Source: Arenibacter sp. ARW7G5Y1 (GTDB lineage Bacteria; Bacteroidota; Bacteroidia; Flavobacteriales; Flavobacteriaceae). From it: DNA of 64,000 bases. The DNA lies in contig NZ_QJJZ01000001.1 in assembly GCF_003201775.1 (NCBI RefSeq), positions 319,233 to 383,232 of the forward strand, in the 5' to 3' direction. Position 1 is the first letter of the stretch. Every line of letters starts with the position of its first letter. A program made the position numbers and the translations under genes. Of the stretch, positions 1 to 64,000 are shown in pieces. The notes beneath the pieces are model-generated. The model had not been told where the DNA came from, made no database searches, and saw only the letters and a list, made by a program, of their open reading frames with translations.

Positions 1-546
1 CCATGCCAGGGCTGTATTCCATGCCCATACGGCTACCGGGAAATTGAACGCGGAGATGATGCCAACTACCCCTAAAGGATGATATTGCTCGTACATCCTA
101 TGTCCTGGTCTTTCGGAGTGCATGGTGAGTCCGTGCAATTGTCTGGACAGACCTAAGGCGAAATCGCAGATATCGATCATTTCCTGCACCTCTCCCAAAC
201 CCTCTTGATATGATTTTCCCATTTCATAGGAAACCAGTTTTCCCAAAGGTTCTTTTAGTTCACGAAGTTTATCGCCAAACTGTCGTACTATTTCCCCCCT
301 TTGGGGTGCGGGTTTTGTTCTCCATGTTTTAAATGCATTCGTAGCCGAATCCATCACTTTTTCGTAGTCTTCCCTGGAGGTGGTCTTTACTTTACCAATC
401 AGAATACCATCCACTGGAGAATATGAGCTTAATTCTTCTCCCGAAGAAAAAGTATCCGAACCTGTTGAGGTTCCGTTATTTATAGCTTTTACGCCCAATG
501 CTTTCAAAGCTTCATGGATTCCAAATTCCTGTGCAATTTTTGACAT
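1..546 (-). CDS. Aldehyde dehydrogenase, ALDH7/antiquitin-like (3' part outside window)
   Basis: The first 182 residues of an NAD-dependent aldehyde dehydrogenase are present; the gene runs off the left edge, so the catalytic Cys and Glu are not visible. The N-terminus (MSKIAQEFGIHEALKALG) and the stretch HSERPGHRMYEQYHPLGVVG followed by IISAFNFPVAVW are characteristic of the antiquitin group, which oxidises alpha-aminoadipate semialdehyde (piperideine-6-carboxylate) in lysine breakdown. The ATG at 546 is the first in-frame start and gives the usual N-terminal length. The next gene on the same strand, 3-hydroxyanthranilate dioxygenase, lies 152 bp upstream. The ALDH call is secure; the substrate is inferred from the subfamily. 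A role with a semialdehyde of the kynurenine route is possible from context but not shown. Confidence 0.85.
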   Translation of the reverse strand, partial: MSKIAQEFGIHEALKALGVKAINNGTSTGSDTFSSGEELSSYSPVDGILIGKVKTTSREDYEKVMDSATNAFKTWRTKPAPQRGEIVRQFGDKLRELKEPLGKLVSYEMGKSYQEGLGEVQEMIDICDFALGLSRQLHGLTMHSERPGHRMYEQYHPLGVVGIISAFNFPVAVWAWNTALAW

Positions 547-698
547 TTATAACTATTTTATCGTTAAATGTTATATTTTTTCAAATTTACAAATTAATGT
601 GTAGTCTAGGGTATCAGCAGTCATAAATGTTTTAATACCCGATTTATGGCTCTAATGCAACTTAGGTTAAAGAAAATAATATTTACCAAGGGTATATA

Positions 699-1244
699 TT
701 ATTCGTCCTCCTTGGCAATAAACCGTTCATCAACGGGCATTATAGTCCCACAATTACTGCAGGTTCTAAGTTTTTCCGAACCATAAAAGGTTTTAAAATG
801 TCCTAAAAAGTCCTTTTCAATATTATTTAAGGTGAAGTATACTTCATAAAGTTTATGGTTACAGTTGTCGCAAAACCACAGCAAACCATCATCAACGTTC
901 ATCCCGGCCCGTTTGCGTTCTATGACCAAACCTATGGATCCTTCTTTTCTAACAGGGGAATGAGGTATTTTAGCTGGGTGCAGGTACATGTCCCCTGGTC
1001 CCAATTGCATCGTCTTTTTTTGGCCGTTTTCCTGGATGTGAACTTCAATATTTCCTTCCAATTGATAAAACAGTTCCTCGGTTTCATTGTAATGATAATC
1101 TTTTCTGGCGTTGGGGCCGGCAACGACCATAACAATATAGTCTCCCGATTCCGTGTAAAGGTTTTTGTTTCCTACGGGAGGTTTTAAAGTATCCCTATTT
1201 TCGGAAATCCATTTATTTAGATTGAATGGTTGTTTTATGGACAT
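699..1244 (-). CDS. nbaC: 3-hydroxyanthranilate 3,4-dioxygenase
   Basis: A 181-residue cupin enzyme that opens the ring of 3-hydroxyanthranilate, giving the precursor of quinolinate in the kynurenine route from tryptophan to NAD. The metal ligands His51, Glu57 and His95 and the substrate-side Arg47 and Arg99 fall at the spacing known for the bacterial enzyme. Two CxxC pairs (Cys125/Cys128 and Cys162/Cys165) form the C-terminal rubredoxin-like iron site seen in bacterial members. An upstream in-frame ATG at 1295 would add 17 residues unlike the family, so the ATG at 1244 (MSIKQPFNLNKW) is preferred. Tryptophan 2,3-dioxygenase lies far away at 54970-55929; kynurenine monooxygenase and kynureninase are not in the window. 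Confidence 0.94.
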   Translation of the reverse strand: MSIKQPFNLNKWISENRDTLKPPVGNKNLYTESGDYIVMVVAGPNARKDYHYNETEELFYQLEGNIEVHIQENGQKKTMQLGPGDMYLHPAKIPHSPVRKEGSIGLVIERKRAGMNVDDGLLWFCDNCNHKLYEVYFTLNNIEKDFLGHFKTFYGSEKLRTCSNCGTIMPVDERFIAKEDE

Positions 1245-1369
1245 AGTGCATCTTATAGAAGTTAATATTTTTCTGCCGCCATTTAATATTGACATTAACG
1301 GTTATGCTATCCAATATTAAAAAGCGGATTCACATCAAAAATAATAAAACTAAACTGCTTTAAAGAAGA

Positions 1370-1846
1370 CTATCGGTAGAAGAGTTGTGTAAAATATAGT
1401 TTGCCATCGGTGTTCCTCTTTACGCTTACCGCAGTATGTGTAAATTCGCCTTCCATAGTTTTCCTATGGTCGGAACTGGCCAGCCATTTTTGAAAGGCCT
1501 CAAGGGCAGAATCGTAGTCCTTCGCCACATTTTCGGAGACGAATGAGGCATTAACTGCCTGGGAAATATCCGATGCACGTGCGCTAAAATTGTCGTGGTT
1601 TATAGAGCCTTTGGCAATCATATAGTCTGTATGCTTGTTCGCATACTCATAAGCCACTGAGCTAAAATCCAAATCGTTATAGCCCAAGCCAATACGATGT
1701 TCATTGACGATTCCAAGTAATTCCTGTTCTACTTCAACCGCATTTTCTACTTCTGGACTTATTGCCGGCTCTATTGACTCTGTGCTGCAAGAGACTACTA
1801 CAAATGCGAACAAAAGCATTACAAAATAATGCATTTTCATTTTCAT
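1370..1846 (-). CDS. CAP/SCP-domain lipoprotein
   Basis: A 158-residue exported protein. The N-terminus is a lipoprotein signal (hydrophobic run ending FVVVSCS, lipid Cys at residue 20), and residues about 40-158 form a CAP (cysteine-rich secretory/antigen 5/PR-1) domain: NEHR near the start, the KHTDYM and INHDNFSARAS segments, SENVAKDY, and the SSDHRKTM motif ahead of a final strand. Bacterial CAP proteins are extracytoplasmic with poorly known activity; some bind sterols or calcium. Three ATGs (residues 1, 3 and 5) lie within five codons, so the exact start is uncertain. It has its own spacer on both sides, and no functional partner is evident nearby. Confidence 0.85.
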   Translation of the reverse strand: MKMKMHYFVMLLFAFVVVSCSTESIEPAISPEVENAVEVEQELLGIVNEHRIGLGYNDLDFSSVAYEYANKHTDYMIAKGSINHDNFSARASDISQAVNASFVSENVAKDYDSALEAFQKWLASSDHRKTMEGEFTHTAVSVKRNTDGKLYFTQLFYR

Positions 1847-2197
1847 ATAATGTTCTATTTGTAAGTAGGAAGAAAGGGAAGAATGGGGAATTCTTGTGTT
1901 CTTATAATTGGCTTCTCGTAACCAACGATGGTAATATTAAAAAATTAATTTATCACGAACTGGAATAAAATAGGTTATTCGACGAAATGCATATTTCGCC
2001 ATACATCCTGTAATCCAAGGGCTGCCAATACGCTGAACCCAACACTGGATTTCCAATAACAATTTGGTATTTGGATTTTCCATGCCTAGGCCGTAATTCA
2101 CATGTCAGCATTATATTGGGGCCGAGCTTAATTGGAGCAAAAAATACTCCATAAAGGGGAAAACATTTTATCTTTACTGTACTAAAATGGTTCATAC
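1847..2197. other. Intergenic region between divergent lipoprotein genes
   Basis: This 351-bp AT-rich spacer separates the CAP lipoprotein (minus) from alpha-2-macroglobulin (plus) and must hold both promoters. A TATCTTTA at 2170-2177, 21 bp before the alpha-2-macroglobulin ATG, resembles the Bacteroidota -7 element (TAnnTTTG) with one mismatch. No convincing gene, hairpin or repeat was seen. An 80-codon minus-strand frame here has no protein-like character. Confidence 0.5.
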
Positions 2198-5100
2198 ATG
2201 AAATTAATTGTCCATGCCCTAATATTTCTTTTCATCCTTGGATGCGGCCCGAAAAAAGAAACGGAAAAAATTCCGTTAGACAACCTACATCTTTATCATG
2301 AATATATTACGGAAGTGTCCCATGGATTAATTTCGGCAAGAGCGGATGTTCGGGTAGTGTTGAACCGCCCTGTAGATTCATGGGAAAGCGGCAAGGAATT
2401 GGATGAGGATATATTGGTGGTATTGCCCAAGACAAGGGGTAAGGTAATTGCTTTGGATAGTAGGACCATTGCTTTTGTACCCGAGGCCGGGTTTCATCAG
2501 AATAGCACCTATGGGTTTACATTGAATTTGGGGTCTATTATTTCCGGAGTTCCAAAGGAATTGCACAAGTTCAATTTCGAGGTAAAGACATTGAAACAAC
2601 AGTTTAATGTGTATACCCAGGCCCTTCAATCCTATTCCAAGGATTATCAATATTTGGAGGGACAATTGAAAAGTGCCGATCAATTAAGTTTGGCCAATGC
2701 CAAGCAGTTGTTGGAGGTGAAACAGAATGGGAAAAATGTCCCTGTTAAATTTGATTCATCCATAGCTGAAGGAACCCAATTTTATTTTAAGATCGATAGT
2801 ATTCAGCGATTCGCCGAGGATACGGACTTGGAGGTTAGGTGGGACGGTGGTGTTTTGGACATTGAAAGTGTTGGGAAAAATAGTATAAAAATACCGGGCA
2901 AGAGTAATTTTACCATTCTTGATGTTGGCTTGGAAACAGGGGAAAATCAAATCATAAATATCAATTTTTCGGATCCCTTAAAAAAAGGTCAAAACTTTAA
3001 GGGCTTGGTGGTTTTGGAAGGGGATGGCAAGCTGAAATTTGATGTGGTGGGGAATACCCTAAAGGTATATCCTTCCAAAGAGATGAGCACAACCTTAAGG
3101 CTCGAGGTTTTTGAGGGTATTGAAAGCGTTGATGGGTACAAACTTAAAACAAGGCTTACAGAGCGGGTTGCGTTCGAACAAATAAAACCCGAGGTCCGCC
3201 TGTTATCAAATGGAACAATTTTACCCTCTTCCAATAATCTGAAAATCAATTTTGAAGCGGTAAATCTGAAGTCGGTAAACCTAACCGTCTATAAAATTTT
3301 CGAGAGCAATATTCTACAGTTCTTGCAAGGCAATGATCTTAACGGGAGTTACAATCTAAAAACGGTGGCAAGGCCCATAGCCAAAAAGAAATTGGAATTG
3401 GAAACCGGCCTTGGCAATACCAATGGTAAATGGTCGGCACATGCCATCGATTTAAGAACGCTCATTACTCCTGAAATAGGGGCTATTTATAGAGTTGAAT
3501 TTAGTTTTAAACCTTCGTATAGCCTATTTAAATGTGACAGTACCAATTTTGATAATGAAGTCTTGTCAGAGGATGATTTTGATCAAGAAACAGAAAACAG
3601 TTCATGGGACGGGGTGGAATCCTATTATGAAGATTATTACTTTAACTATGACTGGAATCAACGTGATAACCCTTGCCATACTTCTTATTTCTATGACAAA
3701 ACGGTAGGCACCAATGTCTTGGCCTCCGATCTAGGGATAACCGTAAAACAAGGGGTGAACAAGAGTTATTTTGTTGCGGTCAATAATATTGTAAGTACTG
3801 AACCCATTGCAGGGGCCAAGGTAACTTTCTATAATTACCAACAACAGCCCATTGGTCAGGTAATAACAGCGATGGATGGAACCTCTCTCTTTGATACCGA
3901 TCATATGGCGTATTTTGCCGTAGCGGAGAGCAATGGTCAAAAGACCTATGTTAAATTAAATGACGGAAATGCCCTTTCCGTTAGTAAGTTTAATGTTGAT
4001 GGGGTTGCACTACAAAAGGGAATAAAAGGTTATATTTTTGGGGAAAGGGGTGTATGGCGACCTGGTGACAAACTTTTTCTTTCGTTTATGTTAAACGATA
4101 AGGCCAATAAACTCCCGGTAGGGCATCCGGTAAAACTGGAATTGATAGACCCCTATAACAAGGTGGTCCTTAGGGAAGTAAGGACAAATTCACTTAACAA
4201 TTTTTATAGTTTTGTTGTAAGTACAGATGAGAATGCACCTACGGGCAATTGGTTGGCGAAAGTTTCTGTAGGAGGGGCAAGCTTCACAAAGACCATTAAA
4301 ATTGAAACGATCAAGCCAAATAGATTAAAGATTAAAACAGCGTTTGAGAATGAGGTGTTATCGGGAGGTAAACCCATTAAAGGGATGCTGGAGGCCACTT
4401 GGCTTCACGGTGCGGTTGCAAAAAACCTGAAAGCGGATATCACTGCCAGGTTCAATGTACAGACTACAACCTTTAAGAACTTTCCGGCGTATGTTTTTGA
4501 TGATCCCACAAGGGCGTTTACAGCAGAGGACCAAATTGTTTTCAATAGTACCATCAATGCCGAAGGTAAAGCAGCCTTTTCATTAAATCCACAAATTAAC
4601 AGTCAGGCTCCGGGAATGCTTACGGCAGCATTTATTACCAAGGTTTATGAAAATGGGGGCGATTTTAGTACGGATGTTTTTACAAAGCAATATTCCCCAT
4701 TTGACACCTATGTAGGCCTTAATGTACCTAAAGGCGATAAAACTAGGGGAATGTTGCTCACAGATGAGACCCATAGCTTTGAAGTGGTAACGGTAGATGA
4801 AATGGGCAATGCCAAAGCCACCAGTAATTTAAAAGTTGCTATTTATAAAGTAGGTTGGAGATGGTGGTGGGAGACTTCTGCCGATAATCTTTCCAACTTT
4901 AGCAGCAGTGAGTATCAAGAAAAAGTACTGGAAAAAACCATAAGCACTAATTCCAGTGGGAAGGCATCATTTAATTTTGAGCTAAAATATCCCGAATGGG
5001 GCCGATATTTGGTTAGAGTGGAAGATCCGAAGGGAGGCCATGCAACAGGTAAAACCATATATGTAGATTGGCCTGGATGGGCGGGAAAATCGATGAAAAA

Positions 5101-7708
5101 CGACCCTTCTGCCGCCACCATGTTAATGTTTTCCACGGATAAGGAAGTCTATAATGTAGGGGAAACGGCCACCGTTACCTTTCCTGGTTCGGAAGGCGGT
5201 AGGGCATTGGTTACCGTTGAAAATGGAAGTGAAGTACTGCATTCACAATGGGTGGAATCAGAAAAAGGGGAAACAAAATTTGAAATCCCTATATCGGAAT
5301 TGTATACGCCCAATGTTTACATCAATATTAGTTTGCTGCAGCCACATGCCACTACCTTAAACGATTCCCCCATACGAATGTACGGGGTAGTTCCTATATC
5401 GGTTGAAGATCCTTTTACAAAATTACAACCGGAAATTGTCATGCCAAATGTCTTAAGGCCCGAGGAAAGTATAACTCTCAAAGTAAAAGAGAAACAAGGT
5501 AGGGCCATGACCTATAGCATTGCCATGGTGGATGAAGGGTTGCTGGACCTAACGCGTTATAAGACCCCAAACCCGTGGAATACTTTTTATGCCCGGGAAG
5601 CATTGGGGGTCAAGAGTTGGGATGTATACGATGATGTAATCGGGGCCTTTGGCGGGAGAATAAATCAGGTCTTCGCCATTGGTGGTGACGGGGAATTGGC
5701 AGGGGCCAAAAATAAAAAGGCCAATCGCTTTGAACCCATGGTGGTTTATCTGGGTCCTTTTAGCCTGAATAAAGGAGAGACAATATCACACAAAATAAAC
5801 ATCCCCAAATATGTTGGTTCCGTACGGACCATGGTCATAGCCGGAAATTCTGGGGAAGCCGCATATGGTATGGCAGAGAAAACCACCCCTGTAAGAAAAC
5901 CACTTATGGTATTGGCTTCCTTGCCAAGGAAAATTACCCCAGGGGAAACGGTGACTTTACCGGTTACGGTTTTTGCTATGGAGGACAAAGTAAAGGAGGT
6001 GACCCTAAAAATTAAACCGGACCCTGCCTTTAGTATTGAAGGTAAGACCGTGCAAAACGTTTCTTTTACCGAACCTGATGAAAAAATGGCCTATTTTCAA
6101 TTGAAAGTGGCCGATTTTAAAGGTATTGGTAAAGTAGTGGTAGAGGCTTCAGGCAATGGGGAAAGGGCCTCTTTTGAGGTGCCGATTGATGTGGTGAATC
6201 CCAATCCATTGACGACGGTTACAGAAAATATTGTCTTGGAGGCCGCCAGTAGTAGTAAAATTGATCTTGAAACTTTTGGCATCCCCGGCAGTAATAATGC
6301 AGAGGTGGAATTTTCTACCCTTCCTCCAATGAACTTTAATGGAAGAATGCAATATCTGATCCAATATCCGCACGGGTGTTTGGAGCAGACCACCTCCAGT
6401 GCATTTCCACAATTATATATTTCGGATATCTTCGATATTAATGCAGCAAAGAAAAGAGAGATACAGCAAAATGTTGAAAGTGCCATCAAAAGGGTTGGCG
6501 GCTATCAAACACCGAGTGGTGGTTTCGCCTATTGGCCAGGACAAAATTATGCAGATGATTGGAGTTCATCCTATGTAGGACACTTTTTATTGGAGGCCGA
6601 GAAAAAGGGATATGTTTTGCCTCTAGGATTTAGGTCTTCCTGGCTTAATTACCAACAGAATATAGCCAGACAATGGAGACCCGGCACAGGGCATTCGGAT
6701 TTGGCCCAGGCATATAGACTATACACCTTGGCACTCTCGGGAAATGCGGATATTGCTTCAATGAACAGGTTAAGGGAGATGCCCAATTTGTCCAACGAGG
6801 GTAAATTCCGCCTGGCGGCTGCCTATGGACTTGTTGGCCAGGAACCTGTGGCCCAACAAATAATTAAATCTGTTAATTACGATTTTTCCGGAGGTAAAAA
6901 TTACCATCAAACCTACGGGTCTTCCGATCGCAATAGGGCTATGGCTCTGGAAACCTATGTGCTTTTTAATGATAAGGCAAAAGCGCAGGAAATGGCTCGA
7001 AACTTAGCACAGCGTTTAAGTTCCGATGAATGGATGAGTACCCAAAGTACCGCCTATTGCCTGCTGGCAATGGCAAAATTTGCCGATATGATAGGGGGTA
7101 AGGGAATTAAGGCCAACATCACTGTTAATGGAGATAATATTGCAATAAATACCGATAAAACCTTGGCCAATACGGGACTGGCCATTGGAACAGGGACCAA
7201 TACCATCAATATAGAAAATACGGGTGATAATTTGCTTTATGTGAGCATTGTCAACAGTGGAATTTTACCGGTGGGGGAGGAAAGGGAATTGCAACGCAAT
7301 TTAGTGGCCAATATCATCTTTAAGGGAAGGAACGGTATTAAATTGGATCCATCTTCCATAATGCAAGGCGCGGATTTTGTTGCAGAAGTATCGCTTACCA
7401 ATACCAAGTCAGAAGTAATTAAAAATGTAGCATTGTCAGAAATATTCCCTAGTGGATGGGAAATAGTAAATACCAGGTTCACGGAATTTGGTGATTTTGC
7501 TGAAAACGAGGTTACTTATACCGATATAAGGGATGATAGGGCCAATTTTTATTTTGACCTGAAGAAGAACGAAACAAAAACATTTAGAGTACTGTTGAAT
7601 GCCTCGTATTTGGGAAAATATTATTTGCCAGGTATACAGGCAGAGGCTATGTATAACAATGATTATGCCGTGCGTACCAAAGGCCAATGGGTAGAAGTTG
7701 TGAGGTAA
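2198..7708 (+). CDS. Alpha-2-macroglobulin family lipoprotein with thioester
   Basis: A very large (1836-residue) bacterial alpha-2-macroglobulin. The N-terminus is a short lipoprotein signal ending FILGCGPKK (lipid Cys at residue 16), followed by a series of MG beta-sandwich domains, the A2M family segment, and the thioester motif GCLEQ (Cys1394, Gln1397) inside a terpenoid-cyclase-like alpha-helical domain; a beta domain closes the protein. In known members the thioester traps attacking proteases, protecting the cell envelope. The intact Cys and Gln suggest it is active. It lies at the head of a cluster ending in the PBP1C gene, the classic partner of bacterial A2M. An acidic, aromatic insert near residues 440-490 (DFDQETENSSWDGVESYYED) is unlike the core family. 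Confidence 0.93.
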   Translation: MKLIVHALIFLFILGCGPKKETEKIPLDNLHLYHEYITEVSHGLISARADVRVVLNRPVDSWESGKELDEDILVVLPKTRGKVIALDSRTIAFVPEAGFHQNSTYGFTLNLGSIISGVPKELHKFNFEVKTLKQQFNVYTQALQSYSKDYQYLEGQLKSADQLSLANAKQLLEVKQNGKNVPVKFDSSIAEGTQFYFKIDSIQRFAEDTDLEVRWDGGVLDIESVGKNSIKIPGKSNFTILDVGLETGENQIININFSDPLKKGQNFKGLVVLEGDGKLKFDVVGNTLKVYPSKEMSTTLRLEVFEGIESVDGYKLKTRLTERVAFEQIKPEVRLLSNGTILPSSNNLKINFEAVNLKSVNLTVYKIFESNILQFLQGNDLNGSYNLKTVARPIAKKKLELETGLGNTNGKWSAHAIDLRTLITPEIGAIYRVEFSFKPSYSLFKCDSTNFDNEVLSEDDFDQETENSSWDGVESYYEDYYFNYDWNQRDNPCHTSYFYDKTVGTNVLASDLGITVKQGVNKSYFVAVNNIVSTEPIAGAKVTFYNYQQQPIGQVITAMDGTSLFDTDHMAYFAVAESNGQKTYVKLNDGNALSVSKFNVDGVALQKGIKGYIFGERGVWRPGDKLFLSFMLNDKANKLPVGHPVKLELIDPYNKVVLREVRTNSLNNFYSFVVSTDENAPTGNWLAKVSVGGASFTKTIKIETIKPNRLKIKTAFENEVLSGGKPIKGMLEATWLHGAVAKNLKADITARFNVQTTTFKNFPAYVFDDPTRAFTAEDQIVFNSTINAEGKAAFSLNPQINSQAPGMLTAAFITKVYENGGDFSTDVFTKQYSPFDTYVGLNVPKGDKTRGMLLTDETHSFEVVTVDEMGNAKATSNLKVAIYKVGWRWWWETSADNLSNFSSSEYQEKVLEKTISTNSSGKASFNFELKYPEWGRYLVRVEDPKGGHATGKTIYVDWPGWAGKSMKNDPSAATMLMFSTDKEVYNVGETATVTFPGSEGGRALVTVENGSEVLHSQWVESEKGETKFEIPISELYTPNVYINISLLQPHATTLNDSPIRMYGVVPISVEDPFTKLQPEIVMPNVLRPEESITLKVKEKQGRAMTYSIAMVDEGLLDLTRYKTPNPWNTFYAREALGVKSWDVYDDVIGAFGGRINQVFAIGGDGELAGAKNKKANRFEPMVVYLGPFSLNKGETISHKINIPKYVGSVRTMVIAGNSGEAAYGMAEKTTPVRKPLMVLASLPRKITPGETVTLPVTVFAMEDKVKEVTLKIKPDPAFSIEGKTVQNVSFTEPDEKMAYFQLKVADFKGIGKVVVEASGNGERASFEVPIDVVNPNPLTTVTENIVLEAASSSKIDLETFGIPGSNNAEVEFSTLPPMNFNGRMQYLIQYPHGCLEQTTSSAFPQLYISDIFDINAAKKREIQQNVESAIKRVGGYQTPSGGFAYWPGQNYADDWSSSYVGHFLLEAEKKGYVLPLGFRSSWLNYQQNIARQWRPGTGHSDLAQAYRLYTLALSGNADIASMNRLREMPNLSNEGKFRLAAAYGLVGQEPVAQQIIKSVNYDFSGGKNYHQTYGSSDRNRAMALETYVLFNDKAKAQEMARNLAQRLSSDEWMSTQSTAYCLLAMAKFADMIGGKGIKANITVNGDNIAINTDKTLANTGLAIGTGTNTINIENTGDNLLYVSIVNSGILPVGEERELQRNLVANIIFKGRNGIKLDPSSIMQGADFVAEVSLTNTKSEVIKNVALSEIFPSGWEIVNTRFTEFGDFAENEVTYTDIRDDRANFYFDLKKNETKTFRVLLNASYLGKYYLPGIQAEAMYNNDYAVRTKGQWVEVVR

Positions 7709-7798
7709 TGGCTCCTGTTGGGCCTAAAAAATGTACCTCGTTTAACGCAACCATTTTGTGTTTTTCGCATTTATAAATAAAAATATAAATAGCATCAC

Positions 7799-8329
7799 AT
7801 GAAAAAAACAATTTGGTTTGGGCTTTTTGGGGCCATTGCATTTAGCATCCTATTGGTAGGTTGTAGTACGGATAATACCGTTGAATGCCCTGCGGATTAC
7901 GAGGGGGCACTCGTTGAGGAGGAAAATGGGTTGCTCGGAACTTGGGAATTGTCGGCAATATTGGCGGAAAAAGAAGTAGATCTTACAAAAGACGACGAGC
8001 AGAATCCCAAAAAGGATATTTATGCACAATATACGGACTGTGAAAAGGATGGCGAGTATACCTTCGGACCAGGTCGAACCTACAAATTTGCCCAAGGGCA
8101 GCATGCTTCAAACTGTAGTAATAAGCTTAAGATTGAGGGAAGCTGGAAACTATCCAGTGACATATTGGGTTTAATTGGTAATTGTTCAAGTCAAAATTTG
8201 AAAATTGTTTTCAATGAGGACAAATCTGAATTTAGCACTACTTCCAATTATAACATAACAGATGTAAACGGGGCAACCATTCAAACAGACGTAAAATTTA
8301 CTTATACAAAAGTGGAAGCCACCGAATAA
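7799..8329 (+). CDS. Lipocalin-like lipoprotein
   Basis: A 176-residue protein with a lipoprotein signal (SILLVGCSTD, lipid Cys at residue 22). The mature part has the pattern LLGTWELSAI, then an acidic stretch, a YTFGPGRTYKFAQGQ strand pair, IEGSWKLSSD and a final hydrophobic strand. This is the layout of Bacteroidota lipocalin-like/DUF4923-type lipoproteins. Four Cys residues outside the lipobox could form disulphides. It follows alpha-2-macroglobulin by 90 bp on the same strand and may be co-transcribed. The function is unknown; ligand binding is only a family inference. Confidence 0.75.
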   Translation: MKKTIWFGLFGAIAFSILLVGCSTDNTVECPADYEGALVEEENGLLGTWELSAILAEKEVDLTKDDEQNPKKDIYAQYTDCEKDGEYTFGPGRTYKFAQGQHASNCSNKLKIEGSWKLSSDILGLIGNCSSQNLKIVFNEDKSEFSTTSNYNITDVNGATIQTDVKFTYTKVEATE

Positions 8330-8347
8330 ACGGCATTGCGGTGTAAA

Positions 8348-8396
8348 ATAATATCATCCCATGGTGGCTAATTTTTTTGGTGCCATGGGATATTAT
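8348..8396. terminator. Imperfect hairpin between convergent genes
   Basis: ATAATAT-(CAT)-CCCATGG pairs with CCATGGGATATTAT across a loop containing a run of T. The stem lies exactly between the convergent lipocalin-like and CvpA genes. It lacks a clean U-tract after the stem, so a bidirectional transcription end is likely but not certain. Confidence 0.4.
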
Positions 8397-8398
8397 AA

Positions 8399-8950
8399 TT
8401 AGCCACTTACCTTAATGAAGGTATTTTTTTCATTTTCGTTTTGGGGAGGTTCCTTCTCCAAGGCTTTATTCTCCTTTAATACCTTACTAAAAACAAGGGC
8501 CCCTATTTCCTTCACAGGGGTATATAGTTTGGATTCGTCGATTGCTTCCTGCTTAACAAATCCAAGTTGATTATTGGTCTTGTCGAAAAATATCAATAGG
8601 GCCCCTAGGATTACGGCAACCTTCAGTAAGCCAAAGATTCCTCCTGCTATTTTATTTAGTAACCCCAGCATAGCAAAATCGGCAATCTTGGTCAACAAAC
8701 GTCCAGCCATATTAACTACGAGGACAATAATTATAAAGGTAAGCAAGAAGGAGGCGGTGTTCATATATCGTTCGTTCCATTCCATATTTTTGGAAAGATA
8801 TTCCCCAACAATGTAGGAGAAGTGAATGGCCCCGTACAAACCTGCCACAAGGGCGACCAAGGAGGCCAATTCTACAAAGAGACCATTTTTAACTCCTTTG
8901 TAAAGGCCATAAAGTAATAGCAGTCCAATAATAATATCCAATATACCCAT
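8399..8950 (-). CDS. CvpA family inner-membrane protein
   Basis: A 183-residue protein with four predicted membrane helices (MGILDIIIGLLLLYGLYKG at the start, then about residues 23-50, 60-85 and 95-120) and a charged cytoplasmic tail. The opening MGILDII and the KGxxxGLFxE-like segment (KNGLFVELASLVA) are typical of CvpA, known from colicin V production in Escherichia coli and widely present in Bacteroidota. The longer start at 8968 adds six polar residues; the ATG at 8950 matches the family. It is the only minus-strand gene inside the alpha-2-macroglobulin to PBP1C cluster. The molecular function is not established in this phylum. Confidence 0.85.
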   Translation of the reverse strand: MGILDIIIGLLLLYGLYKGVKNGLFVELASLVALVAGLYGAIHFSYIVGEYLSKNMEWNERYMNTASFLLTFIIIVLVVNMAGRLLTKIADFAMLGLLNKIAGGIFGLLKVAVILGALLIFFDKTNNQLGFVKQEAIDESKLYTPVKEIGALVFSKVLKENKALEKEPPQNENEKNTFIKVSG

Positions 8951-9055
8951 ACAGAAGTCTTTTGACAAATATAAAACTTTGATTTGTACCTTTGAACAAT
9001 TCTATTCTGTTTGGATGGTAAATCCAACATTAGATATAAATTAGGATAAATTACA

Positions 9056-9412
9056 ATGTCTAGAGATACACAATTAAAAGATAGATGGGAGATTTTGGTA
9101 AAAAAGCTATCTTCCCAATTTGCGGACAACGACCCCATGGAATTGGATGCCATCATATATTTGGTAGGAGTCCAGGAACTGGGACAAATTCATAAAACCT
9201 TTAAGAAGGATGAAAAATTAAATCTTATGCATATAGCCATCTGCAGGCTGTTGGAGCCTTATGGGTATTATGAGTTCGATTTTTTTGATGAAGATGGGTG
9301 GCCACATTATAATATTAAGGAAGAGTTGCCCCCATTAAAAGCCGGTGAACAATCTGTATTGATGAAGGAAGCCTTGGTGAGCTACTTCTTGGAAAAGAAA
9401 TACATTATATAG
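9056..9412 (+). CDS. Conserved hypothetical protein, soluble, 118 residues
   Basis: A 118-residue acidic soluble protein with no signal peptide and no membrane segment. The pattern DRWEILVKKLSSQFADNDPM, then DAIIYLVGVQELGQ and LMHIAICRLLEPYGYYEF, looks helical with a C-terminal strand rich in aromatic and acidic residues. I do not recognise a named family. It is two bases upstream of the monooxygenase-like gene and then PBP1C, so the three form a likely operon (gaps of 2 bp and then an overlap). Confidence 0.75.
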   Translation: MSRDTQLKDRWEILVKKLSSQFADNDPMELDAIIYLVGVQELGQIHKTFKKDEKLNLMHIAICRLLEPYGYYEFDFFDEDGWPHYNIKEELPPLKAGEQSVLMKEALVSYFLEKKYII

Positions 9413-9414
9413 AT

Positions 9415-9726
9415 ATGGAACCTAAAAAACCCTATTACGCCGTAATATTTACTTCTATAACAGCGGAAGATATTAATGGGTATAAGGAAATGGCCGAATG
9501 GATGGAGGCTTTGGCCCGGAGACAGAAAGGTTTTTTGGGCTTTGAAAGTGCAAGGGATCAAATAGGGATCAGTGTAAGTTATTGGGATAGTCTGGGTGCC
9601 ATAGCGGATTGGAAAATGCAGGCCGATCATTTGTTTGCCCAAAAAAAAGGTAAGGAAGAATGGTACAAATGGTATAAGGTCCGTGTTTGCATGGTGGAAA
9701 GGGAATATGAATTTGGGAAAGGATAA
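9415..9726 (+). CDS. Antibiotic biosynthesis monooxygenase (ABM) fold protein
   Basis: A 103-residue small ferredoxin-like-fold protein of the ABM/heme-degrading monooxygenase-like superfamily: YYAVIFTSIT first strand, a helix with MAEWMEALARRQKGFLGFESA, the GISVSYWDSLGAIADWK segment and a closing strand KVRVCMVEREYEF. Members oxidise aromatics, degrade heme or have no known substrate; nothing in this sequence fixes the choice. It starts two bases after the preceding stop, and its end overlaps the PBP1C start by 20 bp, consistent with co-transcription. Confidence 0.82.
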   Translation: MEPKKPYYAVIFTSITAEDINGYKEMAEWMEALARRQKGFLGFESARDQIGISVSYWDSLGAIADWKMQADHLFAQKKGKEEWYKWYKVRVCMVEREYEFGKG

Positions 9727-12097
9727 GGGTCCAGGCAAGGGAGTAAAAACCTATCAACGGTTGTGGGGGCTAGTTCAAAGGCATCCTAAGAAGATTCTTA
9801 TTCTTGTTTTACTGTTGGTAGCCTATTATTTTTGTTTGCCCAATCAACTATTCCATACCCCTCATGCTACCGTGGTTGAGAGTAAATCGGGCAAGCTTTT
9901 GGGAGCCGTTATTGCCGAGGATGGTCAATGGAGATTCCCTATGGTGGATAGTGTGCCCTACAAATTTGAGGCATGTATATTAAATTTTGAGGATGCCCAT
10001 TTTTATCAACATCCCGGTTTTAATCCAGTTTCCATAAGCAAAGCCTTTATAGCAAATATTTTGGCAGGGAAAACGGTTAGGGGAGGTAGTACCCTAACCC
10101 AACAAGTGATACGTTTATCCCGTAATAACAAAAGGCGTACTTATTGGGAAAAAGTAAGGGAACTGGTTTTGGCTACGAGATTGGAGCTGAAATTTTCCAA
10201 GAAATATATATTAAAATTATATGCCAGTCATGCTCCCTTTGGTGGAAACGTGGTAGGATTGGAGGCGGCGGCTTGGCGTTACTTCGGGATGCAGCCCAGT
10301 CAATTGTCATGGGCCGAAGCAGCTACTTTGGCCGTATTGCCCAATGCTCCAAGTTTAATATACCCTGGAAAGAATGCAACGAAACTGCTGAACAAGAGAA
10401 ATAGGTTACTTCATAAATTATGGAATAATAACCATATAGATAGTACTACCTACCAGCTTTCACTTTTGGAAGAATTGCCCCAAAAACCTTTTCAACTTCC
10501 GGATACAGCACCACATTTGGTACAATATTTGGCCAAAAAATATAAGGGGAAGAGAATCTTGACCCATGTGGACCAAAATCTACAAGCCAATATAAATAGC
10601 ATTGTAAATACACATTATAAAAACTTAAGGCAGAATCAGGTGTATAATGCGGCAGTATTGTTGATGGATGTTAAAACACGTAAAGTACTATCATATGTGG
10701 GCAATACGCCAACGGACAATGAACACGAAAAGGATGTGGATATGGTACAGGCCAATCGCAGTACAGGAAGTGTTCTAAAGCCTTTATTGTATACCGCCAT
10801 GATGAATGCGGGCGAATTGTTGCCTGGGATGCTAATACCGGATGTTCCAACCCAGATAGCAGGTTATACACCCGAGAATTTCAACGAAAGCTATAGTGGC
10901 GCGGTAGAGGCCGATAAGGCCTTGGCCAAGTCCTTAAATATTCCTGCAGTACGGTTGTTGCGTTCCTATGGCTTGGAAAAATTTCGGGATCAACTGGATT
11001 TGTTTAACCTAAGGGGCCTTGATAAACCGGCCGATCATTATGGCCTAACATTAATTCTTGGCGGGGCAGAAAGTAATCTATGGGATTTGTGCAAGACCTA
11101 TGCCTCCCTAGCATCAACCGTAAACCATTTTAACGCCACCTCAAGTGAGTACTATACCAAGGAATTCGTAGAGCCAAACCTTACAGTGGATACTAGGGTA
11201 GATTTTGGTGCTAAGTCTACCGAGCCGACTATTTTTGATGCCGCGAGCATCTATCTTGCCTTTGAGGCCATGAAGAAAGTAAACCGTCCCGAGGGAAGCG
11301 AATCCTGGGAGTTTTTTGATTCTTCCAAACAGATAGCATGGAAGACGGGAACCAGTTTTGGCAATAAGGATGCCTGGGCCATTGGTATTACCAAAGATTA
11401 CGTAGTTGGGGTTTGGACGGGTAATGCCGATGGTGAAGGACGGCCAAATGTAACCGGACTCACTAGTGCGGCACCAATTTTATTTAATGTGTTCGATGTT
11501 TTGCCCAGGTCTTCGTGGTTTCAAAAACCAGAGGATGAGTTTACGGAAATAAAAGTATGTTCGGAAAGTGGTTACCTGGCTACTGAAATTTGTCCCAAAA
11601 AAATAATATCCATCCCCAAAAAACAAAATTTTATAAAGCCATGTGGGTATCACCAATGGGTGCATTTAGACTCTCAAAAGCAATTTAGGGTCAATTCCTC
11701 CTGTGCAGATTTGTCACGGACAGTGAGCCAATCTTGGTTTGTATTGCCCCCTTTAATGGAATACTATTATAAAAAGGGACATCCCTCCTATAAAACATTA
11801 CCACCTTTAATGGAAAATTGTAAGGAAACCAATGTGGCGGCAATGGAGTTTATATACCCAAGCAACGGAAGTAGAATAACCTTGGCAAGAAATTTTGAAG
11901 GTAAAAAGAATGAGTTGATAATTAAGTTGGCCCATGTTAAACCCGCAACACCGGTTTATTGGTATTTGGACGGGAAATTTATGGGACAAACCACGGACTA
12001 CCATGAAATGGGATTGATGCCCCGGCCCGGAAAGCATGGAATTACGGCAGTTGATGCCCTAGGTAACGAAGTTGCCCTAATGATAACGATAGAGTAA
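9707..12097 (+). CDS. pbpC: Penicillin-binding protein 1C
   Basis: A bifunctional class A-type enzyme of 796 residues in the periplasm. Near the N-terminus is one membrane anchor (KKILILVLLLVAYYF). The glycosyltransferase GT51 domain follows, with the catalytic-Glu motif FEDAHFYQHPG and GGSTLTQQ. The transpeptidase domain carries SVLK (Ser355-Lys358), a SLN motif and KTGTS (546-550). A C-terminal BiPBP_C beta domain completes the PBP1C layout. The longest open frame starts at 9635, but its extra basic residues sit inside the upstream gene; the ATG at 9707 puts the anchor at the normal distance. PBP1C commonly neighbours alpha-2-macroglobulin, where the pair is thought to repair and guard a breached envelope. 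Confidence 0.93.
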   Translation: MNLGKDKGPGKGVKTYQRLWGLVQRHPKKILILVLLLVAYYFCLPNQLFHTPHATVVESKSGKLLGAVIAEDGQWRFPMVDSVPYKFEACILNFEDAHFYQHPGFNPVSISKAFIANILAGKTVRGGSTLTQQVIRLSRNNKRRTYWEKVRELVLATRLELKFSKKYILKLYASHAPFGGNVVGLEAAAWRYFGMQPSQLSWAEAATLAVLPNAPSLIYPGKNATKLLNKRNRLLHKLWNNNHIDSTTYQLSLLEELPQKPFQLPDTAPHLVQYLAKKYKGKRILTHVDQNLQANINSIVNTHYKNLRQNQVYNAAVLLMDVKTRKVLSYVGNTPTDNEHEKDVDMVQANRSTGSVLKPLLYTAMMNAGELLPGMLIPDVPTQIAGYTPENFNESYSGAVEADKALAKSLNIPAVRLLRSYGLEKFRDQLDLFNLRGLDKPADHYGLTLILGGAESNLWDLCKTYASLASTVNHFNATSSEYYTKEFVEPNLTVDTRVDFGAKSTEPTIFDAASIYLAFEAMKKVNRPEGSESWEFFDSSKQIAWKTGTSFGNKDAWAIGITKDYVVGVWTGNADGEGRPNVTGLTSAAPILFNVFDVLPRSSWFQKPEDEFTEIKVCSESGYLATEICPKKIISIPKKQNFIKPCGYHQWVHLDSQKQFRVNSSCADLSRTVSQSWFVLPPLMEYYYKKGHPSYKTLPPLMENCKETNVAAMEFIYPSNGSRITLARNFEGKKNELIIKLAHVKPATPVYWYLDGKFMGQTTDYHEMGLMPRPGKHGITAVDALGNEVALMITIE

Positions 12098-12193
12098 CAA
12101 TTACCTTTTTGATTTGGGCCTATAATCAGTTACCTTTAATGACGGTCAAAGTAAAATATATTCGGCCACAATAAACGGATACCCTTTAAAAAG

Positions 12194-13861
12194 ATGACAA
12201 AAAATATTCGATTTTCAAATTTGGATAGAAAAAAAACAATTGCCAAACTAAGGGAGGAGACCTTTGATCTGGTGGTTATTGGCGGCGGTATTACAGGGGG
12301 TGGAATTGCCTTGGATGCTGCATCCAGAGGTTTGAAGGTAGCCTTGGTGGAAAAAAATGATTTTGCGTCTGGAACCAGTAGCAAATCAACGAAATTGATC
12401 CATGGTGGACTGAGATATCTAAAACAATTTGATTTCTGGCTGGTAAAGGAAGTGGGTTCGGAAAGGGCCATAGTACATAATTTGGCGCCACATTTAGTGT
12501 TGCCGGAGAAAATGTTGTTGCCGTTGATAGAAAATGGGTCTTATGGCAAATGGCTTACTTCCATAGGGTTAAAGGTTTATGATATTTTGGCCCAGGTGGC
12601 AGGAGATGATAAACGTAAAATGTTGGAGAAGAAAGAGGCTCTTAAATTGGAACCTTTGCTGCCCAAAAAGATATTGAAAGGAGCAGGATATTATGCAGAG
12701 TACAGGACAGATGATGCCAGGCTCACTATGGAGACTATAAAGACCAGTCTGCAATATGGCGCCATGCCTATCAACTATACTATGGTAACCGATTTTATTT
12801 ACGAAGAGGATATGGTTGCTGGGGTCATAGTAAAGGATATGGTCTTGGATACCAACTTCCATATAAAGTCCAAATATGTAATAAGCGCTGCAGGACCTTG
12901 GGTAGATGAACTTAGGGGCATCAACAATTCCAAAAAAGGAAAGCGATTGCACTTAACGAAAGGGGTACATTTGGTTTTCCCTTTTGAAAAATTACCTATA
13001 AAGCAATCCGTTTATTTTGATATTCCGGATGGGCGCATGATGTTTGCGATTCCAAGGGGCAAGATTACGTATGTTGGAACTACGGACACAAATTTTAATG
13101 AGAATAAGGATAGCGTTAAAACGGATGTGGCCGATGCTATTTATTTAATATCTGCCGTAAATAATATGTTTCCCAAGATTAATTTGGAAATGGAAGATAT
13201 AATCTCCTCATGGGCAGGATTGCGCCCGCTTATACACGAAGAAGGTAAGTCTGCCTCTGAATTATCGCGAAAAGATGAAATTTTCACTTCAGATACCGGC
13301 CTCATAAGTATTGCAGGTGGAAAGCTAACGGGCTATCGTAAAATGGCAGAACGCGTAGTAAACAGAGTAGCCAAAAAAATGGAGGAGGATTATGGAATTA
13401 GTGTAAAAAATTCTGATACTGAGCATATTCCCTTATGTGGAAACGATTTTAAAAAGTATAAATACGTAAAGAAATATATTACTGAAATCCATGAAAGATT
13501 GACCCCTGAGGGATTTTCGAAATATGAAGCCTGGTATTTGGTAACCAATTATGGAAAGCAAACCGAAACAATATTGCAGTACTATGCAAAACAGAAGGAA
13601 GATGATCACGTGTTGGGCATGGCAAAGGCCGAGTTAAAATTTACTATTGAAAATGAAATGGTACAAACTCCCATGGATTTTTTTATACGTAGAACTGGAA
13701 GATTGTACTTCGATATAGATAGTGTAAGAAAATTGATGGAACCCATCTTGGCCGAGTTCAAAACTATTTACAAATTGGATGATGGGATTATCGGCTCCTA
13801 TCGGAAAACCCTGAAAGAAGAAATAGAAGAGCATTCCAATTTTTCACTGGACCGAATTTAA
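12194..13861 (+). CDS. glpD: FAD-dependent glycerol-3-phosphate dehydrogenase
   Basis: A 555-residue flavoenzyme oxidising glycerol-3-phosphate to dihydroxyacetone phosphate and passing electrons to the quinone pool at the membrane. The FAD-binding fingerprint VVIGGGITGGGIALDAASRG lies near residues 27-46, followed by the family signature ASGTSSKSTKLIHGGLRYL. The DAO catalytic fold fills the middle, with a C-terminal helical GlpD domain from about residue 400. It is convergent with GpsA, the enzyme of the opposite direction, 51 bp away. No glycerol kinase or facilitator is adjacent. Confidence 0.95.
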   Translation: MTKNIRFSNLDRKKTIAKLREETFDLVVIGGGITGGGIALDAASRGLKVALVEKNDFASGTSSKSTKLIHGGLRYLKQFDFWLVKEVGSERAIVHNLAPHLVLPEKMLLPLIENGSYGKWLTSIGLKVYDILAQVAGDDKRKMLEKKEALKLEPLLPKKILKGAGYYAEYRTDDARLTMETIKTSLQYGAMPINYTMVTDFIYEEDMVAGVIVKDMVLDTNFHIKSKYVISAAGPWVDELRGINNSKKGKRLHLTKGVHLVFPFEKLPIKQSVYFDIPDGRMMFAIPRGKITYVGTTDTNFNENKDSVKTDVADAIYLISAVNNMFPKINLEMEDIISSWAGLRPLIHEEGKSASELSRKDEIFTSDTGLISIAGGKLTGYRKMAERVVNRVAKKMEEDYGISVKNSDTEHIPLCGNDFKKYKYVKKYITEIHERLTPEGFSKYEAWYLVTNYGKQTETILQYYAKQKEDDHVLGMAKAELKFTIENEMVQTPMDFFIRRTGRLYFDIDSVRKLMEPILAEFKTIYKLDDGIIGSYRKTLKEEIEEHSNFSLDRI

Positions 13862-13912
13862 GGATAGTGGCAAAAGTGGTGTTGTGAGGCCCCAAGGAGT
13901 TAAACCTTAGGG

Positions 13913-14914
13913 TTAATCCAGCTTTTCTGTCAGCTCCTTAAAGACTTTTTTTGGATTTTTATTTTCATAAAGTACTTCGTAAACGGCATTTAGAATTGGA
14001 GTTTTTGATTTCTTCTTGTGTTTTGAAACAATAAGATGGGCACTATTGGTGGCATAATATCCCTCCGCTACCATTTTCATTTCCATCATAGCGCTTTTTA
14101 CAGTATAACCTTTACCGATCATATTCCCAAACATACGGTTACGACTAAAAACAGAGTAGCCGGTTACCAGAAGGTCTCCTAAATAGGCTGAATCGTTGAT
14201 GTTGCGCTTCATTTTATGTACCCGTTTTATAAACCGTTTCATCTCTCTTATGGAATTGCTCATCAATACGCTTTGAAAGTTGTCGCCATAGCCCAAACCA
14301 TGTGCAATACCGGCAGCAATGGCATAAATATTCTTTAGCATAGCCGCATATTCCGTCCCGATAATATCGTCTGATATTTTGGTTTTTATATAGTCGCTAC
14401 TAAGGTGTTTGGCCACTATTTTGGCTTTTTCGGTGTCCGCACAGGCTATGGTTAAATAGGACAATCGTTCCAATGCTACTTCCTCGGCATGGCATGGTCC
14501 TGTAATGACCCCAATATTTTCAAAGGGAACTTTATAGTTGACGTGAAAATGTTCCCCGACTATCAAACTGGATTCTGGCACAATACCTTTAATGGCCGAA
14601 AAAATGATTTTATTCTTTATATCTACGGTCAATTGTTTCAATTCGTTCTCTAAAAAAGCGGAGGGAATTGCAAAAATAAGGATATCGGCATCAGCAACAG
14701 CCACGTTGATATTGTCCGTCAGGTTTAATTGTTCTGTATTAAACTCTACCGAACTTAGGTAATTGGGGTTGTGTTTCTGTGTTCTAATGTGTTCTATAGC
14801 ATCCGTATTTCTCATGTACCAATTAACCACATCGGCATTCTCTGTCAACATTTTTACAATGGCAGTTGCCCAGCTACCCCCTCCCAACATGGCAAATTTC
14901 ATTTTGTTTTTCAT
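13913..14914 (-). CDS. gpsA: NAD(P)-dependent glycerol-3-phosphate dehydrogenase
   Basis: A 333-residue cytosolic enzyme that makes sn-glycerol-3-phosphate from dihydroxyacetone phosphate for phospholipid synthesis. A Rossmann motif GGGSWATA begins at residue 11. FSAIKG, GPCHAEEVA and LKNIYAIAAGIAHGLGYGDN (with the catalytic-domain Lys) are all present. ATGs at 14914 and 14902 are both possible; they differ by four residues. It converges on glpD. Confidence 0.95.
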   Translation of the reverse strand: MKNKMKFAMLGGGSWATAIVKMLTENADVVNWYMRNTDAIEHIRTQKHNPNYLSSVEFNTEQLNLTDNINVAVADADILIFAIPSAFLENELKQLTVDIKNKIIFSAIKGIVPESSLIVGEHFHVNYKVPFENIGVITGPCHAEEVALERLSYLTIACADTEKAKIVAKHLSSDYIKTKISDDIIGTEYAAMLKNIYAIAAGIAHGLGYGDNFQSVLMSNSIREMKRFIKRVHKMKRNINDSAYLGDLLVTGYSVFSRNRMFGNMIGKGYTVKSAMMEMKMVAEGYYATNSAHLIVSKHKKKSKTPILNAVYEVLYENKNPKKVFKELTEKLD

Positions 14915-15242
14915 CTATTCAAAATTTCTTGTTGTACGGCCAATACCCAATGTTTAGGATATTGGCTTTAAAAAACGTCAATGGCCAATAAATTGTCCAA
15001 TATCAATTTAGAAGAGCACATTGTTTAATAAAATCCATGGCAATGTAGGACTGTTTTTTGGAGATTCAAAACAAGAATTATATACCAACGGTAATAGGTT
15101 TTGACCTAATCATATAGCCATATTTTTCACTGTAAAGGTGTTGTTTATCTATAATGGCAGGTAATAAATTAATTATCAGTAGTTTATAGTGCTTATATAA
15201 TGATTGTATTTACATGAATTAGTAATCTCTGAACCATAGGAT
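14915..15242. other. AT-rich intergenic region upstream of gpsA
   Basis: About 330 bp of AT-rich sequence between the gpsA start and the decayed gene that follows. It must contain the gpsA promoter on the minus strand. I see no gene, clear hairpin or repeat in it. Confidence 0.5.
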
Positions 15243-15878
15243 ATGAGAGTTGTTAAATTGCTAATGGCGGGATATATATTAACAATGAGGTGGACGGCTA
15301 ATTGAGCTTGGAAGTATTCATTGTGGACAAGATCACTATTGAGTTATATGATTCCGATAGGCAAACCTCATATTTTTGGAGGGATATGAATGAAATAACT
15401 TTGATTATGACATGGTATCTTAGGACAATATTGAAGACTTGCTGTAGGGATATGAAGTTTGGGAAAAGATTACAAAGAGTGGGGAGGGAGTGGTAAACCA
15501 TTTCGCTTCCGAAAATTACCTGCAGTTCTAATATGATGGTAACATATCTATCTTTAATTCCTCGGTAGACCCCAGTGGGATGCATTTCAACGATGTTTTA
15601 TGGGATAATTGGGGGAAATATTCCCTATTTGATGTTTATAACGATGAAACGCTCAAAACTTTAACACTGGATTAGGACTTCACGGGCAATGATTACTTTG
15701 AATTGTACGTTATTAATGATAGTAGCACAGAGTTGTATCATTGCAAAAGTGGAACGTTTTACAGGTTTGGGGTAAGGGATTTATTATCTATTTGAAATCT
15801 GTTAAACTGCAATGGGACCGGAAGAGAGTAAAAACCGAATACGGCTCCGTGAAGTTGGTCAATAAAAGAAAGTTGTAA
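15243..15878 (+). pseudogene. Decayed gene, probable secreted/lipocalin-like protein
   Basis: The remains of one protein-coding gene. An opening MRVVKLLMAGYILT looks like a signal peptide, then the frame shifts repeatedly. The longest coherent part reads GYEVWEKITKSGEGVVNHFA, later DGNISIFNSSVDPSGMHFND and WDNWGKYSLFDVYNDETLK, then DFTGNDYFELYVINDSSTEL. It is broken by in-frame stops at 15421, 15445, 15529 and 15673. A frameshift near 15760 leads into the C-terminus YLKSVKLQWDRKR, ending at 15876-15878. At least four stops and two frameshifts make a sequencing artefact unlikely. I do not recognise the family; the Trp/Tyr-rich strand pattern suggests a secreted beta protein. Confidence 0.7.
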
Positions 15879-15882
15879 TTAT

Positions 15883-15975
15883 TGCCGTAAGGTTTTGCGG
15901 TATCAATATAAAGAAGTTTTTGGTTGGTTATTTAGTTAAAGACCGTCTTGGAGTAATTACCTAAGGCGGTTTTTT
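15883..15975 (+). ncRNA. Candidate small RNA or structured 3' element (copy A)
   Basis: Two stems flank a linker. The first stem is TGCCGTAA (15883-15890) pairing with TTGCGGTA (15895-15902) over a GGTT loop, with G-U pairs. The linker contains TTTGGTTGGTTATTTAG (15919-15935). The second stem (15942-15951 with 15961-15970) runs into six T residues. The same 17-mer stands in the same place before a terminator at 53889-53905, where an upstream promoter is also visible. No clear -7 element was found here, so copy A may be a processed 3' end or a relic. Confidence 0.4.
15942..15975 (+). terminator. Rho-independent terminator of copy A
   Basis: ACCGTCTTGG pairs with CCTAAGGCGGT-side bases (ten pairs including G-U) across a nine-base loop, followed by TTTTTT. 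It ends the transcript carrying the shared 17-mer. Confidence 0.65.
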
Positions 15976-16294
15976 AATTACCTTCATTATATTATTTTCA
16001 AAGAGGGATATGTCATTTCCTGCATATTGCCCAAGATTATTCCATTTCAATGAGTTCCATAGATCCATTGTATATCTAAGCCTAATAGATATAGGGGATG
16101 GATGTTGCACAGTATATCAATATGTCCCTTAATAATTTGGGTATCAGCAATTAATATTGCGCGTATTGGAATAATTTGGGGACGAAACTATTGGTTCTTT
16201 TAAGCGGGTATTTTGTTGTAAATGTCACATTTAGGCATAACATGATCCTTAAAACAAGAAAATCCACTACTTTTGCCCCCTCAAAAACAAAGAC
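15976..16294. other. Intergenic region upstream of the SulP gene
   Basis: About 320 bp of AT-rich DNA with no open frame of interest. Its only recognisable element is the SulP promoter near the right end. Traces of coding-like sequence were looked for on both strands and not found. Confidence 0.5.
16268..16275 (+). promoter_or_regulatory. -7 promoter element TACTTTTG of the SulP gene
   Basis: TACTTTTG matches the Bacteroidota -7 consensus TAnnTTTG and lies 19 bp before the SulP ATG, implying a very short 5' leader. No good -33 TTTG was found at the expected distance. Confidence 0.5.
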
Positions 16295-17872
16295 GTGAAG
16301 AAGTATTTAAATCTATTCGATTTTAAACAAAAAGTAGATTATAAGACCGAGATATTATCAGGCTTAACAGTTGCCCTAGCTTTGGTTCCTGAAGCAATAG
16401 CCTTTGCCTTGATCCCAGGGTTTTCACCCTTAACAGGATTATATGCGGCCTTCGTATTGGCCTTGGTGACTTCTATTTTAGGAGGTAGGCCGGGAATGAT
16501 TTCCGGTGCTACAGGGGCAGTGGCCGTTATATTTATTGGGTTAATTTTGGAATTGAAGAATACGTTTCCCGGGATTAGTCCGGAAACTATTTTAAATTAT
16601 GTATTTGCCACCGTTATTATTGCCGGGCTTTTACAAATAATGGCAGGAGTTTTACGGTTGGGGAAATTCATACGCTTGGTACCCCACCCTGTAATGTTTG
16701 GATTTGTAAATGGCTTGGCCATTATTATTTTTATGGCCCAGTTCCCTAATTTCTATGTGAAGGGCACCACGGATCTGTTGTCGGGTCCGGCATTTTGGAC
16801 TATGTTGGGGTTAACGCTTTTAACTATGTTTATCATTTGGGGCCTGCCTAAATTAACCAAAGCGGTTCCTTCTTCCTTATTGGCCATTGTAGTAGTGTCG
16901 GCAATAGTTTTGGGTTTTGGAATAGACACACTTACAGTGGCAGATACCATGGCCGAAGGGCAGAGTATTAGTGGGGGCTTTCCACCTTTGTCCATTCCAA
17001 ACATCCCTTTAACGCTGGAAACATTTAAAATAATCTTTCCTTTTGCGGCCATTGTCGCAGGGGTTGGATTAATAGAGAGTTTACTTACCTTAAATATAAT
17101 AGATGAAATTACCGATACTCGAGGTAGTGGAAATAAAGAATGTATAGCACAGGGAACAGCTAATATTTTCTCGGGATTCCTATCAGGGATGGGCGGTTGT
17201 GCCATGATCGGACAAAGTTTGATCAATACTTCGGCTGGTGCCAGGGCCCGATTATCGGGAATAACCGCTGCCGTAATGTTGTTGGTATTTATAATGTTCG
17301 GTTCCAATTTAATAGAACAGTTACCGATGGCCGCTTTGGTTGGACTTATGTTCATGGTGGCAATTGGTACATTTGAATGGGCCAGTTTTAAGACGTTTAG
17401 AAAAATGCCTTCTTCCGATGTGGTTGTTATGGTTTTGGTTACATTAATAACGGCCATTACCCATAATTTGGCCGTTGCCGTTTTGTTTGGGGTAGTTATT
17501 TCTGCCTTGGCCTATTCATGGGAAAATGCCAAGCGTATTAGGGCCAGAAAGACTGTCGATGAAAATGGGGTAAAACATTATGAAATATACGGACCATTGT
17601 TTTTTGGGTCTACTACGGCTTTTGCTGAAAAGTTTGATATACAGAACGATCCCAAGGAAGTGATTATCGACTTTAAGGAAAGTAGGGTTGCAGATATGTC
17701 GGGAATTGAGGCACTAAACAAATTAACGGAACGCTACGCCAAGGTGGGTAAAAAAGTGCATCTAAAGCATTTAAGTCGCGACTGTATAAGGTTATTGGAG
17801 AATGCCGACGAAATTATAGATGTAAATGTAATCGAGGACCCAACCTATAAAGTGGTTGTAGATAAGGTTTAG
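16295..17872 (+). CDS. SulP family anion transporter with STAS domain
   Basis: A 525-residue inner-membrane transporter of the SLC26/SulP family. Residues 1-410 hold about ten to twelve membrane helices with the family segments LTVALALVPEAIAFALIPGF and GLYAAFVLALVTSILGGRPGMISGATGAVAV. Residues about 430-525 form a cytoplasmic STAS domain (EVIIDFKESRVADMSGIEAL). Family members carry sulfate, bicarbonate or other anions; the shorter ones in marine bacteria are often bicarbonate transporters, but the substrate is not readable here. It is monocistronic, with its own promoter and a strong terminator. Confidence 0.93.
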   Translation: MKKYLNLFDFKQKVDYKTEILSGLTVALALVPEAIAFALIPGFSPLTGLYAAFVLALVTSILGGRPGMISGATGAVAVIFIGLILELKNTFPGISPETILNYVFATVIIAGLLQIMAGVLRLGKFIRLVPHPVMFGFVNGLAIIIFMAQFPNFYVKGTTDLLSGPAFWTMLGLTLLTMFIIWGLPKLTKAVPSSLLAIVVVSAIVLGFGIDTLTVADTMAEGQSISGGFPPLSIPNIPLTLETFKIIFPFAAIVAGVGLIESLLTLNIIDEITDTRGSGNKECIAQGTANIFSGFLSGMGGCAMIGQSLINTSAGARARLSGITAAVMLLVFIMFGSNLIEQLPMAALVGLMFMVAIGTFEWASFKTFRKMPSSDVVVMVLVTLITAITHNLAVAVLFGVVISALAYSWENAKRIRARKTVDENGVKHYEIYGPLFFGSTTAFAEKFDIQNDPKEVIIDFKESRVADMSGIEALNKLTERYAKVGKKVHLKHLSRDCIRLLENADEIIDVNVIEDPTYKVVVDKV

Positions 17873-17902
17873 TATTAAGGTATTTACAAATAATAAAAAA
17901 GG

Positions 17903-17944
17903 AAAAGCGTTTGAATCAACCCTAAAGTTGCTTCAAACGCTTTT
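17903..17944. terminator. Strong bidirectional terminator
   Basis: A perfect 13-bp stem, AAAAGCGTTTGAA with TTCAAACGCTTTT, has A-rich sequence on the left and six T residues on the right. It can end both the SulP transcript and the minus-strand cytochrome c transcript. Confidence 0.85.
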
Positions 17945-17964
17945 TTGTATTTGTTGTTGGGATA

Positions 17965-18444
17965 CTATAAAGTTCTTAAATACTCGGCCACCGCACGGGC
18001 GTCATCTTCTGAAAGATTCTGGTTTAGCATAACCGCATTGTTGTATTCCTTTAGCAAGGCCTTCGCTATTGGATCTTCCTTAAGCATACCATCTGGGTTC
18101 AGGATCATGTTCATAACCCATTCCGGACTTCTTCTTTCAAAAACACCTTTTAATGCCGGCCCAATTAAACGTTGCTCTGCCATATGGCAGGCCACACAAA
18201 TGGTACTGAATGTTTTTTGTCCTTTGGCAGCCAGCTCGGTATCTATTTCATCCGCAAAGGTTACAGATTCAATAGGGCCAACGCCTTTATTGTTCATGTC
18301 TACCGGCACACCTTCGCTTACAGGTTCTGCTTTCACTTCTTTTTTGGTACGGTTCATTTCAAAACCTTCCTTCTTTTCTTCTTTTTTTTCGCCACAGCTA
18401 ACAATCAAAGCAACTAGGGCCAAAGGCATAAATAATTTTCTCAT
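17965..18444 (-). CDS. Cytochrome c family lipoprotein
   Basis: A 159-residue periplasmic lipoprotein with one class I cytochrome c domain. The signal ends ALIVSCGEK (lipid Cys17); a charged linker rich in Lys and Glu follows to about residue 60. The heme site is CVACH (Cys83, Cys86, His87), and a Met in NAVMLNQNLSEDD (Met139) is the likely sixth ligand. Such lipid-anchored mono-heme cytochromes shuttle electrons in the periplasm. The partner is not evident from the neighbours, a SulP transporter and a hydrolase. Confidence 0.92.
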   Translation of the reverse strand: MRKLFMPLALVALIVSCGEKKEEKKEGFEMNRTKKEVKAEPVSEGVPVDMNNKGVGPIESVTFADEIDTELAAKGQKTFSTICVACHMAEQRLIGPALKGVFERRSPEWVMNMILNPDGMLKEDPIAKALLKEYNNAVMLNQNLSEDDARAVAEYLRTL

Positions 18445-18489
18445 CGTTTTTTTAAATTATTGCACTAAGATAGCAAATAGATTATTTTA

Positions 18490-19449
18490 TTAAAGTTCTT
18501 CAACGAATTTTAATGCCCTTTTTTCTGTATAGGTAATATTTTTTTCGTCATAAAAGCCTACATGGCCCCCGTACAATGGCTGTTCAAATTGTACGTAACT
18601 ATTTTCCCCAGCTTCTTTGGATGGATAACATTGTTCCCCTAAAAAGGAATCATTTTGTGCATTTATTATTAGGGTGGGGGTTTTAATGGAATGGATGAAT
18701 TGTTGGGAGCTGGATTTCTGGTAATAATCCAAGGCATCCCTAAATCCATGGGCCCGGCTGGTATAAATGTCATCAAAATCCTTTAGGGTTTTTATCTTTG
18801 AAATTTCCAAATTACTTATCTTCTCTGGAAAAAGATCCTGTTTTGTCCGCAGTTTTGCTATTAGATGTTTCTTAAATCGTGTGGCGTACAATGTGTTCTT
18901 AGGTTTTAGAAGTTCCAAGAGTGAACTGTATAAGTTGCATGGAACCGATACTGCGACCGCTCCCTTAATTTCTTTAGGAACCGACCTGTCTTCTCCCAAA
19001 TATTTTAGGGTCATATTACCGCCTAGGCTAAATCCCTTTATGTAGATATTGGTATATTTTTTTTCGGTGAGCAGGTGGTTAATTACGGCTGCCAAATCTT
19101 CCGTGGCCCCGGAATGATAAGATCGGTAAAGTCTATTGGGTTCACCACTGCACCCTCTATAATTTACGGCACAGGCGTCAATGCCATGGATGTTGAACTG
19201 TTTTGCACTGCCAGTTATATAAGGTCTTTGGGCATTGCCTTCCAGCCCGTGTAAAAGGATTACCACTGAGGTGGTAGGGTGGGTGGCATAACTCCAATCC
19301 AAATCCAAAAAATCCCCATCGTTCAGCTCTATACGTTCCCTTGTTTGGTCCAGTCCATCCACCTTTCTAATCAATCCGGCATAGATAGTTGAGAAATGTC
19401 CATTTTTAAAGGGGAATGGAGGATTGTATCTTGAAGGTATTAAGGACAT
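18490..19449 (-). CDS. YheT-type alpha/beta hydrolase
   Basis: A 319-residue protein of the UPF0017/YheT esterase-like family. The N-terminal YNPPFPFKNGHFSTIY is the family hallmark. The alpha/beta fold shows HGLEG (67-71), the nucleophile elbow KGFSLGGN (Ser141), an Asp in INAQNDSFL and a His in YGGHVGF, so the triad is complete. No signal peptide is seen, so it is probably cytoplasmic. The physiological substrate is unknown; related proteins hydrolyse short acyl esters. Confidence 0.9.
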   Translation of the reverse strand: MSLIPSRYNPPFPFKNGHFSTIYAGLIRKVDGLDQTRERIELNDGDFLDLDWSYATHPTTSVVILLHGLEGNAQRPYITGSAKQFNIHGIDACAVNYRGCSGEPNRLYRSYHSGATEDLAAVINHLLTEKKYTNIYIKGFSLGGNMTLKYLGEDRSVPKEIKGAVAVSVPCNLYSSLLELLKPKNTLYATRFKKHLIAKLRTKQDLFPEKISNLEISKIKTLKDFDDIYTSRAHGFRDALDYYQKSSSQQFIHSIKTPTLIINAQNDSFLGEQCYPSKEAGENSYVQFEQPLYGGHVGFYDEKNITYTEKRALKFVEEL

Positions 19450-19680
19450 TGGGAATTTTCTAAAGGGGTTGTAGCATTAAAAGCATTTGGCAGCAAGATA
19501 AGCTTATCCTATAATTTTTCAAAGATCGGTTGCCTCTGTGTAAAAGGAGGGGAACATAGGTATTTTATTTTTTTTGGAATATGGCATAAAATTGTTGAAA
19601 ATTTTAGTTAATTAGTGCTAGAGGCAAATTAAATATATTGATTTGTTAATCATTATGGTGTTGTTTCAACATATTTTTAT

Positions 19681-19704
19681 ATTTTCGTTAACGTTAACGA
19701 AAAT
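19681..19704. promoter_or_regulatory. 24-bp perfect palindrome, probable LacI operator 1
   Basis: ATTTTCGTTAAC is followed by its exact reverse complement. The 18-bp core TTCGTTAACGTTAACGAA recurs upstream of susC (30250-30267). The centre has the AACGTT/CG step typical of LacI-family sites. It lies 15 bp before the start of the first DUF1080 gene and overlaps a -7-like TATTTTCG (19680-19687), a placement that fits repression. The LacI gene at 24260 is the likely binder (inference). Confidence 0.8.
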
Positions 19705-19719
19705 TAATTTTTAAATGTT

Positions 19720-21102
19720 ATGATCAATAGAAAATTAACCAAGTCAATCTTGGTATTACTGCTTCATTTTGCTATTTGCAACTCTTTTGCCCAAGAAGGA
19801 TGGGAATCACTTTTAAATGGTAAGGATTTTTCCAATTTTGAACAACTGAACGGAAACGCAAAGTATAAAATTGAAAAAGGGGAAATGATCGGAACCTCTA
19901 GGCTGAATACCCCCAATAGTTTTATGGCCACTAAAAAGGCCTATGGCGATTTTATTTTGGAGTTTGATGTATTTGTTGAAAATGGACTTAATTCCGGAGT
20001 TCAATTTCGAAGCTTGAGCCTTCCCGAGTATATGGATGGTAGGGTGCATGGATATCAATGTGAAATTGAAACCAGTGATAGAAAATGGGCCGGTGGAATA
20101 TATGATGAGGCAAGAAGGGGATGGTTATATCCTTTGTCCAGAAATACCAAAGGACAAAATGCTTTTAAACCTGGGGAATGGAACCATTATAGAATTGAGG
20201 CCATAGGCAATAATATTAGAACTTGGATAAACGGGATACAATGTGCCAATCTGGTAGATGATGCTACGGCAAAAGGATTTATTGCTTTTCAGGTTCATTC
20301 CATACACGACCCTAGTTTGGAAGGCAAAATAGTGAAATGGAAGAATATTAGAATAAAAACATCCGACTTGGAAAAGGAACGGAGGCCGGTGGCGTTATAT
20401 GCCCCCGAAATAAGTTATCTGCAAAATCGGTTGACCCCAAATGAAGTTAGGAAAGGCTGGCGATTATTGTGGGATGGAGCCACTTCTGAAGGTTGGCGCG
20501 GTGCCAAACTAAGTGCGTTTCCAGATAAAGGTTGGATTATGGAAGACGGTGTACTAAGTGTTCTGTCGTCCGGAGGTGCGGAATCTAGAAATGGTGGGGA
20601 TATTGTGACAACGGAGGCTTTTAGCAATTTTGAATTAAGTATAGACTTTAAATTGACCAAAGGGGCCAATAGCGGCATTAAATATTTTGTTGATCCCAAT
20701 CTTAACATGGGTGAAGGTTCTGCCATTGGTCTGGAGTTTCAGGTGTTGGACGATAAGGAACATCCGGATGCCAAAAAAGGAAAAAATGGCAATAGGACCG
20801 TGGGATCCCTATACGATCTGATCCGCGCAGAAAATTTTGAAAATTCAAGAGGCAAGAACTTTAATGGGGTAGGTAAATGGAACAATGCCCGGATTGTTGT
20901 TAAGGGTGGACATGTTGAACATTGGCTCAATAATGTAAAGGTGGTGGAATACGACCGGTTTAGCCAGATGTTTAAGGCATTGGTGGAAAAAAGTAAGTAT
21001 GAAAAATGGGAAAACTTTGGAACGATCCCATCAGGGAGGATCCTATTGCAGGATCACGGGGACCATGTTTCCTTTAGAAGTATAAAAATTCGTGAGTTTT
21101 AA
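19720..21102 (+). CDS. Double DUF1080 protein (3-keto-glycoside hydrolase/lyase family)
   Basis: A 460-residue exported protein with a signal peptide (to about residue 24, ICNSFAQ) and two DUF1080 domains, roughly residues 28-213 and 243-460. Each is a LamG-like jelly roll with the family pattern [20 protein letters not shown] or [16 protein letters not shown], then NSGVQFRS or NSGIKYFV, then [20 protein letters not shown] or its weaker copy. DUF1080 proteins act on 3-keto-glycosides made by Gfo/Idh/MocA-type oxidoreductases, and such an oxidoreductase is the next gene. It is the first gene of the plus arm, directly behind operator 1. Whether both domains are active cannot be told here. Confidence 0.88.
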
Positions 21103-21130
21103 AATAGGTTCAATTCAAAACACTAAGATT

Positions 21131-22489
21131 ATGGGTGAAGGACGTAGAAATTTTATTAAAAAAACAGCATTGGCCTCAGGGGGAATAGCTTTGGGGGTCA
21201 ACTCTATGAGTGCTAAAAGTTACAGTAAGATCATTGGAGCCAATGACCGTGTAAGGGTAGGGATTGCGGGATTTTCCAATAGGGCCAAAGGGGCCTTGAT
21301 TCCGGCATTTTTGGGGCATCACAAAAAACAGAATTTTGAAATTGTGGGGGTTTCCGATATTTGGAACCGAAGAAGGGATGAAGGAGCGGCCTTCCTGAAG
21401 GAGAAAACTGGGGAAAAGATGAAGGTTTGGAGAAACCATGATGAAATGTATGATGAAAATAAAATTGATGCCGTTATAATTTCCACGCCAGATTTTCAAC
21501 ATGCCCTGCATACCGTGCAAGCGGCCAATGCCAAAAAGGATGTTTATGTAGAAAAACCCTTTGCCGAAACAATGGATGATGCAAGGGTTGGTAAAAAGGC
21601 GGTCCAGGATTCCGGAATTGTGTTTCAAATTGGTTCGCAAAGACGAAGTGGAAAGAATTACCACGCAGCCAACGATTATATTAAGTCCGGTAAATTTGGA
21701 GATATCGTAATGGTTGAAATGAGTTGGAATGTTAATCAACCGGACAGATGGCGCTTGCCAGAATTGACCGGTCAAATTAAGGAATCGGATACCGATTGGA
21801 AGCGTTATTTAATGAACAGGCCTTATGAGCCATGGGATCCCCGAAAGTACTTGGAGTATAGATTGTTTTGGCCATTTTCTTCCGGAATCCCCGGACAGTG
21901 GATGTCCCACCAGATTGATACCGTACATTGGTTTACGGGACTGAACCATCCAAGAAGTGTTGCTGCCAATGGAGGAATCTATCTTTGGAAAGATGGAAGA
22001 AAGAATTACGATACCATGACAGCTGTATTCGATTATGGCCCATTGGATGACCTTTCCAAAGGTTTCCAGGTAGTATATTCTTCCAGGTTTACCAATTCTG
22101 CAGGGGGTATCAAGGAAATTTATTATTCCAATGGAGGGGAATTAAACCTAGACACCAATAAAGTGAGCCCCAATGGTGGGTTAAAAGCTTCCCATGCCAA
22201 TAAAATGGGTATGCAGGAAAATCAATTGTCAGAATTTGATCTATCGGACAGTGCCGTTCAGGTGGTTACCTCTGCCGATACCGGTGCCGATAATATGACC
22301 TCAATGCATATGTTGAATTGGATGGAATGCGTGAGGAGCAGAAAGGAAACAAATGGTCCAATAGATGCAGCCTACAATCATTCCATTGCCAATATAATGA
22401 CCACCGCAGCCCTTAGGACGGGATTAAAATCCACTTTCGATGAGAAGGCTCAAGATGTTTTGGCGGGGGATAAGGTTTTCACGTATTAA
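21131..22489 (+). CDS. Tat-exported Gfo/Idh/MocA family oxidoreductase
   Basis: A 452-residue NAD(P)-type oxidoreductase. The N-terminus MGEGRRNFIKKTALASGG is a twin-arginine signal, so the enzyme is folded and loaded with cofactor before export. The Rossmann part begins DRVRVGIAGFSNR, the conserved EKP motif is at residues 141-143, and the C-terminal domain carries GQWMSHQIDTVHW. The start at 21131 is chosen because it puts the RR motif at the N-terminus and clears the previous stop at 21102; a longer frame from 21092 overlaps it. In context it probably oxidises the C3 hydroxyl of a glycoside to the 3-keto form, or acts in the reverse direction. This role is inferred. Confidence 0.9.
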   Translation: MGEGRRNFIKKTALASGGIALGVNSMSAKSYSKIIGANDRVRVGIAGFSNRAKGALIPAFLGHHKKQNFEIVGVSDIWNRRRDEGAAFLKEKTGEKMKVWRNHDEMYDENKIDAVIISTPDFQHALHTVQAANAKKDVYVEKPFAETMDDARVGKKAVQDSGIVFQIGSQRRSGKNYHAANDYIKSGKFGDIVMVEMSWNVNQPDRWRLPELTGQIKESDTDWKRYLMNRPYEPWDPRKYLEYRLFWPFSSGIPGQWMSHQIDTVHWFTGLNHPRSVAANGGIYLWKDGRKNYDTMTAVFDYGPLDDLSKGFQVVYSSRFTNSAGGIKEIYYSNGGELNLDTNKVSPNGGLKASHANKMGMQENQLSEFDLSDSAVQVVTSADTGADNMTSMHMLNWMECVRSRKETNGPIDAAYNHSIANIMTTAALRTGLKSTFDEKAQDVLAGDKVFTY

Positions 22490-22508
22490 TTTTAAAATCG
22501 ATAATGAT

Positions 22509-23573
22509 ATGAATAAAATAAATTTCAGTTATATACTCATTCTTATGGTGATTTCCTCCTGTAAGGATAAGGTGGAAAAGGGGAATGTTGCAGAACCTTC
22601 GCCAAAGATGGATCAGGTTACCTTTGTAACGGACGAAAAGAACAAAAAGGTAGATGTGTTAATAGATGGAGATTTGTTTACCAGTTATGTCTACGATGGT
22701 AAAACCCCCAAACCCGTTCTTTATCCGGTAATTACTAAAAGTGGTAATAAAATAACCAGGGGATTTCCCATAGAACCTGTAAAGGGGGAAAGGGTGGATC
22801 ATCCTCACCATGTTGGGATATGGTTTAATTATGGAGACGTAAACGGCTTGGATTTTTGGAACAATTCCTATGCCATAAAGGCGGAGGATAAACATAAATA
22901 CGGAACCATAAACCATCGGCAAATTGTAGAAGCCAATGCGGAAAAGGGCACCCTAATTGCCAAGGCTAGTTGGGATACATCGGACAATAAAAATCTATTG
23001 GAGGAAACAACGGAATTTGCCTTTAGCCAAGATGGGAATACTAGGAAAATTGTAAGAACCACTACCTTAAAAGCCTTGGAAGATGTATCCTTTAAGGATA
23101 ATAAAGAAGGAATGATCGCTATTCGGGTAACAAGGGGGCTGGAGCTTCCTTCCGATAAACCATCTATATTTATGGATGCCAACGGGATACCTACCGAAGT
23201 CGAGGCCTTGAACAATGAGGGTGTTAATGGGAATTATTTAACCAGTGAAGGAAAGACTGGTGAGGAAGCCTGGGGAACCCGGGCCAAATGGACTACTCTA
23301 TACGGTAAGGTAGATGAGGAGCCCGTTTCGGTGACCATAATGGATCATCCCAATAATGTTGGTTATCCTACCTATTGGCATGCCCGTGGTTACGGACTTT
23401 TTGCAGCTAATCCATTGGGACAAGAGGTGTTTTCGGAAGGAAAGGAAAAATTGAATTTCACTTTGGCCAAAGGGGAGTCCGTAACCTTCAAATATTCCAT
23501 CCTGGTTCACAACGGTGACCAATTGACACCAGATTCACTGAACGGATATTTTTCCGATTTTAGCGAAAATTAA
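22509..23573 (+). CDS. DUF6807 (PmoA-family) lipoprotein
   Basis: A 354-residue protein. The signal MNKINFSYILILMVISSC gives a lipid Cys18. The mature part belongs to the family annotated PmoA/DUF6807, recognised by RVDHPHHVGIWFNYGDVNGL, FWNN, and DHPNNVGYPTYWHARGYGLF near the C-terminus. The name comes from an old match to methane monooxygenase; it does not imply methane oxidation. Members sit in sugar-utilisation clusters beside DUF1080 and Gfo/Idh/MocA genes, and the repeated His-rich motifs suggest a catalytic or metal role. The start at 22509 leaves a 19-bp gap after the previous gene; a longer frame from 22440 overlaps it and hides the signal. Confidence 0.85.
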   Translation: MNKINFSYILILMVISSCKDKVEKGNVAEPSPKMDQVTFVTDEKNKKVDVLIDGDLFTSYVYDGKTPKPVLYPVITKSGNKITRGFPIEPVKGERVDHPHHVGIWFNYGDVNGLDFWNNSYAIKAEDKHKYGTINHRQIVEANAEKGTLIAKASWDTSDNKNLLEETTEFAFSQDGNTRKIVRTTTLKALEDVSFKDNKEGMIAIRVTRGLELPSDKPSIFMDANGIPTEVEALNNEGVNGNYLTSEGKTGEEAWGTRAKWTTLYGKVDEEPVSVTIMDHPNNVGYPTYWHARGYGLFAANPLGQEVFSEGKEKLNFTLAKGESVTFKYSILVHNGDQLTPDSLNGYFSDFSEN

Positions 23574-23583
23574 TACAGCGGCT

Positions 23584-24189
23584 ATGAAACATGCTATGGT
23601 TTTATTACTTTTTCTAACTTTTGGCACAAGTGGAATGTCCCAGGTTTTGGATAGGACAACCATGTACACCTTGTTTGATGGAAAAGCATTGGAGTCTTGG
23701 AAAATACCGGATGGAGGGGAATGGACAGTAAAAAAGGGTAAAATAATAGCCAAGAATAATCCTGGTAAAAAAGGTTCCATACTTTGGACCAATGAAAGTT
23801 ATAATGACTTTGTGGTACAGTTGGATTTTAAAATGATAAAGGGGAATATAGATTCTGGCATATTTATGCGGGGAGAGGATAAAAACAACCCACAGATCCA
23901 AATTGGAGTATCGGGCTCCCTTAAAAGGGATATGACCGGATCGCCTTACGTACCTGGTGCCGGTTATCCCGTGGAAGCGAAGAATATAAACAGATTACTC
24001 CGTTTAAAGGGGTGGAATACTATCAGGGCCCGTGCAGTGAACAATAAATACACCGTTTGGCTAAATGGAGAGGAAGTAATGAACTATACTTTGGATAATG
24101 CCAATTTGCAAGGCCCGATCGGAATCCAATTGCATCCGGGGAGGGAAATGGAAATACATTTTAAAAAAGTAGTTATAGGCAAGCTTTAA
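23584..24189 (+). CDS. Single-domain DUF1080 protein
   Basis: A 201-residue exported protein, signal peptide to about residue 20 (FGTSGMSQ), then one DUF1080 jelly-roll domain: TLFDGKALESWKIPDGGEWT, NDFVVQLDFKMIKGNIDSGI, GWNTIRARAVNNKYTVWLNG and GPIGIQLHPG. It is ten bases after the DUF6807 gene and part of the same operon. The family includes enzymes that cleave 3-keto-glucosides by elimination or hydrolysis. Having one single-domain and one double-domain member in the locus suggests different substrates or steps. Confidence 0.88.
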   Translation: MKHAMVLLLFLTFGTSGMSQVLDRTTMYTLFDGKALESWKIPDGGEWTVKKGKIIAKNNPGKKGSILWTNESYNDFVVQLDFKMIKGNIDSGIFMRGEDKNNPQIQIGVSGSLKRDMTGSPYVPGAGYPVEAKNINRLLRLKGWNTIRARAVNNKYTVWLNGEEVMNYTLDNANLQGPIGIQLHPGREMEIHFKKVVIGKL

Positions 24190-24259
24190 ACGGAATCAAG
24201 TTGTAATTTTAGCACCTTTTTGTAATGCCCTTACAATGTTAATCTAAGGAAGCTGGTCT

Positions 24260-25309
24260 ATGGACAATACTATTGGAATCAAACAAATTGCCAGACTTGC
24301 CAATGTCTCCATTGGTACGGTAGATAGGGTGTTGCATAATAGGCCTGGGGTGTCCAAAGCCACAAGGGACAAGATAAAGACTATCATCAAAGAGACCGGA
24401 TATAAAAAGAACACGGTGGCCAGTCGCCTTAATTTGGCAGGACGGAAGAAATTGAAAATAGCCGTGCTTATACCGGAGGTGTCCAGTAATTGGAGTTATT
24501 GGGAACTTCCTAAAAAAGGTATCGAGAAGGCTGTGGAGGAATTAAGTGAGATGGGCATTGTTGTTTCCTATTACTATTTTACAGATCCCTTCTCCTTTAT
24601 AGAAATGGGCGATGTTGTTTTGAATAAAAAATATGATGCCTTGGTGACGGTCCCATTTTTTATGGTGGAATGTAACAATCTTTTAAGTAAGGCCAAGGCC
24701 GAAAAAATGCCAGTGGTCTTTATGGATACAGAGATCAAATTGGACTATCCTTCTTATTTTATTCGCCAGAATTCACATAATGCCGGAAAGGTTGCCGGAA
24801 GGCTTTTACACGGGTTGGTAGGAACCGAAGGGCTCTATTCTGTTATCAATATAGTAACGGAAAGGGGATTACATGCCAATAATCAACAAAGGGAAAATGG
24901 CTTTAGGGAATTCTTTGCAACGAATTTCAAGGGTAAGCCAATCTCCATCATGACCATTAATCACCCAATAGATAGGCCTTTTGAAATTAATCCTGAAATA
25001 GAAGAATGGTTTAAGGATCCCAGACGAAAGGGAATTTTTGTTACCAATGCAAGATCTTATTTAATTCCAGGGATACTGAAAACCTATAACGTTTCCAATG
25101 TCTCAGTGGTGGGGTTTGATCTACACCATGATAATCTTGAATGTCTAAAAAAGCAGGAAATTAACTTTCTTATCAATCAAAAGCCGGAATATCAAGGATA
25201 TACCGCTATTAAGGGCATGTTCAAATATCTTACGGAACAGGACCCCTCAGATTTAAATATGGATGTCCCTGTAGAAATAATTGTACAGGAAAATTGCGAG
25301 TCTTTTTAA
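24260..25309 (+). CDS. LacI family transcriptional regulator
   Basis: A 349-residue regulator. Residues 6-55 form the LacI helix-turn-helix (GIKQIARLANVSIGTVDRVL and the hinge NTVASRLNLAGRKK). Residues 65-340 are a periplasmic-binding-protein-like sensor of the sugar-binding type (LKIAVLIPEVSSNWSYWELP, SVVGFDLHHDN). It is the last gene of the plus arm, 70 bp after the DUF1080 gene, and faces the susCD arm. The two identical palindrome cores at the outer ends of the locus are its expected operators; the inducer is probably a sugar released by the pathway. Both statements are inference from position. Confidence 0.92.
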   Translation: MDNTIGIKQIARLANVSIGTVDRVLHNRPGVSKATRDKIKTIIKETGYKKNTVASRLNLAGRKKLKIAVLIPEVSSNWSYWELPKKGIEKAVEELSEMGIVVSYYYFTDPFSFIEMGDVVLNKKYDALVTVPFFMVECNNLLSKAKAEKMPVVFMDTEIKLDYPSYFIRQNSHNAGKVAGRLLHGLVGTEGLYSVINIVTERGLHANNQQRENGFREFFATNFKGKPISIMTINHPIDRPFEINPEIEEWFKDPRRKGIFVTNARSYLIPGILKTYNVSNVSVVGFDLHHDNLECLKKQEINFLINQKPEYQGYTAIKGMFKYLTEQDPSDLNMDVPVEIIVQENCESF

Positions 25310-25372
25310 GTTCCAAGTTGGGAATAGGATTCAATTATTGCAATCCCACCTGCCCCCACTTCCATTAAAAAA

Positions 25373-25397
25373 AGGCCTCCATTAAATTTGGAGGCCT
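25373..25397 (-). terminator. Terminator of the susCD transcript
   Basis: AGGCCTCCA pairs with TGGAGGCCT across a short AT loop. Read on the minus strand, the stem is followed by a run of seven T. On the plus strand there is no T-run, so it mainly ends the susC-susD message. Confidence 0.8.
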
Positions 25398-25427
25398 CTA
25401 AACAAACTAAAATTAATTAACTAAAAA

Positions 25428-27092
25428 TTATTGTGGATAGCCTGGGTTTTGGGGATAACCTCCCAAAGTCCGGTCTATTTGTTCCTGTGGAATGGGCCTT
25501 AACACATGGTAATCCTGAATATTGGGCGCCGCAGTAGGATTATATAACCTAGTGCGCTCTACCAATTTTCCGGTTCTGGTCAAATCCCACCAGCGCCATC
25601 CTTCACCTATTAATTCACGTGCACGCTCATCTAAAATAAAATCTATATCAACATCACCAGCAGTAATTTCAATTGTAGCCTCTTGTCCGGGAACTGCCGA
25701 TCTTATCCGTACAACATTAATGTCATCGGCGGCACCGGGAGCATTATTTTGCTTTAACCTTGCTTCGGCACGCAATAAGTAGGCATCGGCCAAGCGCATT
25801 AAAATAAAATCGCGTTGCCCTTGTTCTTTCTGGCGATCGGGTCTAGTAGGGTCGATCCATTTGTTCATGGAAGGGAACAAACGTTCTGAATATTCGTCGT
25901 TTGTTATAGTAATATAGGGCTTCGTGTCCTGTCTAGATTGTGGCCAATCGATGTCTTTTCCAGGGCCAGGAATAAAAATAGCAGTATCGCCAATGGCCAA
26001 TGCCGCCCTTGCCGGTTCACCATTCTCCGGGTTTGCCGGTGTGGCAGGTTCATTTTTATTGGCATACCATACATGTTTAAATGATTTATCGTAACGCGTA
26101 TCTATATCCCTATCCCATAAACCTAGTGTAAAATCGGTAGGTCTAAATCTTTTCCAAGGTCTTCCATTCTCCGTATCTCGGGTCATTCCACGACGTACAT
26201 CGTATTCCTGTAGGAAATAAAGGTGCCCTCTATGTCCGTAGGGGTCAATTCCACTATCAACTTGTGACTTTGCATTAGTAACAACAAAGACCATTTCACT
26301 GTTTTCTTGGTTGTTAATATCCCATAAATCAGCAAAATCGTCCAAAAGTGAAAAACCATAATTGTTGATTACATTACTGAACAATGTTTCGGATCTTGAA
26401 GCGTCACTTCCTTCAGCAAATGATTTGTAGCTGCGGGTTAATAGCACTTTACCCAATAAAAACTCTGCCGCAGCCTTTGTAGCACGACCATAATCGGATT
26501 GCGAGTTGGGTAAGGTGGCTATAGCAAACTCGAGATCAGGAATGATGGCCTGGTTATAAATTTCTGCCTGAGGAGTTTTATTCGCTTCCACTTCTATCCC
26601 TTCTGTTTCCTCTAGACTAAGATGTGCATCCCCATAAGTGGTCACAATATTAAAGTAATAAAGAGCCCTTAGGAAACGCACCTCCGCTATACGCGAAGTT
26701 TTTTCCGCTTCATCCATTTCTATTCCGGCCGAACGGTTGATAACGCCATTGGCTTGGTTGATACCTCTGTACCAAGTGGCCCAGGCATCTCTTACCATTG
26801 AAGATGATGCGTTCAAACTGGTGTCATAGAAATTAAAAAATTTATGGCTACCATCCGCCCCATTATTATAAGTGTCCGTTCCGAAGACTGTCATTGTAAA
26901 GCCAATTTCCTGTCCATAAAAAGGTTTTAAGAGTGAATAAGTGGCATTCACGGCATCCTGAAAACCTTTTTCAGTTGTGTAATATGAAGCAGCCGAAACG
27001 TCTGTCACAAGCTCTTCTTCCAAAGATTTATCGCATGAATTGATTATGAACCCCAAGGTCAAAAACCAAATACAATATATTTTTCTTTTCAT
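25428..27092 (-). CDS. SusD/RagB family nutrient-binding lipoprotein
   Basis: A 554-residue outer-membrane lipoprotein. The signal MKRKIYCIWFLTLGFIINSC gives a lipid Cys20. Tetratricopeptide-like helices follow (TTEKGFQDAVNATYSLLKP, RIAEVRFLRALYYFNIVTTY), then the C-terminal SusD region with LRAEARLKQNNAPGAADDIN, ILDERARELIGEGWRWWDLT and RPIPQEQIDRT. It forms the lid that captures substrate for the SusC channel. A longer frame from 27146 overlaps the susC stop; the ATG at 27092 restores a normal signal and leaves 40 bp between the genes. The substrate cannot be told from sequence. Confidence 0.94.
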   Translation of the reverse strand: MKRKIYCIWFLTLGFIINSCDKSLEEELVTDVSAASYYTTEKGFQDAVNATYSLLKPFYGQEIGFTMTVFGTDTYNNGADGSHKFFNFYDTSLNASSSMVRDAWATWYRGINQANGVINRSAGIEMDEAEKTSRIAEVRFLRALYYFNIVTTYGDAHLSLEETEGIEVEANKTPQAEIYNQAIIPDLEFAIATLPNSQSDYGRATKAAAEFLLGKVLLTRSYKSFAEGSDASRSETLFSNVINNYGFSLLDDFADLWDINNQENSEMVFVVTNAKSQVDSGIDPYGHRGHLYFLQEYDVRRGMTRDTENGRPWKRFRPTDFTLGLWDRDIDTRYDKSFKHVWYANKNEPATPANPENGEPARAALAIGDTAIFIPGPGKDIDWPQSRQDTKPYITITNDEYSERLFPSMNKWIDPTRPDRQKEQGQRDFILMRLADAYLLRAEARLKQNNAPGAADDINVVRIRSAVPGQEATIEITAGDVDIDFILDERARELIGEGWRWWDLTRTGKLVERTRLYNPTAAPNIQDYHVLRPIPQEQIDRTLGGYPQNPGYPQ

Positions 27093-27132
27093 AATATTTT
27101 CAATTATCATTTTAATCTGATTTTTAAACTCC

Positions 27133-30100
27133 TTAAAACTTAGCACTCAAGCTCAATGAATACATTTTATTGCTTGGTACTATACCAGACCCCAAAGAGC
27201 CTGCATCTTCGGAAACTTCAGGGTCAAAAGTATCATAATTGGTAATGAACCACAGATTTTGACCGGCTATTGAAAGTTTTAGTTCTTCCATACCCAGTTT
27301 GTCAACAAATGAATCTGGAAGTTTATAACTCAAAGACACGTTTCTTAATTTAATAAAACTGCCATCAAAATATCGCAACGTAGATCCGTTTCTAGGACTC
27401 TCTTGATTTTCGTTGGGCCTAGGATTGGCATTGGTAGGATTATCTATGGTCCAGTAATCAACATCAAGGTTGTTGTATCTGGCAAACAAAGAGTTATTGC
27501 CCCCATGGAAGTCGGATTGTATGGTTTGTCCTTGTCGGAAGTAAAAGAAAACACCCAATTCCAAACCTTTATAAGAGAATTTGTTGGTTAAACCACCATA
27601 ATAATCAGGTGTGTCCGTTCCCAGTACCTTACGATCCTCTGGGGTAATAAGTCCATCCCCATCCAAATCATTAAGTCGAATCTCTCCGGGCACCTTTTGT
27701 TCCTGGGAAGTAGCCAAGGCCACTTCGTCCGCTTGGTAAATACCTATTTTTTCATAGTCATAGAAAACTTTGATCGGCTGACCAATAAACCAATTGTTAC
27801 CAATATCATCTATTGGATTGCCATTTTCGTCTTTTAAGGCCAGTTCAACAATCTCCTCAGTATAACCTGCTATGTTGAAATCCATTTTCCATGAAAATGC
27901 GTTTGGGTTGTCAAAAATTTTGGTACTGATGGCAAATTCAAGTCCCTTAGTACGTGTGGCACCAATATTCTGCAAAATACTACTGTATCCCGATGTAAAT
28001 GGGAGACTTCTATCTAGCAGGATGTCTACCGTATTGGTCTTAAACCAATCGATTGCACCATTGACACGACCATTGAATAAACCATAATCAACACCAATGT
28101 CCAAGGTTTTGGAAACTTCCCAGCCCAAATCTGGATTTGGAATTTCAGAAAGTGCCCTTCCAAGAGCATTGCCTTCGCCCCAAGCATAAACCGATGGGGC
28201 CAACCTACCTGCAGTTTGATAGGGCGCAACAGAGGTATTGCCCACTTCTCCATAGGATGCCCTCAACATTAACTGTGAGACAGACGATTCTTTCAAGAAA
28301 GCCTCTTCGGACAATCTCCAACCTAGGGAAGCCCCTGGAAAATAATTCCATTTGTTTCCTTCGGCCAATCTTGACGAGCCATCGGCCCTTAAGGAGGCTT
28401 GGAACAAATATTTGCCCGCAATATCATAATTTATTCTACCCATAAATGAGTTCAATGTCCATTCTGTCAATCTAGATTGAGCTAGGCTATTGTCTGCAGA
28501 ACCTAAATTATAAAAGGATTGCGACTCATATGGAATCCCTGTCACCGATGCAAGGGAATATTCGGTTTTGGAACTCTGGGTACTTTGTAGCAAGGTTACC
28601 TTCAAATTATGTTTATCGGCAATAGCCTTATCGTAGGTCAATAAGTTTTCAATGGTATATGCAAAGTTATCGGAATGTTCTATAGATGCATCACCTGGGC
28701 CACCACGGTTGTCATTGGTTAAACTACCTCTAAATTGACCTCTTCTGCCCAATCGGATATCAGGACCGAACAAAGTTCTCCACTGAAGACCTTCGGCAAT
28801 ATCTATATCTAAAAAAATGGGCGCAAAAATACGGGTCCACTTTCTTTCATCAATATAAGCTCCGTCTACCAGCTCGTTTAGCGGATTTGTTCGAATTCCA
28901 TCATTGGTAGGTAAAAATAATAGCTCACCATCAACATCATAGGGAACTCCTAACGGATTATTCGCCAATGCTTCACCAATAGTTGCATTAGATCCCCAAT
29001 TTTGTACGGAATTGGAAACCATAAAAGAGGCCCCTATTTTAAAAGTTTTGTTGATACGATGATCAATATTTAGCCTACCGGTAAATCTTTCATAGTCTTG
29101 ATTTTTGATTATTCCTTGTTCTTTAAAATAACCTATGGAAGAATTAAAGGTTGTATTTTCAGATCCCCCACTCACTCCTAACTGATGGTTGGTCTGGTAT
29201 CCATTGCCTACCACTAAATCTAGGTAATCCGTTGAACGGCCCATAGCCAAAGATTCTAGTTCTACAGGGTCAAAAAATACGGCGGCATCATCAGGTATCG
29301 TACCGTTCCATGAAGAACGTCTGGCCTCTCTCTTAAGAGCTGCATACTCTGCGCCGTTCATCATATCTACCAATTGTGCTGCGGATGTTAACCCGACTTG
29401 GCTACTGTATCGTACTTGGGTCTTTCCGACTTTACCACGGTTCGTGGTAACCAAAACCACCCCATTGGCTCCACGAGATCCGTAAACAGCCGTTGCTGCT
29501 GCATCTTTTAATATTTGCATGGATGCAATGTCCTGTGGATTGATATCGGACATGGATTCCGAACCGTCAATTAGTGGAATTCCATCCACCACATACAGTG
29601 GGTCATTTGATGCAGTAATAGAACGTCTTCCCCTAATCCGCACGGTTGAGGTTTGTCCCGGTCTTCCACCCGAAGCTTGGATGTCTACCCCGGAAATTTG
29701 CCCTTTAACGGCATCTATACTGCTCGAAGTCTGGACAATACCTAGTTGTTCGGCATCTACAGATGCAATGGCGGCAGTAACCTCTCCCTTCTTTTGAGTA
29801 CCGTAACCTACAACGACCACTTCGTCCAATAAGCTGGAATCGATTTCAAGGGAAGCGTTAACGGTAGTTTTGCCGTTTACGGCAATTTCTTTTGGTGTAA
29901 AACCAACATAACTGAATACCAATACACCATTTGAGGCAACATTTATTGTGTATTTGCCATCGAAATCTGCTACGGTACCTGTTGTAGTTCCCTTTACAAC
30001 AATACTGGCACCTGGTAAGGGCACACCGGAATCATCGGTCACCGTACCACTTACCTGCTGTTGTACAGTTAAGCCGGAATCCGCTTTGGCATGGGATGCG

Positions 30101-30204
30101 GTGAACATCCCCAGGCAGGACACCAAGCATAGTTGCAGGAAGATTTTCTTCCAAACAGGAACACCCTGAGGTGAATGAATTGCTTCATTAAATTGTTTTT
30201 TCAT
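27133..30204 (-). CDS. SusC/RagA family TonB-dependent outer-membrane transporter
   Basis: A 1023-residue importer. The signal region is long and basic (VWKKIFLQLCLVSCLGMFTA). Residues about 50-130 form the carboxypeptidase-D-like domain (VSGTVTDDSGVPLPGASIVV). A SusC-type segment VVVGYGTQKKGEVTAAIASV leads into the plug, then a 22-strand beta barrel ends with SNKMYSLSLSAKF. With SusD it moves oligosaccharides or glycosides across the outer membrane using TonB energy. It is first in the minus arm and lies 43 bp from operator 2. No anti-sigma/sigma pair accompanies it; control by LacI is more likely. Confidence 0.95.
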   Translation of the reverse strand: MKKQFNEAIHSPQGVPVWKKIFLQLCLVSCLGMFTASHAKADSGLTVQQQVSGTVTDDSGVPLPGASIVVKGTTTGTVADFDGKYTINVASNGVLVFSYVGFTPKEIAVNGKTTVNASLEIDSSLLDEVVVVGYGTQKKGEVTAAIASVDAEQLGIVQTSSSIDAVKGQISGVDIQASGGRPGQTSTVRIRGRRSITASNDPLYVVDGIPLIDGSESMSDINPQDIASMQILKDAAATAVYGSRGANGVVLVTTNRGKVGKTQVRYSSQVGLTSAAQLVDMMNGAEYAALKREARRSSWNGTIPDDAAVFFDPVELESLAMGRSTDYLDLVVGNGYQTNHQLGVSGGSENTTFNSSIGYFKEQGIIKNQDYERFTGRLNIDHRINKTFKIGASFMVSNSVQNWGSNATIGEALANNPLGVPYDVDGELLFLPTNDGIRTNPLNELVDGAYIDERKWTRIFAPIFLDIDIAEGLQWRTLFGPDIRLGRRGQFRGSLTNDNRGGPGDASIEHSDNFAYTIENLLTYDKAIADKHNLKVTLLQSTQSSKTEYSLASVTGIPYESQSFYNLGSADNSLAQSRLTEWTLNSFMGRINYDIAGKYLFQASLRADGSSRLAEGNKWNYFPGASLGWRLSEEAFLKESSVSQLMLRASYGEVGNTSVAPYQTAGRLAPSVYAWGEGNALGRALSEIPNPDLGWEVSKTLDIGVDYGLFNGRVNGAIDWFKTNTVDILLDRSLPFTSGYSSILQNIGATRTKGLEFAISTKIFDNPNAFSWKMDFNIAGYTEEIVELALKDENGNPIDDIGNNWFIGQPIKVFYDYEKIGIYQADEVALATSQEQKVPGEIRLNDLDGDGLITPEDRKVLGTDTPDYYGGLTNKFSYKGLELGVFFYFRQGQTIQSDFHGGNNSLFARYNNLDVDYWTIDNPTNANPRPNENQESPRNGSTLRYFDGSFIKLRNVSLSYKLPDSFVDKLGMEELKLSIAGQNLWFITNYDTFDPEVSEDAGSLGSGIVPSNKMYSLSLSAKF

Positions 30205-30247
30205 AATTAGAGTTTTGAGAGTTAGTTAAACATAAAACGTAACGTAT

Positions 30248-30269
30248 TATTCGTTAACGTTAACGAATA
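30248..30269. promoter_or_regulatory. 22-bp perfect palindrome, probable LacI operator 2
   Basis: TATTCGTTAAC is followed by its exact reverse complement. Eighteen central bases are identical to operator 1. On the minus strand it overlaps a -7-like TATATTCG (30264-30271), repeating the arrangement at operator 1. It lies 43 bp upstream of the susC ATG. Confidence 0.8.
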
Positions 30270-30651
30270 TAGTAATATATTCTATACATGTTATGATTTT
30301 TGTAAATTTTTCATGTTAAATATTGTAATTGCCCAATATATATGGGACTTTAATGAATAATTACTATTTATTAACATAAATTAACTTAAATTTTTAATTC
30401 GTAAAAAAGCAGGTAGTTTTGGGTGGAATGTATAGTGTTTACAGGCCCTGCGTAAGAAATGACATGTAGGAATAGTATGAATTTTATGGCACGTTGGCTA
30501 TGCCATAAATATAATTGGGCAAGGTTTTGTCTAAAAGCGGTATTTTTAGTTATATTCTGGGAATGAGGCGGTTAGAAGAGTTATTATAAATAATAATTTG
30601 TTGCCTATTTTGAAAAGGTACTCCTAAAAATTATTAGCTGGAGGAAAGTAA
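30270..30651. other. AT-rich intergenic region upstream of susC
   Basis: About 380 bp between operator 2 and the flavin oxidoreductase stop. It contains a hairpin, TTTATGGCA (30483-30491) with TGCCATAAA (30501-30509), whose right arm and loop share 15 bases with a hairpin at 54049-54063. No gene was found. Confidence 0.5.
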
Positions 30652-31626
30652 TTATTTGGGATAGGTTTCCAATACTTTTATCTGTTCTTCAATGGCCAAT
30701 TTAAATTCGGCTTTTAGGTTCGATATCAATTCTGAAACGGATTCCACATTGTCTATAGTGGTGACCCCCTGGCCAGCAGACCAAATGGTTTTCCATGCTT
30801 TGGCCTCCGTATTCAGTTCTTTCCCAAAATCTATCTTTCTGTCTTTTTTTAAATCTTCTTCCGTAATTCCGGCCGCCTTTAGGCTGGCTCCCAAAAAATT
30901 GGCATGTACACCGGATATTGCCGCAGTGTAGACCACATCGCTAGCCCCGGAGCTTATTATCATTTTTCGATATTCCTCGGGGGCCATGCTTTCTTGGGTA
31001 TTAATAAACCTAGTGCCCATATAGGCCAAGTCCGCTCCCATTTGTAAAGCCGATGCTATATCCCTTCCGGTACTGATGCAGCCGGAAAGTAAAATGGTTT
31101 TGTTGTAGAATTTCTTGATTTCCGCCACCAAGGACATTGGGTTTATGGTACCTGCATGGCCTCCCGCACCCGCAGAGACCAGGATTAATCCGTCTACCCC
31201 TGCTTCCGCAGCTTTTTCGGCGTGTCTTTTTTTAATAATATCATGAAAGACCAGGCCGCCATAACTATGTATTGTGTTCACTACCTGGGCTACGGCACCT
31301 AAAGAGGTAATTATTAGAGGTACTTTATGTTTTATACAAACCTTTAAATCGGCTTCCAATCTTGGATTGGTAGGATGCACAATTAGATTCACGCCATAGG
31401 GGGCTGCTTTCTTACCAGTCTCTTTTTCAAATTTTTTTAATTCGGTTTCAATTTCTACCAACCAGTCCTCAAAACCTTCAGTGGTACGCTGATTAAGGGC
31501 AGGGAAGGTTCCCACTATGCCATTTTTACAACATTCAATGACCAATTTAGGGCCGGATATTAAAAACATGGGTGCTGCCATCACGGGCAGTGCTAGATCT
31601 TTTATAAAAGTGGCTTTTTTGCTCAT
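30652..31626 (-). CDS. FMN-dependent nitronate monooxygenase-like oxidoreductase
   Basis: A 324-residue TIM-barrel flavoprotein of the 2-nitropropane dioxygenase/nitronate monooxygenase family. The barrel opens LALPVMAAPMFLISGP, followed by GLVFHDI, the phosphate-binding segment LVSAGAGGHAG and the second FMN-phosphate motif ILLSGCISTGRDIASALQMG with YMGTRF. In Bacteroidota these enzymes may detoxify propionate 3-nitronate or act as enoyl reductases; the sequence does not decide. The ATG at 31626 (MSKKATFIKDLALP) is preferred over 31665. It diverges from a thioesterase across a perfect palindrome. Confidence 0.9.
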   Translation of the reverse strand: MSKKATFIKDLALPVMAAPMFLISGPKLVIECCKNGIVGTFPALNQRTTEGFEDWLVEIETELKKFEKETGKKAAPYGVNLIVHPTNPRLEADLKVCIKHKVPLIITSLGAVAQVVNTIHSYGGLVFHDIIKKRHAEKAAEAGVDGLILVSAGAGGHAGTINPMSLVAEIKKFYNKTILLSGCISTGRDIASALQMGADLAYMGTRFINTQESMAPEEYRKMIISSGASDVVYTAAISGVHANFLGASLKAAGITEEDLKKDRKIDFGKELNTEAKAWKTIWSAGQGVTTIDNVESVSELISNLKAEFKLAIEEQIKVLETYPK

Positions 31627-31707
31627 TTTGACATTGGGTTTTAACGATTGGAAATATTTGGACAACCTAAAAGTATATAACTAAAATATTTAAATTTTTA
31701 TAAAAAA

Positions 31708-31753
31708 TAGTACATTTGAATTATTATGCATGCATAATAATTCAAATGTACTA
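31708..31753. promoter_or_regulatory. 46-bp perfect palindrome in a divergent promoter
   Basis: The left half starts TAGTACATTTGAATTATT and meets its exact reverse complement at ATGCAT in the centre (31728-31733). Each strand therefore carries TACATTTG, a full match to the -7 consensus TAnnTTTG: plus strand 31711-31718, minus strand 31743-31750. One element points to the thioesterase gene and the other to the flavin oxidoreductase gene. A 23-bp perfect arm is much longer than needed for a promoter and suggests an operator or a cruciform-forming site. Confidence 0.85.
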
Positions 31754-31763
31754 AATAAAAGGG

Positions 31764-32240
31764 ATGTATTTAAAAGAATTCGAGATTCGATGGAGCGATG
31801 TGGATGCCAATCGCCATATGGCCAATTCCGCCTATTTAAACTTTATGAGCCACACAAGGATGTCCTTCTTGATGGAAATCGGCTTTAACCAAAAGACTAT
31901 GTCAAGGAACAATATCGGTCCCGTGGTTTTCCATGAGCATGTCTATTATTTTAGGGAAGCATTTTTAGGGAAACCTGTAAGGGTTTCCTTGGAATTGGTG
32001 GGGCTTAGTGAGGACGGGATGTTCTTTGAGTTTCATCATAATTTTTATGATGGAAATGGAAAGAATTTTGCCCATTGTCAGATTATGGGTGCATGGATAG
32101 ACCTAAAAGCAAGAACCCTGACCGGTTTGGGCAAGGAGTTTTTAGAAGCATTTAACAAGGTGCCAAAAGGAGATGGATTTAAGGTACTTACCAAAGAGGA
32201 TACAAGAAAGTTTTCGGTACGGCCTAAGGACTTGGTCTAA
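31764..32240 (+). CDS. Acyl-CoA thioesterase, hotdog (4HBT) fold
   Basis: A 158-residue hotdog-fold thioesterase. The opening FEIRWSDVDANRHMANSAYL has the Asp-x-x-x-x-His arrangement of the YbgC/FAT subgroup, with the catalytic Asp in SDVDANRHM. The long helix and strands FFEFHHNFYDGNGKNFAHCQ follow. It would hydrolyse an acyl-CoA in the cytoplasm; the chain length is unknown. It is read divergently from the flavin oxidoreductase, and its last 17 bp overlap the convergent DMT transporter gene. Confidence 0.9.
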   Translation: MYLKEFEIRWSDVDANRHMANSAYLNFMSHTRMSFLMEIGFNQKTMSRNNIGPVVFHEHVYYFREAFLGKPVRVSLELVGLSEDGMFFEFHHNFYDGNGKNFAHCQIMGAWIDLKARTLTGLGKEFLEAFNKVPKGDGFKVLTKEDTRKFSVRPKDLV

Positions 32241-33117
32241 CTTTTTTGCTTACCAGATATACACCGATCAGTACCAGGACTATTGCAAAAAACTTGACCA
32301 AAGTAAGATGGTCCTTGCCGGCTGCTATGGCAAATATAATTCCTATCAAGGGTTGCAGGTACATAAAAACACCTACAGTGGAAGCTTTTAATTGGGTAAG
32401 GGCAAATACATTGAACAAATAGGTCAAAAAGGTAGTCCCAATGATTACAAAAGCAATGGATCCAAGAGCTTCCACGGGAAGATGGTGCCATTGTATTTCT
32501 GCAAATTCTGGATATGTTATGGGAAGTGTAAGGATAAATCCAATTCCGAACATCCATTTCATGAGGGTAAAGGGATGGTATTTTTCGAGGAGTTTTTTCA
32601 CTAGTATTAGGTAGAGTCCATAAGAAGTAGCGTTTACTATAAATAGAAGGTTCCCCAGTGGTATGTTGGTGGCATCCCGTCTAATTTCGGCACCAAATAA
32701 AACTAATGCAAGTGCTCCTATCAGGCCCAAAAAAACTCCAATGCCCCGCTGAAGGGTAATTTTTTCTTTGATAAATAATGCAGATAATATTACCACAAGG
32801 ATTGGGGTAATGGTAATGAGCACAGCACTGTTGATTGGGGTGGAAAGGTCCAGCCCCTTAAAGAACGATAGCATATTGATTCCCATTCCAAAGAAGGCAC
32901 ATACAAGTAACCTGCCCCAATCCCGCCGTTCCAGCTTTTCTTTTGGACCGAAAAAAGAAATGCCCCAGAATAGCAGGGTTGCGCCAAAAAGTCGCAGGAA
33001 AATAAACCCAAATGGCTTTACATAGGTGGGCATCACCCCTTTGGCGATGGTGTGGTTAATGCCATAAATGGTTGTTGCCCCCAAGGCGGCCAAGATGGCA
33101 AGGGTTCTTCTACTCAC
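32224..33117 (-). CDS. DMT superfamily (EamA) transporter
   Basis: A 297-residue inner-membrane protein with ten predicted helices in two EamA repeats, the first starting AILAALGATTIYGINHTIAK and the second LLFIVNATSYGLYLILVKKL. Family members export amino acids, purines or other metabolites; the substrate is not predictable. Its ATG overlaps the stop of the ArsC-like gene by four bases (ATGA type), indicating translational coupling. Confidence 0.92.
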   Translation of the reverse strand: MSRRTLAILAALGATTIYGINHTIAKGVMPTYVKPFGFIFLRLFGATLLFWGISFFGPKEKLERRDWGRLLVCAFFGMGINMLSFFKGLDLSTPINSAVLITITPILVVILSALFIKEKITLQRGIGVFLGLIGALALVLFGAEIRRDATNIPLGNLLFIVNATSYGLYLILVKKLLEKYHPFTLMKWMFGIGFILTLPITYPEFAEIQWHHLPVEALGSIAFVIIGTTFLTYLFNVFALTQLKASTVGVFMYLQPLIGIIFAIAAGKDHLTLVKFFAIVLVLIGVYLVSKKVRPSP

Positions 33118-33467
33118 GAATTTATTCTTGCTTTGGCTGTAGCCACAACAGCTTTGCTATTTCCCACAAAAATGTCGTTGTCAATAATGATAACTGGGCG
33201 TTTTAAGAAAGTATAGTGTTCAAGGATAAGTGCCTTATAATCTGCTTCGGATAATTTTTGTTCTTTTAAATTTCGCTCTTTATACAGTCGCGCCCGCTTG
33301 CTGAACAAGCTCTCGTAGCTTCCTGACAATCGGGCCATGCTTTCCAATTGGTCCAGCGTAATGGCCTCGGCCTTTATATCTTGAAGCTTAAAATCCGAGG
33401 GTGGTTCCAGCTCTTTCAAAATTCTTTGGCAAGTATCACAAGTGCTCAGATAAAATATCTTTTTCAT
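33114..33467 (-). CDS. ArsC/Spx-family thioredoxin-fold protein
   Basis: A 117-residue protein of the ArsC/Spx family with an N-terminal CDTC motif (Cys10, Cys13) in a thioredoxin-like fold and the C-terminal KRPVIIIDNDIFVG segment, where family members have an RP-containing loop. Glutaredoxin-dependent arsenate reductases keep a Cys followed by Arg residues; whether this member reduces arsenate or is a redox regulator is not clear. It is coupled to the DMT transporter by a 4-bp overlap. Confidence 0.85.
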   Translation of the reverse strand: MKKIFYLSTCDTCQRILKELEPPSDFKLQDIKAEAITLDQLESMARLSGSYESLFSKRARLYKERNLKEQKLSEADYKALILEHYTFLKRPVIIIDNDIFVGNSKAVVATAKARINS

Positions 33468-33671
33468 GTGTATTTTGTATTGTTTATGGAGATCATATGT
33501 AATTTTTTATGCATAGATATTTACAAAATGTCCAACGAAATGGTTAATGTAATCATGTTGGTTACATTTTGTATATATGTTCCTCCAAATATTTTCGCTT
33601 TGCAAAGAAACCCAATTACATTGAATTGTACTATTTTTAGCGGCAATTGTAAAAAATATCAACCCAAAAAT

Positions 33672-34154
33672 ATGTCAACTTTGGAAAACGCATTCGATGT
33701 AACGCTTCAAAACAGGAAAAAGCTTTATAAACTTTTAAAGGAGACTCCTAAGGAGGTTCTTCTACAAATCCCCCAGGGCTTTCGTAACAATATTTGGTGG
33801 AATATTGCCCATGTGGTAGTTACCCAACAACTTTTGGTGTACAAATTTAGTGGACAGCCCATTCGGATAAACGAGGTTCTGGTAGAGAAATTTAAAAAGG
33901 GTACCATACCCGATGGTACCGGTACGGAAGAGGAAATCAGTCAAGTGGCGGATTTATTATTATCCACTGTTCAATGGATGCAGGAAGACTATGGGAATGG
34001 GCTATTTGATAGCTATACGGAATATACTACTAGTGCCAATGTAACTTTAAGTTCTGTGGAAGATGCCATTATTTTCAATGTGTATCACGAAGGACTTCAT
34101 CTTGGGGCTATTTTATCCTTGCTAAAGGTGGTATCCCAGGTGCGGCAGCTATAA
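33672..34154 (+). CDS. DinB-like metal-binding four-helix protein
   Basis: A 160-residue member of the DinB/YfiT-like family. Three histidines in the expected places (His47 in NIAHVVV, His139 and His143 in NVYHEGLHLG) form a metal site in a four-helix bundle. Some members transfer bacillithiol or mycothiol, which Bacteroidota of this group may use; here the function is unknown. The open frame extends upstream to 33348, overlapping the ArsC-like gene, but the ATG at 33672 gives the family-like start. Its last six bases overlap the convergent gene. Confidence 0.85.
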   Translation: MSTLENAFDVTLQNRKKLYKLLKETPKEVLLQIPQGFRNNIWWNIAHVVVTQQLLVYKFSGQPIRINEVLVEKFKKGTIPDGTGTEEEISQVADLLLSTVQWMQEDYGNGLFDSYTEYTTSANVTLSSVEDAIIFNVYHEGLHLGAILSLLKVVSQVRQL

Positions 34155-34892
34155 TTCCTGCTTAAATTTTAAGTAGGGTTCCAATTCCTTATATGATAAG
34201 GTTAAAACAATTGGGCCGTCCGCGTAGGACGCAATCTCATATTGCTCGTAGAACAGTTGTAGGCCTTCTTGGGTAAACCCTATGTTTTTAGGAAGATAAA
34301 ATTCATCGCCCTCAAACATAAACCCAGTGGCATTTAAGGAGCCGCTTGCTGGAATTTTCTCTTGGTCCCTAAATTTGCGCTCAGCAAAACTCTGGAATTC
34401 CAAGGGGTCCTTGAATATTTCCATGGGTTCCATTTCCACCTCTTTTATCTTATCAAAATTTAAAAATCGGGTAGAGGAAAAACCGTGGGCCCCACCGGTA
34501 AAGGAATAGGAATTGACCTGAATGGTCAGTATGTTTTTATCCTCATAGGTTACTTTGCCGTCAACATCGGCCTCCCAGCCAACCGGCTCATCGGGATACA
34601 TTTTTTTTAATTCCAAATATCCATTTTTAAAGGATTGGATGGCCTCCTCCATGTTGCTAGCTTCCACTTCATCATCATAAATAAGCAAGGATATTACTTC
34701 TTCCTGTACCGAGGTGTTTATGATGTGGCTAATGGGTGTATCATCCAAGGCCTTGGGAATGTGGATAGTAACTTTTGGGCAATTGATGCAATTTTCCGAT
34801 ATAAGCTCAAAGGGTTCAAAAGTGAGCCGATTGTCCTTTTCACAATTCCATAAAAGTAAAGCAATCAATAAATAGGCGAATCCAATCTTCAT
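34149..34892 (-). CDS. DUF3298/DUF4163 lipoprotein
   Basis: A 247-residue lipoprotein with signal LLIALLLWNC (lipid Cys17). An N-terminal DUF4163 part (VTIHIPKALDDTPISHIINT) and a C-terminal DUF3298 part carry the conserved GGAHGFSSTRFLNFD segment. The same pair of domains forms the extracytoplasmic part of the anti-sigma factor RsiV, which binds lysozyme, but there is no membrane helix or sigma-binding part here. The role is unknown. It is transcribed toward the DinB-like gene. Confidence 0.85.
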   Translation of the reverse strand: MKIGFAYLLIALLLWNCEKDNRLTFEPFELISENCINCPKVTIHIPKALDDTPISHIINTSVQEEVISLLIYDDEVEASNMEEAIQSFKNGYLELKKMYPDEPVGWEADVDGKVTYEDKNILTIQVNSYSFTGGAHGFSSTRFLNFDKIKEVEMEPMEIFKDPLEFQSFAERKFRDQEKIPASGSLNATGFMFEGDEFYLPKNIGFTQEGLQLFYEQYEIASYADGPIVLTLSYKELEPYLKFKQEL

Positions 34893-34932
34893 AAAAGTAA
34901 TTACTTAAGATAAGTGCAAAGCTACAATATCA

Positions 34933-34963
34933 TTGTATTCCCAAAAAGATAAAGGTACTTTTG
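34933..34963 (+). promoter_or_regulatory. Promoter with -33 TTG and -7 TACTTTTG
   Basis: TTG (34933-34935) and TACTTTTG (34956-34963) are separated by 20 bp, close to the Bacteroidota arrangement. The start of transcription would lie shortly before the ATG at 34981. This excludes the upstream in-frame start at 34933, which would lie inside the promoter. Confidence 0.65.
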
Positions 34964-34980
34964 TGTATAGAAATTTAGAT

Positions 34981-36135
34981 ATGGGTAAAAAACAATTAAA
35001 ATTCAATAGCAGGACAATTCATGGAGGACAGGCTCCAGATGCGGCCTATGGTGCGGTTATGCCTCCCATCTATCAAACCTCTACCTATGCCCAAAGTACT
35101 CCGGGAGGCCATAAGGGATATGAATATTCCAGAAGTGCCAACCCAACAAGGACGGCTTTGGAGAGTTCCTTGGCCAGTATAGAGAACGGGAATTATGGTT
35201 TGGCTTTTGGTAGTGGATTGGCCGCCATTGATGCGGTTATTAAATTATTGAGTCCTGGGGATGAGGTTATTTCCACCAGTGACCTGTACGGAGGTAGTTA
35301 TCGGATTTTTAAAACGATTTTTGAAAAATACGGAATCGTTTTCCACTTTGTGGGGATGCAGGATACTGTAGAAATAGCCAAACACATTAGCGTAAAAACC
35401 AAGCTTATTTGGGTGGAGACCCCCACGAACCCAATGATGAATATTATTGATATTAAGTCGGTTTCCCAATTGGCAAGAAAACACAAAATCCTACTTGCAG
35501 TGGACAATACTTTTGCGACGCCCTATCTGCAGCTGCCTTTGGATTTAGGGGCCGATATTGTAATGCACTCCGCCACCAAATATCTTGGGGGTCATAGTGA
35601 TGTAGTCTTGGGGGCATTGGTGGTCAGGGATAAGGAACTGGCAGAACAATTGTATTTTATTCAAAATGCAAGTGGGGCCGTGTGTGGGCCGATGGATAGT
35701 TTTTTGGTGCTTCGTGGAATAAAAACCCTGCACGTAAGGATGCAGAGGCATTGCGAAAATGCGAGGGCAATAGCGGAATTTTTGGCAAATCATCCAAAAA
35801 TTGAAAACGTATTTTGGCCAGGGTTTCCAGATCATCCCAATCATGAAGTGGCAAAAAGGCAAATGAAGGATTTTGGGGGCATGATCTCCTTTGTTCCAAA
35901 AGGGGGGCATTATCAAGAAGCCATTAAAATTGTTGAAAAACTACAGCTATTTACCCTTGCGGAATCCTTAGGCGGGGTGGAAAGTTTGGCAGGTCATCCG
36001 GCTAGTATGACACATGCCAGCATTCCGAAGGAGGTAAGGGAAAAAAGTGGGGTGGTAGATGCCTTGATAAGACTTAGTGTGGGTATAGAGGATAAGGAAG
36101 ATTTAATTGAGGACCTGCGCCAAGCTATAGAATAA
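34981..36135 (+). CDS. Trans-sulfuration PLP enzyme (cystathionine gamma-synthase/lyase type)
   Basis: A 384-residue cytosolic Cys/Met-metabolism PLP enzyme. TIHGGQAPDAAYGAVMPPIY begins the family signature; EYSRSANPTRTALE, a PLP-ring stacking Tyr in SDLYGGSYR, and the Schiff-base lysine in HSATKYLGGHSD (Lys200) are present. SLGGVESLAGHPASMTHASI near the C-terminus is typical of cystathionine gamma-synthase and gamma-lyase. Synthase, lyase and O-acetylhomoserine sulfhydrylase activities cannot be separated by reading alone. The start at 34981 is supported by the promoter just upstream. Confidence 0.92.
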   Translation: MGKKQLKFNSRTIHGGQAPDAAYGAVMPPIYQTSTYAQSTPGGHKGYEYSRSANPTRTALESSLASIENGNYGLAFGSGLAAIDAVIKLLSPGDEVISTSDLYGGSYRIFKTIFEKYGIVFHFVGMQDTVEIAKHISVKTKLIWVETPTNPMMNIIDIKSVSQLARKHKILLAVDNTFATPYLQLPLDLGADIVMHSATKYLGGHSDVVLGALVVRDKELAEQLYFIQNASGAVCGPMDSFLVLRGIKTLHVRMQRHCENARAIAEFLANHPKIENVFWPGFPDHPNHEVAKRQMKDFGGMISFVPKGGHYQEAIKIVEKLQLFTLAESLGGVESLAGHPASMTHASIPKEVREKSGVVDALIRLSVGIEDKEDLIEDLRQAIE

Positions 36136-36185
36136 ATATGTTGTCAAATTTTAAAAAAAACAGGGGTTACATTATAGAAATAATA

Positions 36186-36193
36186 TAATTTTG
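36186..36193 (+). promoter_or_regulatory. -7 element TAATTTTG of gdhA
   Basis: TAATTTTG matches TAnnTTTG and lies 46 bp before the gdhA ATG. No clear -33 element was seen. Confidence 0.45.
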
Positions 36194-36239
36194 CCCTTAA
36201 ACTCAATATTTATCAACAATTAGCAATAAATCAGATTTT

Positions 36240-37583
36240 ATGGAAGACAAGATAAATGCCTTTATGGAGGAGGTAAAAGGGCGTAATAGTCATGAGCCGG
36301 AATTCATACAAGCTGTGCAAGAAGTTGCAGAAACCGTTATTCCCTACATTAGTAATAATGAAATTTACAATGGCAAGAATATACTTTTAAGAATGGTGGA
36401 GCCGGAAAGGTTAATATCCTTTAGGGTTTCCTGGGTGGATGATGGTGGTCAAATACATGTAAATAGAGGCTATAGGATTCAAATGAATTCCGCGATTGGT
36501 CCATATAAAGGCGGGCTTAGGTTTCATCCTACCGTAAATGCAAGTGTTCTAAAATTCCTGGCCTTTGAGCAAGTTTTTAAAAATAGCCTAACTACCCTGC
36601 CTATGGGGGGAGGGAAAGGAGGGTCTGATTTTGATCCAAAAGGAAAATCGGATGATGAGGTAATGCGGTTTTGCCATGCGTTTATGACGGAACTTTCTAG
36701 GCACATTGGGCCCAATACGGACGTTCCTGCGGGGGATATAGGTGTTGGCGCAAGGGAAATAGGATTCTTGTTCGGAATGTATAAAAAGATCAGAAATGAA
36801 TTTACCGGGGTTTTAACTGGGAAGGGTCTTTCTTGGGGAGGATCTAAAATACGTCCAGAAGCAACAGGTTATGGTGCCGTTTATTTCGCGCAAAATATGT
36901 TGCAATCCAAAAATGATGATGTTAAGGGCAAGACCGTAGTAATTTCCGGTTCTGGAAATGTAGCGCAATATGCCGCTGAAAAAGTAATTCAATTGGGGGG
37001 CAAGGTAGTTACCCTTTCGGATTCTGGAGGCTATATCTACGATAAGGATGGTATTGATGAGGAAAAACTGGCCTTTATTATGGATATTAAAAACAGAAAA
37101 CGCGGAAGGATATCCGATTATCTGGAAAAATATACATCCGCAGAATTCCATAAAGGCAAAACACCATGGGAGGTGCCATGTAAAATAGCCTTACCCTGTG
37201 CAACCCAAAATGAATTGGATGGGAAGGATGCCAAGACCTTGCTGAAAAATGGATGTATCTGTGTGGCCGAAGGAGCCAATATGCCATCTACCCCAGAGGC
37301 GATACATGCCTTTCATGAAGCTAGAGTACTATTTGCCCCTGGAAAGGCGTCCAATGCCGGTGGGGTGGCCACCTCAGGTTTGGAAATGTCACAGAACTCC
37401 TTGCGGATTAGTTGGACCCGGGAAGAAGTGGATGAGCGGCTTCAAAAAATAATGAAGGATATTCACGATTCCTGTATAGAATATGGAATGGACGACGATG
37501 GATATTGCAACTATGTAAAGGGAGCTAATATTGCCGGGTTCGTAAAAGTTGCCGACGCCATGTTGGCACAGGGAGTAATTTAA
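36240..37583 (+). CDS. gdhA: NADP-type glutamate dehydrogenase
   Basis: A 447-residue cytosolic enzyme that joins ammonium and 2-oxoglutarate to glutamate. The substrate-binding part shows YKGGLRFHPTVNASVLKFLA and the catalytic-Lys region LPMGGGKGGSDFDPKGKSDD. The Rossmann domain starts VVISGSGNVAQYAAEK. The length and the GKGGSDFDPKGKSD signature match the small hexameric, biosynthetic class. It has its own promoter and no evident operon partners. Confidence 0.95.
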   Translation: MEDKINAFMEEVKGRNSHEPEFIQAVQEVAETVIPYISNNEIYNGKNILLRMVEPERLISFRVSWVDDGGQIHVNRGYRIQMNSAIGPYKGGLRFHPTVNASVLKFLAFEQVFKNSLTTLPMGGGKGGSDFDPKGKSDDEVMRFCHAFMTELSRHIGPNTDVPAGDIGVGAREIGFLFGMYKKIRNEFTGVLTGKGLSWGGSKIRPEATGYGAVYFAQNMLQSKNDDVKGKTVVISGSGNVAQYAAEKVIQLGGKVVTLSDSGGYIYDKDGIDEEKLAFIMDIKNRKRGRISDYLEKYTSAEFHKGKTPWEVPCKIALPCATQNELDGKDAKTLLKNGCICVAEGANMPSTPEAIHAFHEARVLFAPGKASNAGGVATSGLEMSQNSLRISWTREEVDERLQKIMKDIHDSCIEYGMDDDGYCNYVKGANIAGFVKVADAMLAQGVI

Positions 37584-37704
37584 GACTTGTATGTCGATAT
37601 AAATGGAACTTGGGAATTAACGTATAAATGTTTTTCGGGACCCTTATGGTTTTCATGGCCTTAAGGGTCTCTTTGTGTTATCTTTGTTCCAAGATATAAA
37701 TGTA

Positions 37705-38424
37705 ATGCAGGTTGCTACCAAAGGAATTGTTTTAACATCCATTAAATATGGGGATACTAGTTTAATAGTCCGGATATTTACGTTTTCTGATGGAATGAAG
37801 TCTTATCTGTTGAGAGGGATTCTTGCTTCAAAAAAAGGCAAGTTAAAAACAGCCTACTTTCAACCTTTGCTTCAATTGGATCTGATTGCCTCCCATAAGA
37901 ATAAGGGAACTTTGGAAAGCATTACCGAAGCCAAGGTGGGTTATCATTACCAGTCACTACATACGGATATTGCCAAGAATGCCCTAACATTTTTTTTGGC
38001 AGAAATGTTGGGCAACAGTATACACGAGGAAGAGGCCAATGAAAGTCTGTTCCACTTTATTGAAGCGGCCCTTCAGTGGTTGGATGCCCATAACGAATTT
38101 GCTAATTTTCATCTCTATTTTGTACTGTCATTGACCAAGTATTTTGGTTTTTACCCGGACACCAATAATATGGATAATTTGTACTTTGACCTTTTGGAGG
38201 GGGAGTTTGTAAAATCGCCATCCTTAAACCCTATTCTGGATGGGGAGAATTTAAAACACTTTAAAGAGCTTTTGGGCATAAATTTTGATACACTACATAC
38301 TATTAAACTTAACAAAAAGAACCGTCAGGAACTCTTGAAAAATCTTGTCCTATATTTTGAATTACATTTGCAGGGATTTAGAAAACCAAAGTCATTGGCC
38401 GTGTTAAATGAAGTTTTTAGCTGA
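37705..38424 (+). CDS. recO: DNA repair protein RecO
   Basis: A 239-residue recombination mediator that helps load RecA through RecF/RecR. The N-terminal OB fold reads ATKGIVLTSIKYGDTSLIVR and TFSDGMKSYLLRGI. The helical C-terminal part lacks a zinc-finger Cys cluster, as is usual in Bacteroidota. The start at 37705 (MQVATKGIVL) matches the family better than 37675. The stop is one base before the TonB receptor start. Confidence 0.92.
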   Translation: MQVATKGIVLTSIKYGDTSLIVRIFTFSDGMKSYLLRGILASKKGKLKTAYFQPLLQLDLIASHKNKGTLESITEAKVGYHYQSLHTDIAKNALTFFLAEMLGNSIHEEEANESLFHFIEAALQWLDAHNEFANFHLYFVLSLTKYFGFYPDTNNMDNLYFDLLEGEFVKSPSLNPILDGENLKHFKELLGINFDTLHTIKLNKKNRQELLKNLVLYFELHLQGFRKPKSLAVLNEVFS

Positions 38425-38425
38425 T

Positions 38426-40834
38426 ATGCAAAAGATTGTTCTCATAGTTGTCCTCCTATTATTTAAAGGTGTATTGGGGCAGGAAATTGTAATTATGGAC
38501 GAGGAGGACCATCAGCCGATACCCAACGTAATTGTTTATAATTTGGATAAATCCAAAACGGCCCTTTCCGATTTTGACGGCATATGCGATCTTTCTAATT
38601 TTGATCATAACGAAAGGATTACCTTCACACATATTGGCTATCAGAGCTATAAAGGCACCAAGTCCCAATTGCTTAGAAAAGGAAAACTTTACCTTGCATT
38701 GATTGCGGAACAGTTGGATGAGGTGGTGATGTCTATCTCAAAATGGGAGCAGCAAAAAAAGGACATTCCTCAGAAAATATCCCTAATGAACGCCAAAACC
38801 ATAGAATTTACAGCCTCCCAAACCTCGGCAGACCTCCTTCAAAATAGTGGAAAAGTCTTTGTACAGAAAAGTCAGCTTGGGGGCGGAAGTCCTATGATAA
38901 GAGGTTTTGCAACCAATAGATTATTGCTTTCCGTAGACGGCGTTCGCATGAACAATGCCATTTTTAGGGGGGGTAATATTCAAAATGTGATTTCAATTGA
39001 TCCCTTTACCATTAAAAGTACCGAGATTATTTTTGGTCCTGGCTCAGTAATTTATGGTTCCGATGCTATTGGGGGGGTCATGAATTTTTACACCAACAAT
39101 CCTCAATTTTCCAAGACCGATAGCATACAGTTCTCGGGGAAATCAAATTACAGATACTCCTCGGCCAATAACGAAAATACCGTTCATGTGGATTTCAATT
39201 TTGGCAAAAGGGAATGGGCGTTTTTGAGCAGTCTTACCTATAACAACTTTGGAGATCTAAAAATGGGGACCCATGGGCCAACTTCCTATTTAAGGAAAAG
39301 TTACGTTGTTACCGAAAATGGACAGGATGGGCTAAGGGAAAATAAAAACCCTAAAAACCAGGTACCCTCGGGTTATGATCAAATTAATATAATGCAAAAA
39401 GTGCTCTTTAGGCCCAATAGCAATTGGAATATAAATCTAAGCGCATATTATTCCGAAACTTCCGATTATTCCAGATATGATAGGCTTATTAGACCATCCA
39501 AGGACGGGCTTGGCCTGCGTTCCGCTGAATGGTACTATGGCCCGCAGAAATGGTTTATGGGGAACCTGCAATTCTATAAAAATGGCAAGGGAAAGTTTTA
39601 TGACGGATTAAAAATAAACACTGCCTATCAGAATTTTGGGGAAAGTAGGAACGACAGGGGTTTTGGCGAGGTCATTAGGTATGGGACCAAGGAGAATGTG
39701 GATGCTATTTCCACGAACGTGGATTTTGAGAATAAGCGCATTGGTAATCTTAGGCTTTACTATGGGGGGGAATACATATATAATAAAATTGGTTCCACAG
39801 CTAATGAGTATAACATAGAGACCAGGGTTACTTTACCTGGCGCATCCAGATATCCTGACAATTCCACCTGGCAAACTCTTGCTGGTTATGTTAGTGGTGA
39901 ACTACGGGCCAAACCCAATTTTACTTTTCTATCCGGGTTGAGATATAGCCATGTGTGGATAGATGCAGTTTTTGATCAAACTTTTTATTCTTTTCCCTTT
40001 AATGATGCCGATCTCAGTACTGGCGCCTTAACCGGAAGCTTGGGAATTAGTTGGTTCCCTAAAGCGGATCTGCAATTGACCTTTAATGGATCAACAGGAT
40101 TTAGGGCCCCGAACGTAGATGATGTTGGTAAGATATTTGATTCTGAGCCAGGGTCCGTAGTAGTTCCCAACCCAGATTTGGAGCCGGAGTATGCCTATAA
40201 CTTAGAAGTTGGGATCCAGAAAAACTTTAATGATAGATGGATGTTAAAAGCGGCCTCCTTCTATACTTATTTGGTAGATGCCCTTGTTCGTCGGGACTTT
40301 CAATTTAATGGGAATAGCCAAATAGTTTACAATGGGGAATTGCATAATGTCCAGGCAATACAGAATGCGGCAAAGGCCTATGTTTATGGTTTTGAGTTTG
40401 GTGTGGACGCCTTTTTAACCGAAAGCCTATCGGTGAATGCCAACCTTACCCTCACCCAAGGGATAGAGGAAGAGCAGGATGGTACCGATACCCCGGGAAG
40501 ACATGTGGCCCCAACTTTTGGCGATTTTCACATAGTCTGGAAGGGTCAAAAATTGAAAACCGATCTCTTTGCCAACTTCAATGGGGAAATAAGCTATGAG
40601 GATATGTCAATGTCCGAAAAAACAAAGGACTATATATATGCAGTAGATTCAGACGGCAATCCTTACTCACCATCCTGGTATACCTTAAATCTTAGATCGC
40701 AATACCAATTCTCCAACGCTTTTAAGCTTACCGCGAATTTGGAAAATATCACGGACCAGAGGTACCGTTCCTATTCCTCCGGAATAGTGGCGCCCGGAAT
40801 TAATTTAATTTTGGGAGTAGGCTATTCGTTTTAA
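38426..40834 (+). CDS. TonB-dependent receptor, hemoglobin/transferrin-receptor-like
   Basis: An 802-residue outer-membrane receptor. The signal peptide is MQKIVLIVVLLLFKGVLGQ, followed by a carboxypeptidase-like domain (EIVIMDEEDHQPIPNVIVYN). The plug has SADLLQNSGKVFVQKSQLGG and GSPMIRGFATNRLLLSVDGV. The C-terminal barrel ends LGVGYSF. The plug signature places it with receptors for heme-proteins, iron or cobalamin; the ligand is not fixed. It follows recO by one base, an arrangement I regard as chance co-transcription. Confidence 0.92.
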   Translation: MQKIVLIVVLLLFKGVLGQEIVIMDEEDHQPIPNVIVYNLDKSKTALSDFDGICDLSNFDHNERITFTHIGYQSYKGTKSQLLRKGKLYLALIAEQLDEVVMSISKWEQQKKDIPQKISLMNAKTIEFTASQTSADLLQNSGKVFVQKSQLGGGSPMIRGFATNRLLLSVDGVRMNNAIFRGGNIQNVISIDPFTIKSTEIIFGPGSVIYGSDAIGGVMNFYTNNPQFSKTDSIQFSGKSNYRYSSANNENTVHVDFNFGKREWAFLSSLTYNNFGDLKMGTHGPTSYLRKSYVVTENGQDGLRENKNPKNQVPSGYDQINIMQKVLFRPNSNWNINLSAYYSETSDYSRYDRLIRPSKDGLGLRSAEWYYGPQKWFMGNLQFYKNGKGKFYDGLKINTAYQNFGESRNDRGFGEVIRYGTKENVDAISTNVDFENKRIGNLRLYYGGEYIYNKIGSTANEYNIETRVTLPGASRYPDNSTWQTLAGYVSGELRAKPNFTFLSGLRYSHVWIDAVFDQTFYSFPFNDADLSTGALTGSLGISWFPKADLQLTFNGSTGFRAPNVDDVGKIFDSEPGSVVVPNPDLEPEYAYNLEVGIQKNFNDRWMLKAASFYTYLVDALVRRDFQFNGNSQIVYNGELHNVQAIQNAAKAYVYGFEFGVDAFLTESLSVNANLTLTQGIEEEQDGTDTPGRHVAPTFGDFHIVWKGQKLKTDLFANFNGEISYEDMSMSEKTKDYIYAVDSDGNPYSPSWYTLNLRSQYQFSNAFKLTANLENITDQRYRSYSSGIVAPGINLILGVGYSF

Positions 40835-40872
40835 AAAAAAAGTCCGATATTCATATATCGAACTTTTTTTTC
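40833..40872. terminator. Bidirectional terminator
   Basis: AAGTCCGATAT pairs with ATATCGAACTT (one mismatch) over a TCAT loop, with nine A on the left and eight T on the right. It separates the convergent TonB receptor and repeat-lipoprotein genes. Confidence 0.85.
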
Positions 40873-40889
40873 AATGAAAGTAGGGAAGA

Positions 40890-41309
40890 TTATTCCTGTA
40901 CTTTCTCTTTTGCTTCCTTGGCAGCTGCCTTGGTCTTCTCTGCAGCTTTGGTTGCGGCATCTTTTACCTCGTCACCTACCTCCTTGGCAGCAGTTTTGGT
41001 TTTGTCTACTGCATTGGTAGCGGCACCCTTAATATCCTCACCTACTTCCTTGGCAGCATCACCGGCCTTATCCATAGCTTCGCTTCCGGCCTCTTTCATG
41101 TCATCGCCCATTTCTTTTGCACTGTCCATGGCTTCTGAGGCAGCTCCTTTAACCTCTTCCCCAACTTTTTTCATATCGTCACCAACTTCCTTTAGAGCTT
41201 CATTGGTTTCTTCCATGGCATCCTTGGCCTTGTCCTTTGTTTCCCTACAGGATACAAACGAAACGCTGAGGGCAATCATCAAAATTGAACTTAAAATTAC
41301 TTTTTTCAT
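40890..41309 (-). CDS. LEA-like alpha-helical repeat lipoprotein
   Basis: A 139-residue lipoprotein, signal ILMIALSVSFVSCRE (lipid Cys21), followed by about 110 residues of low-complexity amphipathic helix built from Ala, Lys, Glu, Asp and Gly. Degenerate 11-residue units recur, for example KEVGDDMKKVGEE, KEMGDDMKEAGSE, KEVGEDIKGAATN and KEVGDEVKDAATK. This resembles late-embryogenesis-abundant (group 3) and apolipoprotein-like proteins, linked to desiccation or membrane stress. The longest frame starts at 41417, but only the ATG at 41309 gives a signal peptide. Confidence 0.85.
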   Translation of the reverse strand: MKKVILSSILMIALSVSFVSCRETKDKAKDAMEETNEALKEVGDDMKKVGEEVKGAASEAMDSAKEMGDDMKEAGSEAMDKAGDAAKEVGEDIKGAATNAVDKTKTAAKEVGDEVKDAATKAAEKTKAAAKEAKEKVQE

Positions 41310-41499
41310 GTTGTTAGTTTTAGAAATTAATTTGAATCTGATACCAGTATATACGGATGAATTGGGCATAAAGACCATATTTATCGCCCAAAGGCTAAAA
41401 ATATATAAGAAAATCAATCATTTAGGATTCTGTAAATCAGGATTATAGGCAAGAATTCAATTTTAGGACGATTTTGTAAGTTGGGGAAGACTGAACTTG

Positions 41500-41893
41500 A
41501 TGGCCTCCTCCAACAAGAACACTTTTCATGATACCTTTAAAGGGTTGGCCAATGCCAACAATACATTGGACGGGATTATTGTATAAGCCTGTGGAAAAGG
41601 AACCTTTAATGCCGATCTTGAAACACAGGAAAAAGGGGAGGGCGAAGTTGTCTTTGCCAATGCCCTAAGCAGTGCGGAAGTAAAAGGCCTAAGTGGATCC
41701 TATTAGTCTGGATTTTTTGGAGGAAGGGGAATACGAATTGATTTTTGCTTCCTATAAAGAAGATGACAACAGCGAGTTCTACTTCAATGCTTTGTTGAAT
41801 GTGGAGTCTACCACAGGGCTTAATTTAGGGGCTATAGAGGTAAGATCGGCCCTCCAAATAAGCGCAAATGTTACCGTAACCGGGACAAAATAA
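41500..41893 (+). pseudogene. Decayed gene, fragment of a secreted or lipoprotein-like CDS
   Basis: A coherent protein is readable but broken. From an in-frame ATG at 41500 it reads TFHDTFKGLANANNTLDGII, stops at TAA 41584, continues GKGTFNADLETQEKGEGEVV, stops at TAG 41704, and shifts frame near 41693-41703 into SLDFLEEGEYELIFASYKED. It ends ALQISANVTVTGTK at 41893. The style (acidic, Ser/Thr-rich, beta) resembles C-terminal parts of Bacteroidota DUF4382-type lipoproteins, but this is a guess. No N-terminal signal remains. Confidence 0.65.
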
Positions 41894-41916
41894 TTTCAAC
41901 AACATACAAAAATTTT

Positions 41917-41944
41917 AAAAAGCTCCTTTTCGAAGGGGCTTTTT
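41917..41944 (+). terminator. Rho-independent terminator upstream of ileS
   Basis: AAAAAGCTCCTT pairs with AAGGGGCTTTTT (one G-U) around TTCG, a stable tetraloop, followed by more T. It lies 24 bp after the decayed gene and may be the remnant of that gene's own terminator. Confidence 0.8.
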
Positions 41945-41978
41945 GCTTTTAACAGAATCATTTTACGCTAAAAATCAT

Positions 41979-41986
41979 TAGTTTTG
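41979..41986 (+). promoter_or_regulatory. -7 element TAGTTTTG of ileS
   Basis: TAGTTTTG matches TAnnTTTG and lies 33 bp before the ileS ATG. Confidence 0.45.
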
Positions 41987-42019
41987 CAAACTTAAAATGT
42001 AGCATTAGAAGCTGTTATT

Positions 42020-45000
42020 ATGAAGTTTGCAGAATACAAGGGTTTAGATTTACCGAAAGTCGCTGAGGAAGTATTGCGCTATTGGAAGGAGAACAATGTT
42101 TTTGAGAAAAGTGTTACAAGCAGGGAAGGCAGGGATAGTTTTGTTTTCTTTGAAGGGCCACCTTCTGCAAACGGATTGCCCGGTATTCACCATGTAATGG
42201 CCAGGACCATTAAGGATATTTTTCCGCGTTATAAGACCATGAAGGGGTTTCAGGTAAAACGCAAGGCCGGATGGGATACCCACGGACTCCCTATAGAGTT
42301 GGGTGTGGAGAAGGAATTGGGAATCACCAAGGAAGATATCGGCACCAAAATATCCGTTGAAGAATACAATGCAGCCTGTAAGAAGGCCGTGATGCGGTAT
42401 ACGGATGTGTGGAACTCCATGACCGAAAGAGTTGGCTATTGGGTGGATATGGAGGACCCATACATTACCTACAAATCCAAATACATGGAATCTGTTTGGT
42501 GGCTGCTTAAGCAGATTTACGACAAAGGACTTATTTATAAAGGATACACCATACAACCTTATTCGCCAAAAGCAGGGACCGGATTAAGTTCCCATGAGCT
42601 AAATCAGCCAGGAACCTATCAAGACGTTACCGATACAACTGTGGTGGCCCAATTTAGGACGATCAAGGAAACACTACCACCAAACTTTAGGGAGGTGCCA
42701 GGAGAGATGTTCTTTTTGGCATGGACGACCACGCCTTGGACATTGCCATCCAATACGGCATTGACCGTAGGCCCCAAGATTGAGTATGTTGTTGTTAAAA
42801 CCTTCAATCAATATACCTTTGAACCCATACATGTTGTTTTGGCCAAATCCCTGGTAGGAAAGCAATTTGGGGGTAAATTTTATGAAGCGGAAAGCGATGC
42901 CGATTTTGAAAAATACTCCTCTGCAGATAAGAAAATACCCTATAAAATTATAGAAAGTGCCACGGGCCAGGAACTTGTTGGAATAAAATATGAGCAATTG
43001 TTGGAGTATGCGCTGCCATATCAAAATCCAGAGAATGCCTTTAGGGTAATTGCAGGTGATTTTGTTACCACAGAAGACGGTACGGGTATTGTACATACGG
43101 CGCCAACTTTTGGAGCGGATGATGCCCTGGTGGCAAAATTGGCAGAACCGGAAATACCGCCTATGTTGGTTTTGGATGAAAATAACAATCCAGTTCCTTT
43201 GGTAGACCTACAAGGGAGGTTTAGACCCGAAATGGGAGAGTATGCCGGCAAGTATGTTAAAAATGAATACTATGATGATGGTGAGGCTCCGGAACGGTCG
43301 GTAGATGTAGAGATCGCCATTAAACTTAAAGAAGAAAACAGGGCCTTTAAGGTGGAAAAATACGTTCACAGTTATCCCAACTGCTGGCGTACGGATAAAC
43401 CAATCCTTTACTATCCCTTGGATTCTTGGTTTATAAAGGTCACCGATGTCAAGGATAGGATGTTCAATCTTAACCAAACCATTAATTGGAAACCCAAGGC
43501 TACAGGAGAAGGAAGATTTGGAAATTGGCTGGCCAATGCCAATGATTGGAACTTGTCCCGTTCCCGTTATTGGGGCATTCCCTTGCCTATTTGGCGTACG
43601 GAAGATGGCAAGGAAGAACTGATGATCGGTTCTGTGTCCGAACTCAAGAAAGAAATGCAAAAAGCCTTAACAGCAGGAGTTCTTGAAAAAGACATTTTTG
43701 ACGATTTTGTTGTAGGTGAAATGAGCGAGGCCAATTATGATAAAATTGACCTTCATAAGAATATTGTGGATCAGATAATCTTGGTGTCTGCCACGGGAAA
43801 ACCAATGAGGAGGGAAAGTGACTTGATAGATGTTTGGTTCGATAGTGGTTCTATGCCCTATGCCCAATGGCACTACCCATTTGAAAATAAGGACTTAATA
43901 GATGAAGGAAAGACTTTTCCGGCCGATTTTATAGCGGAAGGTGTCGATCAGACCCGTGGTTGGTTTTACACCCTACATGCTATTGCCACGATGGTTTTTG
44001 ATTCTGTGGCCTATAAAAATGTGGTTTCCAATGGTCTGGTGTTGGACAAGGAAGGTAAGAAAATGTCCAAGCGTCTGGGCAATGCAGTAGACCCATTTGA
44101 AACCATGGATGAGTTTGGGGCCGATGCCACTCGATGGTATATGATATCCAATGCAAATCCATGGGATAATTTAAAGTTCGATGTGGAGGGTATTGCAGAG
44201 GTGAAACGCAAGTTTTTTGGCACCTTGTACAATACCTACTCTTTCTTTGCCCTGTATACCAACATTGATGGTTTTGATTATTCGGAAGCGGATATACCAT
44301 TACATGAAAGACCAGAAATAGATCAATGGATTATTTCGGAATTGCACTCCCTTATCCAAACTGTGGACGAGGCTTATGAAGATTACGAACCTACCAAGGC
44401 AACTAGGGCCATATCGGACTATGTGCAGGAAAACTTAAGTAATTGGTATGTGCGCTTGAGCAGAAGGCGTTTTTGGAAGGGCGACTATCAGAAAGATAAG
44501 ATATCGGCTTACCAAACACTGTATACCTGTTTAACCACCGTGGCAAAACTTTCTGCACCGGTAGCGCCGTTTTACATGGACAGATTATACAAGGATTTAA
44601 CCAATACGACACGTAAGGAGCCTTTTGAAAGTGTACATTTGGCCGATTTCCCTGAATATGATGCCGCATTGGTGAATAAGCAATTGGAAAGTAAAATGGC
44701 CAAGGCGCAGACCATATCATCCTTGGTTCTATCCATTCGCCAGAAAGAGAAGATCAAGGTACGTCAGCCCTTGCAAAAGATTATGATTCCCGTATTGGAT
44801 GAAAAACAGAGGTTGGAAATTGAAGCGGTTGCAGAGTTGATAAAGTCCGAAGTGAATGTGAAAGAGATAGAATTGTTGGATGATGCTTCCGGAATACTTG
44901 TAAAACAAATTAAGCCAAACTTTAAAACCTTAGGGCCTAAGTTTGGGAAGGATATGAAGTTGATTGCCAGTGCTGTAGCGCAATTGCAACAGGATGATAT

Positions 45001-45421
45001 CCAAAAAATTGAACAGGAAGGCGAAATTTTGCTGCATTTGGATAATAAAAGTATTACTTTACAGTTACAGGATGTAGAAATTTCCTCCCAAGATATAGAA
45101 GGTTGGTTGGTAGCAAGTTCAGGTCCAATAACAGTGGCCTTGGATGTTTCTATCAATGAGGACCTTAGAAAGGAAGGTATTGCTAGGGAACTAGTCAATA
45201 GAATTCAGAACCTGAGAAAGGAATCCGGTTTTGAAGTGACAGATAAAATAGATATTAAATTATTGAAAAATGGATTTGTCCAGGACGCGGTAGAAAGTAA
45301 TATGGCATATATTAAAACCGAGACCCTGGCAGCAGAACTTAATTTTGAAGAGAGCTTGGACATGGGAATAGAAATAGCTTTCGATGAAGTTAATACCAGA
45401 TTGTTTATAGTAAAACACTAA
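42020..45421 (+). CDS. ileS: Isoleucyl-tRNA synthetase
   Basis: An 1133-residue class I synthetase charging tRNA-Ile. The HIGH-type site is in GLPGIHHVMARTIKDIFPRY, and the KMSKS loop reads KKMSKRLGN. The editing (CP1) domain includes FFLAWTTTPWTLPSNTALTV and GTGIVHTAPTFGADD. The C-terminal anticodon-binding domain and the extension lack the Cys-rich zinc motif of the E. coli form. Length and motifs fit the eukaryote-like type 2 IleRS, which is typically resistant to mupirocin. The DksA-like gene follows by four bases. Confidence 0.96.
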   Translation: MKFAEYKGLDLPKVAEEVLRYWKENNVFEKSVTSREGRDSFVFFEGPPSANGLPGIHHVMARTIKDIFPRYKTMKGFQVKRKAGWDTHGLPIELGVEKELGITKEDIGTKISVEEYNAACKKAVMRYTDVWNSMTERVGYWVDMEDPYITYKSKYMESVWWLLKQIYDKGLIYKGYTIQPYSPKAGTGLSSHELNQPGTYQDVTDTTVVAQFRTIKETLPPNFREVPGEMFFLAWTTTPWTLPSNTALTVGPKIEYVVVKTFNQYTFEPIHVVLAKSLVGKQFGGKFYEAESDADFEKYSSADKKIPYKIIESATGQELVGIKYEQLLEYALPYQNPENAFRVIAGDFVTTEDGTGIVHTAPTFGADDALVAKLAEPEIPPMLVLDENNNPVPLVDLQGRFRPEMGEYAGKYVKNEYYDDGEAPERSVDVEIAIKLKEENRAFKVEKYVHSYPNCWRTDKPILYYPLDSWFIKVTDVKDRMFNLNQTINWKPKATGEGRFGNWLANANDWNLSRSRYWGIPLPIWRTEDGKEELMIGSVSELKKEMQKALTAGVLEKDIFDDFVVGEMSEANYDKIDLHKNIVDQIILVSATGKPMRRESDLIDVWFDSGSMPYAQWHYPFENKDLIDEGKTFPADFIAEGVDQTRGWFYTLHAIATMVFDSVAYKNVVSNGLVLDKEGKKMSKRLGNAVDPFETMDEFGADATRWYMISNANPWDNLKFDVEGIAEVKRKFFGTLYNTYSFFALYTNIDGFDYSEADIPLHERPEIDQWIISELHSLIQTVDEAYEDYEPTKATRAISDYVQENLSNWYVRLSRRRFWKGDYQKDKISAYQTLYTCLTTVAKLSAPVAPFYMDRLYKDLTNTTRKEPFESVHLADFPEYDAALVNKQLESKMAKAQTISSLVLSIRQKEKIKVRQPLQKIMIPVLDEKQRLEIEAVAELIKSEVNVKEIELLDDASGILVKQIKPNFKTLGPKFGKDMKLIASAVAQLQQDDIQKIEQEGEILLHLDNKSITLQLQDVEISSQDIEGWLVASSGPITVALDVSINEDLRKEGIARELVNRIQNLRKESGFEVTDKIDIKLLKNGFVQDAVESNMAYIKTETLAAELNFEESLDMGIEIAFDEVNTRLFIVKH

Positions 45422-45425
45422 GATT

Positions 45426-45809
45426 ATGGCTGAAGAATTAAAAGTAAGGTATGCCGATAAGGATTTAAACGAGTTTAAAGTCCTGATCGAGGAGAAAATT
45501 GAAAAAGCAAAAAGTCACTTGGAACTATTAAAGAGTTCTTATATGAATGATGGCAATAATGGCACGGACGATACATCGCCGACATTTAAGGCTTTTGAAG
45601 AAGGCTCTGAAACAATGAGCAAGGAAGCAAATACCCAATTGGCCATTCGTCAGGAGAAATTTATCAGGGATCTAAAGAATGCATTGTTGCGTATAGAGAA
45701 CAAGACCTATGGCATTTGCAGGGTTACGGGAAAGCTGATCAGTAAAGAGCGACTAAAACTTGTGCCGCACGCAACGCTGAGTATTGAAGCGAAAAATATG
45801 CAGTCGTAA
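45426..45809 (+). CDS. TraR/DksA-family protein with degenerate zinc finger
   Basis: A 127-residue coiled-coil protein. Two long helices surround DGNNGTDDTSPTFKAFEEGS, the coiled-coil tip region that in DksA enters the RNA polymerase secondary channel. The C-terminal domain reads YGICRVTGKLISKERLKLVP and HATLSIEAK. A standard DksA C4 finger has four Cys here; only one remains, so zinc binding is unlikely. In Flavobacteriia such a form is common and often follows ileS; the function (ppGpp/transcription control) is inferred by homology. Confidence 0.88.
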   Translation: MAEELKVRYADKDLNEFKVLIEEKIEKAKSHLELLKSSYMNDGNNGTDDTSPTFKAFEEGSETMSKEANTQLAIRQEKFIRDLKNALLRIENKTYGICRVTGKLISKERLKLVPHATLSIEAKNMQS

Positions 45810-45813
45810 AAAT

Positions 45814-45837
45814 AAAACGCCTTTAAGGCGTTTTTTT
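45814..45837 (+). terminator. Rho-independent terminator of the ileS operon
   Basis: AAAACGCCT pairs with AGGCGTTTT over a tight TTA loop, followed by more T. The next gene starts six bases downstream, which makes the spacing very tight. Confidence 0.8.
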
Positions 45838-45842
45838 ATTCA

Positions 45843-46463
45843 ATGAGACTTGTTGTCGTTGTTATCTTCCTTATGGGCAGTTGTATTTTACAGGCTCAAA
45901 AAATGGTTGTCAAAACCATAGAAAATCCAGATGTATCCTTTGTTCAGATCAATGGCAATAATTGTTATGCCCTGGCTTTGGAGACCGTGGATATTCCGAG
46001 GATAACTGTTGCGGCATCAATAGACGGCGAGTATTTTCAGGAATTATTGGTGAATGTAAATCAAGAAGGGGCAACCGTATGGGTCAATACCGGTTTTCAA
46101 CCCAATTTTATAATTCCAAATGATAAATTAAGCGCTCACAAGGTTATTTCCATTTCCTTAAAAATATCGATTCCCAAAAATCTTAATGTTACTGTTTACG
46201 GCACAAGCACCAATGTTGGGGTTAAAGGGCAATATGCCAACCTTAAAATCAGTTTGTCCGATGGTACATGCACCTTAAACGGAAGGGGCGAGAATGTAGT
46301 TGTCAATACCCAGAGTGGAAATATAGAGGTATTTGCAACAAAGGCACAAATTTTGGCTTCTACAAAATACGGCAAAATTAAACGGGAGTCATTTGCCACC
46401 GGGGATGATCATTTTACGCTTAATTCCGTCACTGGAAATATCAACATCAGGAAAACCGAATAA
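45843..46463 (+). CDS. Exported DUF4097-like beta-helix protein
   Basis: A 206-residue protein with signal peptide MRLVVVVIFLMGSCILQAQ. The C-terminal half repeats short strands with the pattern NVTVYGTSTNVGVKGQYANL, GENVVVNTQSGNIEVFATK and FTLNSVTGNINIRK, typical of the DUF4097/DUF2807 head-to-tail beta-helix proteins. The function is unknown. It sits between a terminator and lspA, whose promoter lies immediately after its stop. Confidence 0.78.
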   Translation: MRLVVVVIFLMGSCILQAQKMVVKTIENPDVSFVQINGNNCYALALETVDIPRITVAASIDGEYFQELLVNVNQEGATVWVNTGFQPNFIIPNDKLSAHKVISISLKISIPKNLNVTVYGTSTNVGVKGQYANLKISLSDGTCTLNGRGENVVVNTQSGNIEVFATKAQILASTKYGKIKRESFATGDDHFTLNSVTGNINIRKTE

Positions 46464-46469
46464 TATGTT

Positions 46470-46477
46470 TATTTTTG
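46470..46477 (+). promoter_or_regulatory. -7 element TATTTTTG upstream of lspA
   Basis: TATTTTTG matches TAnnTTTG and lies 19 bp before the lspA ATG. Confidence 0.4.
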
Positions 46478-46496
46478 CCGAATCTATTTTTGAATA

Positions 46497-47147
46497 ATGA
46501 GTTTAAAGAAATCCCTAGTAATCGTTATCCTAATCCTGGCAATAGACCAGATAAGCAAAGTATATATAAAGACTAATTTTGTATTGGGCGAGTCCGTGGA
46601 TGTCTTTAGTTGGTTCAAGATTCTGTTTATAGAAAACGAAGGTGCTGCTTGGGGAACCAAACTAAGTGATTTACTCCCTATATCCGATGAAATAGGGAAA
46701 TTGGTGCTTACCATATTCAGATTGTTTGCGATAATTGGGATAGGTTATTGGTTGTTCGATACCATAAAAAAGAATTCTTCCAAGACCTTGATATTGGCGG
46801 TATCCCTCATATTCGCGGGGGCACTGGGAAATATTTTGGATTCGGTTTTTTACGGAATGATCTTCAACGATAGCTATTCACAAGTAGCTACTGCATTTTC
46901 CTCGGAGCCTTATGGTAGCCTTTTTCATGGAAAGGTGGTGGATATGCTCTACTTTCCTATGATAGATTCCGTATGGCCAGATTGGGTGCCAGTGGTTGGG
47001 GGGAACAATTTTCGTTTTTTCGAACCCGTTTTTAATATTGCCGATACGGCGATTAGTACTGGTGTAGGGATACTAATTGTATTTAATAAAAAGGCTTTTG
47101 GGGAAAGTTCGGAAGAAGTTAAAACGAATATATCCGATCAGGGGTAA
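46497..47147 (+). CDS. lspA: Lipoprotein signal peptidase (signal peptidase II)
   Basis: A 216-residue inner-membrane aspartyl protease that cuts signal peptides from diacylglyceryl-modified lipoproteins; it matters here because the window encodes many lipoproteins. Four predicted helices and the two catalytic Asp regions are visible: GNILDSVFYG and FNIADTAISTGVG. The loop between helices is longer than in E. coli, as is usual in Bacteroidota. Its 3' end overlaps the convergent cyclo-ligase gene by 29 bp. Confidence 0.95.
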   Translation: MSLKKSLVIVILILAIDQISKVYIKTNFVLGESVDVFSWFKILFIENEGAAWGTKLSDLLPISDEIGKLVLTIFRLFAIIGIGYWLFDTIKKNSSKTLILAVSLIFAGALGNILDSVFYGMIFNDSYSQVATAFSSEPYGSLFHGKVVDMLYFPMIDSVWPDWVPVVGGNNFRFFEPVFNIADTAISTGVGILIVFNKKAFGESSEEVKTNISDQG

Positions 47148-47679
47148 CGCAAAAGTTCATGGGAACATCGTGCTTATCTATGTCCTCAATTTTTTTTTCT
47201 GCCTTAAAAAATGAGAGACCTACTTTAATAACATCGGGCCTGCACTTGTTAAGTAGTACATCATAAAACCCTTTGCCGTAACCAACTCTGTGGCCTTCTT
47301 CGTCAAAAGCCATTAATGGTAGAAAAACAACATCTATTTTTTCAGGAGACACTTCTATTCCATCTACCGGTTCGGGGATGTTCCAGCTATTTTTTTTTAT
47401 GGGCGTACTATCGGTAAGCAAATAATTGACAAGATTTTGATCGTCCAACATTTTTGGAAGAAGGATATTTTTGTCCTTGCCCTGTAAAATGGACATGATA
47501 AAACTGGTGTCTACTTCCATTTTTTTCGTAATGGAAAGGAATAGATGATAATAAGAATAACTCCAAATGGGCAATTGAAGCAGTTGGTTGGCTATCAGTA
47601 AACTTGAATCTGATAGAATTTGTGAAGTAAGATTTTTTCGACGTTCAGAGTAGATTAAACGCAAATCTTTTTTCAACAT
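47119..47679 (-). CDS. 5-formyltetrahydrofolate cyclo-ligase
   Basis: A 186-residue ATP-dependent enzyme that converts 5-formyl-THF to 5,10-methenyl-THF. Recognised by the basic N-terminus MLKKDLRLIYSERRKN, DVVFLPLMAFDEEGHRVGYG and the signature GYGKGFYDVLL. The 29-bp overlap with the end of lspA leaves no room for a terminator between the genes. A possible 28-residue reading frame lies 48 bp upstream on the same strand. Confidence 0.93.
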   Translation of the reverse strand: MLKKDLRLIYSERRKNLTSQILSDSSLLIANQLLQLPIWSYSYYHLFLSITKKMEVDTSFIMSILQGKDKNILLPKMLDDQNLVNYLLTDSTPIKKNSWNIPEPVDGIEVSPEKIDVVFLPLMAFDEEGHRVGYGKGFYDVLLNKCRPDVIKVGLSFFKAEKKIEDIDKHDVPMNFCVTPDRIYSF

Positions 47680-47727
47680 AAGGATGGGCTGAATCGGGGC
47701 TTTTGGGGGCAGGGTTTAATAGGAGAA

Positions 47728-47814
47728 CTATTCCTTGGAGGCCACTGCATAATAAATTTTGAAAAAAAGCATAAGAATTAAATATGTTCCCAAGGTTATT
47801 ATATAGTTGTCCAT
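47728..47814 (-). CDS. Candidate 28-residue membrane peptide
   Basis: A short frame starting MDNYIITLGTYLILMLFF and ending YAVASKE. It has one hydrophobic segment of about 18 residues, a negative residue before it and Lys within and after it, which fits a single membrane helix. The ATG lies 24 bp after a TATATTTA (47838-47845 on the minus strand) that resembles a -7 element, with a TTTG further upstream at 47870-47873 (spacing somewhat long). It precedes the cyclo-ligase gene by 48 bp. Nothing proves it is translated. Confidence 0.35.
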   Translation of the reverse strand: MDNYIITLGTYLILMLFFKIYYAVASKE

Positions 47815-48256
47815 GTGTTAAATAAATTTTAATTTTCTAAATATAAATAAAAAAATATGAAATGCTCCACAAAGGGTATCGTTTTATCGACGAAATACAT
47901 CATTTTTAACAAATATTTTGGATTTTGATTTATTTGTTGATTTTGAATTCATGTTAATTTCATATAAAATGTTGTTTATCAGTAAATTGCAAAATAGCGA
48001 TGGCTAACGTTAATTTTTGGGAATCGGGTATTTAATCGATGTTTTTTTTGGACATATCGAATTTTATTGGATTGAATGTTAATTTTAACCTAGGGGCCGG
48101 GTTTGTTTTTGGCAATGGAGGTACAATTTCCAAATGATACATTTACAAAAACTTTATAGCGGTGAAACTGGTCTGGGAGTTAAAAAACTATAATCTTTAT
48201 GTCCTTTGGGAAAAACACAGTAATTTTCCTTAGTAAAGTAAAATTTGACCAAATAC
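47815..48256. other. AT-rich intergenic region upstream of uvrC
   Basis: About 440 bp of very AT-rich DNA between the small frame and uvrC. It should hold the uvrC promoter. A single half-palindrome TAACGTTAA (48005-48013) echoes the LacI operator core but lacks the outer bases. No gene or strong structure was seen. Confidence 0.5.
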
Positions 48257-50044
48257 ATGTCCCATATACCAATTGAAGTACAATTAAGTTCGCTTCCTAC
48301 TACACCCGGGGTATACCAATTTTATGATTTGGAGGACAAGATATTATATGTTGGAAAGGCGAAAAATTTAAAAAAAAGGGTTAGCTCCTATTTCAATAAA
48401 ATTCATGAGCAAGGTAAGACCCGTGTACTGGTAAAGAAAATTAGAAGTATTAGGCATATAGTTGTGCCTACCGAATCCGATGCGCTGCTGTTGGAGAATA
48501 ATCTAATTAAAAAATACCGTCCCAGGTACAATGTTTTGCTCAAGGATGACAAGACATTTCCGTGGATTTGTATAAAAAACGAAAAGTTCCCGAGAATTTT
48601 TCCTACCAGGAAATTTATTAAGGATGGGTCCGAATATTTTGGACCGTATACCAGTATGAAAACCATTCATACCTTACTGGACCTGATTAAGAGTGTTTAC
48701 CCTCTGCGCACCTGTAATTATGATCTTGCCCAAGATAAAGTGGCCACCGGGAAATACAAGGTTTGCTTGGAATACCATTTGGGAAATTGTAAGGGTCCTT
48801 GTGAAGGATATCAACTGGAGGAGGAATATAATCGTCAAATACAGGAAATAAGGGAAATTATAAAAGGTAATTTTAAGTCCTCCCTCCAATACTTTAAAAG
48901 TAGGATGAAACTCTTGGCCCAGGAGATGAAATTTGAAGAGGCACAGCTTATAAAGGAAAAGATAGATGTCCTGGAAAATTATCAGGTTAAGACCACTATT
49001 GTAAATCCCAAGATCAATAATGTGGATGTGTTTACCATAATTTCCGATGAGGTTTTTGCTTATGTTAATTTTCTGCAATTGTCCCATGGCTCCATTATAC
49101 GCTCCCATACCATGGAAATCAAGAAAAAATTGGATGAAACGGATGAGGATTTGCTTCAATTGGCTATAATTGAAATAAGACAGCGCTTCAATTCCCGTTC
49201 AACGGAGATCTACGTGCCGTTTGAGGTTACTTTGGAACAGCACCTTAAGGTAGTAGTGCCTAAATTGGGGGATAAAAAAAAGATACTGGAACTATCGGAA
49301 CGCAACGCTAAATTCTTTAGACAGGATAGGTTTAAACAAATAAAGATTATTGATCCGGACAGGCATACCAATAGGATAATGGGACAAATGAAAAAGGATT
49401 TGCGACTTTCCATGGAGCCGAGGCATATTGAGTGTTTTGATAATTCCAATATTCAAGGTACCTACCCTGTGGCGGCGTGTGTGGTGTTTAAGGATGGAAA
49501 ACCTTCAAAAAAGGAGTACCGACATTACAATATTAAGACCGTAGAGGGTCCGGATGACTTTGCCTCCATGGAGGAAGTTGTTTTTAGACGGTATAGGAGA
49601 CTTTTGGACGAGGGGCGGTCATTGCCCCAACTTATTGTTATTGATGGAGGTAAGGGCCAGCTGTCATCCGCCCTTAAAAGTTTGGATGCCCTTGGGTTAA
49701 GGAGAAAGATAGCCATTATAGGCATTGCCAAAAGATTGGAGGAAATTTACTTCCCCGAAGATCCTATTCCTTTATATTTGGATAAAAAGTCCGAATCTTT
49801 GAAAATAATTCAACAATTGCGAAATGAAGCCCATAGATTTGGGATCAGCTTTCACAGAAACAAGAGAAGTAAGGCCGCCATTAATTCGGAATTGGAAAGT
49901 ATTGAAGGGATAGGGGGTAAAACCGTGGAAGAGTTGTTGAAAAACTTTAAATCCGTAAAAAGGATAAAAGAAGCCAGTTTGGAGAATTTGGCCCAAGCCA
50001 TTGGAATGTCTAAAGCCAAGAAGATTTATGGAACCTTTCATTAA
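48257..50044 (+). CDS. uvrC: UvrABC system protein C
   Basis: A 595-residue excision nuclease subunit making both cuts beside a DNA lesion. The N-terminal GIY-YIG domain reads TPGVYQFYDLEDKILYVGKA. The UVR motif lies near residues 205-240 (MKLLAQEMKFEEAQLIKEKI). The RNase H-like domain has ECFDNSNIQGTYPVAACVVF and IVIDGGKGQL. Helix-hairpin-helix motifs end the protein (IEGIGGKTVEELLKNF). A TTG at 48245 extends the frame by four residues; the ATG at 48257 is the likely start. Confidence 0.95.
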   Translation: MSHIPIEVQLSSLPTTPGVYQFYDLEDKILYVGKAKNLKKRVSSYFNKIHEQGKTRVLVKKIRSIRHIVVPTESDALLLENNLIKKYRPRYNVLLKDDKTFPWICIKNEKFPRIFPTRKFIKDGSEYFGPYTSMKTIHTLLDLIKSVYPLRTCNYDLAQDKVATGKYKVCLEYHLGNCKGPCEGYQLEEEYNRQIQEIREIIKGNFKSSLQYFKSRMKLLAQEMKFEEAQLIKEKIDVLENYQVKTTIVNPKINNVDVFTIISDEVFAYVNFLQLSHGSIIRSHTMEIKKKLDETDEDLLQLAIIEIRQRFNSRSTEIYVPFEVTLEQHLKVVVPKLGDKKKILELSERNAKFFRQDRFKQIKIIDPDRHTNRIMGQMKKDLRLSMEPRHIECFDNSNIQGTYPVAACVVFKDGKPSKKEYRHYNIKTVEGPDDFASMEEVVFRRYRRLLDEGRSLPQLIVIDGGKGQLSSALKSLDALGLRRKIAIIGIAKRLEEIYFPEDPIPLYLDKKSESLKIIQQLRNEAHRFGISFHRNKRSKAAINSELESIEGIGGKTVEELLKNFKSVKRIKEASLENLAQAIGMSKAKKIYGTFH

Positions 50045-50061
50045 ACAGTTGTAATAACCTT

Positions 50062-52317
50062 ATGTTAAAGTCGCTTCTTATATATTGTGCGTTGATCTTT
50101 CCCCTGCTGATCCTTTCCCAGGAACGGTTGGCCAATGAGGATGTAAAAGTTGGACTGGTCTTGAGTGGGGGCGGTGCCAAAGGATTGGCACATATTGGTG
50201 CCCTAAAGGTAATTGAAGAGGCTGGGGTAAAAATAGATTACATAACAGGAACCAGTATGGGTGCTATTGTCGGGGCACTTTACGCCTCGGGTTATTCTGC
50301 AAAAGAGCTGGATTCTATTTTTAAAAATACGGATTTTGAGTCATTGATTCAAGATAATGTACCCAGGAGTGCCAAAACTTTTTATGAGAAGGAAGATTCT
50401 GAAAGATATGCCCTGACACTTCCTTTCAACAAGTTTAAAATTTCAATTCCCCAGGCCATATCGGGAGGACAAAGTATTTACAACGAGTTTGTTAGGCTGT
50501 TGTACCATGTTAAGGATGTTAATGATTTTAGTAAACTTCCAATCCCTTTTTTGTGTGTTGCCACTGATGTAGAGACAGGTGATCAGATATTGTTGGATAA
50601 AGGCTATTTGCCCGAGGCAATTTTAGCCAGTGGTACCTTTCCCTCACTTTTTAGACCTGTGGAGATTAATGGACGAGTGTTGATAGACGGCGGTGTGGTA
50701 AATAATTATCCCATAGGTGAATTGAAGAAGATGGGGGCCGATGTAGTTATTGGGGTAGATGTACAGCATGGGCTGTCCGATAGGGAATCTTTGTTGAGCG
50801 CAACGGAAATACTTCTGCAGATCAATAATTATAGGACGGTTAGGGATATGCAAAAGAAATCGGCCCTTACAGATATTTATATTACCCCGGATATCAAGGA
50901 TTACTCGGTAATCGATTTTGATATGGGAAGTGCAATTATAGACAAGGGAGAGGAAGCGGCTAGATTGCGTATGGACGAATTGTTGAAAATTTCCAAAGAC
51001 CCCAATCTTAGGAGACCTCAAATTATTGCTGCGGGGATAAAGGATACGCTGTTGATCAATGAATTAACAATCCAAGGGAATTATAATTATTCCAGGGCCT
51101 ATATAAAGGGTAAATTGAGATTTAATGTAGATGATAAAATAACCTTTAAAAAATTACAGCAGGGAATCAACAATTTGTCCGCTACCGGAAACTTTAGATC
51201 CATTAAGTACGAATTGCTCGATAATGGCGAAGGCGTAGGGTTATTGTTGAACGTTAAGGAAAATCCGGATAAAATGTTCATACGCCTTGGGGTTCACTTT
51301 GATGATCTCTACAAAAGTGCGGGAATTGTAAACCTTACCAGGAAGAATGTTTTAATGGATGATGATGTAGCCTCGGTAGATTTTGTTATTGGGGACAACC
51401 TAAGGTATAATTTGGAATATTATGTGGATAAAGGTTTTTATTGGAGTTTTGGAATAAATTCAAGGTTCGACGATTTTAATAAGGAAATAAATTTTGATCT
51501 GATAAAATCCAATTTTGATGTTGATAATAGTTCCAATATTAGAAAAATAAACCTAAGCGCTTCAGATCTGACCAATCAGGTGTATTTACAGACCGTAATA
51601 GAGGAAGAGTTTGCCTTTACCATTGGGCTGGAACATAAACTACAGAAATTAAGCACCAAAACATTAGGCCAGCTAGACACCATTAGTGCACCTATCTCGG
51701 CAAATAAGAGAACCTATTTTGAAAATAGTAATTATTACAGTACCTACGGACAGCTTACCTTTGATACCTATGATGATATCTATTTCCCCACCAAAGGATT
51801 ATTCTTTGACGGGGACTTTCATTTTTACGTGCTATCATCCGATTTTAACGATAATTTCAAGGAATTTTCTATAGGTAAGGCCAAGATGGGCGGAGCATTT
51901 TCTTTGACTAAAAACCTATATCTTAACCTGGAAACAGAAGGAGGGTTTAAGTGGGGCATATCGCCCATTACCTCCCTCGATTTTGTGTTGGGAGGCTTTG
52001 GGAACCATTTAATAAATAATTTTGTGCCCTTTTATGGATACGATTTTTTAAGCTTGGTAGGGAATAGTTATGTTAAGGCCTATGGCAGACTGGATTTTGA
52101 GTTTGTCCCTAAGAACCATATGTTGTTCGCGGCAAATTTTGCCAATGTGGGCGATGACCTTTTTAGAACGGCAGATTGGTTCAAAGCGCCCCAGTTTTCC
52201 GGTTATGCACTTGGTTATGGGTTCGAATCCTTTATTGGACCGATTCAGGTGATATATTCCTATTCCCCTGAAATTAAGGAAAACCACTTCTTTTTTAGTA
52301 TTGGCTATTGGTTTTAA
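50062..52317 (+). CDS. Patatin-like phospholipase with outer-membrane barrel
   Basis: A 751-residue exported protein: signal peptide about 1-20, patatin domain about 28-220, a POTRA-like region about 330-400 and a BamA/Omp85-type barrel to the end (final strands HFFFSIGYWF). The lipase active site is complete: oxyanion loop SGGGAKG (35-41), nucleophile GTSMG (Ser65) and the dyad Asp in LIDGGVVNN (Asp209). The architecture resembles PlpD-type (type Vd) autotransporters, where the barrel carries the lipase to the surface. The lipid target is unknown. It follows uvrC by 17 bp. Confidence 0.9.
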   Translation: MLKSLLIYCALIFPLLILSQERLANEDVKVGLVLSGGGAKGLAHIGALKVIEEAGVKIDYITGTSMGAIVGALYASGYSAKELDSIFKNTDFESLIQDNVPRSAKTFYEKEDSERYALTLPFNKFKISIPQAISGGQSIYNEFVRLLYHVKDVNDFSKLPIPFLCVATDVETGDQILLDKGYLPEAILASGTFPSLFRPVEINGRVLIDGGVVNNYPIGELKKMGADVVIGVDVQHGLSDRESLLSATEILLQINNYRTVRDMQKKSALTDIYITPDIKDYSVIDFDMGSAIIDKGEEAARLRMDELLKISKDPNLRRPQIIAAGIKDTLLINELTIQGNYNYSRAYIKGKLRFNVDDKITFKKLQQGINNLSATGNFRSIKYELLDNGEGVGLLLNVKENPDKMFIRLGVHFDDLYKSAGIVNLTRKNVLMDDDVASVDFVIGDNLRYNLEYYVDKGFYWSFGINSRFDDFNKEINFDLIKSNFDVDNSSNIRKINLSASDLTNQVYLQTVIEEEFAFTIGLEHKLQKLSTKTLGQLDTISAPISANKRTYFENSNYYSTYGQLTFDTYDDIYFPTKGLFFDGDFHFYVLSSDFNDNFKEFSIGKAKMGGAFSLTKNLYLNLETEGGFKWGISPITSLDFVLGGFGNHLINNFVPFYGYDFLSLVGNSYVKAYGRLDFEFVPKNHMLFAANFANVGDDLFRTADWFKAPQFSGYALGYGFESFIGPIQVIYSYSPEIKENHFFFSIGYWF

Positions 52318-52572
52318 TATCGTCTTTGGGTTTTTTTGTAATCAAAGCGATAATTCTTAACACTTTAAGCCAAGATTTATTCCGATATTTGTTATACAGG
52401 ATTTTGATCATGCTACAATTTAGAATAGATATTATGGCCCATCTCAGGGCTATGTGGTAATTAAACGGTATTTGGATGTAGCCCAGGTTGTTTTGAAGCT
52501 TTTGGGCTACTTTCCACTATTGGCCAAGGATTTGGCTACTTATGTATTATATCAATTCAAAAATCTATTTCT

Positions 52573-53715
52573 ATGGCAACTACCGATAAAACATCGTTAA
52601 AATTAACAAAGGAAAATCTGGATGCCCAGGATTTTCTGCCACTTCTTGGCACCGACTATGTAGAATTATATGTAGGCAATGCAAAACAGGCTGCATATTA
52701 CTATATGGCCGCATGGGGTTTTCAGCCCTTGGCATATTCTGGATTGGAAACAGGAATAAAGGATAGGGTTTCCTATGTGGTACAACAGGACAAGATTAGA
52801 CTGGTCTTGACTTCACCATTAAAATCTGGTGGGGATATCAATAGGCATATAGATGCCCATGGTGATGGGGTAAAGGTAATTGCATTGTGGGTAGATGATG
52901 CCAGGGAGAGTTATGTGGAAACAATGAAACGTGGGGCCGAAAGTTATTTTGAGCCCAGGGCCAAAAGGGATAAGGATGGGGAAGTGGTTGTATCCGGGAT
53001 CCATACCTATGGGGAAACGGTGCATGTCTTCGTGGAGCGCAAAAACTACAAAGGAGCGTTTATGCCGGGGTTTAGGCCTTGGAATCCTTTTTATAGACCA
53101 ACGGATGTTGGATTGAAATATATAGACCACATGGTAGGGAATGTAGGTTGGAACGAAATGAACAAATGGTGCCAGTTCTACGCTAAAGTGATGGGGTTTG
53201 CCCAATTGGTCTCTTTTGATGACAAAGATATTTCAACGGAATACACCGCCTTAATGAGCAAGGTAATGAGCAATGGGAACGGTAGGATTAAATTTCCTAT
53301 AAATGAGCCTGCGGATGGAAAAAAGAAATCCCAAATTGAGGAGTATATAGAATTTTATAACGGTGCGGGGGTACAACATATGGCATTGGCAACCGACAAT
53401 ATTATTGAAACGGTGACCGCCCTAAAAAATAGGGGAGTCGAGTTCCTAAACGTACCTTCAAGTTATTATGAGGACGTGCTGGATAGAGTTGGTGCAATAG
53501 ACGAGGATTTGGCGCCTTTAAGGGAGCTGGGGATACTAATAGATCGGGATGATGAGGGGTATTTGCTCCAAATTTTCACCAAGCCAATTTTAGACAGGCC
53601 AACCATGTTTATTGAAATAATCCAGAGGAAAGGTGCAAGATCTTTTGGGAAGGGAAATTTTAGGGCATTGTTTGAAGCAATAGAGAGGGAACAAGAGTCC
53701 CGAGGAACGTTATAA
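52573..53715 (+). CDS. hppD: 4-hydroxyphenylpyruvate dioxygenase
   Basis: A 380-residue Fe(II) enzyme converting 4-hydroxyphenylpyruvate to homogentisate in tyrosine breakdown. Two vicinal-oxygen-chelate halves are present. The iron ligands are His186 (YIDHMVGN), His269 (GVQHMALATD) and Glu348 (MFIEIIQRKG). The C-terminus RSFGKGNFRALFEAIEREQ is the family signature. No homogentisate dioxygenase is in the window. It is separated from the kynA operon by a 425-bp spacer. Confidence 0.95.
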   Translation: MATTDKTSLKLTKENLDAQDFLPLLGTDYVELYVGNAKQAAYYYMAAWGFQPLAYSGLETGIKDRVSYVVQQDKIRLVLTSPLKSGGDINRHIDAHGDGVKVIALWVDDARESYVETMKRGAESYFEPRAKRDKDGEVVVSGIHTYGETVHVFVERKNYKGAFMPGFRPWNPFYRPTDVGLKYIDHMVGNVGWNEMNKWCQFYAKVMGFAQLVSFDDKDISTEYTALMSKVMSNGNGRIKFPINEPADGKKKSQIEEYIEFYNGAGVQHMALATDNIIETVTALKNRGVEFLNVPSSYYEDVLDRVGAIDEDLAPLRELGILIDRDDEGYLLQIFTKPILDRPTMFIEIIQRKGARSFGKGNFRALFEAIEREQESRGTL

Positions 53716-53823
53716 ACGGCCCCTTTTCTTAACTTTTTGCCAATTTTGACTATCTAATTATTAAATAGTGTTAACAGAATCGTTAAAGTAAGTTAAATCT
53801 TATTTTTAAAGCGAATCTTGTAT

Positions 53824-53831
53824 TAAATTTG
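53824..53831 (+). promoter_or_regulatory. -7 element TAAATTTG of the candidate RNA (copy B)
   Basis: TAAATTTG matches TAnnTTTG. It ends five bases before a perfect hairpin at 53837, so transcription would start at or near the hairpin base. Confidence 0.5.
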
Positions 53832-53836
53832 TACTC

Positions 53837-53937
53837 GTAAGGGGTGGTTCCCTTACAACTTTAAGTATTGGTTTTTCATAATTTAAAGTTTGGTTGGTTA
53901 TTTAGGAAAAGCCCAGTTTTGCGACTGGGCTTTTTTT
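53837..53937 (+). ncRNA. Candidate small RNA of about 100 nt (copy B)
   Basis: The predicted transcript begins with GTAAGGG (53837-53843) pairing with CCCTTAC (53850-53856) over GTGGTT. It continues through an AT-rich linker with TTTGGTTGGTTATTTAG (53889-53905) and ends in a strong terminator, AAAAGCCCAG with CTGGGCTTTT (53907-53934) plus a T tail. No long ORF fits. The identical 17-mer, also between a hairpin and a terminator, occurs at 15919-15935. Being downstream of hppD, it could also be a 3' element of that message. Confidence 0.55.
53907..53937 (+). terminator. Rho-independent terminator of copy B
   Basis: A perfect ten-pair stem, AAAAGCCCAG/CTGGGCTTTT, with an eight-base loop and seven T in a row. 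Confidence 0.85.
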
Positions 53938-54037
53938 GTGAGCTAATTTTTGGAACAAATTTTGTTTTAGTAATATCAAATAAACGAAAAGTAAAATCGT
54001 TTTTATTAATTTTACAGTAGTAATAAGGTGTTACATA

Positions 54038-54096
54038 GGCTATTGCCATTTATGGCATAGCCATCAAAATCAAGATCGCCTATGCATTTGATAGGC
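54038..54096. repeat. Two adjacent inverted repeats upstream of the DUF3108 gene
   Basis: The first hairpin is GGCTAT(T)GCCAT with ATGGCATAGCC (54038-54062, one bulged T). The second is GCCTAT with ATAGGC (54078-54096). Part of the first (TTTATGGCATAGCCA, 54049-54063) recurs in inverted orientation at 30495-30509. They could be leader structures or copies of a small dispersed repeat. Confidence 0.55.
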
Positions 54097-54140
54097 AGTA
54101 AGTACATCAATGCCTACGGTAATCAGATGAATTTATACAG

Positions 54141-54968
54141 ATGAAAAAGATTTGCATTGTACTGGTTTTAATTTTTGGTTTTACTATCAATTCCCAGGTT
54201 CAACAGCTGGAAAATGAAGGGGAGGTCCACTTGCCTGAAAATAACGAAAACACATCTGCCTTTAAAATAGGGGAATGGTTAAAGTTTAGGATACATTATG
54301 GATTTCTAAATGCCAGTTACGCTACGCTTCAAGTAAAATCCCATGAATTGGACGGTGTTCCTGTCTATCACGTAGTAGGGAATGGTAAAACAACCGGTTT
54401 TGCCAGTATATTTTTTAAGGTAGATGACACCTATGAAAGCTATTTTGATAAAAAGGATGGCAAGCCCTATAAATTTATAAGAAAGATAGATGAAGGTGGA
54501 TATACCAAGGATATTGAGGTAAATTTTGACCACGAGAAGGATATTGCGGTATTAAACGATAAAAAAAAGGATAAAAAGTTTAATTTTACCATTCAAGAGG
54601 GTATTCAGGATTTGGTTTCGGCCTTTTATTTTCTCCGTAACAACTATAAAGTTGAAGAACTGGTTGAAGGGGAGTCCATAGAATTAAATCTTTTGTATGA
54701 TGATGATGGGGTTTTTAAGTTTAAACTTAAATACTTGGGCAAGGAGGTTTTAAGGACCAAGTACGGGAAGGTGGAATGTTTAAAGTTCAGGCCTTATGTG
54801 CAATCCGGAAGGGTGTTCAAGGAACAGGAAAGTTTGTCCCTTTGGGTCTCCAACGACGATAATAGAATTCCCATTAGGATACAGGCAGAATTGAGTGTTG
54901 GCTCCATAAAGGCGGATTTGGACGGATATAACGGACTTAAACATCAATTTAAAATAATAATGGATTAA
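54141..54968 (+). CDS. DUF3108 exported protein
   Basis: A 275-residue exported protein, signal peptide MKKICIVLVLIFGFTINSQ. The mature part has the DUF3108 pattern: EWLKFRIHYGFLNASYATLQ, HVVGNGKTTGFASIFFKVDD, TYESYFDKKDGKPYKFIRKI and a closing WVSNDDNRIPIRIQAELSVG. Members are thought to be periplasmic beta proteins related to the LolA-like fold; the exact function is unknown. It starts a compact operon: the stop is one base from the kynA ATG. Confidence 0.88.
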   Translation: MKKICIVLVLIFGFTINSQVQQLENEGEVHLPENNENTSAFKIGEWLKFRIHYGFLNASYATLQVKSHELDGVPVYHVVGNGKTTGFASIFFKVDDTYESYFDKKDGKPYKFIRKIDEGGYTKDIEVNFDHEKDIAVLNDKKKDKKFNFTIQEGIQDLVSAFYFLRNNYKVEELVEGESIELNLLYDDDGVFKFKLKYLGKEVLRTKYGKVECLKFRPYVQSGRVFKEQESLSLWVSNDDNRIPIRIQAELSVGSIKADLDGYNGLKHQFKIIMD

Positions 54969-54969
54969 A

Positions 54970-55929
54970 ATGAATAAAGAGCATATTGATTCCCAGATTT
55001 CCAAACTAGAAGAAAAATATAAGGATTCTGGACAGGACTTAAGCTCTTATTTGGACGGTCTTTTATATCAGCGCTATCTTACTTATTGGGATTACATCCA
55101 TCTAGATACCCTTCTCAGTATCCAAGTGCCCAGGACCCATTTTCCTGACGAGGAAATCTTCATAATGTACCATCAGATTACTGAATTGTATTTTAAGCTT
55201 ATCCTGCACGAGCAAAAGCAAATTGTGGACGATAAGACCCAGGATGTGGATTTCTTTATAGAGAAGGCAGAGAGGATCAATAGTTACTACAAAGTTTTGA
55301 TATCTTCATTTAGTGTGATGATCAAGGGCATGCAGCGGGAACAATTTATGCAGTACAGAATGGCACTGCTTCCGGCCAGTGGATTCCAATCTGCCCAATA
55401 TAGAATGATCGAGCTTTATGCGACCCCCATGGAGAACCTTGCACATTTTTCGGAAAGGGGTAAATTATCCTCAAAGAATTCAATTGAGGAATTGTACGAG
55501 CATATATATTGGAAAAAAGGGGCTACGGATGTGGTTACAGGGGAGAAAACATTAACCTTAAAGCAGTTCGAATATCGTTACACGCCCAGGTTGATACGTA
55601 TCGCCAATGAGGTTCAGAACAGTACCATATACCATAAATACCAACAATTGCCTCAAAAAAGTAAGGATAATAAAACCTTGGTTGAAGCGTTAAAGGCATT
55701 GGACGTTAATGCCAACATAAATTGGCCCTTGATGCACATGGGGTCGGCATATCGCTATTTGACGAAAGACGATGCACAAATTGATGCTACTGGAGGAACA
55801 AATTGGAAGGAATATTTGCCTCCAAGTTTTCAGAAAGTTGTATTTTTTCCAGAATTGTATACAAAACAAGAGTTAAATAATTGGGGAAAACAATGGGTAG
55901 ACCATATCTTTAACCCAGAAAAAGTTTAG
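54970..55929 (+). CDS. kynA: Tryptophan 2,3-dioxygenase
   Basis: A 319-residue heme enzyme opening the indole ring of tryptophan to N-formylkynurenine, the first step toward NAD or full breakdown. Substrate residues lie in MYHQITELYFKLILHE (His68), FMQYRMALLPASGFQSAQYR contains the substrate Arg, and the heme ligand is His256 in WPLMHMGSAYRYL. GGTNWKEYLPPSFQKVVFFP ends the family signature. Formamidase, kynurenine monooxygenase and kynureninase are missing from the window; the later ring-opening enzyme is at 699-1244. Confidence 0.95.
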   Translation: MNKEHIDSQISKLEEKYKDSGQDLSSYLDGLLYQRYLTYWDYIHLDTLLSIQVPRTHFPDEEIFIMYHQITELYFKLILHEQKQIVDDKTQDVDFFIEKAERINSYYKVLISSFSVMIKGMQREQFMQYRMALLPASGFQSAQYRMIELYATPMENLAHFSERGKLSSKNSIEELYEHIYWKKGATDVVTGEKTLTLKQFEYRYTPRLIRIANEVQNSTIYHKYQQLPQKSKDNKTLVEALKALDVNANINWPLMHMGSAYRYLTKDDAQIDATGGTNWKEYLPPSFQKVVFFPELYTKQELNNWGKQWVDHIFNPEKV

Positions 55930-55936
55930 AATAACC

Positions 55937-57205
55937 ATGCAAAAATATTGGGGCCTATTTTTTAGTTTATTATTTATTGTTTCATGTAAGGAGGATAAGA
56001 CGGTTACAGAGGAAATTGCAGAGGTGGTAACCATAGAAAAACCTGTTGTGGTAAAAGAGTTCGGATTTAATCTGGATGATTTTGAGGTCTTACGGGACAC
56101 CGTCAAAAACGGGGACAGCTTTGGTGAGCTAATGTTGAGAAATAGTGTGGAATACCCAAAAATTGCGAGAGTATCGGAACACTTCCGGGATACTTTTGAT
56201 GTTAGGAAAATAGTTGTTGGCAAGCCTTACCTTATTTTGAAGTCCAAGGACACCATTAATAATGCACAGGTTTTTATATATCAAAATGATCCCATTAACT
56301 ATACGGTGGTCGATTTTAGGGACAGTGTCTTGGCCTATAAGAAAAAACAGAAGGTAAAATATGTGGAACGGGAAGCTTCCGGGATTATTGAATCCTCGTT
56401 GTCCGAAGCAATATTAAAACAGGGTATTGATTACAACGTCACCAATAGTCTTTCTGAAATTTACGCATGGACCATAGATTTCTTTAGACTTCAGAAGGGT
56501 GACAGGTTCAAGGTCATCTATAAGGAAAAGTATATAAACGATACTATATATGCTGGTGCAAGTGGTATAGAGGCGGCTTATTTTGAGCACAATGGTGAGC
56601 CATTTTACGCCTTTAATTTTGTGTCGGATTCCACAAAGAATATCAATGATTATTACGATGATCAGGCCAAAAACCTGAGACGTACATTTCTACAGTCGCC
56701 TGTTCAGTTCAGTAGAATATCTTCCAGGTATAATTTAAACAGAAGGATAGCCTACTATGGATATAAGGTAAGGCCCCATAAAGGAACGGATTATGCAGCT
56801 CCCATTGGGACCCCCATCCTAGCTACCGCCAATGGTACCGTTATAGAATCTACCAGAAGAGGCGGCAATGGTAAATATGTTAAGATTCAGCACAATGGCA
56901 CCTATAGCACCCAGTATCTCCATATGAAGAACCAGAAGGTGAAGAAAGGGGATTTTGTGAAACAGGGCGATGTTATAGGTTGGATCGGAATGACCGGTAA
57001 TACTGGAGGTCCGCACGTATGTTATCGTTTCTGGAAAAATGGGCGACAGGTAGATCCGTTAAGGGAAAAATTACCGGCTGCCGAACCCATAGCCGATAGC
57101 CTTAAAACAGCTTACTTGGATTTTGTTGGGCCTAAGAAAAGTCAATTGGATTGTATTGAATACATAGAATTACCGGAAGAAGATTTGCTAACACTCAACG
57201 AATAA
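55937..57205 (+). CDS. M23 peptidase lipoprotein (LytM-type)
   Basis: A 422-residue peptidoglycan endopeptidase candidate with lipoprotein signal [13 protein letters not shown] (lipid Cys17). An OapA/LysM-like N-terminal region ([16 protein letters not shown]) and a linker precede the M23 domain. The zinc ligands His281 and Asp285 ([15 protein letters not shown]) and the His of [10 protein letters not shown] (His360) are intact, as is the middle His of YLHMKN. Such enzymes cut peptide cross-links. It lies between kynA and pgi with gaps of 7 and 1 bp. Confidence 0.92.
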
Positions 57206-57206
57206 C

Positions 57207-58844
57207 ATGGCTTTACAGAATACCGACCCGACCAAAACAGAGGCTTGGAATAAACTTTCACAACATTTTAAAGAGAATAAGAATATTTCCATAAAGGACT
57301 TATTTGCAAAGGATTCCGAGAGGGCTAAGAAACACAGCATTCGCTGGAATGATTTTTTTGTAGATTTCTCAAAGAATAGGATTACCCAAGAAACCCTTGA
57401 ACTACTTCTACAATTGGCAAGTGAGGTTGGTTTGAAGGATGCTATCAAGAAACAGTTTGAAGGCGATATTATAAATAAAACGGAGGGAAGGGCTGTTCTT
57501 CATACGGCCTTGAGAGCTAAGAAATCGGATATCATCAAAGTAGACGGGGTAAATATCGTCCCAGAAGTTTACGAGGTTAAAAAGAAGATAAAATCCTTTA
57601 CGGACTCCGTAATTTCCGGATCAAAAAAAGGGTTTACAGGCAAGGCCTTTACCGATGTGGTCAATATTGGTATTGGAGGTTCGGATCTCGGTCCTGCCAT
57701 GGTAGTGGAAGCCTTAAAATTTTACGGCAACCATTTAAAAATGCATTTTGTAAGCAATGTGGATGGCGATCATGTTTATGAAACACTTAAGGGTTTAAAT
57801 CCGGAAACAACATTGTTCGTGGTGGTATCCAAAACATTTACTACCCAAGAAACCCTTAGTAATGCTACTACCATAAAGAAATGGTTTCTAAAGCACGCTA
57901 AGCAAGCGGATGTGTCCAAGCACTTTGCCGCCGTCTCTACCAATGCCGAGAAAATTTCGGAATTTGGAATTGATGCAGATAATGTATTCCCTATGTGGGA
58001 TTGGGTTGGAGGAAGATTTTCACTGTGGAGTGCCGTTGGGCTGTCCATTGGCTTGGCAGTAGGATACGATAATTTTGAGGCCATGCTAACTGGTGCCAAT
58101 GAAATGGACCACCATTTTGCAACTGCTGATTTTGAGGGGAACATCCCGGTAATTCTAGCACTTATCAGTGTTTGGTATAATAATTTTTACGGTGCCGAGA
58201 CAGAAGCCATTATACCCTATACCCAATACTTAAGTAGGTTTTCTGCCTATCTGCAGCAAGGGATCATGGAAAGTAATGGAAAAAGTGTGGACAGGAAAGG
58301 CAATAGGGTTTCCTATGAAACAGGAACCATAATCTGGGGAGAGCCCGGTACCAATTCCCAGCATGCCTTTTTTCAATTGATCCATCAAGGGACTAAATTG
58401 ATCCCTACCGATTTTATTGGGTTTAAGGAATCCTTACATGGGGACAAGGACCATCACAATAAATTAATGGCCAATTTCTTTGCCCAGACCGAGGCTTTAA
58501 TGAATGGAAAGTCTGCTGAAGAGGTTAAAAAGGAATTGGAGAATAAAAATATTTCAGAAAAAGAGATTGCCCAAATCATGCCATTTAAGGTTTTTGAAGG
58601 GAACAAACCTACCAACACCTTGTTTATAGACAAGCTGACTCCCAGGAGTTTGGGATCCCTTATAGCCATGTACGAACATAAAATATTTGTACAGGGCATA
58701 GTTTGGAATATTTACAGTTATGATCAATGGGGTGTGGAATTGGGCAAGCAGTTGGCTACTGCCATATTAAACGATATTGAAGGGCCTGCCATTGCGAATC
58801 ATGATGCTTCTACGTTAAATCTATTAAATTTATTTAAGAAATAA
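57207..58844 (+). CDS. pgi: Glucose-6-phosphate isomerase
   Basis: A 545-residue glycolytic isomerase. [18 protein letters not shown] and [15 protein letters not shown] form the sugar-phosphate pocket, [20 protein letters not shown] carries the catalytic Glu/His region, and the C-terminal signature is [10 protein letters not shown]. It ends the four-gene run starting at the DUF3108 gene. Confidence 0.96.
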
Positions 58845-58915
58845 TTGGCAATTTTGCTAAATCCTAATAAACGACATTAACTTATTGTCTTTCAGGAGTT
58901 ATTAAGGTTTTTAGT

Positions 58916-58941
58916 GTTAAATTTGCATATGCTAATTTAAC
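58916..58941. promoter_or_regulatory. 26-bp near-perfect palindrome upstream of a TonB receptor
   Basis: GTTAAATTTGCAT faces ATGCTAATTTAAC, with 12 of 13 positions complementary. It contains TAAATTTG (58918-58925), a match to the -7 consensus, 91 bp before the receptor ATG. It may be an operator over a promoter. Confidence 0.5.
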
Positions 58942-59016
58942 ATTATAGTAATGTATTGTTGTAAAAATATACTCACTTTTGCGGCGATTATTTGTAACTA
59001 ATTAACTCTTAGAAAA

Positions 59017-61581
59017 ATGAAAAAAATGTACTTCGTTATTGCCGCATTTTTGTTAACGGCAACAGGATTTTCTCAAGGAACTATTACTGGTTCCGTAGTA
59101 GATGGCGATTTTGGCGATCCCTTGCCGGGGGCGAATATTACGGTTCAGGGCACTACAAACGGGGTTGCCGCAGATTTTGATGGAAACTTTACCATCGAGG
59201 TATCCCAAAGTTCAGGAACTTTGGTAATTTCCTATATCGGATTTATAAGTAAGAAAGTAAATTTCACGGCAGCCGGCAATATTGCTGCTATAACCCTTCA
59301 ACCGGACGCACAGGAGTTGGAAGGGGTGGTTATTGTAGGTTCCGGAATTATAGATTTGGCCGAGGACAGACAAACGCCCATAGCAGTGTCTACCATAAAA
59401 GCAAGGGAAATAAGGGAGAAAACAGGAAATTGGGATTTACCCGAATTGTTAAAGTCAACCCCTTCCGTACAGAACGTCAAGGGAGGTGCCTTTGGGGATG
59501 GTCAAATGTTCTTGAGGGGATTTGACCAGACCAATACGGCATTCCTGCTAAACGGACAGCCCATCAACGGAATGGAAGATGGGAAAATGTACTGGTCCAA
59601 CTGGTCCGGGGTATTGGATATTGCCAATGCGGTTCAGGTACAGAGAGGATTGGGATCTTCCAAATTGGCCATTTCATCTGTTGGAGGTACCGTAAACATT
59701 GTGACCAAAACCTTGGACAAACGTGAAGGAGGCTTTTTTCAAACGATGCTTGGCAATGACAATTATATTAAGACTACCGGATATTACTCTACCGGTTTAA
59801 TGGATAACGGCCTGTCCGTTGCTGCAATGTTGGGTCATTGGCAAGGAGATGGTTATGTGAATAATACCGGAGGTCAAGGTCAAACCTATTTCTTGTCCTT
59901 TGGGTATGTGCCCAATGAAAATAACATTTTCAACTTTATTCTTACTGGTGCTCCACAATGGCATGCTGCTGCTGGATCTGATGATCTTAGGACATTTTTG
60001 GACAATGGTAGAAAGTACAATTCCTGGAATACAGCAAACGTTAACAGCCCAAATACGTTAAATGGAGGCGCTTACCCTGGTGGTAGAAATATTTACCACA
60101 AACCGGTAGCCAACTTGAGCTGGGACTTGACTTTTAACGATACGGCCTCTTTGTCTACCGTATTGTACGGTTCAATAGGTAGGGGAAGTTTTGCACAGTT
60201 GATAACGAGCTCTGGTGAGGCCCTTTATGCCAGAGGTTCCAACAACAACCATAACTGGGGAGGTTTGGTAACCAACTTCAATAAGCAGATCAATGAAAAC
60301 CTTAATTTCAATTTCGGGGCAGATGTTCGTTTGTACAACGGAATCCACTTTAGGGATGTACGTGAGTTTATTGGGGTTAATTCTGTTTCCAATACCAGTA
60401 ATTACAACGGTGGAGCCTATGAACTTACCAATGCGTATGGTGGCATTAATCCTTGGAATATAACCTTTAACCCTAATGATGACCACTCCCAGAGATTTGG
60501 TTATGATTACGAGGAAAGAATAAACTACGCGGGGGTATTTGGCCAATTGGAATATTCCAAGGGTGCTTTTTCTACCTTCTTTCAAGGGTCGGCTTCTACA
60601 CAATCACATATCAGGGAGGAATTTTTGAGTGCGGCCAATGAAGGGCAATCGGAAGAATCGGAAAAAGTAAACAACCCAGGTTTTAATGTTAAGGCAGGGG
60701 TGGCCTATAACCTATCCGAGCAAAACACAGTATTTGCAAATGCAGGTTACTACTCAAGGCAGCCCTATCACAGTGATTTGTATGTAGACGATAGAAATTC
60801 AAATGAATTGAATCCTTTGGCTACCGAAAATCAGAAGATTACAGGATTGGAAGGTGGATATAAGTTTATGGGCGATATTTTATCGGCCAACCTAAATGTG
60901 TACTACACTATTTGGGATAACCGTATACAATATAGCTCCGATGATACCAATGATGATAATATTGTAGACGAGTACACCCAAACGAGCCCATTAAAACAGG
61001 TACATTCCGGAGTGGAATTGGAGTTGTTTGTACGCCCAACGGACGGGTTGAATTTTCAGGGCTTCGTATCTATTGGTAATTGGGAATATGATGGTAATGT
61101 TACTACCACTACCTCTGATGACAATGGAAATATACTGTCTACAGGAGACCCAAGTTATATAGATGGTGTGAAAATAGGTCAGGCTGCACAGTTTACTGCC
61201 GGTATTAGTGGGGACTACGAAATATTACCCAGATTTAAAGTGGATGCCAACTGGAATCTATATGATAATTTATATGGTTCCACCCAATTTGGGGATTCCG
61301 AATTTTCAACGGCCAATAATAGGGGAGCTATTAAATTGCCTTCCTATGACACCATGGATGCCGGACTCTCTTACCGTATGTTGGTCGGGAAGGAGAACAA
61401 TAGATCCCTACAATTCCGTTTAAACATTAATAATGTCTTTGACGAGGTTTACTTGGAAAGCTCTAGTGATAACACACATGTTGAGCCTGGAGATGACGTA
61501 TGGAACGGTGTAAATACCGATAACCGGGTTAGGTTTGGTTATGGTAGGACCTGGAACATTAACATGCGGTATAACTTCTAA
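59017..61581 (+). CDS. TonB-dependent receptor with carboxypeptidase-like domain
   Basis: An 854-residue outer-membrane receptor. Signal peptide to about residue 20 (TATGFSQ), then a CarboxypepD_reg-like domain (ITGSVVDGDFGDPLPGANIT), a plug with DLPELLKSTPSVQNVKGGAF and MFLRGFDQTNTAFLLNGQPI, and a C-terminal barrel ending RTWNINMRYNF. It lacks the SusC signature and has no SusD neighbour, so it is an ordinary TonB receptor. The ligand is unknown. A terminator follows 25 bp after the stop. Confidence 0.92.
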   Translation: MKKMYFVIAAFLLTATGFSQGTITGSVVDGDFGDPLPGANITVQGTTNGVAADFDGNFTIEVSQSSGTLVISYIGFISKKVNFTAAGNIAAITLQPDAQELEGVVIVGSGIIDLAEDRQTPIAVSTIKAREIREKTGNWDLPELLKSTPSVQNVKGGAFGDGQMFLRGFDQTNTAFLLNGQPINGMEDGKMYWSNWSGVLDIANAVQVQRGLGSSKLAISSVGGTVNIVTKTLDKREGGFFQTMLGNDNYIKTTGYYSTGLMDNGLSVAAMLGHWQGDGYVNNTGGQGQTYFLSFGYVPNENNIFNFILTGAPQWHAAAGSDDLRTFLDNGRKYNSWNTANVNSPNTLNGGAYPGGRNIYHKPVANLSWDLTFNDTASLSTVLYGSIGRGSFAQLITSSGEALYARGSNNNHNWGGLVTNFNKQINENLNFNFGADVRLYNGIHFRDVREFIGVNSVSNTSNYNGGAYELTNAYGGINPWNITFNPNDDHSQRFGYDYEERINYAGVFGQLEYSKGAFSTFFQGSASTQSHIREEFLSAANEGQSEESEKVNNPGFNVKAGVAYNLSEQNTVFANAGYYSRQPYHSDLYVDDRNSNELNPLATENQKITGLEGGYKFMGDILSANLNVYYTIWDNRIQYSSDDTNDDNIVDEYTQTSPLKQVHSGVELELFVRPTDGLNFQGFVSIGNWEYDGNVTTTTSDDNGNILSTGDPSYIDGVKIGQAAQFTAGISGDYEILPRFKVDANWNLYDNLYGSTQFGDSEFSTANNRGAIKLPSYDTMDAGLSYRMLVGKENNRSLQFRLNINNVFDEVYLESSSDNTHVEPGDDVWNGVNTDNRVRFGYGRTWNINMRYNF

Positions 61582-61606
61582 GTACTATTGGAAGTAAAAA
61601 ATAATG

Positions 61607-61632
61607 ACCCCGCTAAATTGCGGGGTTTTTTT
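61607..61632 (+). terminator. Rho-independent terminator
   Basis: ACCCCGC pairs with GCGGGGT over a six-base loop, followed by six more T. It ends the TonB receptor transcript. Confidence 0.85.
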
Positions 61633-61673
61633 ATTCCCAAAAATCCTTACATTTATAAATTAAAATAAAAACT

Positions 61674-62132
61674 ATGGAAGATTACGGATTAGCACATCAA
61701 TGGATTCTCGCCTTACATTCTTATTTTGCCTATGTGGTATTGGCTGTATTGTTTTTAGCCGTGGCCAATGGTATTTTGGGGTGGACAGGAAAAAAGGATT
61801 TCACTCTGAAAAAGGATTTTAGAATTAGCCTATTTGCGCTTATTTTATCGCATTTACAGCTGTTGGTGGGGCTAGTACTCTATTTTGTGTCTTCCAACGG
61901 TCTAAACGCCATAAAAACAGTAGGTATGGGCGGGTTAAACTCGGCATCCCGTTTGTTGGCAGTGGAACATCCGTTTATCAATATAATCGCAATTGTCTTT
62001 ATTACTGTGGGCTGGTCCAAACACAAGAAAGTATTGGAAGGTAAAAGGAAGTTTAAGACCATTACCATTTTTTACGGTTTGGGATTGATCCTTATCCTTA
62101 GCAGAATTCCATGGGCACAATGGCTCAATTAA
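61674..62132 (+). CDS. Four-helix membrane protein with conserved-looking His
   Basis: A 152-residue inner-membrane protein with four predicted helices (about 10-35, 48-72, 98-115 and 128-145). Histidines fall at the same depth in helices 1-3 (His15, His60, His99), with His8 and His117 outside. That pattern resembles small cytochrome b or heme-A-synthase-like proteins, but no family is firmly recognised; related proteins in Bacteroidota databases have been given unreliable names. It is monocistronic, and a -7-like TACATTTA lies upstream. Confidence 0.8.
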   Translation: MEDYGLAHQWILALHSYFAYVVLAVLFLAVANGILGWTGKKDFTLKKDFRISLFALILSHLQLLVGLVLYFVSSNGLNAIKTVGMGGLNSASRLLAVEHPFINIIAIVFITVGWSKHKKVLEGKRKFKTITIFYGLGLILILSRIPWAQWLN

Positions 62133-62230
62133 GGAATTGTCTTTGGGGATGTCAAGGTTTATCTGTTTGCCACTATTATGATCTTAACAGATTTAATTAA
62201 AAAAAGTCATTAATCAAATTTATGTACCAT

Positions 62231-62824
62231 ATGAAAAATTTAGTTATTGTTGTTCTGGCGCTTATGGCCATACCCGGAATATCCCAGGAAATATCCTTGT
62301 TTAATGGCAAAGATCTGTCGGGTTGGACCATCTACGGCACCGAAAAATGGTATGTGGAAGATGGACTGCTTGTTTCGGAAAGTGGACCGGACAAACAATA
62401 TGGTTATTTGGCCACGGATAAATATTATGATGATTTTGAACTTACCTTGGAGTTTAAACAGGAAGCCAATGGAAACAGTGGGGTGTTTGTTCGGTCTACT
62501 GTAGATGGCACCAAAGTTAGTGGCTGGCAAGTGGAGGTTGCACCTCCGGGCCATAATACGGGAGGTGTTTATGAATCCTATGGCAGGGGTTGGCTAATTA
62601 AGCCCGATCCCGAAAAGGATAAGGTACTCAAGGTAGGGGAGTGGAATACGATGAAAATTAAGCTGTCCGGCAATAAGTTGACCTCTTGGCTCAATGGCAC
62701 GGAAATGGTTAGCATTACCGACGATAAAATTGGAGCCGGTAAAGGTGCCATTGCCCTTCAAATACACGACGGTGGCGGAATAAAGGTAAAGTGGAGAAAT
62801 ATCAATATTGTACTTCCGCAATAA
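62231..62824 (+). CDS. DUF1080 protein, third copy
   Basis: A 197-residue exported protein, signal peptide to about residue 19 (MAIPGISQ), and one DUF1080 domain: SLFNGKDLSGWTIYGTEKWY, FELTLEFKQEANGNSGVFVR, VGEWNTMKIKLSGNKLTSWL and GAIALQIHDGGGIKVKWRNI. It contains a PPGHNTGGVYES segment close to the usual DUF1080 form and lies outside the LacI locus, with no oxidoreductase neighbour. The start at 62231 gives a better signal than 62222. Confidence 0.9.
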   Translation: MKNLVIVVLALMAIPGISQEISLFNGKDLSGWTIYGTEKWYVEDGLLVSESGPDKQYGYLATDKYYDDFELTLEFKQEANGNSGVFVRSTVDGTKVSGWQVEVAPPGHNTGGVYESYGRGWLIKPDPEKDKVLKVGEWNTMKIKLSGNKLTSWLNGTEMVSITDDKIGAGKGAIALQIHDGGGIKVKWRNINIVLPQ

Positions 62825-62828
62825 GTAT

Positions 62829-63872
62829 TTAGTCTATGGCCTTAATTAGGTGGATATATACCGGGAAATGGTCGCTGTAGCCCGCAGTATAGCTTCCACC
62901 TGCATAAGTGCGTAAGGGATATCCTTTATATTGGCCCTTTTTATCAATAAGGTAAGGCGGATTATATACTCCCGCCTTCCAGAAATGATATTGGCCTGGC
63001 AATTTGCGTGTAATATTGGCGGTGAAAAAGATTTGATCAAATAGGTTCCATTGATCCCTATAGGCCAAGGAGCCGATTCCTTTTTTATAAAGTTGTTCCA
63101 TAGGATTATAAAGATCGCTATTCTCCAAATTGAATAGCTTTCCCCTGGTCTTCAATATTTTTTTTAAACTATCGTCTATTGGATCGTCATTAAAATCGCC
63201 CATACTGATGATTTTGACCTCTGGGCCCAACTTTGAAATGGAATCTATAATTCGCTTGTTGAGTCGGGCCGCCTCTAGTCTATAGGGTTTGCTCCTGGCT
63301 TCCCCTCCGCTTCTGGAAGGCCAGTGGTTTACGATGAAGTGCATCTCCTCTCCATCCAAAAGACCGCTTACAACCAGTTGATCCCTAGTGTAATCCCTAT
63401 AATCTTCTTCATTACTGAGCAAAAGTCGACGACTGATAAATGAAGTGGGCAGGAAAGCAGTTTTTTTATATAAAAGGGCCACATCGATACCTCGCTCATC
63501 AGGGGAGTCAAAATGTACTATTCCATAGCCTTTATCTCTAAGGTGGGGATGGTTGGTCAGATCTTCAACTACCTGTCTATTTTCCAATTCGCACAGCCCA
63601 ATAATATCTGGGGAGGATGGGGCATCGGGACTTCCTATTTCCGACAAGACTTTGGACAAATTGTGTATTTTTTGGTTATATCGCTCTAAGGTCCAGTTGT
63701 CTTTTCCAGTTGGTGTGCGGTCGTCATCATAAGTTAGGGAGTCGTTGAAGGTATCAAATAAGTTTTCCAAATTGTAAAAGGCCACGGTCCTTATTTGGTA
63801 TGTTTTACTTTCCTGTGCCATGGTAATGTTCAGGATAAATAGGAGTATAAAAAATGTGAAGCCAATACCCAT
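62829..63872 (-). CDS. Exported endonuclease/exonuclease/phosphatase-family protein
   Basis: A 347-residue secreted member of the EEP superfamily (signal peptide to about residue 19, LNITMAQ). Catalytic motifs are intact: FYNLENLFD, LCELENRQV, FIVNHWPSR, MGDFNDDP and the final SDHFPVYI. It may be a nuclease, a phosphodiesterase or a lipid phosphatase. It is convergent with the DUF1080 gene, four bases apart. Upstream (63873-64000) there is only AT-rich promoter sequence before the window edge. Confidence 0.9.
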   Translation of the reverse strand: MGIGFTFFILLFILNITMAQESKTYQIRTVAFYNLENLFDTFNDSLTYDDDRTPTGKDNWTLERYNQKIHNLSKVLSEIGSPDAPSSPDIIGLCELENRQVVEDLTNHPHLRDKGYGIVHFDSPDERGIDVALLYKKTAFLPTSFISRRLLLSNEEDYRDYTRDQLVVSGLLDGEEMHFIVNHWPSRSGGEARSKPYRLEAARLNKRIIDSISKLGPEVKIISMGDFNDDPIDDSLKKILKTRGKLFNLENSDLYNPMEQLYKKGIGSLAYRDQWNLFDQIFFTANITRKLPGQYHFWKAGVYNPPYLIDKKGQYKGYPLRTYAGGSYTAGYSDHFPVYIHLIKAID

Positions 63873-64000
63873 AGATTATATGATTGATTTAACTAATGCA
63901 GTATTTATATTAATTTTCCTGGAATAAATTAAGAATAATCTGTCAAATTTTATATATTAATGGTCGTTTTGTTAAAGTATTCCATCTTCATCAATGAGAA

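Follow-up and report, generated by a model that had tools for sequence, protein, structure and literature searches.

LacI-family regulators of sugar use couple an HTH domain with a periplasmic-binding-protein domain, bind CG-centred even palindromes before sugar genes and lie inside their own regulons (PMC4052901, available part). Among the 1303 TFs compiled there, the operator is an even palindrome for 1251 and has a CG centre for 1173, and 72% of the LacI TFs are autoregulated. The Arenibacter locus described here resembles them in all these respects, the last one by prediction. The Bacteroidetes are covered in that source by one taxonomic group, Bacteroides, and its available part does not hold the Arenibacter regulator, motif or gene set.

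Hexuronate catabolism in the Bacteroidetes is under LacI-family control by the Bacteroides UxuR, UxaR, KdgR and UxmR, whose regulons are, judged from the available part of PMC3878776, the closest published ones. The likeness drawn here is one of function. Unlike them, the predicted Arenibacter regulon adds a 3-keto-glycoside operon and a SusCD pair.

The other related system is the 3-keto-glycoside pathway, in which a DUF1080 protein and a sugar 3-dehydrogenase are likewise encoded together, and BT2157, a DUF1080 protein, is a 3-ketotrehalose hydrolase (PMC9007349). A link of this pathway to uronate genes was not found in the available part of that paper. Moreover, PMC3878776 (available part) gives BT2160, the regulator in B. 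thetaiotaomicron, as SusR4 and not LacI, whereas the regulator here is LacI. Our dehydrogenase also differs from the B. thetaiotaomicron-type glycoside 3-dehydrogenase, scoring 94.6 bits with the NCBIfam equivalog BT_2158_fam, under the curated cut-off of 750. BT2160 presumably adjoins BT2157.

Full-text searches (main texts, few subscription papers) gave no match for LacI, glucuronate, TRAP transporter and SusCD in Flavobacteri, or for DUF1080, glucuronate and TonB-dependent. Judged by title, nothing on this regulon is among the matches listed for the string TTAACGTTAA or in the Arenibacter LacI literature. The LacI mechanism is ordinary and the regulon apparently new; what is new is that hexuronate use is predicted to be coupled to 3-keto-glycoside cleavage.

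The window is the whole 64-kb stretch of DNA that was analysed, and the locus occupies the following positions of it.

19680-19687, plus strand: TATTTTCG, -7-like element fused to operator 1, one change from TAnnTTTG
19681-19704, unstranded: putative operator 1, a 24-bp perfect palindrome with the 18-mer TTCGTTAACGTTAACGAA at 19684-19701, preceding the DUF1080/Gfo/DUF6807/DUF1080/lacI row
19720-21102, plus strand: 'kdhA', two-domain DUF1080 / 3-keto-disaccharide hydrolase family (Pfam PF06439, two stretches)
21131-22489, plus strand: Gfo/Idh/MocA dehydrogenase, candidate glycoside 3-dehydrogenase (PF01408, PF22725; Tat-like RRNFIKK start, by eye)
22509-23573, plus strand: DUF6807 protein (PF14100)
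23584-24189, plus strand: single-domain DUF1080 protein (PF06439)
24260-25309, plus strand: LacI-family regulator, HTH and Peripla_BP_4 (PF00356, PF13407), final gene of the putative operon
25371-25399, minus strand: terminator-like hairpin and T-run between the convergent lacI and susD
25428-27146, minus strand: SusD-family lipoprotein (PF07980, PF14322)
27133-30204, minus strand: SusC/RagA TonB-dependent transporter (TIGR04056, 862 bits)
30248-30269, unstranded: putative operator 2, a 22-bp perfect palindrome with the 18-mer TTCGTTAACGTTAACGAA at 30250-30267, preceding susCD
30264-30271, minus strand: TATATTCG, -7-like element fused to operator 2, running 30271-30264

We give a probability of roughly 87% to the reading that the LacI encoded at 24260-25309 has the palindrome as its operator and would repress one regulon for uronic-acid-linked glycoside use. 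The initial annotation had described the arrangement correctly: one 18-mer at both places within longer perfect palindromes, TAnnTTCG overlapping each, the LacI gene in between and no full core elsewhere in the window. It had also placed each site just upstream of its arm's first gene, and indeed the distance is 18 bp from the end of site 1 to the kdhA ATG (19720) and 45 bp from site 2 to the SusC ATG (30204, minus strand). Its proposal that one regulator switches import and breakdown together is supported by the conservation and co-occurrence below but was incomplete, as the predicted regulon extends past the locus to a TRAP transporter by uxuA and a distant Gfo/Idh/MocA dehydrogenase. That the LacI protein itself is the switch we infer from the sequence.

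A CG-centred 18-mer within palindromes of 24 and 22 bp has the form of a LacI-family operator, an even palindrome of 16-22 nt with a central CG (PMC4052901). Allowing up to 3 mismatches, TTCGTTAACGTTAACGAA has exactly two matches in the 64 kb, while 0.04 are expected from 100 dinucleotide-preserving shuffles. In the entire own genome, the full 18-mer occurs without mismatch only as the window pair. The window holds four perfect 18-bp palindromes, the operator pair and two others, where 200 Markov shuffles average 0.425, and none of these shuffles of the window has an identical palindrome twice. The two others, at 31722-31739 and 54714-54731, are unrelated in sequence.

The -7 consensus is TAnnTTTG (PMC2483708, available part), so the TTCG form is one change away. 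A clear -33 TTTG was not seen at the sites by eye. Over several genera, 18 of 21 rows of the kdh arm and 13 of 17 of the SusC arm have an operator with a fused TAnnTTCG box; one SusC row (G184) is scored as a miss, though its adjacent tandem copy overlaps such a box. The distance from site to start is 15-190 bp in the 21 kdh rows and 28-366 bp in the 17 SusC rows.

The regulator belongs to the LacI family by its N-terminal HTH (PF00356) and C-terminal sugar-binding domain (PF13407), both above the cut-offs, and 3gbv is a solved relative. Pfam shows no other regulator among the genes scanned at the window locus. Its gene starts 70 bp past the second DUF1080 gene and is the last co-directional one downstream of operator 1. 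The 251 bp of the lacI/susD junction have two terminator-like sites against a mean of 0.6 in shuffles. From the gene order, the strands and the hairpin, operator 1 precedes the row ending in lacI and operator 2 precedes susCD. The membership of lacI in the operon and its autoregulation are both inferred.

The hinge of this LacI (ASRLxLA, residues about 50-66) is two residues longer in all 29 aligned ortholog rows than in the 10 paralogs aligned with them, which are 33-38% identical (ASTL--A, for example). The alignment covers L004-L019 and L100-L111, where L018 and L101 are the same genome. The insertion is possibly a marker of this LacI clade.

The Arenibacter locus set consists of the window and 11 named loci, whose LacI proteins are 72-91% identical to ours. 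Since these loci and the genus genomes coincide where coordinates were compared (for example, L006 is G299 and L014 is G302), their counts must not be summed. The conservation in relatives that the initial annotation had called for is found. On the kdh arm, the 18-mer is identical in 12/12 loci (the aligner's own tally of 17/18 columns comes from its splitting one site base), against 28 invariant columns among the other 232 of the non-coding upstream region.

On the SusC arm, SusCD is present at the locus in 8/12 Arenibacter loci and each has the site, with 0, 0, 0, 0, 1, 1, 3 and 3 mismatches; the invariant columns there are 15/18 in the site versus 57/232 outside. The four loci without SusCD (L008, L009, L011 and L012) have no second site at up to 4 mismatches. 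Where SusC is at the same place, it is 69-95% identical. This variability and the absence of SusC from 4/12 loci suggest transporter exchange under a fixed operator.

Farther out, the SusC-arm site is kept with 0 or 1 mismatch in all three Sinomicrobium loci (LacI 56-66% identical; locus L018 is genome G297), and kdhA is absent within the fetched stretch of these loci. Other genera (LacI 56-59%) contribute nine kdh-arm and six SusC-arm rows with sites of 0-3 mismatches. Among these kdh rows, the first gene is Gfo in G075, and G094 has a site and a kdhA/Gfo pair away from lacI. DUF6807 is found by Pfam in 3/3 other-genus loci examined. The flanks differ while the site persists at orthologous promoters in several genera.

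Two kinds of variation of the site were seen. Tandem operators, 21 bp from start to start, occur at L106:16213-16251 and L017:9856-9894 in different genera. Hybrid half-sites occur in G050, G075, L017 and L019.

Within the genus, a LacI ortholog (72-100% identity) is encoded in 12 of 18 genomes, and the exact 18-mer is present in 12/12 of these LacI-positive genomes versus 0/6 of the LacI-negative ones. One LacI-negative genome (G309) has an 18-mer match with 2 mismatches. The two groups may be two clades, so that the genus tables may record one event.

Across the family, 14 of 299 genomes encode an ortholog (E<=1e-112, at least 52% identity), the next protein being 41% identical (G228) and the rest at most 38%. 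At up to 1 mismatch, the 18-mer occurs in 9/14 LacI-positive versus 2/285 LacI-negative genomes (Fisher p=2e-12), and the exact 14-mer CGTTAACGTTAACG occurs in 10/14 versus 8/285 (p=3e-11), both p values being optimistic because family genomes are related. By count of printed rows, the reversed 14-mer control has no LacI link (4/14 versus 41/285, p=0.14), and the reversed 18-mer is in 0/14 LacI-positive genomes. By the same count, these reversed strings are commoner overall, in 16/299 versus 11 genomes for the 18-mer and 45/299 versus 18 for the 14-mer.

The placement also differs with LacI. The 14-mer is intergenic at 21 of 22 sites in the LacI-positive genomes, eight of the 22 coming from one genome (G184, the eighth being the C4 site, locus L096), versus 1 of 10 in the LacI-negative ones, where the intergenic site is that of G248 and the other nine fall within ORFs. 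Both LacI-negative genomes with an 18-mer match (G059 and G096) have it inside an ORF. Two LacI-positive genomes, G152 and G094, show no recognisable site in the 10 kb or so around lacI, the latter having unlinked sites, and the ortholog in G119 goes with a variant palindrome 4 mismatches away.

The co-occurrence bears on the alternative that another regulator travelling with the locus owns the palindrome and the neighbouring LacI works elsewhere. Binding to the palindrome is read from sequence, a 35% identical LacI paralog in G180 stands beside TTCGTGTACGTACACGAA, a palindrome related to the site, and points away from a short-chain dehydrogenase gene (by eye, a mannonate oxidoreductase), and a GntR gene adjoins a related site in G228. 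Against it, LacI is the sole regulator among the locus genes scanned, and the site goes with the LacI ortholog across the family (p=2e-12). In addition, 5/6 LacI-negative Arenibacter genomes encode LacI paralogs (E<=1e-40) and none of them has the exact site. Hence, we regard another owner as improbable and keep LacI as the predicted repressor.

The 12-mer core GTTAACGTTAAC has four copies in the own genome, the window pair and two outside the window (C13 and C10). The C13 copy precedes the distant Gfo/Idh/MocA ORF by 189 bp, measured to the first start codon; this Gfo scores 149.9 bits with BT_2158_fam, also under the cut-off of 750. The C10 copy lies 14 bp upstream of dctP, in the gap between uxuA and the DctPQM TRAP transporter genes. 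The copies are thus few and not before unrelated genes, against which the initial annotation had wished its idea to be judged. We rejected the copy number as evidence, because reversed controls occur at least as often. The reversed 12-mer also has four copies in this genome, so the placement and the conservation are the evidence and the count is not.

At both distant targets, only the inner 12-14 bp of the operator are retained; the -7 overlap is established for the two arms of the locus. The uxuA, dctP, dctQ and dctM genes are consecutive in 18/18 genus genomes, and the 14-mer is in the uxuA/dctP gap of 12/12 LacI-positive versus 0/6 LacI-negative Arenibacter. DctP is 87-100% identical to the query in the former versus 78-81% in the latter, which is why the two groups may be separate clades. 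The distant Gfo (E<=1e-150) is encoded in exactly the 12 LacI-positive genus genomes, all with GTTAACGTTAAC upstream. The TRAP and UxuA calls come from Pfam/NCBIfam in one genome (L080) and from similarity to it elsewhere. A mannonate oxidoreductase precedes uxuA in L080, and the stretch from the own genome covers uxuA.

The genus has 14 distant matches with up to 2 mismatches, 13 of which were examined: five are before dctP, four before the distant gfo, three in ORFs and one (L083) without an assignable target. The fourteenth is in the LacI-negative G309. UxaC was rejected as an Arenibacter regulon member, because the 400 bp ahead of it are free of the site in 18/18 genomes. The solved chain closest to DctP is 4n8y, and we take 4n8y, 4x8r, 4ovr, 4mhf and 4mij to be uronate-bound structures.

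In other genera, the uronate genes come closer. In six of the nine other-genus kdh-arm loci (L103 and L105-L109), UxaC and kdhA point away from each other on either side of the operator, which makes the uronate link direct. UxaC is called a glucuronate isomerase by Pfam in L106, and the other five are 66-73% identical to that one. The next genes after UxaC in L109 are those of DctP, DctQ and DctM. The place of UxaC is taken by an integrase-like protein (by eye) in L104 and by an alpha-L-fucosidase family gene in L110.

In G119, the LacI ortholog (58-59%) adjoins a dctM-dctQ-dctP-uxaC-uxuA-mannonate oxidoreductase row, and the perfect CG-centred palindrome TTCGTGTACGTACACGAA is about 100 bp ahead of its first gene. 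G184 has one site ahead of mannonate oxidoreductase-uxuA and another ahead of a SusC-type gene. A side observation comes from G228 (L112:9897-10958), where the gene of the 41%-identical LacI is broken by a stop and a 2-mismatch site persists before UxaC, beside the GntR gene.

The predicted mechanism is as follows. A LacI dimer would sit on the CG-centred palindrome, and since the -7-like element shares its last four bases with the start of the operator at both window promoters, the bound LacI should block RNA polymerase at both. The inducer releasing LacI would be a sugar intermediate, for which a 3-keto sugar or a hexuronate is the likeliest choice. The release would turn on the SusCD import and the DUF1080/Gfo/DUF6807 operon, including lacI as its final gene for autoregulation. 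It would also turn on the distant Gfo/Idh/MocA dehydrogenase and the DctPQM TRAP transporter beside uxuA.

Some LacI-family proteins are activators, and two identical sites flank the locus, so LacI might bind to activate or to loop between the sites 10.5 kb apart. The position of the sites is that of local repression instead, each overlapping the -7-like box of its own gene near the start. Looping is further at odds with the 4/12 Arenibacter loci that have one site only and with the unlinked sites in the same genome. Activation or looping has little chance in our judgement, and local repression is preferred.

An origin of the pair by chance, or as a mobile palindromic repeat, is hardly credible: the two unrelated palindromes in the window, the 14-mer copies within genes of LacI-negative genomes and the reversed control strings being no rarer would fit it, but no shuffle repeats a palindrome, the only four core copies in the own genome are each ahead of a pathway gene as read here, and orthologous promoters are conserved in several genera despite differing flanks.

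The substrate is less certain than the repressor. The encoding of DUF1080 and Gfo/Idh/MocA proteins together marks, by family, a 3-keto-glycoside cleavage locus. From the gene set under the operator, the regulon most likely serves a uronic-acid-linked glycoside, which would be oxidised at C3 and cleaved, followed by hexuronate uptake and degradation. Less certainly, the cut would go via a 3-keto intermediate, because the DUF1080 family includes the 3-ketotrehalose hydrolase and hexuronate genes share the operator.

A broader proposal is tentative, and we would put it somewhat below an even bet. It is that the Flavobacteriia have a dedicated oxidative route for uronic-acid-linked glycosides made of SusCD import, C3 oxidation by Gfo/Idh/MocA enzymes, DUF1080 cleavage in place of a classical glucuronidase and TRAP uptake of the hexuronate, all under one LacI repressor with its operator fused to the -7 box. 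If true, the 3-keto-glycoside pathway would be extended to uronides and the DUF6807 family would gain a pathway.

Usually annotated apart, an orphan SusCD pair, a DUF1080/Gfo/DUF6807 enzyme set and a TRAP transporter whose genes adjoin hexuronate genes now form one predicted regulon. With its operator and regulator defined, the substrate question becomes testable. The motif can also be used to find further pathway members, for example a ThuA/Gfo pair with the same core in two genera. In G184 and G037, the 14-mer is located between divergent ThuA-family and Gfo/Idh/MocA genes (L187:1063-3849 and L190:1060-3688).
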